Source: Planctomycetes bacterium syqfu (GTDB taxonomy: Bacteria > Planctomycetota > Phycisphaerae > Phycisphaerales > Phycisphaeraceae). Taken from it: a DNA stretch of 64,000 bases. Location of the stretch: assembly GCA_020974905.1 (NCBI GenBank), contig CP087563.1:5270001-5334000 (forward strand). Reading direction: 5' to 3'. The notes beneath the pieces were generated by a model. The model searched no databases. It was not told where the DNA came from and saw nothing but the letters and a program-made list of their open reading frames with translations. Both the position numbers and the translations under genes were made by a program. Below are positions 1 to 64,000 of this stretch, in pieces. Positions within the stretch are counted from its first letter, which is position 1; every line of letters begins with the position of its first letter.

Positions 1-856
1 CTGCGTCACCGGTGTTAGACACGGTGATGGTGTACTTGACGGGACGACCAGCAAAGCGTTTGTCCGGGCCGGCCTTGGTGATGGTCAGGACAGGCTGCTG
101 AACCATGGTGGTGACCGAAGCTTCAGACGAGAGATCGCCATCGGCGGTGGCCATGGCGGTGTTGGTATAGCGGCCGGTCTTGGCTGCCTTGACGGTGATG
201 TTGAAGGTCTTGGATTCACCCTGACGCAGGACGGGGGTGACATACTTGATGCCACTTTGACCGCTGAGCGTGGTCATACCTTCGGGGAGGGTGTCGGTGA
301 CGGTGACATTGTATGCCGGGCCGACGCCGGTGTTGGCAACGGTGATGGTCATCGGGATCGGATCACAGAGCAAGGCGGTTTCGGGAGCCGTCTTGGTGAC
401 TTTGATCGCCGGGTTGACGACGTTGATCGCCAGGCAGGCTGCCATGTCATAGGTGACGGTTGCACAGTTTTCGATGCTGCCCACCGCTGCTGCCTTGCCG
501 GTGATGGTCACGGTTTGGCTGGCACCGGGAGCAAGTGCACCGAGGTTCCACTCGAGCTTGCCACTGGCTGCGGATGCTGCCGGTGTTGCCGAGGTGAAGC
601 TGAAACCTTCAGCGAGTTTTTCGGTGAGAACGACATTGCTCACGGAGTTCTTGCTGATGTTGGTGACGGTGAGTGTGTAGCTGAAGTCCTTGTTGAGGAC
701 AACGGTACTTGGTGCCGTCTTATCGAGTTTGATGACACTGGTGGAACTGACACCGGTTGGGAAGTACATGGTCAGGCCGGTGGTTTCCTGAGCGTGCGAT
801 AGTTGGGACAGTGCGCACATCAATATGGTGCACAACGCGATTTTTAACCCCTTCAT
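1..856 (-). CDS. DUF11-repeat surface protein, cut by the window edge
   Basis: The reading frame runs from an ATG at 856 off the left edge, so the C-terminus is missing. An AAGGA ribosome site lies just upstream. Residues 1-19 are a signal peptide ending SHAQ. What follows is a series of immunoglobulin-like DUF11 repeats with the recurrent motif (V/T)xNTGxGxAxNVxVxDTLPEG, each ending in an NTAxA-type strand. The order and wording of the repeats match the gene at 10392 (for example CDPIP followed by an NTGVG motif), so the two are paralogues. The protein is expected to be exported and to act in the cell envelope or as a structural surface protein; no enzyme activity is implied. Confidence 0.85.
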   Translation of the reverse strand, partial: MKGLKIALCTILMCALSQLSHAQETTGLTMYFPTGVSSTSVIKLDKTAPSTVVLNKDFSYTLTVTNISKNSVSNVVLTEKLAEGFSFTSATPAASAASGKLEWNLGALAPGASQTVTITGKAAAVGSIENCATVTYDMAACLAINVVNPAIKVTKTAPETALLCDPIPMTITVANTGVGPAYNVTVTDTLPEGMTTLSGQSGIKYVTPVLRQGESKTFNITVKAAKTGRYTNTAMATADGDLSSEASVTTMVQQPVLTITKAGPDKRFAGRPVKYTITVSNTGDA

Positions 857-942
857 AGATATTCCTTTCATCTCATTGAGGTGTTTTGCTTTAGGCTTGT
901 CTTAAGCGTGTAGTGCGCTTATCGGAGCAGGTGAGAATGCCT

Positions 943-971
943 ATTGTGACTGATCAACAGGTATTAATCAA
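943..971 (-). promoter_or_regulatory. Putative sigma-70 promoter of the DUF11 gene
   Basis: On the minus strand TTGATT (966-971) is followed after 17 bases by CACAAT (943-948). The predicted start of transcription gives a leader of about 80 bases before the ATG at 856. The match is moderate. Confidence 0.4.
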
Positions 972-1077
972 GTGATAGATCGTCGCAGTAATCGGGACTA
1001 AATAGTCGTATTTAAAATAGTTACGATAAAGTCAGAAGTTAATGAGTATGGCTTTGGTGATACATTGGAACAATTGT

Positions 1078-1893
1078 TCAATGTTTTTGGCCGATCAGGT
1101 AAACCACCCAGTCCTTGCTGTCGGGCAGTTGGTCAAGGGGTTCGAACTGGCCGCTGCTCTGGCCGTCGGGCATGATCTGTTCACCCCAGACTTCGCGCTT
1201 GGCAAAGCCGGCCTGGCGCATCAGGGACAAGAGTTGGGGGACTTCCCAGAGTCGCCAATCGTAGACAAAGGCGTCGCGCCGGACGGTGTTGTTGGGCATG
1301 GTGAAATGGATGCGACAGTCGATGTCTTGCGACCTGGGATTGTAGCTGCGTTGTTCCCAGTGATAGGTGATGGTTTGATCGTCATCCAATTCGATTTGGC
1401 GGTTGGCAATGCCGACTTGTTTGGAACCCGGGCCCCCGAAAAGATCCATCACGAATATGCCACCGGGTGTCAGATGTTTTAAACACCTTCGGAAGTAGTC
1501 GAGTATTTGGGCTTCGGTTTTGAAGATCAGTGTGCTGAAGTTCAGTGATGCAATGATGTGGGCATGTGATACAGCAGGGGGTGCGACCCGTCGGACATCC
1601 TCGCAGATCAGTTTCACGTTTCGGCCGACCTGGTCGGGTTGATTGTCGATCTGCTCACGGGCAAACGCAAGCGTCGCTGCATCCGTGTCGATGGCGACGG
1701 CGTGCCGATCCGGGTCGGTCATCACCCACGCCAGACTCACTGCAGCACTGCCGCAGAAGTCTTCGCGGAGAATGCTCGCCTGCTGAAAGTCGTTGAGTTC
1801 TTCGTAGGCACGTGAGAGAAAAAACGCTTCGGACAAGGGATGCTGCACCGCCAGTTGGTAGAGATCCAGATTGTTCATGGTGTTCTCATCCAT
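1078..1893 (-). CDS. Class I SAM-dependent methyltransferase
   Basis: 271 residues from the ATG at 1893, chosen because GGAG sits 7 bases upstream; the frame could open further upstream inside the preceding gene. The SAM-binding Rossmann part begins with EDFCGSA (about 44-50), followed by an acidic end of strand 2 (AVAIDTD) and a CEDVR segment. The C-terminal half contains FVMDLFGGPG and an HFTMPNN stretch, as in methyltransferases of the Methyltransf_25 type. The substrate cannot be told. It overlaps the upstream gene by 8 bases, so the two are probably translated together. Confidence 0.75.
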   Translation of the reverse strand: MDENTMNNLDLYQLAVQHPLSEAFFLSRAYEELNDFQQASILREDFCGSAAVSLAWVMTDPDRHAVAIDTDAATLAFAREQIDNQPDQVGRNVKLICEDVRRVAPPAVSHAHIIASLNFSTLIFKTEAQILDYFRRCLKHLTPGGIFVMDLFGGPGSKQVGIANRQIELDDDQTITYHWEQRSYNPRSQDIDCRIHFTMPNNTVRRDAFVYDWRLWEVPQLLSLMRQAGFAKREVWGEQIMPDGQSSGQFEPLDQLPDSKDWVVYLIGQKH

Positions 1894-2464
1894 CAACCTG
1901 CTCCGTGCTTTGGGCTTTGTGTTGATAGGGTGGCAAGGCAAGGATCACGCCGATGACCAGTAAACTGCCCAGCACGATCAGTCTCGGTAGATTGGCAAGT
2001 AAATACGGTTGGGCCACAAGCAGACTCAGCCATGTCCCGAGTAACAGATGTGACCCCAGCAGCAAACGGTGATGCAATCGCGAACCCCTGCTGGCAATGT
2101 TCATCACGCCTAAACCGCAGAGGCTGCCAAGAAGCAAAGCATCCATCACGGAACGTAACGCGCGGGCACGCTCGATGGTCTGGTGATGACTGTCGACTTC
2201 AGCCTGACGTTGTTGATCGTACTCTTCCAAAGCCACCGGCGAGACATCCGTCATCGCCAAGGTTCGGCGTGTTTTTTCAATCGCATCAAGCTTGAGTTGG
2301 GCGGCAACCGGATTGGGGAACCAGTGTGCATAACGCTCCGCCGAAACCTGCCCCAACACCATCGGCCCAAGCAGCAGCCCCAGACACAGACCTGTGAGCA
2401 ACAGATACACGCCGCCAAGATGCGGTGCTGGCAATGGTCGACTCGCCGATGCGTTTTGATTCAT
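1886..2464 (-). CDS. Membrane protein of unknown function
   Basis: 192 residues from the ATG at 2464 (GGGA upstream). One hydrophobic segment near residues 17-38 is followed by a charged, helical region of about 60 residues rich in Gln, Arg and Glu. Three further hydrophobic segments lie in the C-terminal half (SLCGLGVMN, LLLGTWLSLLVAQ, LIVLGSLLVIGVILAL). The overall picture is a four-helix membrane protein with a loop between helix 1 and 2. I do not recognise the family. The stop overlaps the start of the methyltransferase gene. Confidence 0.65.
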   Translation of the reverse strand: MNQNASASRPLPAPHLGGVYLLLTGLCLGLLLGPMVLGQVSAERYAHWFPNPVAAQLKLDAIEKTRRTLAMTDVSPVALEEYDQQRQAEVDSHHQTIERARALRSVMDALLLGSLCGLGVMNIASRGSRLHHRLLLGSHLLLGTWLSLLVAQPYLLANLPRLIVLGSLLVIGVILALPPYQHKAQSTEQVDG

Positions 2465-2684
2465 GATGGTCCCGTGAAAATAAAATCGACCTGGAACATC
2501 AAGCACCAGGTCGATCTATTGTGTCTTCGGATTGTTTTTCGTCAACCAGTGATCCGTGATGCCCAATCACAAAACATGACAAGTGGATAAGGGGCGAATG
2601 AATGAGAAATCAGATAACCTTGCCAGCCAAATGGTTTGACGATGTCATTACAGGCCAACAAATCGCGCTGCCGTTGATGACCGC

Positions 2685-3071
2685 TTAGCCAAACATCATC
2701 GGCGGGACCGGTTCGTCGGACCATTCGCCTTCAGCAGCAAGCTTCTCACGGGCAGCCTGAACCACCGCGGTCACCAGCTTGGTCTGGGCATCAATACTGT
2801 GTTCCCATTCCATCTGACTCGTCGCATTTTCGTAGACCATGTGCTCAATGATCACACGCTTGACCGTGTGAATCAAAACCTGCACATCGCAGTCACGCTT
2901 GTCATGCAGCAAATGCAGCAGGCGTGGCAACATGTCCTTTGCAATCCGATCATTCATGTCGTCCAGCATTGGATTGGATTGACCACTCTTGCGATGGCGT
3001 CGGCAGGCCTGCTCCCAGCAATCACTTAACAATTGCAACGCAGTCGACTCGGTTTCGGGACTATGAATCAT
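2685..3071 (-). CDS. Conserved-looking small soluble protein, unknown function
   Basis: 128 residues. The ATG at 3071 has a strong GGAGG site 7 bases upstream, so this start is preferred to the one 57 bases earlier. The protein is mostly helical, with His/Arg-rich stretches (ACRRHRKSG, RLLHLLHDKRD) and a C-terminal end EWSDEPVPPMMFG. There is no signal peptide or membrane helix. No family is recognised. Confidence 0.6.
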   Translation of the reverse strand: MIHSPETESTALQLLSDCWEQACRRHRKSGQSNPMLDDMNDRIAKDMLPRLLHLLHDKRDCDVQVLIHTVKRVIIEHMVYENATSQMEWEHSIDAQTKLVTAVVQAAREKLAAEGEWSDEPVPPMMFG

Positions 3072-3614
3072 AATAAAACCTCCGTCCTGAGATAGAACGT
3101 TCAACGGGAGGCGCCCCCCGGCGTCCACCGTTTGCTTTGTAAAACAAACATTTTTGCAAACCGACCTGTCTCATCTGATCCGACACCCGGCGATGAACGT
3201 CCCTGTTCACCAAGTAAGTGGGTTACGAATCATGCCCGAATGAAACAGCGTTTGATTCCATTGACATGTTCAGGAGGAGCTTTTCTGCTCATGAAGCTGG
3301 GGAGAATAAATGACGATAGCGAATGTATAAATCGATCCCGATAGCTCTGAATACAACATTAGTTCCAAAGCCCGATAAATTCAAGCATTTGAAAACGAAT
3401 ATCGTTGCATAAGTGTGAATTATCAAAAAGTTTTCTACGGTTTGATGCTTTGAATCAACATCAGCTAACCGTCGACTAACGAGCCATGTCTCAAAAGGGT
3501 CGAATGTGACTGCTGTATTGCTTCACGCACGAGTTCTCGATAATAGCTGCATCACTGTGTGATGCTGAAACTGCACCGCAGTTTGATGAACCATGATCAG
3601 AATGAACGTTGATC
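3072..3614. other. Intergenic region, one double-hairpin repeat
   Basis: I see no convincing gene. The only clear structure is the paired hairpin at 3543-3584 described as a separate repeat. A 70-residue frame at 3132-3344 has no credible start signal. Confidence 0.5.
3543..3584. repeat. Paired hairpin repeat (GCATNNN family), copy 1
   Basis: Two adjacent perfect hairpins: GCATCAC-TGT-GTGATGC and AAACTGC-ACC-GCAGTTT. A second copy at 55449-55492 keeps the frame and the second stem but has a different, still perfectly paired first stem. Confidence 0.7.
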
Positions 3615-4691
3615 TCAATCCCCCAGAATCACCACGTCCTGGCTGGCAACCTGCATCTTCAGATCCGTTCCCGCAGGTTTGGGCGCGCGAGGGTTGAGTT
3701 CGAAACTCTTGATGGTCAGATCATCGTTCACGGCCACCATGTGTTGCGCGATCTCACCTAGGAACACCGTCTGGTGCTGCTTGGCCTGAAACTGGTTCAC
3801 GAATGCTGAATCCGGTTCACGGCTTGCGATGCTGATTGCTTCAGGTCGGATCGAACAGGTCACGTTGCCCGTCTCAGGGAGATTGTCGGTAAACGCCGTC
3901 GAATGCAACTTACCCAGCGGGCTGTCGAGTACCACCGCGCCGTCCTGGCGTCCGATGATCTGCGCGGGGATGAAATTTGTTTCCCCCAGGAAGTTGGCAA
4001 CAAACCGGTTGCAAGGCCTGTCATACAACCGACGCGGGGCACCTGCCTGAATCACATCACCGTCTTTGAGGACTGCCATGCCGTCCGCGATGCTCAACGC
4101 TTCCTTCTGGTCATGGGTGACATACACCGTCGTGATCTTGGCTGCGTGACAGATATCACGAATCTGGGTCCGCATCTCCAAACGCAGCTTGGCGTCAAGA
4201 TTGGACAGCGGTTCATCCAGCAGCAGGACAGTCGGTTCAATCACCATCGCCCGCGCCAAAGCCACACGCTGCTGCTGCCCGCCGGAGAGTTGGTTGGGTT
4301 TGCGCTCAGCGTATTGGCTCATCTGGACCTGTGCCAACGCCTCATCCACGCGGCGGTCACGTTCCTTGGCTTCGATCTTGCGGACCTTCAAACCAAACGC
4401 CACGTTCTGGCGGACGGTCATGTGCGGCCAAAGGGCGTAGGATTGGAACATCATCCCGCAGTTGCGCTTGTTGGCAGGCACATGCGTAACGTTTTTGTCC
4501 CCAAAGTGAATCGTCCCAGCAGTCGGCTCATAGAACCCAGCGATCATGCGCAGGAGCGTGGTCTTGCCACAACCGGAAGGCCCAAGCAGGAAAAACAGGG
4601 AGCCTGCTTCGATGTCCAGATCGACTTGATTAACAGCAACGGTCTTGCCGAACTGCTTACGAATTTGACGGATGGTAATCGGGCTGCTCAT
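3615..4691 (-). CDS. ABC transporter ATP-binding protein, PotA/UgpC type
   Basis: 358 residues from the ATG at 4691; a GTG at 4712 is an alternative start. The ATPase domain has Walker A GPSGCGKT (37-44), a Q-loop ([12 protein letters not shown]), the signature [15 protein letters not shown], Walker [14 protein letters not shown] and the H-loop [10 protein letters not shown]. The C-terminal third is a TOBE-type regulatory domain. This layout is that of CUT1/PotA/FbpC-like ATPases that serve importers for sugars, polyamines or iron. No permease or binding protein lies nearby, so it may serve several transporters encoded elsewhere. The substrate cannot be assigned. Confidence 0.88.
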
Positions 4692-4823
4692 ATCGACTGC
4701 AAAGTCTACCACCGAACGCCGTTCAGGGGTAGCCCCGAGTCCATGACAAAATGGTTAATGGGGAATTAACATGCATTTCGAATGTGTCCTGATAGTTGTC
4801 ATGGGGGGGACGGTATTTGAAAT

Positions 4824-4876
4824 AAAGCCCCGGGACTTCAGTCCCGGGGACCCTGGGGTTAAAACCCCAGGGCTTT
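4824..4876. repeat. Two adjacent perfect hairpins, REP-like
   Basis: CCCCGGGACT-TC-AGTCCCGGGG (4828-4849) is followed directly by CCCTGGGGTT-AA-AACCCCAGGG (4851-4872). The pair is enclosed by AAAGCCC (4824) and GGGCTTT (4870), so the whole unit can also fold as one structure. No run of T follows on either strand, so it is more like a REP element than a terminator. Confidence 0.75.
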
Positions 4877-4958
4877 AATGTGCATAACGGACATCAACTT
4901 CAAGTGCAGTGCGTTCAATCAGGCGAGTTGTATCGTGTTTCGAAGGTGACGCGAGACT

Positions 4959-5324
4959 TTAAAGCTTTCCAATCGTAACAATCAGTAATGCCACGATGTA
5001 GAGTATCAGGATGGCTGCTGCGATATTGGGAATGACTGATCTCTTGCTGTTTTGAATTTTTTGAAAAAGCAATATCCCAAAGAGAACAAGTAGATAGCTA
5101 CCCAGGATGGTCAGGCATATCGAAGCTGGTGAATCGATGCTGTACAAAACAACAGGCACGCCAAGAATGAGTAATGTCATGCCAGTTACTGCGATTAAGC
5201 AGCCTGAACCAATTCTCCGTATTCTGTCACCCGTAGGATTAAACTCATTATTCTTGTATGTCGATCGGACAGATTTTTTCTGGTTCATCGTGCCGAAGTT
5301 CAGCTTGTCCTGATCGTCCATCAT
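4959..5324 (-). CDS. Small membrane protein, unknown function
   Basis: 121 residues. A hydrophilic N-terminus of about 45 residues is followed by three hydrophobic helices (GCLIAVTGMTLLILGVPVV, ICLTILGSYLLVLFGILL and AAAILILYIVALLIV). A G-rich ribosome site (GGGGGGAC) abuts two consecutive ATG codons at 5324 and 5321, so either may be used. No family is recognised. Confidence 0.6.
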   Translation of the reverse strand: MMDDQDKLNFGTMNQKKSVRSTYKNNEFNPTGDRIRRIGSGCLIAVTGMTLLILGVPVVLYSIDSPASICLTILGSYLLVLFGILLFQKIQNSKRSVIPNIAAAILILYIVALLIVTIGKL

Positions 5325-5342
5325 GTCCCCCCGTGTCAATCA

Positions 5343-5373
5343 AGCGAGCCGGGTTGACACAACCCGGCTCGCT
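5343..5373. repeat. GCGAG/CTCGC hairpin repeat, copy 1
   Basis: A perfect 14-base stem: AGCGAGCCGGGTTG, loop ACA, CAACCCGGCTCGCT. It lies just after the hscA-like gene but has no T-run on either strand. The GCGAG...TGACA...CTCGC frame recurs at 44501-44639, 48152-48200 and 48527-48565 with other stem sequences. Confidence 0.7.
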
Positions 5374-5404
5374 GTTGTGTATTCAACACTGTTTGAAAAG
5401 TCGT

Positions 5405-7471
5405 TTACTGCTCTTCGGAGAGTGTCTGCTTGATCGCCAACTCTGCTAAGCGAATGGTGGCTTTGTCCATCGCGTCCAGTGCGACATGGAATGCGTTGGC
5501 GTCGGGATTTTCGGTGTCCACGAACTTCTGAACGATGGCAACCTTCTCGGCAATCTCTTGACGATAAGCATCGTCGAGTTCATCACCGACTTTATTGATC
5601 TGTCGCTCAATGGCACGCATGTCCAAACGGGCTTGGTTGCGCAGGTCGATGAGTTGATGCGCGGTCATGTCTTCGCGGGCATGGGTCATCGACTCCGTCT
5701 CCATGCGGTCGACTTCCTCACGGGTCAAACCATGATTGGGGATGATCTGCACACGGGCAGCTTTCTCCGAGCGTTTTTCGACCGCACTGACATTGAGCAC
5801 GCCATTGGCATCGACGAGGAATGTGACTTCAATCTTGGGTAAGCCTGCGGGCATGGGGGGAATGCCGGTGAGATCGAATTCACCTAAGCTGCGGCAGTCC
5901 TTCACCAGTTCACGTTCGCCCTGGAGGATGTGAATCTTGACATTGGTCTGACCTTCCGCATGCGTGGTGAACTGCTCGGTGGCCTTGGCCGGGATCGTGG
6001 TGTTGGACATGATCAATTTCGCCACCGCACCGCCGAGGGTTTCGATACCCAAAGACAGGGGGATGACATCGAGTAACAGCATGTCACGGTTGATGCCAGC
6101 GAGGATCGAACCTTGCACTGCTGCACCGAGGGCAACAACTTCGTCGGGGTTCAGTGCCGTGTAGGGGACCGTGCCAAACAACTCACCGACTTTTTTGCGG
6201 ACCAGTGGAATGCGGGTTGAACCCCCGACCATGATCACACGGTCGATGAGGTCCGGTGTCATATCCGCCTTCTTGAGTGCTTCCTTGCAGCAAGCGATCG
6301 CGCGGTCCACCCAAGGCGTCATCATTTCTTCAAGCTCATCCTTGGTGATGCTGCGTTGATAGGTTCTGCCTTCGCCAAGGTCGATTTCCAGTTGTGCGTA
6401 TTCGCTATTGGATAAGCGGATTTTCGTTGCTTCTGCAAAGCTGCGGAAAGCCTGCCGGGTGCTTGGAGGAAAGTCGATTTCCTGGTCGAGTTGGACGGCG
6501 ATTTCCTTTTGGATCAGTTCGACGATCATGCGATCGACATCATCACCACCAAGGTGGGTATCACCGCTGGTTGCCACGACCTGGTCGACGATACCCTGCT
6601 CGGTTTGCTGGAGATTGAGGATGGAGACGTCAAACGTGCCACCGCCCAGGTCAAAGACAGCAACGGTTGAGTTGCTCCCGAAAGCATCGTGATCCAGTTC
6701 GCCGGTGACGTTGGGATCCGCACCGCTGCCGCTTCCGGGGGTGGTGCAGGCTTCGGTGTTGAACTTGGTGTTGAGGCTGACGGTGCCTGCTTCGTTGAGT
6801 TGAGCCAGCGGTTTGGGTTCGTTCTTGGCGGTGTCGCTTGTGCCGTCCTGCTCCAGTTCATCGAGCATGGCCTGTTTGCCGGGGTCCGGCTCTGCTTCGC
6901 CAACGCCCAAGCCATACGCCAAGGCAGCAGCGGTGGGTTCGTTGACAATGCGCACGACATCCAGTCCTGCAATGCGACCTGCATCGCGCGTGGCCTGGCG
7001 TTGTGCATCATCGAAATACGCTGGGACGGTGACGACTGCTTTTTCGACGGTCTTTCCCAGTGCTTTTTCCGCTTTGGCTTTGAGTTCACGCAGGATGATG
7101 GCGGAGACTTCCTGCGGGCTGACGACTTTATTTTCGGTCACCTGCACACGCGCGGTGTTGTGTTCACCTGCAACCACAGCATAGGGCAGGTAGTTCAATT
7201 CATTCTGGACGTCCGCGATCCCGCGACCCATCAGACGCTTGACGGAGAAGAGCGTGGTGGTGGGGAACTCGACTGCATGATCGCGTGCTGGCTTGCCGAT
7301 GGCGGCGACGTTGCCTTGCTCGTCATAGCGGACCACACTGGGGAGGTTGCCACCATTTTCGTCTTCAAGAATGCGCGGGCCGGACTCATCACACCAGGCC
7401 ACCAGGCTGTTGGTGGTGCCCAGGTCAATGCCGACGATGAGGGGATGTTCGTTGATTGGGGTGCTACTCAT
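5405..7471 (-). CDS. hscA: Hsp70-family chaperone, HscA-like, with an inserted segment
   Basis: 688 residues. The nucleotide-binding domain starts with [12 protein letters not shown] (14-25) and has [13 protein letters not shown] (77-89), [20 protein letters not shown] (149-168), [13 protein letters not shown] (271-283) and [10 protein letters not shown]. The substrate domain has [14 protein letters not shown] and [23 protein letters not shown] and the [11 protein letters not shown] wording are those of HscA rather than DnaK. HscA helps transfer iron-sulfur clusters from the IscU scaffold, but no isc gene or J-protein is in the window. Unusually, about 75 residues (about 192-268), rich in Asp, Gly, Thr and Asn, are inserted between LAYGLG and the phosphate-2 motif, where DnaK and HscA have only a few residues. 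The frame is open throughout, so the insert is translated. Confidence 0.85.
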
Positions 7472-7554
7472 AATGGTTCAAGTTTAACAGATCAGAGTGT
7501 ACAGGCGAGCGATATGGACAACTTCCAGGGTAACGGTTTTGGGTCGGTTTGGTT

Positions 7555-7726
7555 TTGAACGCGAAGGCGCGAAGGACGCGAAGGTCACGAAGGATGACAG
7601 AAAAGCAATCATTAATAGAACTCGCAAAGGGATTATTCCAGACATCAAACGATCTGATTGTTTAGCAAACCTTTTACATTACCTTGTCTTCGTGCCCTTC
7701 GCGTCCTTCGTGTCTTTGCGTTAATC
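7555..7726. repeat. ACGAAG hexamer inverted repeat, copy 1
   Basis: The left arm (about 7559-7594) is a run of degenerate GCGAAGG/CACGAAGG units and the right arm (about 7682-7722) is its complement (CTTCGTG, CCTTCGCG, CCTTCGTG). A spacer of about 90 bases separates them. A second copy lies at 37281-37454. Confidence 0.75.
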
Positions 7727-7876
7727 AAACAGCCTTCCATCAAGCCGATCAACTTGATTGATGGCAAGACGCGTATTGAATTCAGAATGAAGCGGGGTGT
7801 AAATATCACAATCTCGACACGATGTAATCCGTCGGTCTATTCACATTATTCTGACAGTTTTGTCCGGCATACGCTT

Positions 7877-7905
7877 TTGTCATTTGCCTGTATTTTACGT
7901 ACATT
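7877..7905 (+). promoter_or_regulatory. Sigma-70 type promoter of the guanylyltransferase gene
   Basis: TTGTCA (7877-7882) and TACATT (7900-7905) are 17 bases apart. The predicted transcription start, about 7 bases after the -10, falls on or next to the ATG at 7913, so the mRNA may be leaderless. Confidence 0.6.
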
Positions 7906-7912
7906 GATAGCT

Positions 7913-9007
7913 ATGCATTACGCAATGATCATGGCAGGCGGTTCCGGCACACGGCTTTGGCCGATGAGTCGGGAAGGACAACCCAAGCAGTTGATCAAGT
8001 TCGTTGATGGACGCTGCTTGCTGGAGTTGGCGTTCGATCGACTTGATGGGCTGGTGCCCGAGGAAGGGCAATATATCTGTGCAGGGCAGGTCCATCGTGA
8101 AGCGATCATGGAAGTATTGCCCGGTGTTCATCCCGGTAACTATCTGGCAGAACCCTGTGGTCGCGACACACTCAATGCCGTTGGTTTTGCAGCAGCGGTG
8201 ATTTCGCGCAAGGACCCCAATGCGGTGATGGCGGTGTTGACTGCGGACCACATCATTGAGCCGGTCCCCGTGTTTCAGAACTTCATCAAGCAGGGCTTTG
8301 AGCTTGCTAAAGAAAACCCCAAGACGCTGGTGACGTTTGGTGTCACGCCCACCGAAGCTGCGACGGGTTATGGCTATCTGAAACTCGGCGAGAAGATCGG
8401 CGGAGATGGTGCCCGCAAGGTTGCTCAGTTCAAGGAAAAGCCCAACGAGCAATTGGCTCAGCAGTATCTGGAAGCTGGCAGTGAACATTACCTGTGGAAC
8501 TCAGGGATGTTTGTCTGGAACGTGAGCACGATCATGGACTGCATCAAGCGTTGGTGCCCAGCCAATCATGCAGGTCTGATGCAGATCGCCCGAGCCTGGG
8601 GGACGGATGATCAAGATAAAGTGCTTAAAGCCATTTACCCGAGTCTTCCCAAGATCAGCATTGACTATGCGGTGATGGAGCCGGCATCACGTGATCACAA
8701 GGTGCAGGTCGCTGCTGTACCGATGGATGTCAAGTGGTTGGATGTGGGCTCCTGGCCGAGCTATGGTCAGTATCTTGAGTCGGACGAAGATGGCAATGCT
8801 GCCAAGAGCAGTATGGTGCGCATGCTCGATTCCAAGAACACGTTGATCGTCAACGACGACCCGCAGCACATGGTTGCCACGATTGGCTGTGAAGATCTGG
8901 TGATCATCCACACGCGACGTGCGACGTTGATCTGTCACAAGGATCAAGCACAGCAGATCAAGGCATTACAATCCGAGATTGCCCAGAACGAACCGCATTA
9001 CGCGTAA
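7913..9007 (+). CDS. manC: Mannose-1-phosphate guanylyltransferase
   Basis: 364 residues from ATG 7913; the frame is open further upstream but that part overlaps a repeat and the promoter. The pyrophosphorylase signature AGGSGTRLWP is at residues 8-17, followed by EPCGRDTLNA, VLTADHII, EKPN, WNSGMFVW and the VKWLDVGSW motif. It makes GDP-mannose from mannose-1-phosphate and GTP for glycan or exopolysaccharide synthesis in the cytoplasm. The length fits the short form without the C-terminal phosphomannose isomerase domain of bifunctional ManC/AlgA. No Shine-Dalgarno is visible, in line with a leaderless transcript. The gene stands alone. The symbol is by family; manC and manB usage varies. Confidence 0.88.
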   Translation: MHYAMIMAGGSGTRLWPMSREGQPKQLIKFVDGRCLLELAFDRLDGLVPEEGQYICAGQVHREAIMEVLPGVHPGNYLAEPCGRDTLNAVGFAAAVISRKDPNAVMAVLTADHIIEPVPVFQNFIKQGFELAKENPKTLVTFGVTPTEAATGYGYLKLGEKIGGDGARKVAQFKEKPNEQLAQQYLEAGSEHYLWNSGMFVWNVSTIMDCIKRWCPANHAGLMQIARAWGTDDQDKVLKAIYPSLPKISIDYAVMEPASRDHKVQVAAVPMDVKWLDVGSWPSYGQYLESDEDGNAAKSSMVRMLDSKNTLIVNDDPQHMVATIGCEDLVIIHTRRATLICHKDQAQQIKALQSEIAQNEPHYA

Positions 9008-9047
9008 ATAACCATCTTTGAAATGTCACATCGATATTGTTTACTAC

Positions 9048-9144
9048 GCAAGCCGCCAGATGAGATCGCAGATCGAATCTGACGGGTGAAGGTTTGCATG
9101 CGATGTGATCCGGCAGATTCGTTTTACTCATCTGGCGGCTTGTG
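9048..9144. repeat. CCGCCAGATGA inverted repeat, copy 1
   Basis: GCAAGCCGCCAGATGA (9048-9063) and TCATCTGGCGGCTTGTG (9128-9144) form the ends; inside is GAATCTGACGGGTGAA and a diverged partner. It fills most of the gap between the guanylyltransferase gene and ruvX. A second copy is at 17951-18053. Confidence 0.75.
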
Positions 9145-9186
9145 AATGATCAGTTTTCAATAGCGCTTTCTTGTACAATCCCCATC

Positions 9187-9606
9187 ATGATGTATCTGTC
9201 GATTGATCGAGGTGGCAAGCGAACCGGTTTGGCGGTGGGCGATGATGTGCTCAGATTGGCCAGTCCGGTGGATGTGATTCACACAGCCAATGAAGATGAG
9301 TTGATTCGTCAGATCGTCAAGGCGATTGATGAGCAGATGCCGGATGAATTGGTGTTGGGTTTGCCGTTGAATATGGATGACAGTGAAGGCCCTGCCGCCA
9401 AGGCCGCGCGTGTGTTTGCAGACAAGCTTACGCAGACGACTGGCAAGGTGGTTCATCTCGTTGACGAACGCTTAAGCAGCTATCACGCGGATCAACTGAT
9501 GAGTCAGACGGGTTTGACGCACGGCCAGAAAAAGGCACGCCGCGATGCGCTGGCCGCTGCCAATATTCTCCAGGCGTTTCTGGATGGCATCTCTGAAATG
9601 GACTAA
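9187..9606 (+). CDS. ruvX: RuvX/YqgF-type Holliday junction resolvase homologue
   Basis: 139 residues from the ATG at 9187 (a second ATG follows at once). The RNase H-like fold begins with LSIDRGGKRTGLAVGD, which carries the first catalytic Asp; VLGLPLNMD, VDERLSS and DALAAANILQAFLD match the other conserved YqgF segments. Family members act in pre-16S rRNA 5'-end maturation and possibly Holliday junction cleavage. A TACAAT box at 9174-9179 lies only 8 bases before the ATG and there is no Shine-Dalgarno, so this transcript too may be leaderless. The ORF is open upstream to 9142 but that part lies in a repeat. Confidence 0.85.
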   Translation: MMYLSIDRGGKRTGLAVGDDVLRLASPVDVIHTANEDELIRQIVKAIDEQMPDELVLGLPLNMDDSEGPAAKAARVFADKLTQTTGKVVHLVDERLSSYHADQLMSQTGLTHGQKKARRDALAAANILQAFLDGISEMD

Positions 9607-9650
9607 CGTCCGGATAATAGGTTGATGTTGATATCGCGAGATGATGTCCG

Positions 9651-9691
9651 TTGATATTTTGTTTGCGACCTTATTTCAAACAAAATATCAA
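9651..9691. terminator. AT-rich perfect stem-loop after ruvX
   Basis: TTGATATTTTGTTTG (9651-9665), an 11-base loop and CAAACAAAATATCAA (9677-9691) form a 15-bp perfect stem between the convergent ruvX and the gene at 9755. There is no T-run and few G-C pairs, so a role as terminator is uncertain. Confidence 0.4.
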
Positions 9692-9754
9692 AAGAAATAT
9701 GATCTTTTGGTAGTGTTGCAAAAATACGCTTTGGTTATAGAGGCGTGAGGCATT

Positions 9755-9994
9755 TTAGCGCAGGTCTTCAACATAAACAGTCTCTGAATCCACATCGCCA
9801 TGATCGTAAAGCGGGATTTGATTGACTTTCTTTTCCGCAGCATCACGGTAGGGGATCAATACGCCACGGTCCACGGATAAAGCCCATGTCAGCAGGGCAA
9901 TGACGATCAGCAACAGGGCAGCAATCACTTCACGACACGTAAAAAACCGGATAAAAGCGTTGGGACGCGGGCGTTTTTTGAGAATGATGGCCAT
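9755..9994 (-). CDS. Small single-pass membrane protein
   Basis: 79 residues from ATG 9994, with GGAG 11 bases upstream. A basic N-terminus (KKRPRPN) leads into one hydrophobic helix (EVIAALLLIVIALLTWAL), followed by an extracytoplasmic tail of about 35 residues. No family is recognised. Confidence 0.6.
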   Translation of the reverse strand: MAIILKKRPRPNAFIRFFTCREVIAALLLIVIALLTWALSVDRGVLIPYRDAAEKKVNQIPLYDHGDVDSETVYVEDLR

Positions 9995-10391
9995 GAGAAT
10001 TTAAACTCCAACCACCCCGTACAAGCTTACGATCTGTCCCTTTGATTCAATATCAAAACGTATGAATCTCAACCAATATTGCAGAGACTGCCCATTAAAA
10101 ACCCGATATACCTTGCAGGATGTCCCTGTGGGCCGGGTTAATCGCAACTAGATTACCTGATTGTTACAGACCGTCCCGAAGTGCCATCATAATTGGCAAG
10201 GGAGTTATGAATTTATCGTAACTTCCATGTCTGTGATGTCTTTGCCAGATATTTCAGGTATACTGAGATACACACTTTGTCCCCGGTAAATACCTCATGC
10301 CTGTGGAGGGGATTGCACTACACATCCCACAACATTGAGGTCTGAATAGAGAAACGTAACGACACAACTATTGTCAAGGCTAGGAGTCCAA
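9995..10391. other. Intergenic region before the second DUF11 gene
   Basis: No gene is seen. A TATACT box at 10259-10264 may be the -10 element of the downstream gene but has no clear -35 partner. Confidence 0.4.
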
Positions 10392-11980
10392 ATGATGAAA
10401 CGCTCGCGATTGACCACTGCGGTCAAAACCATGTCACTATTCGTGGCAGTCCTTATGTTAACGTTGCCCGGTTGCAGCTCAACGCATGACGGGCATGGCC
10501 ACGGCCTGATCCCCTGCGTCTCCTGTGAACCGACTGCCAAGCCGGCACCGAAACCGGCTCCCAAGGCTGCTCCCATGGTGCAGGCACCCGATGTGGTCTG
10601 CGGTCGTCTGGTTTGGCCAACCGGTAACATGGCAACCAGTTCCATCCTTGTTGAAAAATGTGCACCGTCTTCCGTCCAGGTTGGCGTGCCGTTCGACTTC
10701 AAGATCAAGGTCAAGAACCTGACCGGCGTCGCACTGAAGAATGTCGTCGTCAAGGACGATGTCCCCAGTTCCTTTAAAGTCAGCTCCGTGTCCGTCAAGC
10801 CTGACACCGCTGGCAACAACATGGTCTGGACCTTCGACACGCTTCCTGCTGGCGGCGAAAAAGTCATCGTCATCAACGGTACCCCCACTTCCGCTGGCAA
10901 GCTTGAAAACTGCCTGGCGGTCACGCATCAGCTTGACACCTGCGTCGCACTTAACGTCGTCGCACCGGCACTGAAGCTCACCAAGGAAGCCCCGGCATCC
11001 GTCCTCAAGTGTGATCCCATCCCCTTCAAAATCACCGTCGAAAACACCGGTGTGGGTGATGCTCGCAACGTTGTCATCAAAGATACCCTTCCCGAAGGCC
11101 TCGTCACCGAAGCCGGTCAGAAGGATGTTTCCATCAACGTCGGTACCCTCCCGGCTGGCAAGAGCATGAGCTACACCATCAATGCCAAAGCCACCAAGAC
11201 CGGCAACTTCACCAACTCCGCTTCGGCTTCGGCACTCGGTGGTCTCTCGGCGAACGCCACCTCCACCACTGCCGTCCTGTCACCGGAACTTAAGATCACC
11301 AAGACCGGCCCGGCTATGCGGTTCCTCGGTCGTCCTGTCGATTACCAGATCACCGTCACCAACACCGGCAACGGCGTTGCACGTAACGTTGTGATTCAGG
11401 ACATCATCCCCGCAGGTGCCAACTCCATCTCCACTTCCGATGGCGGTCAGCTTGCTGATGGCAAGATATCCTGGATGGTTGGTAACCTTGAGCCCAAGGC
11501 TTCCAAGACCGTCAACGTCAAGGTCGTCGGTACCCAGCTGGGCACCATCGTCAACACCGCTTCGGCTACCGCTTACTGTGCTGAAGCTGTCACCGCGACT
11601 GCCAAGACCGAAATCAAGGGTATTCCTGCTATCCTGCTCGAATGTATCGACCTTGTTGACCCGGTTGAAGTCGGTGGCGAAACCACCTACGTCATCACCG
11701 TCACCAACCAGGGTTCACTTACCGGTACCAACATTGGTCTGACCGTGGTCCTCGAAGACGAAGCTCAGTACATCTCAGCTTCCGACCGACCGAAGCCCGC
11801 GTCTCCGGCAAAACCATCAAGCTCGCACCGCTGCCCACGCTGGCTCCCAAGGAACGTCAGTCCTGGCAGATCAAGGTCAAGGCTGTTGGCTCTGGTGACG
11901 TCCGCTTCAGCGTGGACATGATCTCTGACCAGATCGATCGCCCGGTGAAGGAAACCGAGTCCACCAACTTCTATCAATAA
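10392..11980 (+). CDS. DUF11-repeat lipoprotein with an apparent frameshift near the end
   Basis: AGGAG at 10382 is 5 bases before the ATG at 10392. The N-terminus is a lipoprotein signal with lipobox LPGC. Four or more DUF11 repeats follow (NLTGVALKNV, ENTGVGDARNV, TNTGNGVARNV, TNQGSLTGTN). The first frame ends at 11921 after about 45 residues that do not look like the family. Adding one base near 11781-11790 (GCTTCC-GACCG to GCTTCC-GGACCG) restores a frame that runs to the TAA at 11978-11980 and gives the expected ending with SGKTIKLAPLP, RQSWQIKVKA and ETESTNFYQ. Codon use supports this. The gene is thus either a recent frameshift mutant or carries a sequencing error. It is a paralogue of the gene at 1-856. 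Confidence 0.85.
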
Positions 11981-12050
11981 ACCCTCGGAAGTTGTCCACC
12001 GCGACAACGACCGACACCTGATAGACAGGTAAAGACAATTAAATAACCCA

Positions 12051-12085
12051 AGCGGCCTGAACCCGGCGTTCAGGCCGCTTTTTTT
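12051..12085 (+). terminator. Intrinsic terminator of the DUF11 gene
   Basis: AGCGGCCTGAA, loop, TTCAGGCCGCT (12051-12079) followed by seven T. It lies 70 bases beyond the frameshift-corrected stop, which supports that stop as the true gene end. Confidence 0.9.
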
Positions 12086-12153
12086 ATGTCTGTATTTCGT
12101 GATGTTGTTCATAACCCGCTGCGCAGTTTCAGCGACACGTGGTGTCACAGATC

Positions 12154-12308
12154 GAGCAGTACAAATCATTAATTTTCATACTTTCGTTGATTTTGTCATT
12201 CCCGCGAAGGCGGGAATCCAGTGGCATTCAGAGCGCACTTGCAACTTCCACTGGACTCCCGCCTTCGCGGGAGTGACGGAAGGCGGAGAGTAATGATTTG
12301 AAATGCTC
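12154..12308. repeat. GAGC-ended palindromic element with ATTCCC core, copy A
   Basis: Outer ends GAGCAGTACAAATCATTA and TAATGATTTGAAATGCTC are inverted repeats (16 of 18 match). The core 12195-12277 has GTCATTCCCGCGAAGGCGGGAAT at the left and an inverted variant at the right. The same composite is at 17737-17886 and, diverged, at 29552-29702. It carries no gene. Confidence 0.8.
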
Positions 12309-12454
12309 TATTTTGGTGTAAGAGAAATGACATCAAGTTAGCAATGGCTGCATCACTTCCGGGGGCGTGATGCTGTTGCATCGCAGATGCAAGCCAATCG
12401 AATTTCAATACACGACCCTTTGCCACTTCATCAACACCACCGCATAATGTCAGC

Positions 12455-14491
12455 ATGCAAATGATTTCCGTGGGTATTGGTATTGAGTTCTTTCTTCTTG
12501 GCGCCTGCTTGATTCTCTGGGGACTTCGGCGGAATAAGCAACAAGTGACGCTATGCGCACAGTGCAAAGGTCGTTTCGATGATCAGCATGATGTCACCAC
12601 GACATGTCCACACTGTCAGCATGATCTGCGTCTGCCGGATGCACGTCTTATGCAGCAGAAAAAGGTTCTGTCAGTCCAGATGATTTTTGGCATGATTGGC
12701 CTGGCAGTCTGCTTGGTCTGGTTTTTCGTTCAACCTGTTATCCGCATGGAACTCTCAAAGATCATCGGTCTGGAACTTGCAGCCTTTGGCATGTTGGGTG
12801 TGTTGTGGGCGTTGTGGGGTAAACATGCCAGGCAGCACTATTTTTGCAGTCGATGCGAGTACGACTTGACGGGTGTGGCTTACAAGATTTCTGCCTGTCC
12901 GGAGTGTGGTTGCAATCTGAGTCATGAGAAGGCTGTCTGTCATACCTCAAAAAAAATTCGATTCAGAGATATGTTTATAGCATTTGCGATGTTGGGATTA
13001 GGCATCGTGTTTCTACGTGTTGATCTCGTCAACAAATTCAATGAACTGGAGTGGATCGAATATAAGCTTGATGCATGGGTTGTCGCGGATGCGATCAAGG
13101 AGATGGATGCAGACTTGGATTTGGATGATCATGACAACTTTGACGAGTTGGTTAGCCGCATCAATGACGACAAACTATCCGATGTGCAAAAGCAGCGAAT
13201 CGCGCAGCGTCTGATTGATCAAAATGAGAACCTCTATGATCACTTTCTGATTCAGATATGGGACATTTGTTACAAGCAAAAATGTTTGACTGAGGAGCAA
13301 GTGCTTGCGATTGTCGAAATTATGGAACGAACGCCACCCTTTAGTGGGGCAATTTCAAATTGGCGTGTTGGAGTTCGATTCCCGATTGTGATTGCATCGT
13401 CCAATGCTGTTTTTCATCACGAATGGTTTAAGTTAAAAGATATCCATATTGAGGTGTTCTTGGATGGGCAACTGATTGAGTCGTACACATCAGATATGCA
13501 GTGTGAAAGTTGGCCATTGATTTCTTCTTCCACCAAACTCGACGCAAGTTTGTGGTCTGAAAAATCAGGGCAGGAACTCGATATGACCATTGCCTGCAGC
13601 GGGACGATTGCTCGGGCAAAAATTCCAAGCATGGTCAACACAACCATCACCACCAAGCAAACTCAAAAGGTGCATCTGGCAGCAAAAGATGAGCAAACCA
13701 GCCTGTTTGTTGAAGATCCGCAAATCGAATCTGCGATGGACAAGAGTTGGGTTGATTCGTTGGTTCGAGCGGATGCCGATGGGACGGATGTATGGTTGGC
13801 ATTCAATGATATGTCGATGCCGATTGCCATGTCGTTATGGGCTTCTTATGCAGAGCATGAGGTCCGTCTTGGTCATGTCCGTTGCTTCTATCAATACAAA
13901 TATGACACACCCCATTGGTATTGTGTTTCAGGACCTGCTTTGCCTGGCCAGCCTGCAAGTGTCAAGCTCGAATTGCGTGCTGATCCAGCTGCTGCTCTTT
14001 GGCAATCACGTAACACAACATTCTGGCAAGGTGATTTGATAAGGGATGATGTGCCAGTGAATCCCAAAATTGATGAGCCATACCGTCTTTCTGATGACGA
14101 TATGCAGTCACACCGTGAACAGATATTGACTGATGTTTACCGGGATCAAAATGGTGATGTGCACTTAACATCAAAGAAAGGTGCATTCAGGTTGTTTAAA
14201 CAACATCAAATACGGCTGAAGCACCAAGGTCAATGGATTGATGTGTTTAATCATCCTCAGTGGCAGGCTTCGCTGTTTTACAATTGGAAAGGTTCGGATC
14301 GGGTTCTGTTTAAAGGTTTGCCTGCGGATATTGAAAAGTTGGAGTTCAGCGTGAATGCCAATAGCTATTCATATCGCACTGCTCCCTGGGGCTACATGCT
14401 CCAGTTTGATCCGATACCCATTGGAACGCCAGACAAACCGAACACGCAGGAATATATTGGTCAGGTGAAGTATCTGGATGTTGGTTATTAA
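12455..14491 (+). CDS. Large zinc-ribbon membrane protein, unknown function
   Basis: 678 residues. An N-terminal helix (about 8-24) is followed by a first Cys cluster (CAQC...CPHC, about 34-55), two helices, a second zinc ribbon (CSRCEYDLTG...CPECG) and a fourth helix near residue 175. The rest, about 480 residues, is hydrophilic with several beta-rich segments and no recognised domain; from the helix order it could lie outside the cytoplasm. The CxxCxYDLTG...CPECG ribbon is common in membrane proteins of Phycisphaerae and recurs here at 43253 and 43700. The role is unknown. Confidence 0.75.
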   Translation: MQMISVGIGIEFFLLGACLILWGLRRNKQQVTLCAQCKGRFDDQHDVTTTCPHCQHDLRLPDARLMQQKKVLSVQMIFGMIGLAVCLVWFFVQPVIRMELSKIIGLELAAFGMLGVLWALWGKHARQHYFCSRCEYDLTGVAYKISACPECGCNLSHEKAVCHTSKKIRFRDMFIAFAMLGLGIVFLRVDLVNKFNELEWIEYKLDAWVVADAIKEMDADLDLDDHDNFDELVSRINDDKLSDVQKQRIAQRLIDQNENLYDHFLIQIWDICYKQKCLTEEQVLAIVEIMERTPPFSGAISNWRVGVRFPIVIASSNAVFHHEWFKLKDIHIEVFLDGQLIESYTSDMQCESWPLISSSTKLDASLWSEKSGQELDMTIACSGTIARAKIPSMVNTTITTKQTQKVHLAAKDEQTSLFVEDPQIESAMDKSWVDSLVRADADGTDVWLAFNDMSMPIAMSLWASYAEHEVRLGHVRCFYQYKYDTPHWYCVSGPALPGQPASVKLELRADPAAALWQSRNTTFWQGDLIRDDVPVNPKIDEPYRLSDDDMQSHREQILTDVYRDQNGDVHLTSKKGAFRLFKQHQIRLKHQGQWIDVFNHPQWQASLFYNWKGSDRVLFKGLPADIEKLEFSVNANSYSYRTAPWGYMLQFDPIPIGTPDKPNTQEYIGQVKYLDVGY

Positions 14492-14506
14492 GTGAAGGTT
14501 CCCGCC

Positions 14507-14827
14507 ATGTCCCAGCAGCGTTATGAACTACTCGTCGGTTTACACGTCACGGATCAGGAAAGTTACACGCGGTATCGGCAGGAGATGAAGCCGGTGCTTG
14601 ATGCGCATGGCGGATGCTTTAGCTATGACTTTACCATTGACCAGGTGCTCGTCAGCCGTGCGGATCATCCGATTAATCGTTTGTTCGTGATCTCATTTCC
14701 CAGTGAGGCTGCACGCAAGGCCTTCTTTAATGATCCGGCCTATTGCAAGGTGCGTGAGAGTTGGTTTGTACCTGCGGTGAAGGGGGCCACCATCATTTCG
14801 ACTTGGCTGACGGAAGCGGCGCAGTGA
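14507..14827 (+). CDS. DUF1330-like small protein
   Basis: 106 residues from ATG 14507; a GTG at 14492 directly after the previous stop is an alternative. The ferredoxin-like (dimeric alpha-beta barrel) pattern of DUF1330/EthD-type proteins is visible: YxxYRQEMKPVLDAHGG, then a strand, then FPSEAARKAFFNDPAYCKVRE. Family members are small cytoplasmic proteins of unknown function. It starts 16 bases after the zinc-ribbon gene and is probably co-transcribed with it. Confidence 0.7.
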   Translation: MSQQRYELLVGLHVTDQESYTRYRQEMKPVLDAHGGCFSYDFTIDQVLVSRADHPINRLFVISFPSEAARKAFFNDPAYCKVRESWFVPAVKGATIISTWLTEAAQ

Positions 14828-15167
14828 CTTGCTGGGAGGCGTTAGCGAGACACTTCTGTCGGACGGGCATTCACGAAAATGGTGGTTTGGGTTTGTCTGA
14901 TCCGTACATTCGTACCCGTGCGACATAAAAAAATCGTCTTGATTATCCGTTAAAAACACTAGGCGACCTTCTGCTGAAACCTATTTGATTGGATGTTCGG
15001 TTGGGGTCTTTTTTGCGGTCTTGCGAATGTATTGTTTGTAAGTGATTTCAATACAGTGTTTTGTGTTGATTTGACTGTTGATTGCGAGGGACTGAATGGC
15101 CTGCTTGCCCAGATTCTACGCACAAAAATTTTATCTTCGCCTTTTTTCGAGGCATGCTAAAAGGGTG

Positions 15168-15196
15168 TTGCAACACAATTAGTCATCCATTACAAT
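15168..15196 (+). promoter_or_regulatory. Sigma-70 promoter of glnN
   Basis: TTGCAA (15168-15173) and TACAAT (15191-15196) are exactly 17 bases apart. The start of transcription near 15203 leaves a leader of about 210 bases before the ATG. The leader begins with a foldable segment (GTTGTC ... GACAAC). I could not match it to the known glutamine riboswitch. Confidence 0.65.
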
Positions 15197-15411
15197 TCTG
15201 CCCGTTGTCGTAGGCTTTGCTTGCACGACCTGACAACGCAGACGTCATCTGTCGGGAATATTTTTACGGTTGCCCGGCAGGCCAGCATGATCCGGTATCT
15301 CGCCGCTGACCCTAGGTTGGGCGATCATGTGTGCAAGCCGTCAATGTGGCGGGCAGGACAATGGAAAGCACGATTGGTGGAACCTCTTTACTATTTGGAG
15401 TTGGAATCACA

Positions 15412-17580
15412 ATGAGCAGAATTATGGCACGTCAAGAAGCAATCGCCGCATCAGGCTATCTCCCCGAGAGTGGATTTGATTACACGATCAGCCCGACCGC
15501 ATCGGTCTGGGGTGAGAACGTATTCAGCTTTGCGGAAATGGCACAACGCCTTCCCAAGGCCGTTTTCAAGACCCTCAAGAAGACCGTCGAAGCTGGCGAA
15601 CCGTTGGACCCCATCGTCGCAGATGCCGTGGCAGAAGCCATGAAGACCTGGGCCATTGATCGTGGTGTCACCCACTACGCTCACGTGTTCTATCCCCTCA
15701 CCGGCCTGACTGCTGAGAAGCATGACAGCTTCTATGATCCGGACTCAAACGGTGGCACGATCGCCCAGTTCGAAGGCAAAACCCTCATCCAGGGTGAACC
15801 TGACGGCTCGTCTTTCCCCAACGGTGGTATCCGTGCAACTTTCGAAGCACGCGGTTACACCATCTGGGACGTGACCAGCCCGGCTTACATCATGGAAAAC
15901 CCCAACGGTGCAACGCTGTGTATCCCCACTGCGTTCGTCTCCTGGACCGGTGAAGCGCTGGACAAGAAAACCCCCGTGCTCCGTTCCATGCAGGCTCTGA
16001 ACGAACAAGCCCAGCGCGTGCTTAAGTTCTTCGGCACCGATGGCTCCTTCGTCAGCTCCACCGCCGGTGCTGAACAGGAATATTTCCTCATCGACAAGAA
16101 TCTTTACTTCGCCCGTCAGGACCTCATGTCCTGCGGTCGTACCCTTTTCGGTGCTGCCCCGGCCAAGCATCAGCAGTTTGACGATCACTACTTCGGTGCC
16201 ATCCCCGAACGCGTGCTCGCATGCATGTTCGAAGCTGAACGCGAAATGGCCAAGCAGGGCATTCCGATCAAGACCCGTCATAACGAAGTGGCTCCCGGCC
16301 AGTACGAAGTCGCACCCGTCTTCGAATTCGGCAACGTTGCCACCGACCATCAGCAACTCATCATGGTCACCCTCAAGAAGGTCGCTGAGAAGTACGGCCT
16401 GATTTGCCTGATGCACGAAAAGCCCTTCGCTGGCGTCAACGGTTCAGGTAAGCACCTGAACTTCTCACTGGGTTCAGCCAAGGCTGGCAACATGTTCGAT
16501 CCGGGCGACACCCCGCAGGGCAACGCTCAGTTTCTCGTGGTCTGCTCGGCCATGATCAAGGCTGTGTTCAAGCATTCCAAGCTGCTCCGCGCCGTGGTTG
16601 CTTCAGCTTCCAACGATCACCGTCTGGGTGCCAATGAAGCCCCGCCGGCCATCCTCAGTATCTTCCTGGGTACCGAACTCAACAGCATCTTCGAAGCCAT
16701 TGCTGGCGGCAAAGCCATCAAGACCAAGAAGGGCGTCATGCACGTCGGCGTTGATGTGCTGCCTCCCATCCCCAAACACTCTGGTGACCGTAACCGTACC
16801 AGCCCGTTTGCCTTCACCGGCAACCGTTTCGAGTTCCGTGCTGTGGGCTCCAACCAGTCCATCGCCGGCCCGCTGGTTGCACTGAACACCATCCTTGCTG
16901 AACAGCTTGACGAAGCTGCCACCATACTTGAAAAGGCCGATACATCGACCCCCAAGAAACTTGGCGCTGCGGTTGAAAAATACGTCAAGGGTGTCTGGGA
17001 TGAATGCAAAGCTGTCATCTTCAACGGCGACGGTTATTCCGATGCATGGCACAAGGAAGCCGAAAAGCGCGGTCTGCCCAACCTCAAGACCTCTGCTGAC
17101 GCGTTGCCCGAAATCAAAAGCAAGGAAGTTGCTGCTCTGTTCAAGAAGTACAAAGTGCTTTCCAAGCGTGAGCTTGATTCGCGTTATGAAGTCTACGCAG
17201 AGCAGTACGTTGGTGCTGTCATCGTCGAAGCCAAGACCTGCATCGAGATGGCTCGTACGCAGATCTTCCCCGCAGCTGTCCGTTACCAGACGGAACTGGC
17301 TGCTGCCCTGGCGAATCTCAAGGCCGTTGGCGTCGAACCCGACCACAACACCCTGGACATCATCACTGAATTGATCGCCAAGCTTCAGGACTCCGTTGCT
17401 GACCTGGTCGGTCTGCTTGATTCGCACGGCAAGTCCATGGAAGCTGAATGCGAACACATGCGTGACGCAGTGCTTCCCAAGATGCTCGAAATTCGCGAAG
17501 CCGTCGACACCCTCGAAGGCTACGTCCCCACCGACATCTGGCCGCTGCCCACCTATCAGGACATGCTCTTTATCAAGTAA
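15412..17580 (+). CDS. glnN: Glutamine synthetase type III
   Basis: 722 residues from ATG 15412, with GGAG 11 bases upstream. The long form, the motif [24 protein letters not shown], the [10 protein letters not shown] metal/ATP segment and NRFEFRAVG are those of GSIII, which is about 700-730 residues and forms dodecamers. It joins ammonium and glutamate with ATP and is the main route of ammonium assimilation in the cytoplasm. The C-terminal 120 residues are helical, as usual for GSIII. It is transcribed alone from a strong promoter and ends at a clear terminator. With the nitrate-type importer at 33 kb it makes nitrogen assimilation a theme of this region. Confidence 0.95.
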
Positions 17581-17626
17581 GTTCGCTTACTTGTCAGGCC
17601 ATCATCCCGCTGATGGTTTTCAAAAC

Positions 17627-17662
17627 AAAACCCCACGTGTGTCAAAGCACGTGGGGTTTTTT
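17627..17662 (+). terminator. Intrinsic terminator of glnN
   Basis: CCCCACGTG, loop TGTCAAAG, CACGTGGGG (17631-17656), preceded by AAAA and followed by six T. Confidence 0.92.
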
Positions 17663-17736
17663 CTGCATTTTTCACTCAAATGTAGCGTCCTGACGCGTTC
17701 ATGTCTGCGTGCGTCTTCAATGAAAGACCAATTCAA

Positions 17737-17886
17737 TAGAGCAGTTCAAATCATTAATCTCCATGCCTTTGTCATTCCCGCGTAGGCGGGAATCCAGTGA
17801 CATTCTGTGCGCACTTGCAAGTTACACTGGACTCCCGCCTTCGCGGGAGTGACGGAAAGTGGTGATAAATGATTTGAAATGCTCTA
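17737..17886. repeat. GAGC-ended palindromic element with ATTCCC core, copy B
   Basis: TAGAGCAGTTCAAATCATT at the left and AATGATTTGAAATGCTCTA at the right are inverted repeats, with TA at both outer edges. The core 17771-17853 is the 83-85 bp GTCATTCCCGC...GAGTGAC unit. This is the best preserved copy. Confidence 0.85.
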
Positions 17887-17950
17887 GCCGCGAGCTGACA
17901 GCTCGCGCGTCACCCGTCGACGCGACACTTGAGTGAAAAATGCAATAAAA

Positions 17951-18053
17951 ACACAAGCCGCCAGATGAACGCAGTGAATCTGACGGGTGAAAACATCTGG
18001 CATGTTCGCACCCGTCAGATTCATCCCTGCGGTCTTCATCTGGCGTCTTGTGT
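17951..18053. repeat. CCGCCAGATGA inverted repeat, copy 2
   Basis: ACACAAGCCGCCAGATGAA and TTCATCTGGCGTCTTGTGT form the ends. The inner arms GAATCTGACGGGTG (17976-17989) and CACCCGTCAGATTC (18009-18022) are perfect complements. Confidence 0.8.
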
Positions 18054-18128
18054 TGTATTTTGATGTTCTGTGCGATTGCTATTGAACAATCGCTGCGACA
18101 CTGCGCGCCGCTGACGCGCGATCGAATC

Positions 18129-19031
18129 TTAAAACTGTAACATCTGGCGGAAGACATCCAGACGGTGATCGATTTCTTCACGCTTGAGTGTCGACATGCG
18201 ATTGAGGCTAAAGTCCTCGATGTTGTAGCTGGCGACCATCGTGCCATAGGCGATGGCTTTCTTGATACCTGCGAAGCTGTGATCGTCGGTGGCGGTGATG
18301 TAACCCATCATGCCACCTGCAAAGCTGTCGCCAGCACCGGTGGGGTCGACCACCTTCTTGGCTGGATAGGCAGGCAATGCGGCGCGGCCGTCGATGTGTT
18401 GAAGCAAAGCGCCATGTTCACCTTTTTTGATCACCACAAAACGCGGGCCAAGGTCGATGATTTCTTCAGCGGCTTCGACGATGTTGCTCTTGCCGGTGAG
18501 AAGCTGCGCTTCGGAGTCATTGAGCACCAGGCCGTCAACTTCCTTGAGCAAAGCCAGCAGTTCGTCTTTCTGCGTTTCGATCCAAAGGTCCATGGTGTCC
18601 GCCACAGCCAGTTCATTGGTCGGGAACTGTTTAAGCAGATTCATCTGGTTGACCGGGTCGGTGTTGGCAAGGAAGACATACTTGCTGTCCTTGTAACTTT
18701 CAGGCACCGGCGGGGCGGCTTCAGCAAGCACGTTGAGTTGGACTTCCAGTGTGTCACGCTGGTTCATGTTTTCGTGATACTTGCCCACCCAGCGGAAGGT
18801 CTTGGAACCCGCACGTTTTTCAAGGCCTTCAAGATCGACATTGAATTGTTTGAAGGTCTCCATGAAGGAATCGGGGCAGTCTTCGCCGACGACAGCGACC
18901 AGACGCACGGGGCAGAAAAAGCTTGCTGCTGCTGCAAAGTAGATCGCGGACCCACCCAGAACTTCATCCGCGTTACCTGTCGGTGCCTGCACCGTGTCGA
19001 TACCAATACTGCCTGTGACAATCAGGGACAT
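18129..19031 (-). CDS. PfkB-family carbohydrate/nucleoside kinase
   Basis: 300 residues from ATG 19031, with GGAG 6 bases upstream. The ribokinase fold shows an N-terminal GSIGIDT strand, GGSAIYFAAAASFF, NDSEAQLLTG and the C-terminal anion-hole and catalytic motif DPTGAGDSFAGGMMGY with its catalytic Asp. The enzyme phosphorylates a sugar or nucleoside with ATP in the cytoplasm; the substrate cannot be read from the sequence. It is flanked by repeat elements on both sides, so it is probably transcribed on its own or after the EVE gene. Confidence 0.88.
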   Translation of the reverse strand: MSLIVTGSIGIDTVQAPTGNADEVLGGSAIYFAAAASFFCPVRLVAVVGEDCPDSFMETFKQFNVDLEGLEKRAGSKTFRWVGKYHENMNQRDTLEVQLNVLAEAAPPVPESYKDSKYVFLANTDPVNQMNLLKQFPTNELAVADTMDLWIETQKDELLALLKEVDGLVLNDSEAQLLTGKSNIVEAAEEIIDLGPRFVVIKKGEHGALLQHIDGRAALPAYPAKKVVDPTGAGDSFAGGMMGYITATDDHSFAGIKKAIAYGTMVASYNIEDFSLNRMSTLKREEIDHRLDVFRQMLQF

Positions 19032-19050
19032 GTTTTTCTCCAGTTTTTTT

Positions 19051-19171
19051 CAGTGATTAGTGAATAGGGAATAGGGATTAGGGAAAGGCAATCAAGACAG
19101 ATTGCTTGCTGCACACAAGGCAACACATATCCGCCTTCACTGTCTTACCCTGATCCCTATTCCCTAATCAC
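19051..19171. repeat. AATAGGGATTAGGG inverted repeat
   Basis: CAGTGATTAGTGAATAGGGA followed by ATAGGGATTAGGG at the left (19051-19083) is complementary to CCTGATCCCTATTCCCTAATCACT at the right (to about 19172). The right arm runs up to, and just touches, the stop codon of the EVE gene. Confidence 0.75.
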
Positions 19172-19588
19172 TCATTTAACGCCTGCCATTTTGCAGACGA
19201 TTTTCCATTCTTTTGCTGTGACCGGCTGGACACTCAAACGTGAGTTTTTCACCAGCACCATCTCCGCCAATTCGTCGACGGCTTTGATGTCCGCCAGTGT
19301 CACCGGCTTTTTCACCGGGCAGACGGCTTTGAAATCGACCATGCCAAAGCGTTCTTTGGGATCGGTGGGATCGGGATAATATTCCTTGACCACTTCGACA
19401 ATGCCGACGATGGTTTTCTCTTTGACCGAGTGATAGAAAAACGCACGGTCGCCAATTTTCATGGCCTTCATGTTGTTGGACGCCTGGTAATTGCGGACGC
19501 CGTCCCAGTGTTCGGTTTGATTCCTGGCATTGAGCTGATCTTCCCAACTCCACGTGCCCGGCTCGGTTTTGACTAACCAGTATTTCAT
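19172..19588 (-). CDS. EVE domain protein (thymocyte nuclear protein 1 type)
   Basis: 138 residues, one EVE domain. It starts MKYWLVKTEPGTWSWEDQ and has WDGVRNYQASNNMKAMKIGD, AFFYHSVKEK and a VDFKAV strand, the usual features of this PUA-like fold. EVE domains bind modified bases in nucleic acids; bacterial stand-alone members have no settled role. Its stop codon lies at the edge of a repeat. It follows gltX after 63 bases. Confidence 0.88.
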   Translation of the reverse strand: MKYWLVKTEPGTWSWEDQLNARNQTEHWDGVRNYQASNNMKAMKIGDRAFFYHSVKEKTIVGIVEVVKEYYPDPTDPKERFGMVDFKAVCPVKKPVTLADIKAVDELAEMVLVKNSRLSVQPVTAKEWKIVCKMAGVK

Positions 19589-19651
19589 GCGTTTTCTTTC
19601 GTGAATTCGATTGCTCGTTACATTGATATGTGGTGCTAGGTATCGTCTGAT

Positions 19652-21208
19652 TTACTCTGCGACCGCTTCCATCTCGCTGCGGAAGCTGTCCAAACAACGC
19701 ATGATCCGAAGCAGTGTGTCCTTCTTGCCCATGATATCCAGCGTCAGGGCCATGTCGGGCGTGACCACATTGCCACTGATGGCAATGCGCAGCGGCTGGG
19801 CGATCTTGCCCATGTTCATTTCTCGCTCTTCGCAGTAAGACTTGATGAGGTTGTGTGCATCTTCGCCGGTCCAGGGGGCAAGTTTTTCCAACTCGCCTGC
19901 AAACTCAGCCAAGGCACGCAGACCTGCACAATCACTGTTGATCAGATTCTTGCGGACCTGCTTGTTGGAGGTGTCGTAAACAACTTCACTGTTGTCGATG
20001 ATAAAGAACCGGGCCATGTCCGCGACTTCATCCAGCGTGTGAGCGCGGGGCTGATACGCCATGCAGAGCATCGAGAAACGCTGGCGGTCATTGACCATGT
20101 CCGTGTACTCAGGATGATGCGCAACCAGATGCTGACCGAGTAACATACTGAATGTCTCGGTATCCAGCTTGGCGATGGTGTCCGCATTAAAGCTCTTGAG
20201 CTTGGCGCGGTCGAACTTGGAATTGGACTTGCCGATACGATTGAAGCTGAACTTGGCAACCAGGAAATCCAGGTCGAACTGTTCAATGTCATCGCCGGGA
20301 TTCCAGCCAAGCAATGCCAGGTAATTGAGCAGGGCTGCAGGAATGTAACCCGAATCGCGGAAGTCCGCGACGTTGATTTCAGGCAGGTCGAGGTTCAATT
20401 GCTCAGCGACAGCCAAAGCGAACTTCATCTCGTCGTTCTTTTTGTCCAGAAACGCTGCAAACTCGGCGTCGTCAAAACCAACGCTGGTGAGTTTGGCGTC
20501 CTTGGCAGCCTGACGTGCAACCTTGGCCTTGTCACGCTTGGACATCTTCGAGCCATCGGGATTCATGATCGAGGACAGGTGCACATACACCGGTCGCTCA
20601 AAACCCAACGCATCGATCAGGGCGACATGCTTGGAGGTGTTGGACAGATGTTCCTGGTCACGGATCACGTGGGTGACTTTCATCAGGGCATCGTCAACCA
20701 CCACTGCCATGTGATAGGTCGGGAAACCGTCTGCTTTGCGGATGACAAAATCTTCCAGATCACTGGCTGCAAACTTGATCTCGCCAAAGACCTCGTCCTT
20801 AAAGGCGATGTCCTTTTCCATCTTGAAACGGATCGCGCCATCGTCTTCATACGCCAGGCCAGCTTCGATGAGTTGGTCGACATACTTGGTGTAAATCTCC
20901 AAGCGCTGCGATTGGAAGTACGGGCCGTGTTCGCCCAGTTGGGCTTCGTAGGGATCGTCCGCTGCCGGGTTGGGGCCTTCATCCCAGTTCAAACCCAACC
21001 ATTGCATGTCGCGCAGAATCCCCTTGGTGGACTCAGGGCTTGAGCGCTTCTGGTCGGTGTCTTCAATACGGAGAATGAACTTGCCCCCCCCGGAAGCACC
21101 ATGCTGACGGGCATAGGCCCAGGCAAACAGGGCGGTCCGTGCACCTCCGACATGCAGGGCGCCGGTGGGTGATGGGGCAAAACGCGTGACAATCGGCTGT
21201 GTACTCAT
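19652..21208 (-). CDS. gltX: Glutamyl-tRNA synthetase
   Basis: 518 residues from ATG 21208, chosen because it begins directly with the catalytic domain; an earlier in-frame ATG adds 14 unlike residues. The class I HIGH motif is HVGG (19-22), followed by RIEDTDQKR, and KMSKR occurs near residue 235. The C-terminal anticodon-binding domain ends with LRIAISGNVVTPD and LDIMGKKDTLLRI. It charges tRNA-Glu, and in lineages lacking GlnRS also tRNA-Gln for later amidation. The upstream end is close to the AraC gene but in the same direction, with a gap of 110 bases. Confidence 0.95.
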   Translation of the reverse strand: MSTQPIVTRFAPSPTGALHVGGARTALFAWAYARQHGASGGGKFILRIEDTDQKRSSPESTKGILRDMQWLGLNWDEGPNPAADDPYEAQLGEHGPYFQSQRLEIYTKYVDQLIEAGLAYEDDGAIRFKMEKDIAFKDEVFGEIKFAASDLEDFVIRKADGFPTYHMAVVVDDALMKVTHVIRDQEHLSNTSKHVALIDALGFERPVYVHLSSIMNPDGSKMSKRDKAKVARQAAKDAKLTSVGFDDAEFAAFLDKKNDEMKFALAVAEQLNLDLPEINVADFRDSGYIPAALLNYLALLGWNPGDDIEQFDLDFLVAKFSFNRIGKSNSKFDRAKLKSFNADTIAKLDTETFSMLLGQHLVAHHPEYTDMVNDRQRFSMLCMAYQPRAHTLDEVADMARFFIIDNSEVVYDTSNKQVRKNLINSDCAGLRALAEFAGELEKLAPWTGEDAHNLIKSYCEEREMNMGKIAQPLRIAISGNVVTPDMALTLDIMGKKDTLLRIMRCLDSFRSEMEAVAE

Positions 21209-21319
21209 AGCGGAACATTGTAACGGATTTGGACATTCCATATGCAACATTCAGCCGGCATTGTCCTGTGGGGCATATAAGCTGTTGTAGTTGATCTGAT
21301 TGTGTGTGTTGATGTCGTT

Positions 21320-22216
21320 TTAGTGTGATGTAGTTTGCTGGCTTAATCGCATCTGTCGTGGTGTCATGTTGAAATGGGTCTTGAACACATCGTAAAAATG
21401 TCCCAGGCAGTCATAACCACAACGCTGGGCGACGGAGGTGATACTGTGCTGAGTTTGCAGAAGCATTTGTCGGGCATGGTGCATGCGGATGGTCGTCAGG
21501 TATTGCATCGCGGTGCAACCGAGTTCCTTTTTGAAAATGGCGTGGAACTGGCTGGTCCCCAGAAAACTCATGGCCGCCAATTGCGAGATGGCGATTGGGT
21601 GCATGAAGTGCGTCTGCATGTATCGGCAGACTTCTGTCATGCGCTGATCACGGTCAGGCACCATGAACTGTTCGAGCCAGTTCTTGGGCAATTTGCGATC
21701 CCGAATGATGGTCAGGAGCATCTGCTGCAACTGTAACTTGGCGGCACAGCGATAGGCCGGCTGCCCCTGCATGCCCTCAGCAATGACATCGAGCATGGCA
21801 GCCTTGACCTTGTTCGAGCCATTGGACGACAGGGGGATGTGATAGTCATTGTATCTGACATGGTCGTTTAGCACATTGAGAATGCGCAGCGTGTCATCAT
21901 CACCGGAGTTGGTTTTGGAGAACAGGGTTGCAGGCAGGTAGAGGACGATCGCCTGCGTTTTGCCGTTGGGGTGACCGTTACCCATATGCAGATCACCGGG
22001 CGGGAAATAGTAGAGATCACCCACCTGCATTTCGACGGTCCCCGAGGTGATCAGTTGTGAGCCACCACCTGCCAGGCAATAGAAAAACTCACCAAACGGA
22101 TGGGTATGCATCTGGCAGTCTTCACGGTATCCCATGGCATGTTGCCAGCAGACGATATCGCGCGTCTGGTTTTCCGGGATATGTGGATTCGGAGAAAAGC
22201 TGTTTTTATTTGCCAT
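21320..22216 (-). CDS. AraC-family transcriptional regulator
   Basis: 298 residues from ATG 22216. The N-terminal half is a cupin sensor domain (HTHPFGEFFYCLAGGG, VGDLYYFPPGDLHMG). The C-terminal 100 residues are the double helix-turn-helix (ISQLAAMSFLGTSQFHAIFK and SITSVAQRCGYDCLGHFYDV). It is divergent from a dehydrogenase and isomerase gene pair, which it most likely controls in response to a sugar. A 22-bp palindrome in the shared promoter region is a candidate operator. Confidence 0.92.
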   Translation of the reverse strand: MANKNSFSPNPHIPENQTRDIVCWQHAMGYREDCQMHTHPFGEFFYCLAGGGSQLITSGTVEMQVGDLYYFPPGDLHMGNGHPNGKTQAIVLYLPATLFSKTNSGDDDTLRILNVLNDHVRYNDYHIPLSSNGSNKVKAAMLDVIAEGMQGQPAYRCAAKLQLQQMLLTIIRDRKLPKNWLEQFMVPDRDQRMTEVCRYMQTHFMHPIAISQLAAMSFLGTSQFHAIFKKELGCTAMQYLTTIRMHHARQMLLQTQHSITSVAQRCGYDCLGHFYDVFKTHFNMTPRQMRLSQQTTSH

Positions 22217-22258
22217 GATCAACCTGCATTATAAGTCCATTTTATGATCAATCGGAGA

Positions 22259-22280
22259 ATATCTGAAAAATTTCGGATAT
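22259..22280. promoter_or_regulatory. Candidate operator in the divergent AraC promoter
   Basis: ATATCTGAAA followed by AATTTCGGATAT: all positions pair except one T-G wobble. It lies 42 bases before the AraC start and 67 bases before the dehydrogenase start. Confidence 0.5.
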
Positions 22281-22347
22281 GGCGGGAAGATTCTCATCGT
22301 CGGGGTAGCTAGAGTTGTGCAACTTTGTTTACAGGAGTCACTTGGTG

Positions 22348-23364
22348 ATGAGTCAGACGTTTCGTGTAATCGTGGTGGGCGCCGGTTCGATTTCCAATGC
22401 GTGGTTCAAACCATTGAAGGAAGAACCGGTCGAGGTGGCCGCCGTAGTCGATCTGAATCTGCAGGCTGCCAAAGACCAGATCGCCAAGTATGAACTGGAT
22501 GCCATCGCGTCGGATGATCTGGATCAGACGTTGGCTCAAGTCGATGCCGACTTCGTCATTGATCTGACCATCCCCGAAGCGCATTGCAAGGTATGTTGCA
22601 AAGCCATGGAAGCTGGCTTTCATGTCGTCAGTGAAAAGCCCATGGCAGCCTCCATGGACGAAGCCCGCAAGATGGTGGCCACCAGCGAAAAGACCGGCAA
22701 GCTTTACATGGTCAGCCAATCCCGACGTTGGGAGCCGATTCATGACCAATGCCGTCGCTCGGTGACCAACGGCCAACTCGGCGAACTGACCACTGTGAAT
22801 TGTGACTTTTACCTGGCGCCACACTTCGGCGGATTCCGTGATGAAATGGAAAGTCCGCTGATCCTGGACATGGCGATTCACCACTTTGATCTTGCACGTT
22901 ATTTCACCGGAGCCGATCCCGTAGCCGTCTATGCTCACGAGTTCAATCCCAAAGGCTCATGGTACAAAGGCGATGTCGCGACCACCTGCATCTTCGAGAT
23001 GTCCAACGGCATGGTCTTCACCTATCGCGGCAGTTGGTGTGCACAGGGGTGCGGCACCAGTTGGAACGGACACTGGCGCATCGTCGGTGAGAACGGCACG
23101 ATGCTCTACGAAAAAGACCAACCGCCCACCGGTGAGGTTGTTGAGAAGTCCGAAGGTTTCTTCAATCCGTACAAAGACGCAACCATCGAAGACTCACCCA
23201 TTAAGCACACAACCATGCGCGGCGCCTTGCGTGAGATGCTCGCCTTTTTACGGGATGGCACGACACCCCAGACCGAATGCCATGACAACATCAAGTCACT
23301 GGCCATGGTCTTCGCTGCCATGCAAAGTTCACGTGAAGGCAAACGCGTGATGATTGAAATATAA
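22348..23364 (+). CDS. Gfo/Idh/MocA-family oxidoreductase
   Basis: 338 residues from ATG 22348 (CAGGAG upstream). The Rossmann nucleotide-binding motif VVGAGSISNAW is at the N-terminus, the VSEKPMA motif near residue 105, and the C-terminal alpha/beta domain contains DMAIHHFDLARYF, which supplies the catalytic His. Such enzymes oxidise or reduce sugars or cyclitols with NAD(P). With the isomerase downstream and the AraC gene upstream it forms a small sugar-use unit; the substrate is unknown. Confidence 0.9.
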   Translation: MSQTFRVIVVGAGSISNAWFKPLKEEPVEVAAVVDLNLQAAKDQIAKYELDAIASDDLDQTLAQVDADFVIDLTIPEAHCKVCCKAMEAGFHVVSEKPMAASMDEARKMVATSEKTGKLYMVSQSRRWEPIHDQCRRSVTNGQLGELTTVNCDFYLAPHFGGFRDEMESPLILDMAIHHFDLARYFTGADPVAVYAHEFNPKGSWYKGDVATTCIFEMSNGMVFTYRGSWCAQGCGTSWNGHWRIVGENGTMLYEKDQPPTGEVVEKSEGFFNPYKDATIEDSPIKHTTMRGALREMLAFLRDGTTPQTECHDNIKSLAMVFAAMQSSREGKRVMIEI

Positions 23365-23376
23365 AGTCCATGGCTG

Positions 23377-23470
23377 AACCACAGAGACACAAGAGAGTCG
23401 AAAATGAAAATGAGATTTGAAGTGTTATCTCTGCTTTTGTCTTTCTCTGCGACTCTGCGACTCTGTGGTT
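23377..23470. repeat. ACAGAG hexamer inverted repeat, copy 1
   Basis: AACCACAGAGACACAAGAGA at the left and GACTCTGCGACTCTGTGGTT at the right, 94 bases in all. Same family as 28100-28182 and 29886-30004. Confidence 0.75.
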
Positions 23471-23525
23471 TAAGTCAAAGAAAAACGATACGCCATTAAC
23501 CATTCAAGAAACTGGAACCTCAACC

Positions 23526-24419
23526 ATGTCCCAACTCGACATTCGCATCGGAACCCTCGTGAACCGTGGCCAGGATTCACCTGCCTACATCAAGGAAATC
23601 CTGCCTTACGGTTTTGAATCGTTTTCACTGACCTTCTGGAAAACGCTTGGTGGTACCAACCTCAAGAAACTGGCCAAGGAAGTCAACGAAGTCCTCGCTG
23701 GCTCGGATGCCGTGATCAGCAGCCTGGGCATCTTTGGCAATCCGCTGATGGATGATGCCGAAGCCAAGGACTGTCGCGATGGCTGGAAAAAACTCATTGA
23801 TGCCGCACCGCTGTTTGGTTGTGATGTCATCTGTGGTTTTGCAGGCCGCGTGGTGGACAAGCCCATTGATGAGTCGATGGATCGCTATACCAAGGTGTTT
23901 AAACCATTGGCAAAACGTGCTGCGGATAAGGGCGTGAAAATCGCTTTTGAAAACTGTGACATGGGAGGGACCTGGCAGAAAGGTGACTGGAACATCGCCC
24001 AGTATCCAGCTTCATGGGAACTGATGTTCAATGCGATTGATGCTGAGAATATCGGCCTGGAATGGGAGCCCTGTCATCAGATGGTCAAGCTCATCGACCC
24101 CATGCCGCAGTTGCGTAAATACATGGACCGCATCTTCCATGTGCATGGCAAGGATGCAACGATTAAGTGGGACATCATCAAGGAATATGGCATCAACGGT
24201 CCCAAGCAGTTTGCTTTCCATCGCACGCCTGGCTTTGGTGACAGCAATTGGACTGACATCATTTCCGAGTTGCGCCAGGGCGGATTCAAAGGCTGCATCG
24301 ACATCGAAGGTTGGCATGATCCAGTTTACCGTGGTGATCTGGAAATGACCGGCCAGGTACATGGTCTGAATTATCTGAAGCAATGTCGCGGCGGCGACTT
24401 CGTGCCCAATCCTGTCTGA
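23526..24419 (+). CDS. Sugar phosphate isomerase/epimerase (AP endonuclease 2-like TIM barrel)
   Basis: 297 residues. The barrel has the expected metal ligands in IAFENCDMGG, GLEWEPCHQ, HVHGKDATI and CIDIEGWHD. Members act as sugar isomerases or epimerases, for example in inositol or rare-sugar breakdown. It follows the Gfo/Idh gene after 161 bases that are mostly a hexamer repeat, and ends at a strong terminator. Confidence 0.88.
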   Translation: MSQLDIRIGTLVNRGQDSPAYIKEILPYGFESFSLTFWKTLGGTNLKKLAKEVNEVLAGSDAVISSLGIFGNPLMDDAEAKDCRDGWKKLIDAAPLFGCDVICGFAGRVVDKPIDESMDRYTKVFKPLAKRAADKGVKIAFENCDMGGTWQKGDWNIAQYPASWELMFNAIDAENIGLEWEPCHQMVKLIDPMPQLRKYMDRIFHVHGKDATIKWDIIKEYGINGPKQFAFHRTPGFGDSNWTDIISELRQGGFKGCIDIEGWHDPVYRGDLEMTGQVHGLNYLKQCRGGDFVPNPV

Positions 24420-24449
24420 GAAACAGGCATCTCAAAACCAATCCATAAG

Positions 24450-24480
24450 CAGCATCGCAGGTTTCTGTGATGCTGTTTTT
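24450..24480 (+). terminator. Intrinsic terminator of the sugar-use genes
   Basis: CAGCATCGCAG, loop GTTT, CTGTGATGCTG and five T. It ends just before the convergent gene stop at 24483. Confidence 0.9.
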
Positions 24481-24482
24481 AC

Positions 24483-25952
24483 TCAGTCACCGCACCCACC
24501 ACATCCGCCACATCCACCGCCGCAGCCGCCACCTCCGCAACCGCTGCTGCATCCGTTGCCGGTGGAGACCCAGGTGTCGAACCATCCGTGTGCACCCTCT
24601 TTGCCACCGATGATCGGATGCAGGTCAGAGAGACACGCGGTTAACGCGACGGGTCCCAGTAACGCGCATGCCATGGCTGCAGCGTAGGCGCGTTCGTTGC
24701 GGTCGTCATCGTTTTTTTCGGAGAAATCGTCGTAGCCACGTTCGGGTGGAACTGTTGGTGGTTTGAATTCTTTGACAAGTTTTTTGCCGCGGACGCTACG
24801 CCATTGTGTACGACAAAACAGCTTGAAATAGAACAGCGTTAACACGATCAACGCAACAAGCAGCAGTACGGGTTTGTCACGCGATAGACCAATCACAACT
24901 TTGGTCACACCAAGTCCCAGCAGAGCGATGATCAGGAGTTGGTTAAAGAGAATCGTCCCATGTTTTCGCCAACCGCGTAATGCCAGACCGCGGTCGGCCA
25001 GGCGTTGGGCGATTTCATGCGTTGCCGTTTTGCAGGCTTTGACAATCTCTTTATACGAACTGCCTAAGCGCAACATGGAAAGAATCACGCGCTCGACATC
25101 GTTGGCAAAGTGGGCTTGTTTGTAATCGAGTTTGACCTGACCGTGTTCGACTTTGAGGTATTCAAGTTCGTGTAACCTTGCCATCGCCGTGAGCACCACG
25201 CGTTTGGGACCACCTGCCAGGTAAGCTACTTCGTAGGCATCAAGCTCGTGTTCTTTGCCGATCATGCTTGGGGGTTCAGGAACGTGTCTTGCGACCCAGC
25301 GTGTCAGCAGGCAGACCAATGCGACCACGCCCATCAGGATTACGTACAGTTTCAGGAACGCCGGTCCATGCAGGTCCATTGGCCAGGGCATTGCGGCACT
25401 GGCTTGCGTTGTGCTGAGTCCCAACGTTAACGGAATGAGCGTAAACCAACGGGACCGTCTGAGTAACCACGGTCGTGGCAGGATCATGGATTTTGAAGGG
25501 AACACGCGCACGCCATGTTCGGCATAACCAAAGCGCCCTTCAACTGGTGGCCAGATGTCAGCGATGGGTGCGATGCCGAAGTGTTGTTCGTAACTCTGCA
25601 GGGTCCGGGTATACCAGTCGGCATGCTTGGCAACTTCCTCCTGCCCACCTTGGGTCGGCCCGTGATGAAAGGGGCGTCCCAAGACGTTGGGGCAAAATTC
25701 TTCCCAGTAGGAGCGCGTGTAAAGAAGGTGCAGATGCCAGGCTTGATCCACCTGATCAGATGGCGTGACCGGGTGTCCAGCACGCATGCCAAGGTACACG
25801 AAACGGCGATACTCCTGTACCACGCGCATGGCATAGGCTTCACTCCAGCGATTCTCGCGTGCTAAGCGACGGGTGAAGGGATAGCTCGAATCGATCGCAT
25901 CAAACTCAAAGGCATTGATCGCTTGCCATAATGGATCCTGGTCGTGTTGCAT
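24483..25952 (-). CDS. TIGR04222-type membrane protein with Gly/Cys-rich tail
   Basis: 489 residues from ATG 25952 (AGGGGG upstream). The N-terminal 150 residues carry the VDQAWHLHLLYTRSYWEEFC motif and DIWPP, as in GRDP-like/DUF1399 domains. Membrane helices lie near residues 170-190, 200-225, 330-350 and 355-375. A conserved DAYEVAYLAGGPKRV box follows the second helix. The last 30 residues are CGGGGCGGGCGGCGG-like. This arrangement is that of the TIGR04222 family. Function is unknown; the tail resembles that of proteins that may bind metal or be modified. Confidence 0.8.
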   Translation of the reverse strand: MQHDQDPLWQAINAFEFDAIDSSYPFTRRLARENRWSEAYAMRVVQEYRRFVYLGMRAGHPVTPSDQVDQAWHLHLLYTRSYWEEFCPNVLGRPFHHGPTQGGQEEVAKHADWYTRTLQSYEQHFGIAPIADIWPPVEGRFGYAEHGVRVFPSKSMILPRPWLLRRSRWFTLIPLTLGLSTTQASAAMPWPMDLHGPAFLKLYVILMGVVALVCLLTRWVARHVPEPPSMIGKEHELDAYEVAYLAGGPKRVVLTAMARLHELEYLKVEHGQVKLDYKQAHFANDVERVILSMLRLGSSYKEIVKACKTATHEIAQRLADRGLALRGWRKHGTILFNQLLIIALLGLGVTKVVIGLSRDKPVLLLVALIVLTLFYFKLFCRTQWRSVRGKKLVKEFKPPTVPPERGYDDFSEKNDDDRNERAYAAAMACALLGPVALTACLSDLHPIIGGKEGAHGWFDTWVSTGNGCSSGCGGGGCGGGCGGCGGCGD

Positions 25953-26034
25953 GTTGTCTGGCCCCCTGCGATTAACATTGATGTCCAACACACAGGCATG
26001 GGCATGATAGCAAATGCTCCGTCGTCCAAGTATC

Positions 26035-26070
26035 AAAAAAACGCAGGTCGCCCAATGACGGCCTGCGTTT
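26035..26070 (-). terminator. Intrinsic terminator of the LTxEQ protein gene
   Basis: On the minus strand ACGCAGG, a 14-base loop and CCTGCGT followed by seven T (26034-26040 on the plus strand as A). It ends the gene at 26102 before the TIGR04222 gene begins. Confidence 0.85.
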
Positions 26071-26101
26071 TATGTTTTGTATTCAGATCAAGACGTTCAG
26101 A

Positions 26102-26809
26102 TCACTCTTTGTCTTTTTTCTCTTTCTTGGCCTTGGCTGCTTTTTCTTTCTTCTCTTTCTTTTCCTTCATCGCTTTTTCAGGCTTGCCCTTGCCTTTGTT
26201 GCCCAAGGCTTCGCGCTGTTCGGCGGTGAGGACTTCGCTGAGAACCTTTTCCTTGAAGGCTGCTTTGGCTTGGTGAAGTTCTTTGCCCTTGGCGTCCTTG
26301 AGCGTGGCACCTTCAGCGATGGCCATCTCCTTGATCTTGGCTTCCTGCTCGCTGGTCAGGTCGGCTTTCTTGGTGGTCCATTTCACACTGTTATACAGCG
26401 TGAGTCCCATCTTCTTTCCTTTTTGCTCAGGGGTGAGCATGGACTCGAATTCTTCTTCGTATGCCTTGTTGGCATCATCCTTATCTTTCTTGGCAGCGTA
26501 GTAAGCTTCTTTGGCTTTCTTGTAAGCTTCCTTGTCACCGGATGCCTTGGCTTCGTCGGCAGCTTTCTTGGCGGCTTCGTATTTTTCTTTGTTCTCTGAT
26601 TTCCACTTGGCTTCGGCGGCTTCGCGCTTGGCGAGCATCTGCCTGTATTGTTCAACCTGCTCGTCTGTCATGTTCAGTTCTTTGGCATAGAATGCATGCC
26701 AGCCTTTGAGCTTGCCCGAGTCACCTTTATCGCTTTCGGCCCAGGCACCAGGCGTGAAAATCATCGAGGCCAACAACACCAAACCCATTAATAAACGTGC
26801 GTTTTTCAT
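26102..26809 (-). CDS. Secreted Lys/Glu/Ala-rich protein with LTxEQ motifs
   Basis: 235 residues. A signal peptide (1-24, cleaved after AWA) is followed by a very charged, helical region likely to form coiled coil. Four LTxxQ-like motifs are spaced through it: NMTDEQVEQY, MLTPEQKGKK, DLTSEQEAKI and VLTAEQREAL. The last 30 residues are almost all Lys, Glu and Ala. LTxxQ motifs mark the Spy/CpxP group of periplasmic chaperone-like proteins, and planctomycetes have many such proteins. Assignment to that group is tentative. Confidence 0.7.
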   Translation of the reverse strand: MKNARLLMGLVLLASMIFTPGAWAESDKGDSGKLKGWHAFYAKELNMTDEQVEQYRQMLAKREAAEAKWKSENKEKYEAAKKAADEAKASGDKEAYKKAKEAYYAAKKDKDDANKAYEEEFESMLTPEQKGKKMGLTLYNSVKWTTKKADLTSEQEAKIKEMAIAEGATLKDAKGKELHQAKAAFKEKVLSEVLTAEQREALGNKGKGKPEKAMKEKKEKKEKAAKAKKEKKDKE

Positions 26810-26925
26810 TGAATCGTTTCCTTCTCGGACATGTTGTGTTCTATCCCACCATTGATACTGGACCTCCCAGCTCAGATATCATCATAACACTTGATTGTGA
26901 AAAAGTTGATAGACTTTGTGTGCAA

Positions 26926-28062
26926 ATGGAACAAAGTTCATCACATGCCATGCTCCAATTGACACTCACCCCGGGACTCGGGCCGACACTCATTCGTCGG
27001 TGCCTGGAGGCGATGGGGACGGCGGAGCAAATTCTTCAGGCAACCGCCCAACAGTTGGCGGCCATCCCCGGCATCAGTGCCAACAAAGCGGCCAAATTCA
27101 TCGCCAGTTGGCAGGATCAAACCGCAGTCCAAAACGAGTTGGCTTTAATTGAGCAATACGGCGTTGAACTCTTGTCCATTGCCGATGAACATTACCCCCA
27201 ATCACTGAAGTGGATCAACGACCCACCACCACTGCTTTATGTCCGGGGCAAACTCGCGCAGGAAGACGCGTTGGGCTTGGCGATCGTCGGGGCACGCAAA
27301 TGCACACGCTACGGGCGCGAGATGGCTGACCGCTTTGCAGCCGGTTGCAGCCAACTGGGACTCACCATCATCAGCGGTGGTGCCTATGGCATTGATACCG
27401 CTTCCCACGCAGCAACCCTCCGCGTCAAGGGACGCACCATCGCGGTCATCGGCAGTGGTCTTGCCCGTCCTTACCCCCAACCCAATATCCAACTCTTTGA
27501 TGACATTGTTGCATCCGGTGGCGCGGTCATCAGTGAATTGCCGATGACGACGTCACCAAGGCCTGAAAATTTCCCTGCACGCAACCGCATCATCTCCGGC
27601 CTGTCACTGGGGACGTTGGTCATTGAAGCAGCCAACCGATCCGGCGCCCTGATCACCGCGCGCTTGGCTGCTGAAGACCACGGCCGGGAAGTCATGGCAC
27701 TGCCGGGCCCGGTGGACTCTGCCATGAGTGCGGGGTGTCATCGGATCATTCGTGAGGGGTGGGCATCACTGGTGACATCGCCTGCAGAAGTTCTGGAAAA
27801 TCTGGGTGAAGCAGGGCAACTTCTCCAGGCCAATGCGGGTACAGAATTCAAGGAACAGTCCGTCGAGCAACCATCGTTATTCACCGCCAATCTCACGGAT
27901 TCGCAAGCCATGATTGTTGAGAAACTCGAAGGTGAGATGGACTTAAACGCCATCGCCCGCACGACCGGATTACCGATGCACACGATCCAGGCCGACTTGA
28001 CCATGCTTGAGATTCGAGGCGTGGTTAGCCGCCAAGCTGGAAAATATGCGAAAAAACGGTAA
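26926..28062 (+). CDS. dprA: DNA processing protein DprA
   Basis: 378 residues from ATG 26926. An N-terminal helix-hairpin-helix region (TPGLGPTLIRR ... IPGISANKA) is followed by the Rossmann fold with AIVGARKCTRYG, SGGAYGIDTASHAATL, GSGLARPYPQPN and FPARNRIISGLS, and by a C-terminal winged-helix (DML1-like) domain after residue 310. DprA loads RecA on incoming single-stranded DNA during transformation. The start is uncertain by a few residues. It is divergent from the LTxEQ gene and followed by hisD after a hexamer repeat. Confidence 0.92.
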   Translation: MEQSSSHAMLQLTLTPGLGPTLIRRCLEAMGTAEQILQATAQQLAAIPGISANKAAKFIASWQDQTAVQNELALIEQYGVELLSIADEHYPQSLKWINDPPPLLYVRGKLAQEDALGLAIVGARKCTRYGREMADRFAAGCSQLGLTIISGGAYGIDTASHAATLRVKGRTIAVIGSGLARPYPQPNIQLFDDIVASGGAVISELPMTTSPRPENFPARNRIISGLSLGTLVIEAANRSGALITARLAAEDHGREVMALPGPVDSAMSAGCHRIIREGWASLVTSPAEVLENLGEAGQLLQANAGTEFKEQSVEQPSLFTANLTDSQAMIVEKLEGEMDLNAIARTTGLPMHTIQADLTMLEIRGVVSRQAGKYAKKR

Positions 28063-28099
28063 CTTGTGGTGCTCTGGATCGCAGTTGATCCAGGGAATG

Positions 28100-28182
28100 A
28101 ACCACAGAGGCACAGAGACACAGAGCCTGAAAACAAACTGTTTATTCTCTGTCTTTTTGCCTTTCTCTGTGACTCTGTGGTT
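28100..28182. repeat. ACAGAG hexamer inverted repeat, copy 2
   Basis: AACCACAGAGGCACAGAGAC with a further CAGAG at the left; TTCTCTGTGACTCTGTGGTT at the right. Confidence 0.8.
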
Positions 28183-28213
28183 AAGCCATTATTTCAGATA
28201 TCGGAGTTTGAAC

Positions 28214-29539
28214 ATGCTGCCGGTTTACGACATTGCGACATCACAGGGACAGGCGGATTTTGATGCGCGGTTAGTGCGCCTCAAGTCCACCGCTTCAGCT
28301 TTCAGCGAGCAGGCCCAGACTGTCAGCCAGATTCTGCATGATGTCCAGCAGCATGGTGATGACGCGGTCGTCAAGTACATGCGCAAGTGGACCGACCCCG
28401 ACTTTGCTGTGGATCGCATTAAGGTCACCGCCGAAGAATTGGCTCAGGCCGATAAACAACTCACCGGTGATCTGCGTGCAGCGATCGAGCGTTCCATTGC
28501 CAACGTCCGTGAGTATCAGCAGCATGCGATGCCCAGGAGCATGGACACGGTGACGATCAACGGTGCCGAACTTGGCATGCGGTTTACGCCCATGGCTTCT
28601 GCGGGCATGTGTGTCCCAGGTGGTGCTGCGGTGTTGTTTTCGACGTTGATCATGCTTGCGGTCCCTGCCATGGTTGCGGGGATTGATCCCAAGCAGATCA
28701 GCGTGATCAACCCACCGCCGACGCGCGTCGGTGATGAACCGGCAGGGGACATCTCACCCATCGTGCTGGCAACCTGCAACATGCTTGGCATTGAAAACGT
28801 CTATCGCATCGGTGGTGCCCAGGCTGTCGGCGCTCTTGCCTATGGCACACAGACCGTCAAGCCCATCGACATCATCGCAGGCCCCGGCAATGTCTTCGTC
28901 CAACTCGCCAAAGCGCAGGTCGCTGGTGTCTGCGGTACCGATGGCGGCTTCTATGGTCCCAGCGAAATCGTCACCGTCGCTGATGAATCTGCGGACCCCG
29001 GTTATGTCGCTTCGGACCTCATTGCCCAGGCGGAACACAATCCCGGCAAATGCTTCCTCGTCTCCTGGTCACGTGATGTGATCGACAGCATCGTCAAGGA
29101 AGTTGAAAAACAGATGGCTCAGCGCACCCGCAGTGAGTTCATCCAGAAAGCGCTGGATACCGAAAGCTGTGCCGTGCTTGCCAGGGATGTCGATCAGGCG
29201 GTCGACATTGCCAACATCATTGCAGCCGAACACGTGAATCTTGCCGTCAAGGATGTCGACGGACTCTTTGAACGCATCACCAACGGCGGTGAATTTTTCC
29301 TTGGCCATCAGACGCCTGTTGCAGCCGGTGACTACTACGCAGGCCCATCCCACTGCCTGCCCACCGGCACGACCGCGCGATTCACCAGCGGTATCAGTGT
29401 CTACACCTTCCTCAAACGCAGTGGCACGGTCCGCTACCGCAACGGCATGAGTCAACAAACCATCGACGACATCGCATTGCTCGCCAAGGCAGAAGGTTTG
29501 GACGCACACGCGAATAGCGCTTCGATCCGTAGCAAGTAA
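28214..29539 (+). CDS. hisD: Histidinol dehydrogenase
   Basis: 441 residues from ATG 28214, with GGAG 7 bases upstream. Family segments are present: GAELGMRFTPMASAGMCVPGG, IGGAQAVGALAYGT, IAGPGNVFVQLAKAQV, the zinc ligands in DLIAQAEHNPG, the catalytic Glu-His in AAEHVNL and GPSHCLPTGTTARF. It performs the last two oxidations of histidine synthesis, from histidinol to histidine, using NAD. No other his gene is in the window, so the pathway is scattered, as is common in planctomycetes. Confidence 0.95.
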   Translation: MLPVYDIATSQGQADFDARLVRLKSTASAFSEQAQTVSQILHDVQQHGDDAVVKYMRKWTDPDFAVDRIKVTAEELAQADKQLTGDLRAAIERSIANVREYQQHAMPRSMDTVTINGAELGMRFTPMASAGMCVPGGAAVLFSTLIMLAVPAMVAGIDPKQISVINPPPTRVGDEPAGDISPIVLATCNMLGIENVYRIGGAQAVGALAYGTQTVKPIDIIAGPGNVFVQLAKAQVAGVCGTDGGFYGPSEIVTVADESADPGYVASDLIAQAEHNPGKCFLVSWSRDVIDSIVKEVEKQMAQRTRSEFIQKALDTESCAVLARDVDQAVDIANIIAAEHVNLAVKDVDGLFERITNGGEFFLGHQTPVAAGDYYAGPSHCLPTGTTARFTSGISVYTFLKRSGTVRYRNGMSQQTIDDIALLAKAEGLDAHANSASIRSK

Positions 29540-29551
29540 TTGGCTTGATGT

Positions 29552-29702
29552 TAGGGCAGCTTAAATAATCAATCTCCACCTTCCGTCACTCCCGCGCAGG
29601 CGGGAGTCTAGTGGAACCTGCAGGTGCGCACAGAATGCCACTGGATTCCCGCCTACGCGAAAATGACGAAATGAAAGGTTGCATGGAGATTCATTGTCTG
29701 CC
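29552..29702. repeat. GAGC-ended palindromic element with ATTCCC core, diverged copy C
   Basis: The left end TAGGGCAGCTTAAATAATCA and AATCTCCA resemble those of copy B, and TGGAGATTCATTGTCTGCC at the right is its inverse. The core 29584-29668 is exactly 85 bases (CGTCACTCCCGCGCAGGCGG ... TGACG). Confidence 0.65.
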
Positions 29703-29706
29703 GAAT

Positions 29707-29873
29707 CTAGAGCGTGTTATGCACTTTTATCGTTTTCATACTTGTTTTTCCCGGGTTTTCTCTTGGTGTCCCGTACTCGACGATGCTTCAGCATCGTCTG
29801 CGCCGGTCCACACTGCGATAAAACACGGGAAAAACGGCGTCTGAGAAGCGAAAAAGTGCATAACACGCTCTAG
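29707..29873. repeat. 167-bp MITE-like palindrome with 22-bp ends
   Basis: CTAGAGCGTGTTATGCACTTTT at the left edge is exactly inverted at the right edge. The interior is also an imperfect palindrome, with GTTTTTCCCGGG against CACGGGAAAAAC and a central hairpin GACGATGCT-TC-AGCATCGTC. TA dinucleotides flank GAGC on both sides. No gene is encoded; the frames within it are by-products of the palindrome. Confidence 0.8.
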
Positions 29874-29885
29874 CGAATGACTTTC

Positions 29886-30004
29886 ACCACAGAGACTCAG
29901 AATGCAATACCGAGTTTCCCAATAAAACAAACGGGATGGAATCATATCAATTCCATCCCGTTTATTTTTTCTCTGTTCTATATTGAACTCTGTGCCTCTG
30001 TGGT
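29886..30004. repeat. ACAGAG hexamer inverted repeat, copy 3, enclosing a terminator
   Basis: ACCACAGAGACTCAGAATGC at the left and GAACTCTGTGCCTCTGTGGT at the right. A strong stem-loop lies between the arms. Confidence 0.7.
29929..29970 (+). terminator. Intrinsic terminator between hisD and the MshEN gene
   Basis: AAACGGGATGGAAT, 7-base loop, ATTCCATCCCGTTT (29929-29963), then ATTTTTT. It could stop transcription from hisD and, less well, from the opposing gene. Confidence 0.75.
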
Positions 30005-30033
30005 TCAGCCAACACAGCTTGATTTACCAGTGT

Positions 30034-30531
30034 TCACGCGTGCGCTATTTCGCGGGCGCGTTCGAGGATGTCTTCGGTGACTTCGGGCATGGGATAATGC
30101 AGGTTCAGAAATTCGCGGAGTTGCGTACGGTTGGCAACACGGAATAAACAAGTTTGCTCGATCTGGTTTGTCATGAATGACACGGCACGGGCTAAGCGAT
30201 GTTTGCTTGCTGCGATGAGTAATTCGCCGGTGGGTTCGTATCGCAGAGGCAGGACTTCAAACTGCCAGGCTTGTCGACGGTTGATCACGCTTAAGACCTG
30301 TTCGTCGATTTGCTGTTCGCGGAGATCGATGGTGCCAACGAATTGATGGTATTGTTGAATCCATGCCTGCTCGATGGTTTGGCTGGTGACATCGAACATT
30401 TTTTCTGCAAGGACACCGAAGGGGACGTTTGGGTTTTTCTTTTGAGCCTGGGTGATTTCGAAGACCTGCTGCTCACTTAAGACACCCTGTTGGATCAGAA
30501 TCTGACCGATTTGATTTGCATTGTTTGACAA
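30034..30531 (-). CDS. Stand-alone MshEN (GspE/PilB N-terminal) domain protein
   Basis: 165 residues. The N-terminal part reads IGQILIQQGVLSEQQVFEITQAQ, the usual first repeat of MshEN domains, followed by FGVLAEKMFDVTSQTIEQAWIQQ. In type II secretion and type IV pilus ATPases this domain sits before the ATPase and can bind c-di-GMP. Here there is no ATPase domain and no pilus gene nearby. A regulatory or signalling role is possible but not shown. Confidence 0.8.
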   Translation of the reverse strand: MSNNANQIGQILIQQGVLSEQQVFEITQAQKKNPNVPFGVLAEKMFDVTSQTIEQAWIQQYHQFVGTIDLREQQIDEQVLSVINRRQAWQFEVLPLRYEPTGELLIAASKHRLARAVSFMTNQIEQTCLFRVANRTQLREFLNLHYPMPEVTEDILERAREIAHA

Positions 30532-31061
30532 AGGACACCTCTTAACTGCGTCGTGTTCTCTGTGCTAGCATCGGCCAAAGTGTTTTGATGATTAACACAT
30601 TGTGATGCAGTTGACAGCAGTCTTTTGTTGGTGGTGCCGTTTGTTCGGATTCGTCGGTTTTTAGCAGGGCGAGTGACTTGGGCGATCAGTTTTTTTGTAA
30701 CATTGACTTGTGTTGTACAAAATCAAATTCGGCTGTGACTTTGCATTGGATGAGAGCGTGATGCGATATTGGGGATCGCTAAACCGCAAGCGGTTGAAAT
30801 CCACAGGGAAAAAGCTTCCGGGGACTTCCGGGAGGGGGGAGGTAAAAAAAATAAGGCGACGAGTTGCCGAAGCAGACTCGCCGCCCTTCCGGGGGCTGTG
30901 TTAAGATGGAGAATAGGATAATGGATTCATACCCCGTTTGCAAGCCAGGGTAAGGGATATGTGAAAATTTTTATTTTTTGTCTTTGCCTTGTAACGACAA
31001 AGGGTTATACACTAGGGTGAATCCACTATGTGTTCATGATTTCATGGTTTAGGGGTTTTCA
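30532..31061. other. Intergenic region
   Basis: No gene with credible signals is seen. A hairpin repeat CGCTAAACCGCAAGCGGTTGAA lies at 30777-30798 and has an inverted near-copy at 34645-34667. A G-rich stretch follows at 30818-30842. Confidence 0.45.
30777..30798. repeat. AACCGC-AA-GCGGTT hairpin repeat, copy 1
   Basis: CGCTAAACCGCAAGCGGTTGAA. An inverted near-identical copy lies at 34645-34667, between nrtA and nrtB. Confidence 0.6.
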
Positions 31062-31529
31062 ATGCCATCTGTTTTGTTTGTTTGTCTGGGAAATATCTGT
31101 CGGAGTCCAGCTGCTGAGGGGGTGATGCTGGATGTGGTTGAAAAGGCCGGGTTATCGGACACGGTCAAGGTGGACTCGGCTGGGACGGGGGGCTGGCATG
31201 AAGGCGAGTTGCCTGATTCACGGATGCGTGCTGCGGCCAAGTCGCGCGGTTATGCGTTGACCAGTCGGGCGCGTCAGGTGCAGTCCAGTGATTTGAATCA
31301 GTTTGATTTGATCGTGCCGATGGACCAGAGCAATCTGGAGAATCTGCGTCGGATGTCGGGGGGCAAGGGGTCTCAGCATGTGAAGTTGCTCGGTGCGTTT
31401 CTCGATGCTGCGGACCCACCGGACGTGCCTGATCCATATTATGGTGGTCAGTCTGGTTTTGACCATGTGCTGGACATGCTTGAAGAAGCTTGCCCGAAGA
31501 TTTTGGCGATGTTGATGGAGAAGAAATGA
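31062..31529 (+). CDS. Low-molecular-weight protein-tyrosine-phosphatase family
   Basis: 155 residues. The phosphate-binding loop CLGNICRS (Cys8, Arg14; CX5R) is at the N-terminus and the general-acid motif DVPDPYYGG near residue 120. Its stop codon overlaps the start of the kinase gene in ATGA, so the two are translationally coupled. In other bacteria, LMW-PTPs beside fructosamine-kinase homologues remove the 5-phosphate from ribulosamine-5-phosphates on protein. That role is likely here by context. A tyrosine phosphatase role remains possible. Confidence 0.9.
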   Translation: MPSVLFVCLGNICRSPAAEGVMLDVVEKAGLSDTVKVDSAGTGGWHEGELPDSRMRAAAKSRGYALTSRARQVQSSDLNQFDLIVPMDQSNLENLRRMSGGKGSQHVKLLGAFLDAADPPDVPDPYYGGQSGFDHVLDMLEEACPKILAMLMEKK

Positions 31530-32404
31530 CGCCGGAGGTCCAACGCGTTATCGAATTCTCGATGGGGGATGAAGCCAAAGTCACCAAGTCTTACGCGGTG
31601 GGTGGCGGTTGCATCAATCAGGCATGGCGTGTCTGTTTGGATGACGGGCGTCAGGTTTTCGTCAAAGCACCATCGCGACGTGTGCAGCCGGATTATTTCC
31701 AGTTGGAGGCGGATGGCTTGGAAGCATTGCGTGAACCGCAGTGCATTGGTGTGCCCAAGGTGTTGGCGGTGAAGAACACGCCATCGGGAACACCGCTTTT
31801 GATCCTTGAATACATTGTCACCGGCAATCAACCAGCTGACTATCAGGCCAAGTTGGGGACCGGTTTAGCCAAGCTTCATCGCAACACCACGCAATACCGG
31901 TTCGGCTGGCCGGATGACAATCTGCTGGGCTCATCCATACAGCCCAATGGTTGGTTCAATGATTGGGTGGACTTTGTCCGCAAGCGTCGCCTGGGGTACC
32001 AGTTTGATCTGGCGCGGCGGAACGGCCATGGTGACAGTCAATTCACCCAGACCGCCCAAAAACTCATGAGCCAACTCGACACCATTCTGGATAGTGACGA
32101 ACCGGCCTGCCTGCTCCACGGGGATTTGTGGGGGGGCAATGTCATGTGCGACCAAAACGGTGAGCCGGTGCTGATTGATCCGGCAGTCTATTACGGGCAA
32201 CGTGAAGCGGACCTGGCGATGACGCATCTGTTCGGCGGATTCACGGATGACTTTTACCAGGCCTATGAAAAGGTCTGGCCTCTGCCCGAGGGAACCATGC
32301 GACGGCAGAAGGTGTTCATGCTCTACCATCTACTCAATCACCTGAATCTGTTCGGACGTGGCTATTACGGTCAGTGCATTTCACTGATGCAGGAATTGAT
32401 TTAG
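31526..32404 (+). CDS. Fructosamine/ribulosamine 3-kinase family protein
   Basis: 292 residues from the ATG that overlaps the phosphatase stop. The aminoglycoside-phosphotransferase-like fold has GGGCINQAW (nucleotide loop), VFVKAP, LHRNTTQYRFGW, the catalytic LLHGDLWGGNVM and LIDPAVYYGQREADLAM. Bacterial members phosphorylate ribulosamine or erythrulosamine adducts on lysine side chains at carbon 3, which makes the adduct fall off and repairs glycated protein. The coupled phosphatase gene supports this role. Confidence 0.9.
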   Translation: MTPEVQRVIEFSMGDEAKVTKSYAVGGGCINQAWRVCLDDGRQVFVKAPSRRVQPDYFQLEADGLEALREPQCIGVPKVLAVKNTPSGTPLLILEYIVTGNQPADYQAKLGTGLAKLHRNTTQYRFGWPDDNLLGSSIQPNGWFNDWVDFVRKRRLGYQFDLARRNGHGDSQFTQTAQKLMSQLDTILDSDEPACLLHGDLWGGNVMCDQNGEPVLIDPAVYYGQREADLAMTHLFGGFTDDFYQAYEKVWPLPEGTMRRQKVFMLYHLLNHLNLFGRGYYGQCISLMQELI

Positions 32405-32770
32405 TCCACATCCCACCAATCCTTCAAATTTGTAACAAATCACGCGTGATTCGTGTTGATGGTTGTCGTTCATTGTCGTGTTGGCAATTGTTTTGTCATA
32501 CCAGATTGTGAGACCGAGCAACGGATCATGATTTGCTTTGCATTTACTGCTGTGTTTATGTGCATGGATTAAGCGCATTGCTGTGTGGTTGTGCATGTTG
32601 AGATCAGGCTGGGCAGGTCCGAATATCGATCGAGTAAAAAATCAGCGGGAAAAGAGCAAAAAAAGCGTTGTCTCTAAGCTTGCTGATTATGAGAGTTTAT
32701 ATGTGTTGGCAATGATTGCCCGGGGGCGATTGAGCCTGTTTTTGCAAAAAATTTGAGGTCAAATTCGCCA
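32405..32770. other. Region upstream of the nrt promoter
   Basis: No gene is seen. A 14-bp perfect palindrome AATCACGCGTGATT lies at 32438-32451. Sites for the sigma-54 activator should lie in this stretch but I could not name one with confidence. Confidence 0.4.
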
Positions 32771-32787
32771 TTGGCACAGTTGTTGCA
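32771..32787 (+). promoter_or_regulatory. Sigma-54 promoter of the nrt genes
   Basis: TTGGCAC (32771-32777), five bases, TTGCA (32783-32787). GG and GC are 12 bases apart, as required for -24/-12 elements, and all key consensus bases are present. Transcription should begin near 32797, at the start of the folded leader. It implies control by an NtrC-type activator. Confidence 0.8.
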
Positions 32788-32796
32788 ACTAGAGGG

Positions 32797-33010
32797 GCGT
32801 AAACGACAACGCAATAGAGTAAAGCTGAAAGTGACAAGGGGTCCTAAGCTCAGCTTGAAAAAATGCGAAGTCGCTTACCCTCGGCAACGGCAAAAAGCAG
32901 TTCGCCAGCCGCCGAGTTTTAAATTGTTACCGTGCGAGCCGAATCGGCGTAGATCGGCTGTGGACAAAGGCGTCCAATCCCATTCACGTGGGGTTGGGCG
33001 TTTTTTTTTT
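32797..33010 (+). promoter_or_regulatory. Folded nrt leader, candidate ANTAR antitermination element
   Basis: The leader holds a 5'-terminal stem GCGT/ACGC (32797-32812), a 7-bp stem AAGCTGA/TCAGCTT (32822-32856), and TGGAC-AAAGGC-GTCCA (32961-32976). The last is a 5-bp stem with a six-base loop having A at position 1 and G at position 4, the loop rule of ANTAR targets. Its 3' strand is also the 5' strand of the terminator at 32971-33010, so the two cannot form together. An ANTAR protein (NasT) is encoded at the end of this gene cluster. The first of the two hexaloop stems expected of the motif is not clear. Confidence 0.6.
32971..33010 (+). terminator. Intrinsic terminator in the nrt leader
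   Basis: CGTCCAATCCCA, loop TTCACG, TGGGGTTGGGCG (12 bp, two G-T pairs), then ten T. It lies between the sigma-54 promoter and nrtA, 100 bases before the start codon, so it must be bypassed for expression. Confidence 0.9.
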
Positions 33011-33109
33011 GCACTTTTCGCATTCGACACACCAACATCAACAGGCAACACCCTCAACTGCCTGATGCAAACAAAACATTGAATCCCAACTGATATTGGA
33101 GTACGCATC

Positions 33110-34534
<1,425 letters not shown>

Positions 34535-34591
34535 TCCTTCTCCAACCGTGAGTGAACGTGCCCACTCACACTGATACGCGACGCTGAGGAC

Positions 34592-34627
34592 GGGTCTGGC
34601 TTGGACCTAACCCTTCAAGCCAGACCC
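34592..34627 (+). repeat. Intercistronic stem-loop between nrtA and nrtB
   Basis: GGGTCTGGCTTG (34592-34603), 12-base loop, CAAGCCAGACCC (34616-34627), a perfect 12-bp stem. No T-run follows, so it is not a terminator. It could protect the 3' end of a processed nrtA mRNA. Confidence 0.65.
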
Positions 34628-34644
34628 CTGCGTCCCGCCGGAAG

Positions 34645-34667
34645 TTCAAACCGCTTGCGGTTTAGCG
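34645..34667. repeat. AACCGC-TT-GCGGTT hairpin repeat, copy 2
   Basis: TTCAAACCGCTTGCGGTTTAGCG, an inverted near-copy of 30777-30798. Confidence 0.6.
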
Positions 34668-34773
34668 CTCCTCAAAACGCGCAACAACCAAACAACATTC
34701 AACAAATACAAAATCCCTCGCAAACAACGTCCGTCGCAAAATTCGTTTCCCGTTTACCTCAGTGAGTCGCATC

Positions 34774-36333
34774 ATGAAGTACAAAATTCTCAAAGCCCTG
34801 GACATTGCCGGCCTCAAGGTCCTCGACCCGGTCGTCCGACTGGCTTACCGTGAAGAGCCTCGCGAACAGGTTCGCAAGATCATCCTCTTCATTGCCATCC
34901 CCATCATCACCTTCTGTGCCTTCCTCGTCGCCTGGGCTTACATCGCCCCGCGTCACACCACCAAGAGTGGCGAAGTGCCTACGCCTTCGGTCGTCTGGGA
35001 TTCTGCCAAGAACATCTGGGTGTTCCATCAACGTGAGAACATCAAGGAAGAAGACTTCCGTGTTGAAGGTGAAGAACGCGAAAAGCGCATCGCCGAAGTC
35101 ACGGCACTGCTTGAAAAACTCAAACCTGAGTTGGAAAAAGCAGACGAGCAGCTCAACAAGGCACAGGAACAAGCCAAGGCTCAAACGCAGCAAGCCGTCG
35201 CCCCGTTGATGGCTGTGTTCGAAAAGACCAAAGAGCAATTCAAGCAGGCTGAGTCGGATCGCAAGAAAGAACTCAATGAGCTTGCTAAAACCATCAAGGA
35301 TGGCGACACCGCCGCCCGTGCCGAGTATCTGAAAAAGGTCGATGCACACATCAAACAAAGCGATGTCGAAACCGAGCAGCTTCAGGTGATCAAGTCCAGG
35401 ATTGATGTCGTCATGAACCCAAAGCATGAAGGACTGATTGCTGCCCGCACCGCCAAGAACCGCGTTGCTGAACAGGTTCAGTTTTTAAGTAAGCGTCTTG
35501 AAAACCTCGGCGATAACAACCAACAGCAGAAGGTGCTCGCTGCCAAGCAAGCTTTGGAAGAGAAGAAAGAGAAGTTCAGTGAAGCATCAGGTCGTGCTTT
35601 GTACTTCGGAGCGATGAACATTCACCGTGCTGAAGATCGTCTGGGACGCATTGAAACATCGACCTATGCCAAGCCTTGGACGTTCCCTGCACAGATCGTC
35701 CGGTCATTGGGTTGTGTGTTCCTGGGGTTTGTGATCGCAACAATCATCGCGGTACCCATCGGTATTCTCTGCGGACTTTCGCCGGTGTTTATGGCAGCGA
35801 TGACGCCGTTGATCTCACTGTTTAAACCCGTGTCCCCAATCGTGTGGCTTCCCATTGTGTTCATCATTGTCGGTGGTTTTATCGATGATCCTGAACAGGC
35901 TCCCGTGCATCCGGCGTTTTTATCATCAGCCATCACCGTTGCACTTTGCTCACTGTGGCCGACGTTGGTGAATACGGCTTTTGGTGTTGCAGCCATTGAC
36001 AAGGATCATCTCAACGTTGCCCGTGTGCTGCGTCTGGGATTCTGGAATCGCTTGTTTAAAATCGTCATCCCCTCAGCCTTGCCGCTGATTTTTGCAGGTC
36101 TTCGCATCAGCCTGGGGGTTGGCTGGATGGTGCTCATCGCTGCCGAATTGCTTTCAAGTTCTGAAGGCATTGGCAAGTTTGTCTGGGACATGTTTAACAA
36201 CGGTTCGTCTCAGACCTTCGCCCAGATGTTCGTCGTCGTCTTCGTCGTCGGTATCGTCGGCCTGATGCTCGATCGCACGATGATCGTCTTCCAACGCCTC
36301 GTCAGTTTCGACGGCGCCCCGACAGCGATTTAA
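34774..36333 (+). CDS. nrtB: Nitrate-type ABC transporter permease with a large coiled-coil insert
   Basis: 519 residues from ATG 34774 (a GTG at 34762 is an alternative). Family members are about 270-290 residues. Helix 1 (about 36-58) is normal and is followed by [11 protein letters not shown], but then about 200 residues (about 90-298) rich in Glu, Lys, Gln and Ala with few helix breakers are inserted. They show long heptad-like runs ([20 protein letters not shown]). The permease core resumes at 300 with further helices, [12 protein letters not shown] and the EAA-type loop [17 protein letters not shown]. Positive residues before helix 1 place the insert on the periplasmic side. It might contact NrtA, the cell wall or the porin encoded downstream; this is inference. 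Confidence 0.85.
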
Positions 36334-36394
36334 CGAATAACACTGTGATAAAAGCCGTGATTCTCCTGAGTCACGGGTAAGAAAAGAGCCAGTT

Positions 36395-37243
36395 ATGTCT
36401 TTCCTCGAAATGAACAATGTGTGCATCGGCTACGGGCCTTCCAATGCTCGTACTGAAGTGCTCGAAAATGTGAACCTGAGTGTGGAAGAAAATGAGTTCG
36501 TTGCCATCATCGGCTTTTCGGGCTCGGGCAAGAGTACGCTCATCTCCCTGCTTGCAGGTCTGGAAAAACCTGACAGTGGTTTCGTCCGCATGAAGGGTAG
36601 GACCATTGATCAACCCGGCCCGGATCGTGGCGTGATGTTTCAGAATTACTCACTGCTTCCCTGGCTGAGCGTGTATCAAAACATTGAACTTGCCGTCAAG
36701 CAGGTGTTCCCCGACATGAAGAAGGGCGAACGTGTTGAATACATTCAGCATTACATCGACATGGTTTCACTAACCAGCGCTGAATGGAAAAAGCCCCACG
36801 AACTCTCCGGCGGCATGCGTCAGCGTTTGTCACTTGCACGCACGCTTGCTATGAAACCGGAAGTGTTACTTCTTGATGAGCCGCTCTCTGCTTTGGATGC
36901 GTTGACGCGTTCGGTGTTGCAGGATGAGATCATTCGCATCTGGGAAGAGGATCGCCGCACCGTGGTGATGATTACCAACGATGTCGACGAAGCCACCATC
37001 ATGGCAGACCGCATCATCCCACTGACTCCCGGTCCCAAAGCGACGTTGGCTCAGGACTTCAAAGTCGAGCTGCCCCGCCCGCGTGATCGCACGACGTTGA
37101 ACTTTAACCCTGATTTCAAGGCACTTCGTAACCGCGTGACCAAGTTCATGATCTCGGTCAACGAGGAAGCCAAGCTGCTTCGCACACAGCGCAATCTCAA
37201 ATGCCCCGACATCCAACCCATCTCACTGGCAAGAGTTGGGTGA
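36395..37243 (+). CDS. nrtC: Nitrate-type ABC transporter ATPase with altered H-loop
   Basis: 282 residues. Walker [11 protein letters not shown]-loop [11 protein letters not shown], signature [14 protein letters not shown] and Walker [14 protein letters not shown] are intact. The H-loop reads ITNDVDEA, where nearly all ABC ATPases have THD, so the switch His is replaced by Asn. The partner ATPase at 37555 keeps THD. The protein lacks the NrtA-like C-terminal domain found on cyanobacterial NrtC. It presumably pairs with that partner under NrtB. The symbol follows gene order. Confidence 0.85.
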
Positions 37244-37280
37244 GTGAGATCGCATAGGGCTAGGTGTTGAATTTGTTTTT

Positions 37281-37454
37281 ACCACGAAGACACGAAGAGC
37301 ACGAAGGACACGAAGAAAATGCAGAAGTTAAAAAATGAATTTGTGATGACAGCTTTTCAATCTGCGTTCGACTTAAGGGATGGTCAGCAGAAACAAGAAC
37401 AAATTCTTCTTGTCTTAACTTCGTGACCTTCGTGCTCTTCGTGTCCTTCGTGGT
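37281..37454. repeat. ACGAAG hexamer inverted repeat, copy 2
   Basis: ACCACGAAGACACGAAGAGC and ACGAAGGACACGAAG at the left; the right arm (to 37454) is CTTCGTG, CTCTTCGTG, TCCTTCGTGGT. It sits inside the nrt operon, between the two ATPase genes, and the spacer of about 100 bases has no gene. Confidence 0.8.
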
Positions 37455-37554
37455 TAAATCCAGCTAACACCGAGCCAATAATTTTGAAATTTTAAACCAG
37501 CACACAAAACACAAACCCCAAGGCGTCGCGGCCTGTCAGGAGAAGTGAATCAAA

Positions 37555-38484
37555 ATGAGTAACAACCTTCAAGACAGATATGTTGAAATCGTCAATCTCG
37601 TCAAAGCCTATCCCAATCCGTTTGGCGAAGACATTCGCGTGGTCGATGGCTTTGATCTTCGCATCAAGCAAGGTGAAATGATCGGCATTCTCGGTCACTC
37701 AGGTTGTGGCAAGTCCACGGTCCTGACCATGATTGCAGGACTCAACGACATCACCGCGGGAAACGTGGTTGTCGCAGGCAAGGAAATCGACGGTGCTGGC
37801 CCGGATCGTAGCGTGGTGTTTCAATCCCCATGCTTGTTCCCATGGATGACCGCGCTGGGCAATGTCATGCTCGGCGTGAAACGTGTTTACCCGCATGCAA
37901 CCAGGAAAGAACGTCGTGAGTTGGCGGAGTTCTATCTCAACCAGGTTGGCTTGATCGACGCGATGCACAAGTACCCGCGCGAAATGTCCGGCGGGATGCA
38001 GCAACGTGTGGGGATCGCTCGAGCCATTGCACTTAAACCCAAGATGCTTTTGCTTGACGAACCGTTCGGTCGATTGGATTCATTAACCCGCATGGAACTC
38101 CAGGATGTGATTCTGGATATTCTCAATGAAAACCAGGTGACCACGTTATTGGTCACGCATGACGTGGACGAAGCGATTTACATGTGTGACCGCATCGTCA
38201 CCATGACCAATGGGCCGCATGCACGGGTTGGGCGGATTAATGAAATGCCCTTTGAGCGCCCTCGTATCCGTCAGGAGGTATTGGATCATCCGGAATACTA
38301 CAATATCCGTGGCAGCTTGATTCAGTATCTCCAAGACCTCGAACACGAAAAGGAAAATCGTGGCAAGGCCAGTGAGACAACAGAAGACGAACCTGCCAGC
38401 GAAGACTCGGAAGCGGAACTCGAAGAAGCCCTGGCAACACAGAAGCCCAAAACTGAGAAGTCCGAGTTGGTTTTTATGTTGTGA
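37555..38484 (+). CDS. nrtD: Nitrate-type ABC transporter ATPase
   Basis: 309 residues from ATG 37555, with AGGAGAAG upstream. Walker [10 protein letters not shown], signature [15 protein letters not shown], Walker [13 protein letters not shown] and H-loop LVTHDVDEA are all intact, so this subunit has complete catalytic motifs. The last 50 residues are acidic and rich in Glu ([12 protein letters not shown]), which is unusual for the family. It is followed after 28 bases by the ANTAR gene. Confidence 0.9.
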
Positions 38485-38512
38485 TTGGTGAAAGCCACAA
38501 AGGTATTTCAAA

Positions 38513-39097
38513 TTGGCAGAAGCATTGAAAATCATGGTGGTCGATGAGGACGCAGCACGCGGTCGCGCTCTGGCTAACGTTCTGAACGACAGCGGCTACA
38601 AGGTCGTGGGGTTGGTCCTCACGGGTGAGTACCTGCCTTCGGTGATGGCGGACGCCAAGCCGGATGTGGTGTTGATCGATATCAGTTCGCCCAGCCGTGA
38701 TACGTTGGAAATGGTTTCGTCGATCCATCGGGATCATAAACGTCCGGTGGTGATGTTTGCCAGTGATGATGATGAACAGACGGTTCAGGCAGCAGTGGAA
38801 GCAGGGGTCAGTGCGTATGTCGCGGACGGGCTGAGTCTTGCCAAGTTCAAGCCTATTTTTCAGGTTGCCATTGCTCATTTTCAGAAGCACCAATCGTTGG
38901 AACGTGAGTTATCAACCGCCAAGAGTTCGCTTGATGAGCGGAAGTTCATTGACCGTGCCAAAGGCTTGTTGATGGAAAAACGCAAGTGTTCTGAGAGCGA
39001 AGCGTTTTCATTGCTGCGGAAGATGGCAATGGACAGAAAGCAACGGATCGGGCAGGTCGCCCAGGAGTTGGTTGAGTTGCTGCAAATCGTCAATTGA
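38513..39097 (+). CDS. nasT: ANTAR-domain antitermination regulator, NasT-like
   Basis: 194 residues from a TTG at 38513 (AAAGG 9 bases upstream), the only start that keeps the first strand of the domain. The receiver domain has the acidic pair DED (11-13) and the phosphoacceptor Asp56 in DVVLIDIS. A short coiled coil leads to the C-terminal ANTAR helices (ERKFIDRAKGLLMEKR ... IGQVAQELVELL). NasT binds leader RNA and prevents termination; NasS holds it inactive until nitrate or nitrite is present. The likely target is the leader at 32797-33010. Confidence 0.92.
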   Translation: MAEALKIMVVDEDAARGRALANVLNDSGYKVVGLVLTGEYLPSVMADAKPDVVLIDISSPSRDTLEMVSSIHRDHKRPVVMFASDDDEQTVQAAVEAGVSAYVADGLSLAKFKPIFQVAIAHFQKHQSLERELSTAKSSLDERKFIDRAKGLLMEKRKCSESEAFSLLRKMAMDRKQRIGQVAQELVELLQIVN

Positions 39098-39191
39098 ATT
39101 GATCCGGGAAGTAGTGCCCTGTTTGGAAAGAGAGTCTGGCTCGATGATATGCCCAAGCACGCCGCGACTGAGCACGGGAAAGAAAACGAAA

Positions 39192-40457
39192 ATGATACGA
39201 ATTGAAAAACCCATATTGCGAATCGGCTTCGTGCCTTTGACCGACTGTGCGCCGTTGGTGGTTGCACAGGAGATGGGCTTCTTCACCGAAGAAGGGTTGA
39301 CGGTTGATCTGGTGCGTGAAGGCTCGTGGGCAGGGATTCGAGACAAGGTTGCTTACGGCGTGTTCGATGCTGCCCAGATGCTCGCACCGATGCCGATCGC
39401 GACCACGCTGGGTATTGCCGGTGTCCGCAAGCCGACGATCACCGCATTGAGTCTGGATTTAAATGGGAATGCGATCACGGTTTCCAACACATTGTTTGAG
39501 CAGATGAGTGAAGCGTTGCCCCAGATGGTTGAGGATCGCAAGCTTTCTGCCAAAGCATTGAAGAATGTGATTGATGACCGTAAAGCCAAAGGCAAGGACA
39601 AGCTGACGTTTGGGATTGTGTTCCCGACATCGATGCACAATTACGAACTGCGTTACTGGATGGCCTCTGCTGGGATCGACCCGGATCAAGATGTGAACCT
39701 GATCGTCGTGCCGCCGCCGCAGATGGTCAGCTTTCTGAAGGACAAACAACTTGATGGCTATTGCGTTGGCGAGCCCTGGAACACGGTGGCGACGTTAAGC
39801 AAAGTTGGCCGGACCGTGATAACCGGATATGAAATCTGGAACAACTCGCCGGAGAAGGTACTCGGGGTCAACAGTGACTGGGCGGATCGTCACCCCAACA
39901 CGCATTTTGCTTTGATCCGCGCGGTGCTTAAAGCATGCGATTGGATTGAGCAGCAGGAAGACTGCCAACCGGTGGTGGAGATGCTCGCCAGTGAGAAGTA
40001 CGTCGGCGCCTTGCCCGAGATCATCGGTTTGACGATGTGTGGCAAGTATCAGTTTGAGTTGGGCAAGCACCCCGAACTGATGCCGGACTTTAATGTGTTC
40101 GGCCGCTTTGCTGCGACGTTCCCCTGGCGGTCGCATGCGATCTGGTTTGTGACACAGATGAAACGTTGGGGGCAGGTTCCCGAAGACTGGGATGAACGGA
40201 TGATTGCTGAGGCAACGTATCGGCCGGAGATTTACCGGGCGGCGGCATCGGAGCTTGGCATCAACTTCCCGACACAGGATTACAAAGCTGAAGGTAAGCA
40301 TGATCAACCCTGGACGCTGTACAGCGACGACCGCGACGCACTGACAATGGGGTCAGATGTGTGGATGGACGGCCAGGTGTTTGACCCTGCCAAGCCTGCT
40401 GAATACCTGGCGCGTCTCCGCCAGGGCCGGGGTGGTGTGACTTCAGGCAAACTCTGA
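39192..40457 (+). CDS. nasS: Cytoplasmic nitrate sensor, NasS-like
   Basis: 421 residues from ATG 39192. It is closely related to NrtA at 33110: [47 protein letters not shown]. It has no signal peptide, so it stays in the cytoplasm, which separates NasS from the transport protein. It is expected to bind nitrate or nitrite and then release NasT. The order here is nasT then nasS, 94 bases apart, the reverse of the usual nasS-nasT. Confidence 0.88.
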   Translation: MIRIEKPILRIGFVPLTDCAPLVVAQEMGFFTEEGLTVDLVREGSWAGIRDKVAYGVFDAAQMLAPMPIATTLGIAGVRKPTITALSLDLNGNAITVSNTLFEQMSEALPQMVEDRKLSAKALKNVIDDRKAKGKDKLTFGIVFPTSMHNYELRYWMASAGIDPDQDVNLIVVPPPQMVSFLKDKQLDGYCVGEPWNTVATLSKVGRTVITGYEIWNNSPEKVLGVNSDWADRHPNTHFALIRAVLKACDWIEQQEDCQPVVEMLASEKYVGALPEIIGLTMCGKYQFELGKHPELMPDFNVFGRFAATFPWRSHAIWFVTQMKRWGQVPEDWDERMIAEATYRPEIYRAAASELGINFPTQDYKAEGKHDQPWTLYSDDRDALTMGSDVWMDGQVFDPAKPAEYLARLRQGRGGVTSGKL

Positions 40458-40474
40458 GAAAAAAATTCTGGAGT

Positions 40475-40516
40475 TTGACGTAAGTCAAGGTTACATTTTT
40501 GTTAGAAATCTAAAAT
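40475..40516 (+). promoter_or_regulatory. Candidate FNR/CRP-family operator and -10 box before the porin gene
   Basis: TTGAC-GTAA-GTCAA (40475-40488) is a perfect FNR/DNR-like dyad. A TAAAAT box lies at 40511-40516. If transcription begins 7 bases later, the dyad is centred at -41.5, the class II activator position. No -35 box is needed or seen. Confidence 0.45.
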
Positions 40517-40648
40517 AGTGACGCTCATGGCTGTGACAACGTCGTCGCATTTCATGAGCCAGAAGCTGTTGCTGCGCTCGCCGTTACAGCAAATCAAACA
40601 ATTGGGCAGCCCCTTGGACAGGTTTGCTCACAGGAAAGGAATTGAGAA

Positions 40649-42004
40649 ATGGTTGGATCTAAATGGACATGGACCAAGGGATTGGCAATTGCCGGCACCA
40701 TTGCCGGTTCACTGCTGATGGGCTCACAGGTCAAGGCTCAGGAAGAAGCACCCGCTTCCGATGGGTTCTGGCTTAACCCCTTTAACCTGCCGGAAAACTT
40801 CGGCTGGATGAGTGATCCCAAGACACCGGCAGAGGGTATTGCCGACGCACTTTTCGGTGGCAAATTCTCGATGAATAATCGCCTTCGCTGGGAGCATGTC
40901 TCGCAGACCGGTCGTGACGAAACTTCGGCGATCACCAATCGCACACGCTTTGGTTACGCGACCAAGCCGCTCAACGGTGTGAGCGCGTTTGTCGAACTGG
41001 AAAACAACACGCCGTTTGACCGCAGTGACTACTCCGTGCCCCAGGCATCACAGGGGGCTTCGACCAAAGCCGTTGTGGCAGACCCCGAAGAAGTCGAACT
41101 CAACCAGGCTTACATCAAGTATGTCACCAAGTTCGATGATGTGAGCTTCAACGCCATCCTCGGCCGTCAGCGCATCATCATTGATGACGCCCGATTCATC
41201 GGCAACGTCGGTTGGCGTCAGATGGAACAGACCTACGATGCAGCCAACTTCTCCAGCGATCTGGGCATCAAGGGTTTTGATCTCCAGTACATCTACATCT
41301 GGAAGGTCAACCGCATCTTCACCGAAGAAGCGACTGTTGCGGGCGCAACACCGTTTGATTCCAGTTCGCATGTCATTCATGCCAGCTACCAGTTCTGTAA
41401 GGAGTTCAAGCTCATTGGCTTTGCTTACCTGCTTGATCTGGAAAATGACGGTGGCAACAACAACTCCAGCCAAACCTATGGCGTGACCGGACTCGGTGAT
41501 ATCAAGCTCGATGACACATGGGGTCTTGGCTACAAACTTACCTATGCTCATCAAAGCGATTATGCTGACAGCACGCTTGACTATGAAGCAGACTTCTTTG
41601 CCATCGATGTGAAACTGTCGGTCAAGGATCTTGGCTTTGGTGGTGTGGGCTTCCAACTGCTCGGTTCAGATGGTGGCGCAGCTGCCTTCCAATTCCCGTT
41701 GGGTACCAATCATGCCTATCAGGGTTGGGCGGACGTTTTCCTGACCACGCCTGCCAGTGGTGTTGAAGATTTCTACATCTATGCAGGCACCAAGTTGCCC
41801 TTCGATATCAATGCCAAGGTCTTCTATCATGACTACTCTGCCAATAAGGGCGGTGGTGATCTGGGGACTGAAATCGACTTTGTGCTTAGCAAGAAGATCA
41901 ACAAGAACTGGTCCGTGCTGACCAAGTTTGCCGACTACAACGGCGAAGACTCGGGCAATGCCGACCGCACCAAGTTCTGGCTTGAGACCACGTTTACGTT
42001 TTGA
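40649..42004 (+). CDS. Outer-membrane porin, alginate-export (AlgE) type
   Basis: 451 residues, with AAGGAA 7 bases before the ATG. A signal peptide ends VKAQ (about residue 31). The rest is built of alternating beta strands with aromatic girdles and has ILGRQRIIIDDARFIGNVGWRQ-like wording typical of the alginate_exp porin family, and ends in Phe (TFTF), the usual outer-membrane assembly signal. Such porins pass anions and small sugars. Its place directly after nrt/nas suggests nitrate entry through the outer membrane, not alginate export. Confidence 0.85.
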   Translation: MVGSKWTWTKGLAIAGTIAGSLLMGSQVKAQEEAPASDGFWLNPFNLPENFGWMSDPKTPAEGIADALFGGKFSMNNRLRWEHVSQTGRDETSAITNRTRFGYATKPLNGVSAFVELENNTPFDRSDYSVPQASQGASTKAVVADPEEVELNQAYIKYVTKFDDVSFNAILGRQRIIIDDARFIGNVGWRQMEQTYDAANFSSDLGIKGFDLQYIYIWKVNRIFTEEATVAGATPFDSSSHVIHASYQFCKEFKLIGFAYLLDLENDGGNNNSSQTYGVTGLGDIKLDDTWGLGYKLTYAHQSDYADSTLDYEADFFAIDVKLSVKDLGFGGVGFQLLGSDGGAAAFQFPLGTNHAYQGWADVFLTTPASGVEDFYIYAGTKLPFDINAKVFYHDYSANKGGGDLGTEIDFVLSKKINKNWSVLTKFADYNGEDSGNADRTKFWLETTFTF

Positions 42005-42030
42005 TCAATATGTAGGCCGTTGCAATTTTC

Positions 42031-42115
42031 CGTCACTCCCGCGCAGGCGGGAGTCCAGTGGAACTTGCAGGTGTCAACAGAATGCCATTGGATTCCCGCC
42101 TGCGCTGGAATGACG
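42031..42115. repeat. 85-bp ATTCCC/GGGAAT-type element, copy D
   Basis: CGTCACTCCCGCGCAGGCGG at the left and CCGCCTGCGCTGGAATGACG at the right. The GAGC outer ends are missing. Confidence 0.8.
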
Positions 42116-42211
42116 AAAGCAGTGATGACACAACCCGGCTCGCTAACACACATATGTTAAAAATCTTTTCTCAGTGACAGTTGACGCGATAGCTGATCAT
42201 TGAACACAAAG

Positions 42212-42238
42212 CCGTCCCGTAACCCGGGGCGGTTTTTT
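42212..42238 (+). terminator. Intrinsic terminator after the porin gene
   Basis: CCGTCCC, loop GTAACCC, GGGGCGG and six T. Confidence 0.8.
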
Positions 42239-42373
42239 ATATATCCGTGTCGGGGTGGTTTTTGCTGGTTATACAGACTTGACTTGATAGCCCCATGTAT
42301 CCGTCTGTTTGCTTCAATTGCGGGAGACTGATTTGCAAAATTGCGAAAAATGACTGTTTTTACAGTGGTTTTC

Positions 42374-42403
42374 TTGACATTTGATCCTGGTTTGTTTTAC
42401 GGT
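42374..42403 (+). promoter_or_regulatory. Possible promoter of the OB-fold gene
   Basis: A perfect TTGACA (42374-42379) with a weak TACGGT box 18 bases on. The leader would be about 100 bases. Confidence 0.4.
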
Positions 42404-42506
42404 CTTACTTGTCAAGTTGATAAAAAGTCGGCCGACCAAAGAAAGCTTGATGCTTATTTTTAATGTGAATTGATAACTGTTTCAGATAAATGAAAGGTTT
42501 AAGAAT

Positions 42507-43178
42507 ATGAAGCTCCTCCGCAAACGTGTTGTCAGCTTGTGCCTTGCCTTGCTGATTGGGAGCTTAATGACTTCCCCGGCAATTGGTGAGGAAAAGATGG
42601 ACCCGTACACCATGGCGGACCGTACATGGATCAGTCTCAGCGGTACGGCTGTGGACACCAAGCATGAACAGTTCACGCTGGATTATGGCGAAGGTGTCGT
42701 CCTGGTCGAAATGGATGACTGGGACTGGTACGACGAAAGTGCCCCAATCATGGAAGGCGACAAAGTGCGTGTCTATGGTCTGATCGATGATGATCTGTTT
42801 GAACGGACATCCATTGAAGCCAGTAGTGTCTACGTTGAAAATATGGGCACTTACTTCTATGCCAATCCTGCTGACGAAGAGTCATTGGAATATCATGACT
42901 ACTGGATTGATCCAAGTCCGATTACGATTGGCCTGACCACGATCCGTGGGACTGTCAGTCAAATCGATGGCCGCGAATTCACCATCAAATATGGTGCCAG
43001 TAAGCTGACCGTTGATACCTCGTCCATGGCATACAACCCATTGGATGATCTTGGATTCCAGAAGATTGAAAAGGGTGACTACATCTCCGTCACCGGTCAT
43101 ATGGACTTTAATTTCTGGGACAAGAATGAATTCATGGCTGATACGATCATCACACTTGATGATGACAGTGATAAATAA
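42507..43178 (+). CDS. Secreted protein with two OB-fold-like repeats
   Basis: 223 residues. A signal peptide (1-27) is followed by two similar parts: ISLSGTAVDTKHEQFTLDYG ... GDKVRVYGLID and TTIRGTVSQIDGREFTIKYG ... GDYISVTGHMD. Each ends in an acidic strand. The pattern resembles BOF/YgiW-type OB folds of the periplasm. No ligand can be named. It is a single-gene unit with its own terminator. Confidence 0.7.
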   Translation: MKLLRKRVVSLCLALLIGSLMTSPAIGEEKMDPYTMADRTWISLSGTAVDTKHEQFTLDYGEGVVLVEMDDWDWYDESAPIMEGDKVRVYGLIDDDLFERTSIEASSVYVENMGTYFYANPADEESLEYHDYWIDPSPITIGLTTIRGTVSQIDGREFTIKYGASKLTVDTSSMAYNPLDDLGFQKIEKGDYISVTGHMDFNFWDKNEFMADTIITLDDDSDK

Positions 43179-43219
43179 TCAACACACTGCTCACGTCATG
43201 ACAATTCAATAAACAACCA

Positions 43220-43254
43220 ACGCCTCGGCTCAAGGATGAGTCGGGGTGTTTTTT
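43220..43254 (+). terminator. Intrinsic terminator between convergent genes
   Basis: ACGCCTCGGCTC, loop AAGGAT, GAGTCGGGGTGT (three G-T pairs) and six T. The T-run touches the stop codon of the opposing gene. Confidence 0.85.
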
Positions 43255-43678
43255 ATTGCATGAACAGCAGAACCATCAAACTCACCCAACCCAGAAATGA
43301 AAAAAGGATCGCCAGACAACTCACCCGTACGCCACGGTCGGAACGAAAGGTCAATGGGAGCAGGAAAAACATGGTGATGATCGGGATGGGTATGGCCGCG
43401 ATGATGATAAAGCCATATCGACGGGCAAAGTCATGGGTACCAGTATATGCTGCCTCGAAAATATGATATCCAAGCCATGCCGGCCATAGTGTCAGTAACA
43501 CAATCACGATGGTCGCAAAGTAACCCCATGCCGGCGCCAGGAGTTTGATCGCCAACTCGTCGGGATCAAACCCATTGCCGCACTCCGGGCACACCGTTTG
43601 GCTGAGTCCTCGCAGATCGTAGCCACATGCCGGACATCGCAGGCCCTGGAAGGATTGTTGTGTTGATACATCGTTCAT
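43253..43678 (-). CDS. Zinc-ribbon membrane protein, paralogue 1
   Basis: 141 or so residues from ATG 43678. The N-terminal ribbon QGLRCPACGYDLRGL ... CPECGNGFDPDEL is followed by three hydrophobic helices. The ribbon is almost identical, at the DNA level too, to that of the next gene, while the membrane parts are not alike. Function unknown; the ribbon type is common in Phycisphaerae. Confidence 0.75.
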   Translation of the reverse strand: MNDVSTQQSFQGLRCPACGYDLRGLSQTVCPECGNGFDPDELAIKLLAPAWGYFATIVIVLLTLWPAWLGYHIFEAAYTGTHDFARRYGFIIIAAIPIPIITMFFLLPLTFRSDRGVRVSCLAILFSFLGWVSLMVLLFMQ

Positions 43679-43699
43679 TATCAACCAGACACTATTATT

Positions 43700-44164
43700 T
43701 CAAAACATGACAAACATCGTGAAGTAACTGACAATCCAACCTAGGCATGCAATTGCCAATGATGTTCGTGCGATGCGCATGGGGACCCGTCTTTTCAGAC
43801 ACGTCAGCAAGAGTAAAAATTCAAAGCCGATGGCGATAGGCAGGATGTCAAAAAACAAATGACGGATCATGGCACGTTCTGTACCACACCAGCCGTGTTG
43901 TTCACGCATCCACCAATAGGGCAGACGATGATATTCCCAGAAAAGTTTGCACGTGATCAAGCAACTCAGTATTGCTGCGGTGTATGCGATTACAGTTCGA
44001 ATTTTTTGAAGCAACCCATGCTTGATTTGTAAACGCGTTAATTCATCGGGATCAAACCCATTGCCACACTCTGGACACACCGTTTGGCTGAGTCCTCGCA
44101 GATCGTAGCCACATGCCGGACATCGCAGGCCCTGGAAGGATTGGTGTGTTTGGTTGATACCCAT
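43700..44164 (-). CDS. Zinc-ribbon membrane protein, paralogue 2
   Basis: 154 residues. It has the same ribbon as the neighbour (QSFQGLRCPACGYDLRGL), then three helices of different sequence (TVIAYTAAILSCLITCKLF, FFDILPIAIGFEFLLLL, IARTSLAIACLGWIVSYF). The three minus-strand genes 44425-43253 are 3 and 21 bases apart and form one operon. Confidence 0.75.
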   Translation of the reverse strand: MGINQTHQSFQGLRCPACGYDLRGLSQTVCPECGNGFDPDELTRLQIKHGLLQKIRTVIAYTAAILSCLITCKLFWEYHRLPYWWMREQHGWCGTERAMIRHLFFDILPIAIGFEFLLLLTCLKRRVPMRIARTSLAIACLGWIVSYFTMFVMF

Positions 44165-44167
44165 GTG

Positions 44168-44425
44168 TTACTGCTTATCGCGAATCTCTTTGAGCAATGC
44201 GATCATCTCGTCGGTCTTGGCTTCAATGCGATCCATATGTTCGTAGGAGCGTTGGCGGATGCGGTTGGCTTTTTTGTATTGGCTGATGAGCAAGATGGAC
44301 AACAAAAGGATCAATACAAATGGAAACAGAGTTACTGTCCAAATTGCAATAAATCTTGAGATATATTCCCACCACGATCCGGACGGATTCCAGTTTGCGG
44401 CTTGAGCAACAAAGATGGTGAGCAT
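44168..44425 (-). CDS. Small membrane protein with coiled-coil tail
   Basis: 85 residues, with GGGGGA 9 bases before the ATG. One strong hydrophobic helix (about 24-48) is followed by a charged coiled coil (RIRQRSYEHMDRIEAKTDEM). It is the first gene of the operon with the two zinc-ribbon genes. No family recognised. Confidence 0.65.
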   Translation of the reverse strand: MLTIFVAQAANWNPSGSWWEYISRFIAIWTVTLFPFVLILLLSILLISQYKKANRIRQRSYEHMDRIEAKTDEMIALLKEIRDKQ

Positions 44426-44500
44426 GATTGATTGTCCCCCTGTGAAATGTGTTGCACATCAGTGTCGAACAAGCGGCGTAGACTGTCAAGGTTGATTGTA

Positions 44501-44639
44501 TCACTCAGGCGAGCCGCCGCGTGTCGCGGCGGAGTTGGCCGACGGTCAAGAACACAGAGCATGCGACACACACACCATTCATTTAATTTGAGCTTTGCTC
44601 AATCCCGCGTTGACGACACAACGCGACTCGCCTGAGTGA
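44501..44639. repeat. GCGAG/CTCGC element with 13-bp ends
   Basis: TCACTCAGGCGAG (44501-44513) and CTCGCCTGAGTGA (44627-44639) are perfect inverted ends. Inside are the hairpins CCGCCGCG-TGT-CGCGGCGG, TTGAGC-TTT-GCTCAA and CGCGTTG ... CAACGCG. Confidence 0.8.
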
Positions 44640-44867
44640 AATGATTGACTTCAATGACTATCTTGAGGCCTCTCTGATCCAGCAGCGATATCCACCCGTT
44701 TTCCCCGATTTTGCCAACTGGCGGAACCTTTAACCTGCCCGTGCGTCTGATAATAACAATACCGGTTATACTAATGACAACGATTGACCTTGACGGGGGA
44801 TATAGGGTCAGTTACCGTCCTTGTTTGGAAGCTGAACGTCGATTTTTGACGGTTTTGGAGGCATCAA

Positions 44868-46985
44868 ATGCAATTGATGAAAAAGAGAGTCCGGGGCATC
44901 GATACAAGTCAGGGCACGTGGGTCAAACGCTGGGCCATCCTGTGTCTCGTGGTGGGGCTCATCCCGTCGCTGGTGTTCGCTGCTGACGAGGAACCGGAAT
45001 ATCCGTTCCCTGCCCAGGTCACACAGGATAAAGCTCTGGTCCGTGCTGGCGTCGGCACGACTTATTATGTGGTCAAGGAACTCAAGAAGGGGGAGATCGT
45101 CACCGTCGATGAGAAAATCTATCAGTGGTACAAGATCGTCCCGCCTGCAGGTGTCCACAGCTATGTCTCCAAGGCGTTTGTTGATGCCAAAGGTGATGGC
45201 AAGATCGGCGTGGTCAACAAGACCCCCTGCGAAGTTTTCACCGCATCGGTCAACGGCGTAGCCGACAGCTTCCGTCGCACCGCCAACCTGCTTAAGGGTG
45301 ACACCGTGCAGATCGTCGATGAAGACGGCGGGTACTATAAGATCGTCCCGCCCAAGGGGACTTACGTTTACCTGCCTGCATCGGCTGTGAAGAAGGTGGA
45401 CTTCAAGCCTGCTGTCGCTGAGACACCCGTTACGCCCGAACCGGTTAAGCCGGTGGTGACCGTTGCAACTCCCAAGCCTGATTTTGTGATTGAAAAGTCC
45501 GAGCCGATCGTGGCTGAGAAGATCATCATGCCGGACCCGGAAAAAACGGTCATTACCAGCACGCCCAAACCGGTGACCAGTGTGGATGTGACACCTGCTC
45601 ACAAGCCTGAACCCAAGCCCGTGGTGACCCCCAAACCCGTTGAGACGGTTGCTGTTGCACCTGTGGTCGAGCCCAAACCCGAACCCAAGCCGGTTGTCAC
45701 GCCAACACCAAAGCCGACGCCCACGACGGTGGAGATCACCGAGCCTGCTTTGCGTCCGTTGGTGATCAACAAGCCGCAACCAGGTGATGCAACGACTTCA
45801 ACACCTGCAGCAACATCCACAACCGTGGACACGACACCCCAGCCAGTGGTGACTCCGTCGACACCCTCTGTGACAGCGACACCTGCATCTGAGACACCGA
45901 CGAGAACTTCGACGGTTCGCCGCGCTACGCCGCCGATTCCTGATACTGAAACCCCGCCGGACTTTGAAGGTTTGCCGATGCATGCCGCCAACCCGAATGT
46001 GGTTTCGACACCTCAGCCGGTTGCCGTCGCCCCGCCTGCCCCGCAGTCTCAGCCGGAGTTCACGCCCGCGCGTCCGTCAGCGGTTGATGTGTCGGTTGCC
46101 GATACGTCCCTGCCATTGAACACCGAGGAATTGGTGGTGGACAAGCCTTCGGTCAATGACGATCGTCTGGATGAATCGGTTCCCGCCAAGCCGGAGTTGC
46201 CGGTGATGACCGACTCGAGCGCACCTGTTGCAACGGTTCAGACGCCCGCGTTTCCAGAGAACTCTCAACCGGTCAACGATGGGACTTTGCCTGCTGTCCA
46301 GCAGCCGGTGACTACCACGCCGACACCTGTTTCAACACCGGTTGCAACGGTTGAAGCTGCACCGGTACCGACGCCAACCCCGGCACCGCAACCCCAACCT
46401 GCGGTCGCCCCCAAGCCGACGGTCAATCCGCTGCTGGCAACCCGTGATTACTTCAAGCCACAGTCGGAGATGCTTGCCAAGCTTGAAGACAGGTTGGTCG
46501 AAGCCTACAACGAACCGCTGGATCAGATTCCGCTGGACAACTACCTCAATGCCTATCAGCAGATCGGCAAACTCACGGCTTTGTCCATCAAGGATCAGCG
46601 CATCGTCCAGGCACGTGAACTGATGATCAAACGCGATATGCAGTTGGCCAAAGCCCTGCGTTCCATCGGCTCGGTGCAGCGTTATACTCAGCCAGAACCG
46701 GTGCCGGTCGCGACACCCGTGCAGGAACCGCAACCCACCGAGACGACCTACGAAATGTCCGGCCAACTCATGGCAAGTGCCTTGTATGACGGTCAGAACC
46801 TGCCACGACTTTACCGCCTGGTTAATCCGGCTCAGCCGTCGGTGACGTTGATTTATGTCCGTCCCAGCGACAAGCTCAACCCCTCAGCCTATCTCGGTCG
46901 GACGGTTGGGATCAACGGCGAGATTCAAGTCGATGACGCTTTGAATCTCCGTCTGATAGATGTCGAGGAAATCGGGCTCCAGTAA
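44868..46985 (+). CDS. SH3b-domain protein with long Pro/Thr/Val-rich stalk
   Basis: 705 residues, with GGAGG 6 bases before the ATG. After a signal or anchor helix (about 21-39) come two bacterial SH3-like domains (about 50-100 and 112-170; both have WYKIVPP/YYKIVPP and a Tyr-Val strand). About 350 residues of Pro-, Thr-, Val- and Lys-rich low complexity follow (PKPVVTPKPVETV-like). A helical C-terminal domain (about 515-600) and a last beta-rich part (LYRLVNPAQPSVTLIYV ... LRLIDVEEIGL) end it. It is exported and may bind peptidoglycan through the SH3b parts. Confidence 0.8.
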   Translation: MQLMKKRVRGIDTSQGTWVKRWAILCLVVGLIPSLVFAADEEPEYPFPAQVTQDKALVRAGVGTTYYVVKELKKGEIVTVDEKIYQWYKIVPPAGVHSYVSKAFVDAKGDGKIGVVNKTPCEVFTASVNGVADSFRRTANLLKGDTVQIVDEDGGYYKIVPPKGTYVYLPASAVKKVDFKPAVAETPVTPEPVKPVVTVATPKPDFVIEKSEPIVAEKIIMPDPEKTVITSTPKPVTSVDVTPAHKPEPKPVVTPKPVETVAVAPVVEPKPEPKPVVTPTPKPTPTTVEITEPALRPLVINKPQPGDATTSTPAATSTTVDTTPQPVVTPSTPSVTATPASETPTRTSTVRRATPPIPDTETPPDFEGLPMHAANPNVVSTPQPVAVAPPAPQSQPEFTPARPSAVDVSVADTSLPLNTEELVVDKPSVNDDRLDESVPAKPELPVMTDSSAPVATVQTPAFPENSQPVNDGTLPAVQQPVTTTPTPVSTPVATVEAAPVPTPTPAPQPQPAVAPKPTVNPLLATRDYFKPQSEMLAKLEDRLVEAYNEPLDQIPLDNYLNAYQQIGKLTALSIKDQRIVQARELMIKRDMQLAKALRSIGSVQRYTQPEPVPVATPVQEPQPTETTYEMSGQLMASALYDGQNLPRLYRLVNPAQPSVTLIYVRPSDKLNPSAYLGRTVGINGEIQVDDALNLRLIDVEEIGLQ

Positions 46986-47011
46986 GTTTCAAAACCAAAT
47001 CAGAACCCAAG

Positions 47012-47049
47012 ACGCAGGAATGGACTTTGATCCGTTCCTGCGTTTTTTT
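47012..47049 (+). terminator. Intrinsic terminator of the SH3b gene
   Basis: ACGCAGGAA, 14-base loop, TTCCTGCGT and seven T. Confidence 0.9.
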
Positions 47050-47093
47050 ATGTCGCATCGTTGTAGCAGTCTACATGACCAATCGCTATCTTT

Positions 47094-47178
47094 CGTCACT
47101 CCCGCGCAGGCGGGAGTCTAGTGGAACCTGCAAGCGTCAACTGTATGCCACTGGATTCCCGCCTGCGCGGGAATGACG
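47094..47178. repeat. 85-bp ATTCCC/GGGAAT-type element, copy E
   Basis: CGTCACTCCCGCGCAGGCGG at the left, CGCCTGCGCGGGAATGACG at the right; exactly 85 bases, as copies C and D. Confidence 0.85.
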
Positions 47179-47347
47179 ATGAGCGGGAATAAAATATGCC
47201 TTGAACACAGGCATCGTTTGATTGGCCAAGCAACGATTCACGTTTACCGCGAGAATCTTCCAAGTTCAGCTTCACAGACGCCCGGTAAATTCCGTATACT
47301 GTGTTCACCCACCTGTTCCGACTTTACTGTCCACTGAGGATGGCTCC

Positions 47348-48136
47348 ATGCACATCATGCCACGTTTTTTCCGACCGGTCTGTTTGTTCCTTGTCCTTGC
47401 TTTGACCGCTGCCCTGTTTACCGGTTGCGCCAGCAAGCAGTCTGCAGATCAGCAGCAGGTTGCCACCAAGGTCCAGCCCGAGAAGAAGAGGGGGTTGGAA
47501 CTCAACCCGCTCAAGTGGACCTGGAATCCGATGGAGTGGAACTCCTACGAATTTCGTGAGAAGTACAACTTCAAGGTTGGCAACATGTGGGTCATCAAAC
47601 CCCCGCGTGAACTCAACCCGTCACAGATCGTCGTTGTCCGTCAGTTGGCCAAGATTCCCGATCAACCTCAACCTCAGCCGACGATCAACATGCTTTATGA
47701 CGACTATGTCCAGCAAAAGGAAATCGGCAAGGTGGATGGCGTCAACAACACAGCCAGTAGCGAACCGGCTGTGCAGGGCATGCAGATGCTCGTGATCGAT
47801 CTGGTCACTTCCGATGCCCTGCTGCGTGATGCCGATGGCAGGGAGTATCCCAGTGAAGTCGATCCTGCATTGACCCGCAAGCTCATCGACCTGACCATGG
47901 AACGCGATTTTCTCGCTGCCCGCAAGACTGATATCCAAGATGTCAACGAAGATCAATGGGCCTACCGTGCCGTGATCCAGGAAGTCGACAGTGATGAAAA
48001 ACCGCTGCGTCGTAATTGGAAAGTCTCGGAGAACACGAACAATCCCGATCTCACCGAAGTGCAGCGTTTATTGACCAATGCCTTTGAGGTGACCACCGCG
48101 CCGTGCATCCGCTCAGTGAATCGGTTGATTTGCTGA
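47348..48136 (+). CDS. Lipoprotein of unknown function
   Basis: 262 residues from ATG 47348, with GAGGA 7 bases upstream. The signal ends in lipobox LFTGC. The mature part is hydrophilic, with a Trp-rich segment (NPLKWTWNPMEWNSYEF) soon after the anchor and no known domain. A TATACT box about 50 bases before the start may be the -10 element. The codon pattern is like that of its neighbours. Confidence 0.75.
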   Translation: MHIMPRFFRPVCLFLVLALTAALFTGCASKQSADQQQVATKVQPEKKRGLELNPLKWTWNPMEWNSYEFREKYNFKVGNMWVIKPPRELNPSQIVVVRQLAKIPDQPQPQPTINMLYDDYVQQKEIGKVDGVNNTASSEPAVQGMQMLVIDLVTSDALLRDADGREYPSEVDPALTRKLIDLTMERDFLAARKTDIQDVNEDQWAYRAVIQEVDSDEKPLRRNWKVSENTNNPDLTEVQRLLTNAFEVTTAPCIRSVNRLIC

Positions 48137-48151
48137 AGTGATGCTCACGAT

Positions 48152-48200
48152 CGTTGAGCTTCGCTCAATCCCGCGGTGACACACCGCGGCTCGCCTGAGG
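48152..48200. repeat. GCGAG/CTCGC element, partial copy
   Basis: TTGAGC-TTC-GCTCAA, CCGCGGTG-ACA-CACCGCGG and the end CTCGCCTGAG. It is the right half of the element at 44501-44639 with a different but still paired stem. Confidence 0.7.
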
Positions 48201-48209
48201 GGGGATGGT

Positions 48210-48497
48210 GTGCTCAAGAAGCAAATCCGTTGGCAGAAAGCAACCGTTCTGGGCACTGCGATGTTCGTTGCTTATTTGATTTGGACACCGCTTCGAGGTC
48301 AGTCGCTTTCGAGTCGCCGGGTTCAGATCATATTCCTGATTCTCCTTGCAGCTTCAGCCATACTCATCGCTTGGGAGACATTCGACAATACAAAGTGGAC
48401 GTGGGATCGCGCGGTGATACGCGGGTTTGTTTGCATGGGGTTGGCGATTTGTTTGTTGCTGTTGTATGTCAAGTATGTTTGGCCGTGGCTGAACTGA
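48210..48497 (+). CDS. Small membrane protein
   Basis: 95 residues from a GTG at 48210 with AGGGGGG 5 bases upstream. Three hydrophobic helices (TVLGTAMFVAYLIWTPL, IIFLILLAASAILIAW, VCMGLAICLLLLYVKYVW). The start lies directly after a repeat, whose last bases supply the ribosome site. No family is recognised. Confidence 0.6.
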   Translation: MLKKQIRWQKATVLGTAMFVAYLIWTPLRGQSLSSRRVQIIFLILLAASAILIAWETFDNTKWTWDRAVIRGFVCMGLAICLLLLYVKYVWPWLN

Positions 48498-48526
48498 GGC
48501 TTGAGTCTGTATCAAAAGAAGTGTCT

Positions 48527-48565
48527 TTGTGAGCCGGGTTGTGTCAGCCCGGCTCCCCGGCTCCC
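48527..48565. repeat. GAGCCGGG hairpin repeat with CCCGGCTC tandem copies
   Basis: GAGCCGGGTTGTGTCAGCCCGGCTC is followed by further direct copies of CCCGGCTC (to about 48572). The hairpin belongs to the GCGAG/CTCGC family. Confidence 0.55.
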
Positions 48566-48641
48566 CGGCTCCCCGGACCCCCGGACACCGGACCGACTCG
48601 ACACGAGCCGACTCGCTGATGTAGGAAGAGTTGATGTTGTT

Positions 48642-49100
48642 ATGTATGACACTGCAATTCCACCTTTAACAAAGGGCTCCGGCAGACGTCCCATTGGTTG
48701 GGAAGGGCGTTTCTGGTTGGGGTTTCTCGTATTGGCAATCTTCTTTTTCGACGGCCTGTTTCTCTGGGGGGTGTTGGACTTTTCGCAAAGTTATCAAGGT
48801 GAGCTGACCATCATGCGCGGCCATGAGATATGTGAAATTCATATGGTGCAGTTTGCTTTCAACGCAATGCTCTGGCTTGGTGGTTTGGCAGCAGTTCTTC
48901 TTGGAATGACGATTCTTGTGATGTGGAAAGCATTCAGAGCATGGCAAAGGCGTTTACTGATATTGCTTTCGACGACTGCAATTGCACTGGTGATTTTCGC
49001 CGGCAGCAATGATTGGTTAACTTCGAGCTTCGATGAGAATATTCATGAACAAGGTCATCGTTTGGATTTTGATATGCAGTCATTGCATGTGAAAGATTAA
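48642..49100 (+). CDS. Membrane protein of unknown function
   Basis: 152 residues from ATG 48642; the frame is open back to 48501 but that part is repeat sequence. Three helices (WLGFLVLAIFFFDGLFLW, MLWLGGLAAVLLGMTILVM, LLILLSTTAIALVIFAG) and a hydrophilic tail. No family is recognised. Confidence 0.6.
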   Translation: MYDTAIPPLTKGSGRRPIGWEGRFWLGFLVLAIFFFDGLFLWGVLDFSQSYQGELTIMRGHEICEIHMVQFAFNAMLWLGGLAAVLLGMTILVMWKAFRAWQRRLLILLSTTAIALVIFAGSNDWLTSSFDENIHEQGHRLDFDMQSLHVKD

Positions 49101-49302
49101 AAATCTCACCCCCGGGATTGCCAACTGGCGATGGATCGTTAAGCTAACGTGTTACTCATATCAGCAAGGCACCCCAATTGCCGATTGACGGACTGGTTGT
49201 CACGGATCGATTCAGGTTTGGATCCGCAGGTGACTATTGCTGAGATGGGTTTGAGTGACTTTGGAATTTTGAGAACCGTAATTAAGACCACAAGGAGCCC
49301 CC

Positions 49303-49767
49303 ATGGACTTCCTGACGCCTGAAGACAAGCAACGCCTTGAAGATCAACTTGCCCAGCTCATCGCTAACCGCCCGGTGATTACCCAGCGAATTGCTGAAGC
49401 CCGTGCGATGGGTGACCTCAAGGAAAATGCCGAGTACCACGCAGCACGTGACGAGCAGGGTTTGCAGGAAGCGGAGATTCGTCGTCTGACCGAGCGTTTA
49501 AAAAATGCCCAGGTCACCGGCGATGCGGAAATGCCTGATGACGTGGTGTTCATCGGTTCGATTGTCAAGCTCAAAGATCTTTCGGATGGCAGTGATGATC
49601 TGTACAAACTCATGGGTGAAACGACGGGCAACTTTGATGCAGATGAAATCGAAGTGTCGGTCAACAGTCCGATGGGTGAAGCGCTGATGAAAGCTCGCGT
49701 GGGTGAGACGGTCCGAGTGGACCTGCCGCGTGGCGTCAAGCGTTTTGAAATTCTCGAAATCCTGTAG
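49303..49767 (+). CDS. greA: Transcription elongation factor GreA
   Basis: 154 residues, with AAGGAG 5 bases before the ATG. The N-terminal coiled coil carries the tip motif [20 protein letters not shown], whose acidic residues reach the RNA polymerase active site; the C-terminal FKBP-like part ends with [16 protein letters not shown]. It rescues backtracked RNA polymerase by stimulating transcript cleavage. The gene stands alone. Confidence 0.95.
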
Positions 49768-50035
49768 CCGAATCCCCCATTTCATGCCGATAATAGGAAT
49801 AGGATCCGCGCAGGGTCGGTAGTTTATCTTGCGCTGGAGCGTGTTTTGCCATGGATTAGGGTGTTAGACCTTGGTCTAGACCTGCCACGGCTGTGACACG
49901 TCATGTGTAGGTTCAATCAGAGCAGGCTCTGGCATTGATCTTGCACATTATCGGACAGACATGCGTTTGTTCGAACCTGCTAACACTATGACTAAGATTT
50001 GAATGTATATTGGTTTACGCCAAAGGGGCACGAAG

Positions 50036-52105
50036 ATGAACAAGCTGCCACAATTGACTTTGACGCTGACGGCAATGCTGGGATTTTGCGCATTACCGGC
50101 TGAGGCACAGTACCAGTTGGACAACAATCTCGAGCAGTCTTCCGGCGCAGTCAACCCACAGGCCACCAATGTGGACTATGGTTCGCGCAACGATATTATC
50201 TACGGTAATATCAATGCTGGCAAAGGTTTCCGTGGTAATCTCGACTACGGTGCACCCGGTGACTTCCGTGGCAATACCGGTTCAGACGAGCTTTACCGCT
50301 TCCGCGCCAATGCCGCGTCTGGCGCTACGGGGCATCAATTGACTTCCCCCCAATCCGTTCAACGGGCCAGCCACTCGGCGGTCCTGGGGAATATCAAGTC
50401 CTATAACGGACCCAATGCAGGTGTGATCAGCTCTTCAGGTATCCCTGTTGATGCTTATCGGACGGGGCAGGCCACCACCAATGGTCAGATGATTTACACC
50501 CCCGAATTCGGCACCTCCCGTGCAGGGACCGTCGGTGTTCAGGGTGATATGTCAGGTCGGTCACTAGGCATCGGTGCGACCTCCGCTCAAAGTCTGGGCG
50601 TGCCTGCCGACACCCCGGTGGGGGCACAGGATCTTCGCCCGAACGTCGTGGGTGGGGGATACACCAATGACCAATTAACCGAGAATCCAGCCTTGCTCGG
50701 TGCCCTGGCTGCACCCAGTGCCAACCGCACTTCCGTCGGACATGGCATTGCTGGCACGACGGACAGCCTTTGGAAAGTCGATCCCAGTAAGAATCTGGCT
50801 TATCCCGACTCCACGGCACCGGCGACCGAAGAGATCATTCTCCCGGCTCAGCAGATGCCCCAGAACATGCTCAACCCCCAATCCGCAACCGAACCAGGAC
50901 TCAGTGTCGAGGAAAAAGCAGCCCGTCTTCAAGCTCAGCAGATGCAGCTTGAATCGTCCCTCATGGCCAACCCCGGTGACGATGCTTACATGATTCTCCA
51001 GCAAAACAAGGAAAATCGTCAGCGTATCTCGCAAGGGCTTCAACCCATCGAACATGGTGTGAACCGTGACAACCAACTCGTCGCGGATCCGGCGCAGGTC
51101 AAGCAATTGCCCACGCATCAGTCGCTGTACAACTCCATGACCGGTACGGATATGCAGCAAGTCGACCCGCAGCCGGGTAGCAACAACGGTGGCATCCAAC
51201 CCATGAACAACGCGGGCATCCCCGGTATGAGTAACACAGTTAACACCGACCCGATGTCGAGCCTGCTTAACCCCAATGCTTCAACCAATAACGGTCTGAG
51301 CACCCCGCAGCAGACCGCAGCAGAACGTGCCGAAGCACAGCAGAAACTCCAGGATGCCATGCTCCAATCGCGTGGCGTTGAGGATTCAAACAACGTGCTC
51401 GATCAGGTCATCGGCGTCCCCTCGCCTTCGACCAGGCCCGAGCCGGTGATCCCGGCAGGCAGCAGTGACGCCCGTGGTGCCACCAAGCCGACCGGTGGTT
51501 TGTTTGACGCTCCAGAAGGCGACAGCGCTCAGAGCATTGCCGCCCAGGACAAACGTCAGGCTGATCAGGTTCTGCTTGGCAACATGGGGACATCGACGGG
51601 CATCACCGTTCCCGCGACGACCCTGCCGCACACCGCCGCTGCATCTCAGCGTGAATGGCATGCATCGCAAACCCTTTCACAAGCGACCTATGCATTGAAA
51701 GCCGGTCGGTATTTCGATGCTGAGCGCAAGTTCAAGAGTCTGCTTTTGGGCAATCCTGATTCCTACGAAGCCTCCGCAGGTCTGCTGTGTTCCCAATTGG
51801 GGGCAGGGATGGTGCGTGTGACGTCTTTGACACTGCGTCAACACATGACCAAATTCCCACAACATCTTGGTCACAAATTGGATACAACGCTTCTGCCGTC
51901 GGGTAACCGCTTGGCTTGGGTCCGGGAGCAATCAGAAAATCTCATGAAACAGTATGGCAATTATGACGCAGCATTGTTAATTGCTTTCATGGGCTATCAA
52001 ACTTCTGACAAACAACTGCTACAATACGGACTTGGACTGGCCCAGAAACACCTGCCCGGGGATCCGCTTGTGGAACAACTGAGTCGTGCCTGGTTGGGGC
52101 AGTGA
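50036..52105 (+). CDS. Large secreted protein, C-terminal TPR-like region
   Basis: 689 residues from ATG 50036 (AAGGGG upstream). A signal peptide ends AEAQ (about residue 25). About 500 residues of Gly, Asn, Ser, Gln and Pro-rich sequence follow, with GNLDYGAPGDFRGNTG-like stretches and no known domain. The last 130 residues are helical: QTLSQATYALKAGRYFDAE, LLLGNPDSYEASAGLLCSQ, YDAALLIAFMGYQ, which resembles tetratricopeptide repeats. It is probably an envelope or secretion-associated protein. The palindrome at 49865-49882 lies upstream. Confidence 0.7.
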   Translation: MNKLPQLTLTLTAMLGFCALPAEAQYQLDNNLEQSSGAVNPQATNVDYGSRNDIIYGNINAGKGFRGNLDYGAPGDFRGNTGSDELYRFRANAASGATGHQLTSPQSVQRASHSAVLGNIKSYNGPNAGVISSSGIPVDAYRTGQATTNGQMIYTPEFGTSRAGTVGVQGDMSGRSLGIGATSAQSLGVPADTPVGAQDLRPNVVGGGYTNDQLTENPALLGALAAPSANRTSVGHGIAGTTDSLWKVDPSKNLAYPDSTAPATEEIILPAQQMPQNMLNPQSATEPGLSVEEKAARLQAQQMQLESSLMANPGDDAYMILQQNKENRQRISQGLQPIEHGVNRDNQLVADPAQVKQLPTHQSLYNSMTGTDMQQVDPQPGSNNGGIQPMNNAGIPGMSNTVNTDPMSSLLNPNASTNNGLSTPQQTAAERAEAQQKLQDAMLQSRGVEDSNNVLDQVIGVPSPSTRPEPVIPAGSSDARGATKPTGGLFDAPEGDSAQSIAAQDKRQADQVLLGNMGTSTGITVPATTLPHTAAASQREWHASQTLSQATYALKAGRYFDAERKFKSLLLGNPDSYEASAGLLCSQLGAGMVRVTSLTLRQHMTKFPQHLGHKLDTTLLPSGNRLAWVREQSENLMKQYGNYDAALLIAFMGYQTSDKQLLQYGLGLAQKHLPGDPLVEQLSRAWLGQ

Positions 52106-52225
52106 GTTATTGCCAGGAACAGTTGAGACCAAGCCTAAGAGGAAGCGTTGACGCGCTCGTCAGACCCGCAAAGGGTGAAACGATTAAAGCAGTACCGACG
52201 GCGATACGCGTAACAGAATAGAAGT

Positions 52226-53611
52226 ATGACCAACATACCGACCCAAACCCAGACCAACTCGCTGGTGCAGGCCGTTCAACAACAGGTCCGCCGGCTCGAG
52301 TCGGAAAAGCAAGCCTTGGCCCAACGGGTGGCAGAAGCCAACGTGCTCTACACGTTAAGCGCCCTGCTCACCGGCCGACACAGCTTGGATGAACTGCTCA
52401 ATGGTGCAGCCGCCATGTCCGTGAAGGTGCTCAACGTCAAGGCAGCCTCCGTGCGCCTGCTCTCCGAAGACGGTTCGCAACTGGTCCCCAAGGCCGTTTG
52501 CAATCTCACCACGCGCTATCTCAAGAAAGGTCCGATCCCGCTGGTCGACAGCGAATTGGCCCGACGGGTTCTGCGTGGTGAAGTCGTCTACGTTCGTGAC
52601 CTGCGAACCGATCCGAGGACGCTCTATCCCGATGACGTGAAGGTCGAAGGCATTGTCTCAATGCTCAGCGCACCCATGATCTACAACGGGCGACCCATCG
52701 GCACGATTCGTGTCTATGCCGGTGAAGAACGCCAATTCACCGAGTCCGAACAGGAACTGCTCAAAGCCATCGGGCACATGATGGCAGCAGCCATCGAACA
52801 CGCACGCCTGGAAGTTGCTGAGAAAAAGCAGCAGAAGGTTGACCGCCAACTCAAACTCGCAGCCGACGTGCAGCGGCGAATGATGCCGTCCAAGATGCCC
52901 TCCATGCCACCTTTTGACATCGCTGCCCGATACCAGGCATCACTGGAACTCGGCGGTGACTTCTACGACTTCATCGGCCTGGAAAACAACCTGGGCATTG
53001 TCGTGGCAGACGTGGTCGGTAAAGGTGTCGCAGCATCACTGCTCATGGCATCGGTCCGTTCATCACTCCGCGCCTTCACGCAGGACATTTACGATCTGGA
53101 CGAAGTGATGGCACGCGTGAACCGGGCGATGGTTCGCGACACTTTGGATAACGAATTTGCAACGCTGTTCTACGGTGTCTTTAACCCGCAGATCCCGCGT
53201 TTGACTTACTGCAATGCTGGTCATGAACCGCCGATCCTGCTTCGCAACGGTGAGATCATCCCGCTGGATATCGGGGGCATGATCATCGGTGTGGACTCGC
53301 TTCAGGAATACGAAAAGAGCATCATCGATCTGCAAGCTGGCGATTACCTGCTGATGTACACCGACGGTCTGACCGAAGCGTTCAACTATGCCAACAAACA
53401 GTTCGGCAGAGAGCGCATCGAGGCCGCCCTCCGTGAGTGTGCCGAGCAGGAGATGAACGCCGAGACCGCCATCAAGCACATCCTTTGGCAACTGCGCAAC
53501 TTCACCGGTTTGCGATCACCGATCGATGACACCACCATCGTCATGATCCGCGTCACCGACGAAGAGGCCTTGCCGGTGCTTGCCAAGGAAGACGAAGACC
53601 TCATCGGTTAA
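52226..53611 (+). CDS. GAF-domain PP2C phosphatase (RsbU/SpoIIE type)
   Basis: 461 residues. A short coiled coil (about 12-40) leads to a GAF sensor domain (about 45-195), a linker helix, and a PP2C/SpoIIE phosphatase domain (about 225-450). The metal-binding motifs are LGGDFYDFIGLE and VVADVVGKGVAASLLMA, with YCNAGHEPPIL, YTDGLTEAFN and DDTTIVMIRV. Such proteins dephosphorylate anti-sigma-factor antagonists in partner switching, in response to a signal sensed by GAF. No partner (STAS or RsbW) is nearby. Confidence 0.9.
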   Translation: MTNIPTQTQTNSLVQAVQQQVRRLESEKQALAQRVAEANVLYTLSALLTGRHSLDELLNGAAAMSVKVLNVKAASVRLLSEDGSQLVPKAVCNLTTRYLKKGPIPLVDSELARRVLRGEVVYVRDLRTDPRTLYPDDVKVEGIVSMLSAPMIYNGRPIGTIRVYAGEERQFTESEQELLKAIGHMMAAAIEHARLEVAEKKQQKVDRQLKLAADVQRRMMPSKMPSMPPFDIAARYQASLELGGDFYDFIGLENNLGIVVADVVGKGVAASLLMASVRSSLRAFTQDIYDLDEVMARVNRAMVRDTLDNEFATLFYGVFNPQIPRLTYCNAGHEPPILLRNGEIIPLDIGGMIIGVDSLQEYEKSIIDLQAGDYLLMYTDGLTEAFNYANKQFGRERIEAALRECAEQEMNAETAIKHILWQLRNFTGLRSPIDDTTIVMIRVTDEEALPVLAKEDEDLIG

Positions 53612-53640
53612 TGTGAGCCGCAAAATCGCCCAAAACAAAA

Positions 53641-53678
53641 AACCGCTTGCCTCAGAACATGGCAAGCGGTTATTTTTT
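53641..53678 (+). terminator. Intrinsic terminator of the phosphatase gene
   Basis: AACCGCTTGCC, loop TCAGAACAT, GGCAAGCGGTT, then ATTTTTT. Confidence 0.88.
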
Positions 53679-53767
53679 ACCCATATTGGTACCAAATATT
53701 GCCTTCATTGAACGTCGGGAATGTTTTACCCCCGCAATACCGCCAATCTTTGCCACAAGGAAACCGC

Positions 53768-54844
53768 ATGGTCGAACTCTCCGCCTTGACGTACTGGGTC
53801 CTCATCATCAGCTTCGCCAAGGGCGACACCGGTGGACTCTATTTAGCCAAGCTTGATGCCCAGGCCCAAACACTCGCGCTCGTCGAACACATCACCGAAG
53901 GCGTGAACCGTCCGATCTTCGCGCGGTTTTCAAATGACGGTAAACAACTTTTTGTGGTTGACAACAACGGCGATGATCCCAAGACCCAATTCGGTGCCTT
54001 GGCCATCTACAGCTTCGATGCCAAGACAGGCAAACTCACCTTGCAGGGTCGCACCAGTACACTCGGGCGCGGCAGTTGCTACGTCGGACTCGCGCCATCC
54101 AATGCGCTCATCGCCAACTACGGGTCGGGCTCCGTCACCGCCATCCCGTTTAATGAGCAAGGCCCGCTCGAAGGTGCTGTTAACTACGAACACACCGGCA
54201 AAGGTGCCGACCCACGTCGTCAGAATAAACCCCATGCACACAGCTTCGTTCCCAGCCCGCACGGTCGCTTTGCACTCGCTGCTGACCTGGGCACCGATGA
54301 AGTCACCGTCCATCCCATCACCGACGGCAAAGTTCAACCTGCCAGCAGCACCATCAAACTCCATCCCGGTGCAGGCCCGCGTCACATTGCTTTCTCACCC
54401 GACCCGCGCTTGATGTTCGTCATCAACGAACTCGATGGCACACTCAACAGCTATCACTGGAATGCCAGAGACGGCATCGCAAAACCCCTGGATTCTATCA
54501 GCACACTCCCCGCGGATTTCAAAGGCAATAACACCGCAGCCGACATTCACACCCATCCCCGTAAACCCTTCGTCTACACTTCCAACCGTGGCGTGGACAG
54601 CATTGCCATCACCCAATACGACCGGGAAGGCAAACTCAAACTCATCACCAACATCCCCTCCGGCGGCGGCCACCCCCGCGGCTTTGCCCTAACCCGTGAC
54701 GGCCGATTCATGTTGGTCGCCAACCGCGATGCCAACAACGTCGTCCTCTTCACCATCGAAGGCAACAACCCCGTCCCAGTGAACGTCGGTAAGGAACTAC
54801 AAATCCCCATGCCCATGTGCGTGACGACATTGCCAATCAAGTAA
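53768..54844 (+). CDS. Seven-bladed beta-propeller lactonase (YkgE/Pgl type)
   Basis: 358 residues from ATG 53768, with AAGGAA 5 bases upstream; the ORF is open 69 bases earlier but without signals. The propeller family shows GGLYLAKLD, RPIFARFSNDGKQLFVV, KPHAHSFVPSPHGRFALAADLG, GPRHIAFSPD, HTHPRKPFVYTSNRG and GGHPRGFALTRDGRFMLVAN. Members hydrolyse 6-phosphogluconolactone or related sugar lactones. No signal peptide is seen, so the protein should be cytoplasmic. Confidence 0.88.
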   Translation: MVELSALTYWVLIISFAKGDTGGLYLAKLDAQAQTLALVEHITEGVNRPIFARFSNDGKQLFVVDNNGDDPKTQFGALAIYSFDAKTGKLTLQGRTSTLGRGSCYVGLAPSNALIANYGSGSVTAIPFNEQGPLEGAVNYEHTGKGADPRRQNKPHAHSFVPSPHGRFALAADLGTDEVTVHPITDGKVQPASSTIKLHPGAGPRHIAFSPDPRLMFVINELDGTLNSYHWNARDGIAKPLDSISTLPADFKGNNTAADIHTHPRKPFVYTSNRGVDSIAITQYDREGKLKLITNIPSGGGHPRGFALTRDGRFMLVANRDANNVVLFTIEGNNPVPVNVGKELQIPMPMCVTTLPIK

Positions 54845-54926
54845 CGCCACACTTCAGTCATACCACCAGGCAACGTATGTGTATTCATGTCGTTTGGGGC
54901 AGTCATCACTCGATGCAAAGCCGATT

Positions 54927-54954
54927 CGTCATTCCCGCCTGCGCAGAAGTGACG
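54927..54954. repeat. Half copy of the ATTCCC/GGGAAT-type element
   Basis: CGTCATTCCCGCCTGCGCAG followed by AAGTGACG; a single hairpin equal to one end of the 85-bp element. Confidence 0.6.
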
Positions 54955-55014
54955 AAAAGTAGCGATTGTCTTGCAGACAGTTTTAATTCTCAGCAACAAT
55001 TGTTGCTTGATGTC

Positions 55015-55061
55015 TTGATTGCATCGAATGTCGAGGTATAATACATCGGAACACGATGTAT
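55015..55061 (+). promoter_or_regulatory. padR promoter with overlapping operator
   Basis: TTGATT (55015-55020) and TATAAT (55037-55042), 16 bases apart. The dyad ATACATCG-GAACA-CGATGTAT (55041-55061) begins inside the -10 box and fits the ATGT/ACAT pattern of PadR operators. It predicts autorepression. Confidence 0.75.
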
Positions 55062-55099
55062 CGATATGCGATGCATTTGGCTTCTGGAGGACTCACTTC

Positions 55100-55432
55100 A
55101 TGGCACTCTCTCAAGAATTGGCGCGCGGCACGGTCATGCCCATCGTCCTTGCACTGCTTAACGAACAACCCATGTACGGCTACGAACTGGTCAAGACCGT
55201 CAACGACCGGACCAATGGCGTACTGCAATTCAAAGAGGGGACGCTTTATCCCTTGCTGCACAAAATGCAGTCTCAGCGGTTGATCAAAGCCCAATGGGAA
55301 ACGGCCGAGGACACCGGCAAGCAACGCAAGTATTACCACATCACCTCCAAAGGCGAAAAGCTGCTGACGGAAAGTAAAACCCAATGGCAACAACTCAGCG
55401 AAGCTGTCAACGTGCTGTTGGCACTGGGTTGA
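55100..55432 (+). CDS. PadR-family transcriptional regulator
   Basis: 110 residues from ATG 55100, with GGAGG 9 bases upstream. The winged helix reads LALLNEQPMYGYELVKTVND, FKEGTLYPLLHKMQSQ and RKYYHITSKGEKLL, typical of PadR. It probably represses its own promoter and the large HAAS-domain gene downstream, a frequent pairing. Confidence 0.92.
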   Translation: MALSQELARGTVMPIVLALLNEQPMYGYELVKTVNDRTNGVLQFKEGTLYPLLHKMQSQRLIKAQWETAEDTGKQRKYYHITSKGEKLLTESKTQWQQLSEAVNVLLALG

Positions 55433-55448
55433 ATAACGGTGTCTTAAA

Positions 55449-55492
55449 AATAGCTGCATTGCCACGCAATGCTGAAACTGCGCAGCAGTTTA
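55449..55492. repeat. Paired hairpin repeat (GCATNNN family), copy 2
   Basis: GCATTGC-CAC-GCAATGC and AAACTGC-GCA-GCAGTTT. It lies between padR and its HAAS partner. Compare 3543-3584. Confidence 0.7.
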
Positions 55493-55544
55493 GTGATGTT
55501 GCGAATTCTCAAAAGATCGTTCAGTCTTGCCTTTGGGGGAACCG

Positions 55545-57917
55545 ATGTCAAAGACCACTGATTTCATCGAAAGAATCACCGAAAAGCTCAAACACGATCG
55601 CGAATTGCGATTGGATATATCCCATGAATTGCAGACGCATCTGGATGAAGCTGTCGAAGAATACCAAGCATCGGATTACAGCGATGACGATGCAATTGAA
55701 GCCGCCATCAAGGACATGGGTGATGCAGAGGAACTCACTGACGACCTCTGGCAAGCCAACAAATCCCGCATGAAACTCCGCGCCTGGTGCTGGATCGTGG
55801 CGCGTATGACATTGATGCCCATATGTTTGGCGATGATCCTTGCATTCATTCTTTCTGGATTGGCGACATTGGGTTTGATGAAGGGGCAGTCTGAGGATGC
55901 ATTCTCCCAAGGCCATTCTTCCATTCAGGCATGGGTTGAGAATGCGGTTTTAAAACAGATGTCGGATCAACAGCGATTGATTGTCATGGGAGATATGAAC
56001 GCACGCACATTGGCTGAACGTTGGAAGCCGTTGTGTGATGCGTATCCTGATGAGCCCTTGTATCAACTGAACTACATCCGTGCGTTATGTCTCTATGGCA
56101 GTAAACGCCCCCAAGGATGGGATGACCAATTTCTCAAAGCATTGAAACGCGGGAGGAAACTTGATCCAGATAACGGTATTTATGATGTGCTTGAAGTAAG
56201 TATGTTTCTGCCGAAGTTTGAATATGAAGATACACACTATGCTGGGCTGGAGTATTACGAGCGGTGCGGCAAGAATCTCATTGTTCGTTATCCACTGCGA
56301 ATCAAGGAAAACTGTGATTTACAGATGATTGGCAACGTGGTGAAATCGTTGGAGAAAGCAACGGATCATTCTGAGATATCCATCCATCACGTTGATATTG
56401 TTGCCAAACGTTTAAGCCAATTACCTGATCCGAAGACCATGCGTGAATATTTCTTTCGAGTCAGTCTGGCTGTCGGTACATCCCAAATGACTGGCGGATT
56501 GCGCAATCTCAACTTGATGATTTGCGCCGGTGCCGTGGAACAAGCCAGACAGGGAAATGTTGATGAAGCATTGCGTTGGCTGGATGTGATGGAACGTTGT
56601 GCTCAAAAAATGACTGCGGGTTCACAGGCGTTAATGGAAATGTTGACGATGATCAGCCTTCATCAGTCCATTGGTCTAAACCGCGCATATGTATATGAAA
56701 TAGCAGGTAACTCGGTTAAACGTGATGAGATGTTGGCAAGCTTGAAGCAGCAACGTCATTTGGTTGAAACTTTGTGGATGAATCCCATCCGAAGTGGAGC
56801 ATGTAATGACAAGCGACAGGCAGGTTACTTTATGAATCTGCTGTCACAGAATCTGTCGGGTTATACCATCGACTATACACCATTTCGAATGTCTGAATAC
56901 GTGATGTATGACCGTGCCATGGTGCTGTTGGCGATGATTTTGTTGTTGGCTATGGCCTGTATATGCAGTGTATTTGCGATTGGGCGTATGGCAATGACCA
57001 AAGATGCATCACGCAAGCCCGTGTTGATGTGGATTGGTTGGCGAGGGTTATTCAGATTGCTGCTGATGTGCATTCTCTGTCCGCTTGGGTGTTTTTCAAT
57101 ACTGTCAGCAACACCACTATTGGGGCGTCACTTGGGGTTGGATAACAACCGTATCAACTGGTTGGTATATTTTCCGTTGATTGTTGGGATGTTGTTGCTG
57201 CTTTGGGCACAGGGGGCTGAAGCATTGCGACAACGTGCGTGTTCACTGGGCATGTCGGTGCCTGATAGACGTAGTCGTTGGTGGTACCTGTGGTATTTTC
57301 TGACCGCGTTTTTACCATTCGTGATTCTGTGGCTATCAATCGATTTAACGTTACTCTCAGGTGCATGGCGTGTGAGTAATGCAACCATGGCAGCTTATTG
57401 GTTGTGCCTGATCATCACGTTTGTTTTCTGGTGGTATTTTGTGATAGCCGTCGAGATTGCATGGATGCAGGGGATTGATAAACGGTTTACAGCTGCGCGC
57501 AAGCAGATGTGGGTTGGGTTGATTATGAGTGGGTTGATTTTTTCGCTGTTCTTTTATCTTGCTGACAAATCCAATAGCATGGCATATCAGGAGCATTTGC
57601 CCTTGATGCTGATTTCTGCATTGTTATTGGGATTTCTTGTTTCGTTGCTTCGCTTGGGAAAGGTGCAATCGAAGACACACTTATTTTCAACTTCCATGCT
57701 ACGTAGTATGTCGATGTTGCTGTGTGTGGCAGCGATTGTGTTGGGTGGAAGTGCAGGCATGGTGTTAGGCCTTCTTGAATCGCATTACACCAATCAGGCG
57801 ATGGTGATTTCGTCGATTCTTATCGACCGTGAAATTCCATATTCCAATGCCAGCATTCTCAAGAAAATGTTTAGTGAAGGGCAACTCCCTGCCGATCAAA
57901 CTTCATCAGATCAATAA
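55545..57917 (+). CDS. Large HAAS-type membrane protein, partner of PadR
   Basis: 790 residues from ATG 55545 (GGGGGA upstream). Residues 1-75 form a HAAS/permease-prefix-like domain (ISHELQTHLDEAVEEYQ ... AAIKDMGDAEELTDDLW), found in proteins encoded next to PadR. One membrane helix (about 85-112) is followed by a helical, TPR-like extracytoplasmic part of about 330 residues. The last 340 residues hold about eight hydrophobic helices with no transporter signature. The size and fusion are unusual for HAAS proteins. No function can be named. Confidence 0.75.
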   Translation: MSKTTDFIERITEKLKHDRELRLDISHELQTHLDEAVEEYQASDYSDDDAIEAAIKDMGDAEELTDDLWQANKSRMKLRAWCWIVARMTLMPICLAMILAFILSGLATLGLMKGQSEDAFSQGHSSIQAWVENAVLKQMSDQQRLIVMGDMNARTLAERWKPLCDAYPDEPLYQLNYIRALCLYGSKRPQGWDDQFLKALKRGRKLDPDNGIYDVLEVSMFLPKFEYEDTHYAGLEYYERCGKNLIVRYPLRIKENCDLQMIGNVVKSLEKATDHSEISIHHVDIVAKRLSQLPDPKTMREYFFRVSLAVGTSQMTGGLRNLNLMICAGAVEQARQGNVDEALRWLDVMERCAQKMTAGSQALMEMLTMISLHQSIGLNRAYVYEIAGNSVKRDEMLASLKQQRHLVETLWMNPIRSGACNDKRQAGYFMNLLSQNLSGYTIDYTPFRMSEYVMYDRAMVLLAMILLLAMACICSVFAIGRMAMTKDASRKPVLMWIGWRGLFRLLLMCILCPLGCFSILSATPLLGRHLGLDNNRINWLVYFPLIVGMLLLLWAQGAEALRQRACSLGMSVPDRRSRWWYLWYFLTAFLPFVILWLSIDLTLLSGAWRVSNATMAAYWLCLIITFVFWWYFVIAVEIAWMQGIDKRFTAARKQMWVGLIMSGLIFSLFFYLADKSNSMAYQEHLPLMLISALLLGFLVSLLRLGKVQSKTHLFSTSMLRSMSMLLCVAAIVLGGSAGMVLGLLESHYTNQAMVISSILIDREIPYSNASILKKMFSEGQLPADQTSSDQ

Positions 57918-58012
57918 ATCAGCGAAGTGTGTGAAGTGCAAACAAAACAATCCCATGCATTCAGCGGGGAAGCATGGGACTGAAATGAATTTCTTTGAAT
58001 GTCGATGCAAAC

Positions 58013-58375
58013 TCAGCGGAGTTCCTGCATCTTGTTTTGCATGGTGGTTTCGACGAGTTTGTAGAGTTCTTTGAGATCATCGACGACGGCTTCAACGCCA
58101 TCGAGTTGAGCGTTGTAGCCCATTTGTTGGAGCTTCTCTGCGATCTTGGAGAGTTCGATGGCACCGATGTTGCCAGACGCCCCTTTGAAGGTGTGTGCCA
58201 ATCGACCGAGTTGTTGAGCGTCACCCGTTTCCATTGCCTGGGTAATGCCCTGGATTTTGTCGTGAGCATCTTCGATGTAGGTCTCAAAGAGATCCTGCAG
58301 GAATTCAGCATCGCCTACTTCAAGCAGTTCGTTGACGATTTCAGGATCGAGAATTTCATCAGGTGTGTAAGCCAT
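58013..58375 (-). CDS. Histidine phosphotransfer (HPt) domain protein
   Basis: 120 residues from ATG 58375, with GGGAGA 6 bases upstream. A single HPt four-helix domain with the phosphorylatable His61 in RLAHTFKGASGNIGA. It passes phosphate between receiver domains in a multistep phosphorelay. No kinase or receiver gene lies next to it, so partners are elsewhere. Confidence 0.9.
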   Translation of the reverse strand: MAYTPDEILDPEIVNELLEVGDAEFLQDLFETYIEDAHDKIQGITQAMETGDAQQLGRLAHTFKGASGNIGAIELSKIAEKLQQMGYNAQLDGVEAVVDDLKELYKLVETTMQNKMQELR

Positions 58376-58791
58376 AATCAATCTCCCATCGGAACACACA
58401 ATCAATCGAGTCTGTCATCATTGATCGTGCATTGGGGAGGCAAACTCAAATCGTGGATACACAGAAGCGACATTTGATATTGATAGCGAGAAGTCCAATC
58501 GTCAGGAACGTTACGACCGGATGTCAGGTGGTGGTTATCAGGCGTAAAGCAGCAAACGAGATGATTCGTTATCGGTGGGCAGGGAGCATGATATCTGTGG
58601 AGATGAAAGATGAGCACCGGATGTGAAACCGGTACTCGTTGTATCGTCGTTGATTTGGGTGGCGCCGGATTAACACCCGGCGCTCAAGTATCAAAGCTTG
58701 ATATCGTGCTTGAAGCGTTCTTATTGATATACCAGATTCACCGGTAACCTTCCGTAATAACCGGTGAAACTTCCGGGGGGGCTTCCGGGGG
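58376..58791. other. Intergenic region
   Basis: No gene with credible signals is seen. GGTAACCTTCCG near 58743 and CTTCCGGGGGTTACC near 58783 could pair loosely. Confidence 0.4.
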
Positions 58792-59436
58792 TTACCAGCC
58801 CATGGTTTTGAGCCATTCGTAGGCGATGACGAAGTGGCCGCTTGGGTTGGGGTGGACGGGTTCGTTGCAAATCTGATCGGGACTCACGTGTTTGAGCAGG
58901 TTCTGGTAAGCCTTATGCGTGTGCACGATTTTAGTCTTGTACTTGCGGCTCATGCTATTCACCGTCTTGATATAGCTGGGCAGATGTTCGAGCACCGTGC
59001 TACGGAAGGAATCACTCTTGGCATCCAGTGACATATAGAAGGGTTCAACCAGAATGATCCTGGCTTTGGTTTCCTTTTTCACGCGGGAAAGAATCTTGTC
59101 ATACAGATCCGCAAATTCATCGGGGGTCACTGCCTGATCTTCGACGTTGCGTAACCAGCGATGGATGTCATTAATGCCGATTTTGATGGACAACCAATCC
59201 GGTTGATAGGCAATGCAGTCGTCGGTCCAACGGTTAAACAGGTCGCGCACCGTGTTCCCGGAGATGCCTGTGTTGCGAATATCGAGGTTCAAAGCAGGAT
59301 ATTTCACGGCAATGAGGTCACGAATATGACGGACATAGCCTTCCCCAAGGGGGGCAGCATGGGCACGTCGGCCACAATCCGTGATGGAATCGCCGATGAA
59401 AAGGACGGTTTGCTTGGGCTTCAGTGCGAACGGCAT
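58792..59436 (-). CDS. SGNH/GDSL-family hydrolase
   Basis: 214 residues. Block I FIGDSITD has the nucleophile Ser17, GNTVRDL gives the Gly, GINDIH the Asn, and VHPNPSGH the His. The usual Asp three residues before the His is Glu here (EPVH). No signal peptide, so it should be cytoplasmic. Members remove acetyl or acyl groups from sugars or lipids. The substrate is unknown. Confidence 0.88.
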   Translation of the reverse strand: MPFALKPKQTVLFIGDSITDCGRRAHAAPLGEGYVRHIRDLIAVKYPALNLDIRNTGISGNTVRDLFNRWTDDCIAYQPDWLSIKIGINDIHRWLRNVEDQAVTPDEFADLYDKILSRVKKETKARIILVEPFYMSLDAKSDSFRSTVLEHLPSYIKTVNSMSRKYKTKIVHTHKAYQNLLKHVSPDQICNEPVHPNPSGHFVIAYEWLKTMGW

Positions 59437-59773
59437 GGTTGGGAACTCCAGGTTGGGTATTGAATATGAGCGTAAATGCCCAAGTTATAGACAAGTTGTC
59501 CACATCGCAAGCAGGCCCGTCAAAAAAAGTGGGGTCTGATAATCCCTGCTGTAATCGTATGCTAACATGCGATTTCGATTGAAATTGGGGCTTTGTACGC
59601 GATGAATCCGCAGATATTCTGCTCAAAAAGCAAGCAGCAGAGTTGACAGGGCCTTTTGGATCAGTAAACTGTTCCTTCTACTCACTGATCAACACAGCGA
59701 GTCAAACAAAGCAAGGCCTGCGTCTGACGCAAACACTGCTGAAAAAAAAGTTTGACTCAGTTTGAAAAGTGAC
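59437..59773. other. Intergenic region before the rRNA promoter
   Basis: No gene is seen. In particular there is no 16S rRNA or tRNA here. Confidence 0.6.
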
Positions 59774-59801
59774 TTGACAAGTAAGAATGAGTCAGTAGAA
59801 T
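59774..59801 (+). promoter_or_regulatory. rRNA promoter
   Basis: TTGACA (59774-59779), 16 bases, TAGAAT (59796-59801). An AT-rich stretch with eight A lies just upstream, as in rRNA UP elements. The transcript would begin near 59808, 345 bases before 23S. Confidence 0.75.
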
Positions 59802-59904
59802 GCTCAACCCGCTTCGAGATCAGAAGCCTTCACCGAAGACTGCTGATCCCGTAGCGACGGGCGACAAGTTGAGAGCTGATAAGAAGTTGAAGCTCGACAC
59901 GAAT

Positions 59905-59920
59905 TGCTGATCTTTGACAA
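59905..59920 (+). promoter_or_regulatory. boxA-like antitermination site
   Basis: TGCTGATCTTTGACAA resembles the rRNA boxA consensus TGCTCTTTAACA. It lies in the leader of the 23S unit, where NusB/NusE would bind. Confidence 0.6.
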
Positions 59921-60152
59921 GTGGATAGTTGGGAAAGTTGTAACGAAATGTCTGGCCCCCAAGACCAGGCATGTTGCAACAACGATGATGATTCAATAGT
60001 TCCGAATCATCATTGAGAAGATTATAAGAGACCTGAGGAAGCTTGCCCGGGCCTTTCGAAAGAATGGCTGTCGGGTTGAATGTAACTGTAGCTCATGGTT
60101 ACATCGGGTGGTTCTGATTTCAGAACGATGAGAATCGATTTGAGGTCGGCAC

Positions 60153-62983
<2,831 letters not shown>

Positions 62984-63106
62984 GTTCCGACCACGGATCG
63001 ATTCAAATCATACATACACCAAGCTTACTTTGGTCTTTTGAATCTTCGATATTCCCAACATCCACTAAAACAATCGTGGATCCGCTTAACGGCGATCCAC
63101 TGTTTT

Positions 63107-63214
63107 AGCCGGTGACTTTAGTGACAGTGTTCACCTGATCCCATCTCGAACTCAGCAGTTAAGCCTGTCACGCCGATGATACTGCCACTGCGGGAAAGTA
63201 GGTCATTGCCGGCT
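63107..63214 (+). rRNA. rrf: 5S ribosomal RNA
   Basis: AGCCGG at 63107 pairs with CCGGCT ending at 63214. Inside are CACCTGATCCCATCTCGAAC, TCAGCAGTTAAGCC, CGCCGATGATACTGC and GAAAGTAGGTCA, the standard 5S order. About 108 bases. It follows 23S after about 123 bases. Confidence 0.95.
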
Positions 63215-63219
63215 TTTAT

Positions 63220-63255
63220 GAGCCCTTTAAGGTAAACCTTAGAGGGCTCTTTTTT
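63220..63255 (+). terminator. Intrinsic terminator of the 23S-5S unit
   Basis: GAGCCCTTTAAGG, loop TAAA, CCTTAGAGGGCTC with a small internal mismatch, then six T. Confidence 0.92.
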
Positions 63256-63332
63256 GCGCTGCACAGCATCCACTTGTCCCCAGACCTCACCCATGCCTTG
63301 ACACCTTCCAGGTACATGCCGATCATCAACAC

Positions 63333-63656
63333 ATGACACCCTCAGCAAGTAACACCAATATCAATAATCGTCTGCGTGTCGCGTTGATGTTTTTCACCCT
63401 GTTACCCTTGCCGTTGCTATCCGCTTTCGTCTTCGCATCCTATGCCGAGATATTTAACGGCGATAAAGAACCCATGATTCAAATGATTTTGGGTTTCCTG
63501 CTCGGCATTCCAATCGCGATTTGCCTCTTCATTGAACTTGCATCCAGTGTTTACACAGGACATCACAAAGCTGCCAACATCGTTTGGCTCACTGTGGTCA
63601 TATTGGAAATCTGCATCATTCCCGCCATTTGGTGTCTCTCCTATCTGATACAATAA
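63333..63656 (+). CDS. Small membrane protein
   Basis: 107 residues. Three hydrophobic helices (VALMFFTLLPLPLLSAFVFA, MILGFLLGIPIAICLFIEL, NIVWLTVVILEICIIPAIW). No clear ribosome site. The stop TAA overlaps the next start (TAATG), so the two genes are coupled. No family is recognised. Confidence 0.6.
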   Translation: MTPSASNTNINNRLRVALMFFTLLPLPLLSAFVFASYAEIFNGDKEPMIQMILGFLLGIPIAICLFIELASSVYTGHHKAANIVWLTVVILEICIIPAIWCLSYLIQ

Positions 63657-64000
63657 TGCACGATATCCTTGGGGAATTTGGATTTACCTGGGATTTTTTG
63701 AATTGGATTGACGATTTATTTTCACATCACCGGGACCGCGACATGTCTGAGTCGACCGTATTAAATCTCATCACCTTTGCGCTGTTCATCAATTGGGTTT
63801 ACCAGCTCCACGTGATCTTCAAATTGCGGGAAGCCTATTTCAAGCAGCCGACCGATCGTGTGCTTTGGTTCCTGTTGGTGTTACTGCTGCCATTTCTTGG
63901 TGCAGTGATCTTTGCGATCTGGAACGTCAGCCGCGCCAAAGAAGTCCGCCAGAACATGGAACATCAAAAACTTCAGCAGCGCATCGCTGAACGTTTAGCC
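63656..64000 (+). CDS. Membrane protein, cut by the window edge
   Basis: 115 residues to the end of the window, open at the 3' side. It starts at an ATG sharing its A with the previous stop. Two hydrophobic helices (VLNLITFALFINWVY and WFLLVLLLPFLGAVIFAIW) are followed by a charged helical tail (SRAKEVRQNMEHQKLQQR). The second helix resembles the PLDc_N segment of small membrane proteins; this is weak. Confidence 0.65.
   Translation, partial: MHDILGEFGFTWDFLNWIDDLFSHHRDRDMSESTVLNLITFALFINWVYQLHVIFKLREAYFKQPTDRVLWFLLVLLLPFLGAVIFAIWNVSRAKEVRQNMEHQKLQQRIAERLA

Follow-up and report, generated by a model that had tools for sequence, protein, structure and literature searches.

Probable NasS/NasT-controlled attenuation behind a sigma-54-type promoter in the nitrate importer leader of a planctomycete and its order

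ANTAR-binding RNAs are expected to carry two hexaloop hairpins (PMC3369931, PMC7496416), and the first survey of such targets took in Actinobacteria, Bacteroidetes, Firmicutes and Proteobacteria, according to a commentary (PMC3369936). In Pseudomonas, the nirBD leader NalA is transcribed from a sigma-54/NtrC promoter, and its read-through depends on NasT (PMC12830290, PMC3973561, citing Romeo 2012). The planctomycete leader described here is similar to NalA in its putative sigma-54 promoter, terminator leader and NasS/NasT pair. It differs in that 1) NalA drives nirBD, whereas the planctomycete leader would drive an ABC nitrate importer, 2) NtrC is the activator in Pseudomonas, whereas all of the 8 activators scanned in the planctomycete scored below the NtrC cut-off, and 3) the P1 (first hairpin) loop of NalA is unlike that of the planctomycete nrtA leader. 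The nasF leader of Klebsiella oxytoca also joins Ntr control to two-hairpin antitermination in which A and G occupy the first and fourth loop positions (A1/G4) (PMC3369936, PMC7496416, PMC5424462), but there the sensor is the one-component NIT-ANTAR protein NasR instead of a NasS/NasT pair. In Paracoccus denitrificans, where the NasS/NasT step has been established (PMC3795266), nasTS-nasABGHC has NasT-dependent leader hairpins and nitrate dissociates the NasS/NasT complex (PMC3795266, PMC5424462); its nasTS genes precede the structural genes and have their own NtrC-controlled promoter, whereas those of the planctomycete lie downstream, probably inside the attenuated operon. The Enterococcus EutV/EutW leaders are likewise two-hairpin RNAs overlapping a terminator (PMC3369931), but they serve histidine-kinase signalling and ethanolamine genes.

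The genome of Planctomycetes bacterium syqfu is a single 7.38-Mb contig (GenBank:CP087563.1), of which a 64-kb stretch (positions 5,270,001 to 5,334,000), hereafter the window, was analysed; coordinates are those of the window unless otherwise indicated. The leader elements lie within the 705 bases that separate nrtA from a fructosamine-kinase-like gene (31490-32404), and the genes that follow are listed in Table 1. It was noticed that in the nrtB-like permease the permease domain is preceded by about 300 additional N-terminal residues, rich in charged ones. NasT is the only ANTAR-domain protein in the genome, and the pair seen here, a receiver-ANTAR protein beside an NrtA-like sensor, was found in relatives as well; the first-pass annotation had placed NasT and NasS in one cluster, and indeed nasT and then nasS lie downstream of the nrt genes. 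Since nasT starts 28 nt after the second ATPase gene (38484 to 38513) on the same strand, nasTS are probably read through their own attenuator, and this position inside the attenuated operon would probably give positive feedback. At another locus, L029, nasTS was divergent from nrtA.

Table 1. Coordinates of the nrt cluster, its leader elements and the second leader
Feature	Position	Strand	Basis or remark
-24/-12 (sigma-54) promoter element, putative, TGGCACAGTTGTTGCA	32772..32787	+	Conservation in the order; RpoN in genome
Untranslated leader of nrt operon	32797..33109	+	Start predicted about 11 nt past the -12 GC, from promoter position
Candidate ANTAR hairpin P1	32937..32959	+	Folding; hairpin enrichment upstream of P2
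ANTAR hairpin P2 (putative antiterminator), UGGAC-AAAGGC-GUCCA, loop A1 and G4	32961..32976	+	Sequence, conservation, covariation, shuffles
Intrinsic terminator	32966..33010	+	5' arm 32966-32983, 3' arm 32988-33005, T tract 33001-33010
nrtA, nitrate-binding protein (NMT1_2 family)	33110..34534	+	GTG start; 71-80% identical to orthologues in the order
nrtB-like permease, long N-terminal extension	34762..36333	+	
Nitrate ABC transporter ATPase (nrtC/D type)	36395..37243	+	TIGR01184 above cut-off
Second nitrate ABC transporter ATPase	37555..38484	+	TIGR01184 above cut-off
nasT, receiver and ANTAR RNA-binding antiterminator	38513..39097	+	PF03861, PF00072
nasS, NrtA-like nitrate sensor	39192..40457	+	NMT1_2; presumed start codon (scans used 39189)
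Outer-membrane porin-like protein (Alginate_exp)	40649..42004	+	Adjoins nasS in two relatives too
Second -24/-12 and ANTAR-hairpin leader, before nasA-nirA	C1:4406238-4406337 (= L095:4239-4338)		

Direct reading of the sequence upstream of nrtA revealed TGGCACAgttgTTGCA at 32772-32787, a -24/-12 element that matches 10 of the 11 consensus positions and in which the spacing of the -24 GG and -12 GC is correct for a sigma-54-dependent promoter. The window contained 4 such sites with at most one mismatch versus 2.3 expected; the match at nrtA, taken singly, is within chance. It gains credibility from where it lies and from being conserved in relatives. Searching 400 genomes of the same order for NrtA gave 16 that have it, with leaders readable in 15, and all 15 nrtA leaders had a -24/-12 site at the equivalent place, matching 9-11 of the 11 consensus positions. 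The distance from this site to P2 (the second hairpin) was 70-190 nt in these 15 leaders and in the nasA-type leaders treated below; several sites of the whole set matched at 11/11. RpoN (sigma-54) is encoded in a single copy in the genome, and a scan for sigma-70-type promoters gave no forward-strand site. Upstream of the nrtA-type promoters, a search for a shared activator site yielded no common dyad or clear NtrC-like site. A NifA-like protein scored above the NifA cut-off, but nothing ties it to the nrtA promoter, and it was set aside as a candidate activator. With transcription expected to start near 32797 and to end at 33010, the terminated leader RNA would be about 213 nt long, close to the 210 bases estimated previously.

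The terminator closing this leader, which had been called strong, has a stem of 18 pairs (32966-33005) running into ten T's, with a folding energy of -25.7 kcal/mol (z -6.2). The annotated 5-bp stem with the hexaloop AAAGGC (A1, G4), closed by a C-G pair, was present at 32961-32976. Because the 5' arm of the terminator takes in both the entire P2 hexaloop and the P2 stem's 3' arm, P2 and the terminator are mutually exclusive, in agreement with the earlier claim. When folded alone, the RNA from 32930 to 32977 formed two adjacent hairpins, and the full nrtA leader folded into the terminator form. The sequence GGACAAAGGCGTCC has one perfect occurrence in the genome and 4 sites with one mismatch, which on inspection had the appearance of coding sequence; these near matches of the hexaloop, coding-like and without a terminator, were rejected. 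Among shuffled leaders, about 1% contained a hexaloop of the P2 type, and that of nrtA exceeds chance.

At the gathering score, Rfam reported only rRNA genes in the window, and at relaxed score the sole informative match was a weak one to P11 (RF00625) at 32913-33002, with P1, P2 and the terminator in register. The first-pass annotation had proposed a covariance search of the leader with the ANTAR RNA model; the match to P11 aligned P1 and P2 but did not support membership of that family, the score being 14 bits against a gathering threshold of 70 bits. The P11 consensus contains an identical UGGACAAAGGCGUCC, and the family looks like a NasT leader whose consensus carries the ANTAR hexaloop. 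We take NalA to be P11, an identity that the shared UGGACAAAGGCGUCC makes probable.

Within the order, the P2 hairpin was located between the -24/-12 site and nrtA in 15 of the 15 readable leaders, three of which (L072, L073 and L078) had variant loops or stems and were identified by inspection. Loss of the hexaloop stem in relatives, named at first pass as evidence that would tell against its reading, was thus not the case. The P2 loops found were AAAGGC, AACGGC, AAAGAC, AACGAA and AATGGC, with AACGTG in the nasA-type leader of L178; A1, A2 and G4 were invariant across the nrtA and nasA-type leaders, and positions 3, 5 and 6 were free. The stems varied in step (GGAC/GTCC, GGTC/GACC in L072, GAGAC/GTCTC in L082). 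In a covariation test on 16 sequences, in which nrtA-type and nasA-type leaders were pooled, 4 of the 6 P2 pairs had changed on both sides and the covariation score was above all of the 500 shuffles. In register, 84% of the P2 cells were paired, versus at most 46% with the arms slid. The two outermost pairs were loose, with about half of the cells paired, and the inner four were invariant or compensated; it is on these inner four that the covariation claim rests. The compensatory changes for which alignment of nrtA leaders had been suggested are therefore present, with A1/G4 of the loop retained. Clear U-rich terminators were seen in part of the order leaders only, and no obvious one was found in the nasA-type leaders, L072 and L073. 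NasT was present in all 16 order genomes having NrtA.

The first hairpin is less regular. The P1 of nrtA can be drawn either as AGCCGA-ATCGGCGTAGA-TCGGCT, whose 11-nt loop opens with A-U-C-G, or as a bulged stem, AGCCG(A)ATC-GGCGTA-GATCGGCT, with the hexaloop GGCGUA having G1 and G4. Among 16 leaders examined, a hairpin of at least 5.5 weighted pairs occurred close upstream of P2 in 9 versus 1.5 expected, and in 5 of these 9 the loop had A and G at positions 1 and 4, two of the five being closely related nasA leaders. The A1/G4 signature was clear in L074, L078 and the own-genome nasA leader, which has a 7-nt loop. In several of the 16 leaders, about half of the distinct ones, P1 was not recognisable. 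These results indicate that P1 is real as a class, yet not strict, and that the P1 of nrtA is a real hairpin with a loop departing from the strict A1/G4 hexaloop rule; the doubt expressed at first pass over this stem was justified.

A second leader with the same elements, absent from the first-pass annotation, was found before an unlinked operon in the same genome that encodes a Fe-S/membrane protein, a NasA-like reductase, NirA and a flavoprotein. It has a -24/-12 site, TGGCACGGACTTTGCA, at C1:4406239, a clear P1 with A1/G4 (TTGCCC-AACGCTC-GGGCAA) and a P2, GGAC-AACGAA-GTCC, at C1:4406324-4406337. No obvious U-rich terminator was seen in it, and with that exception it matches what the hypothesis predicts. 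In a genus relative, the nasA-type leader had diverged, the P2 loop being AACGTG, with A1, G4 and both stems kept. Genome G220 has an equivalent pair of leaders, one ahead of nrtA and the other ahead of a transporter-nasA-nirA operon.

For comparison, 80 named NrtA relatives in other genomes were inspected. One of them (L096) came from a genome of the Phycisphaerae and carried the same leader; in the remaining 79 NrtA loci, from Verrucomicrobiota, Bacteroidota, other Planctomycetota and a few more groups, both elements were never found together (0/79). A strict hexaloop was seen in 3 of the 79, two of which, L132 (Myxococcota) and L173 (Rhizobiaceae-group), have nasT near nrtA. Since this pattern accompanies the presence of NasT in every order genome with NrtA, the leader goes with NasT and not with NrtA as such. 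The exact pattern GGACAANGGCGTCC hit 110 of 392 phylum genomes, but its reversed control also hit many, so that the hits are mostly background and were not used.

Two of the loci inspected are of separate interest. At L132:3600-4001, nasT is followed by nrtA, and tandem hexaloops (TTCC-AAAGGC-GGAA and GGGC-AAAGGC-GCCC) with a strong terminator form a textbook ANTAR leader. Around the ANTAR proteins of more distant genomes (25-31% identity), no convincing hexaloop terminator leader was found in the stretches examined, except at L012:790-850 (minus strand), in another family of the phylum. There, an ANTAR response regulator gene and an adjacent ORF are followed by AGGC-AAAGGC-GCCT and then by a terminator immediately ahead of a gene for glutamine synthetase, which suggests a planctomycete glnA under ANTAR control of the EutV type.

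On the elements described, their mutual exclusion, conservation and covariation, and their co-occurrence with NasT, the nrt leader very probably acts as a transcription attenuator that is governed by NasS/NasT and follows a sigma-54 promoter. The central proposal of the first-pass annotation, sigma-54 initiation combined with NasS/NasT antitermination, thus appears well supported by the comparative sequence data, to which the second target adds. By this model, sigma-54 RNA polymerase would start near 32797 once activated by an enhancer-binding protein, which probably signals nitrogen shortage. When nitrate is absent, NasS would hold NasT, the terminator (32966-33010) would form and transcription would end after about 213 nt, at 33001-33010. 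When nitrate or nitrite is present, NasS would release NasT, and the freed NasT would bind P2, plus the adjacent P1, preventing the hexaloop arm from pairing into the terminator, so that the polymerase could read into nrtABCD-nasTS. The unlinked nasA-nirA operon, with the same type of promoter and hairpin, would be the second part of the regulon.

That the attenuator is real and controlled by NasT, but served by a housekeeping promoter with the -24/-12 match being incidental, would agree with a single match within chance in the window and with the failure to find a conserved enhancer site upstream. We consider this very unlikely, as the -24/-12 site recurs in 15/15 order leaders and in the nasA-type leaders, several at 11/11, RpoN is encoded in the genome and the scan gave no forward-strand sigma-70-type site. 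Still less credible, to the point of being nearly dismissible, is that the hairpins are an ordinary, unregulated factor-independent terminator of the fructosamine-kinase-like gene: a terminator does exist and shares its strand with the upstream gene, but it lies about 560 nt beyond that gene, and the hexaloop, whose stem covaries, is conserved and accompanies nrtA and NasT.

Within antitermination itself, a variant of the preferred model has the NasT of this order reading P2 alone, with P1 dispensable or a spacer. About half of the distinct leaders lack a recognisable P1, only some of the others have A1/G4 in the P1 loop, and NasR is able to bind a single hairpin weakly (PMC7496416); the excess of hairpins close upstream of P2 (9/16 versus 1.5 expected) and the A1/G4 loops of L074, L078 and the own nasA leader argue against it, and we regard the variant as possible but doubtful. 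Similarly tentative, and in our view rather unlikely, is the wider idea that NasT of this order has relaxed the two-hexaloop rule, P2 being strict and P1 optional or with its loop enlarged or altered, an ANTAR code unlike that of Proteobacteria and Firmicutes, and that nasTS behind their own attenuator add a nitrate-triggered positive feedback.

As for novelty, the first-pass annotation had expected both the planctomycete setting and the pairing of sigma-54 with the leader to be new. No description of ANTAR RNAs in Planctomycetota was found in the literature searched, with most subscription journals outside its reach, and the setting appears to be undescribed. The pairing is already present in Pseudomonas NalA (PMC12830290, PMC3973561) and, as Ntr plus NasR, in Klebsiella nasF (PMC5424462, PMC3369936). 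What appears to be new is therefore the Planctomycetota setting together with conservation through one order, the two-lock design itself being known. The finding would extend NasT antitermination under sigma-54 to Planctomycetota, as an order-wide regulon of two operons. The P2 hairpins of the order constitute a natural alignment for sharpening ANTAR target models, and the aberrant P1 hairpins make the two-hairpin rule testable.
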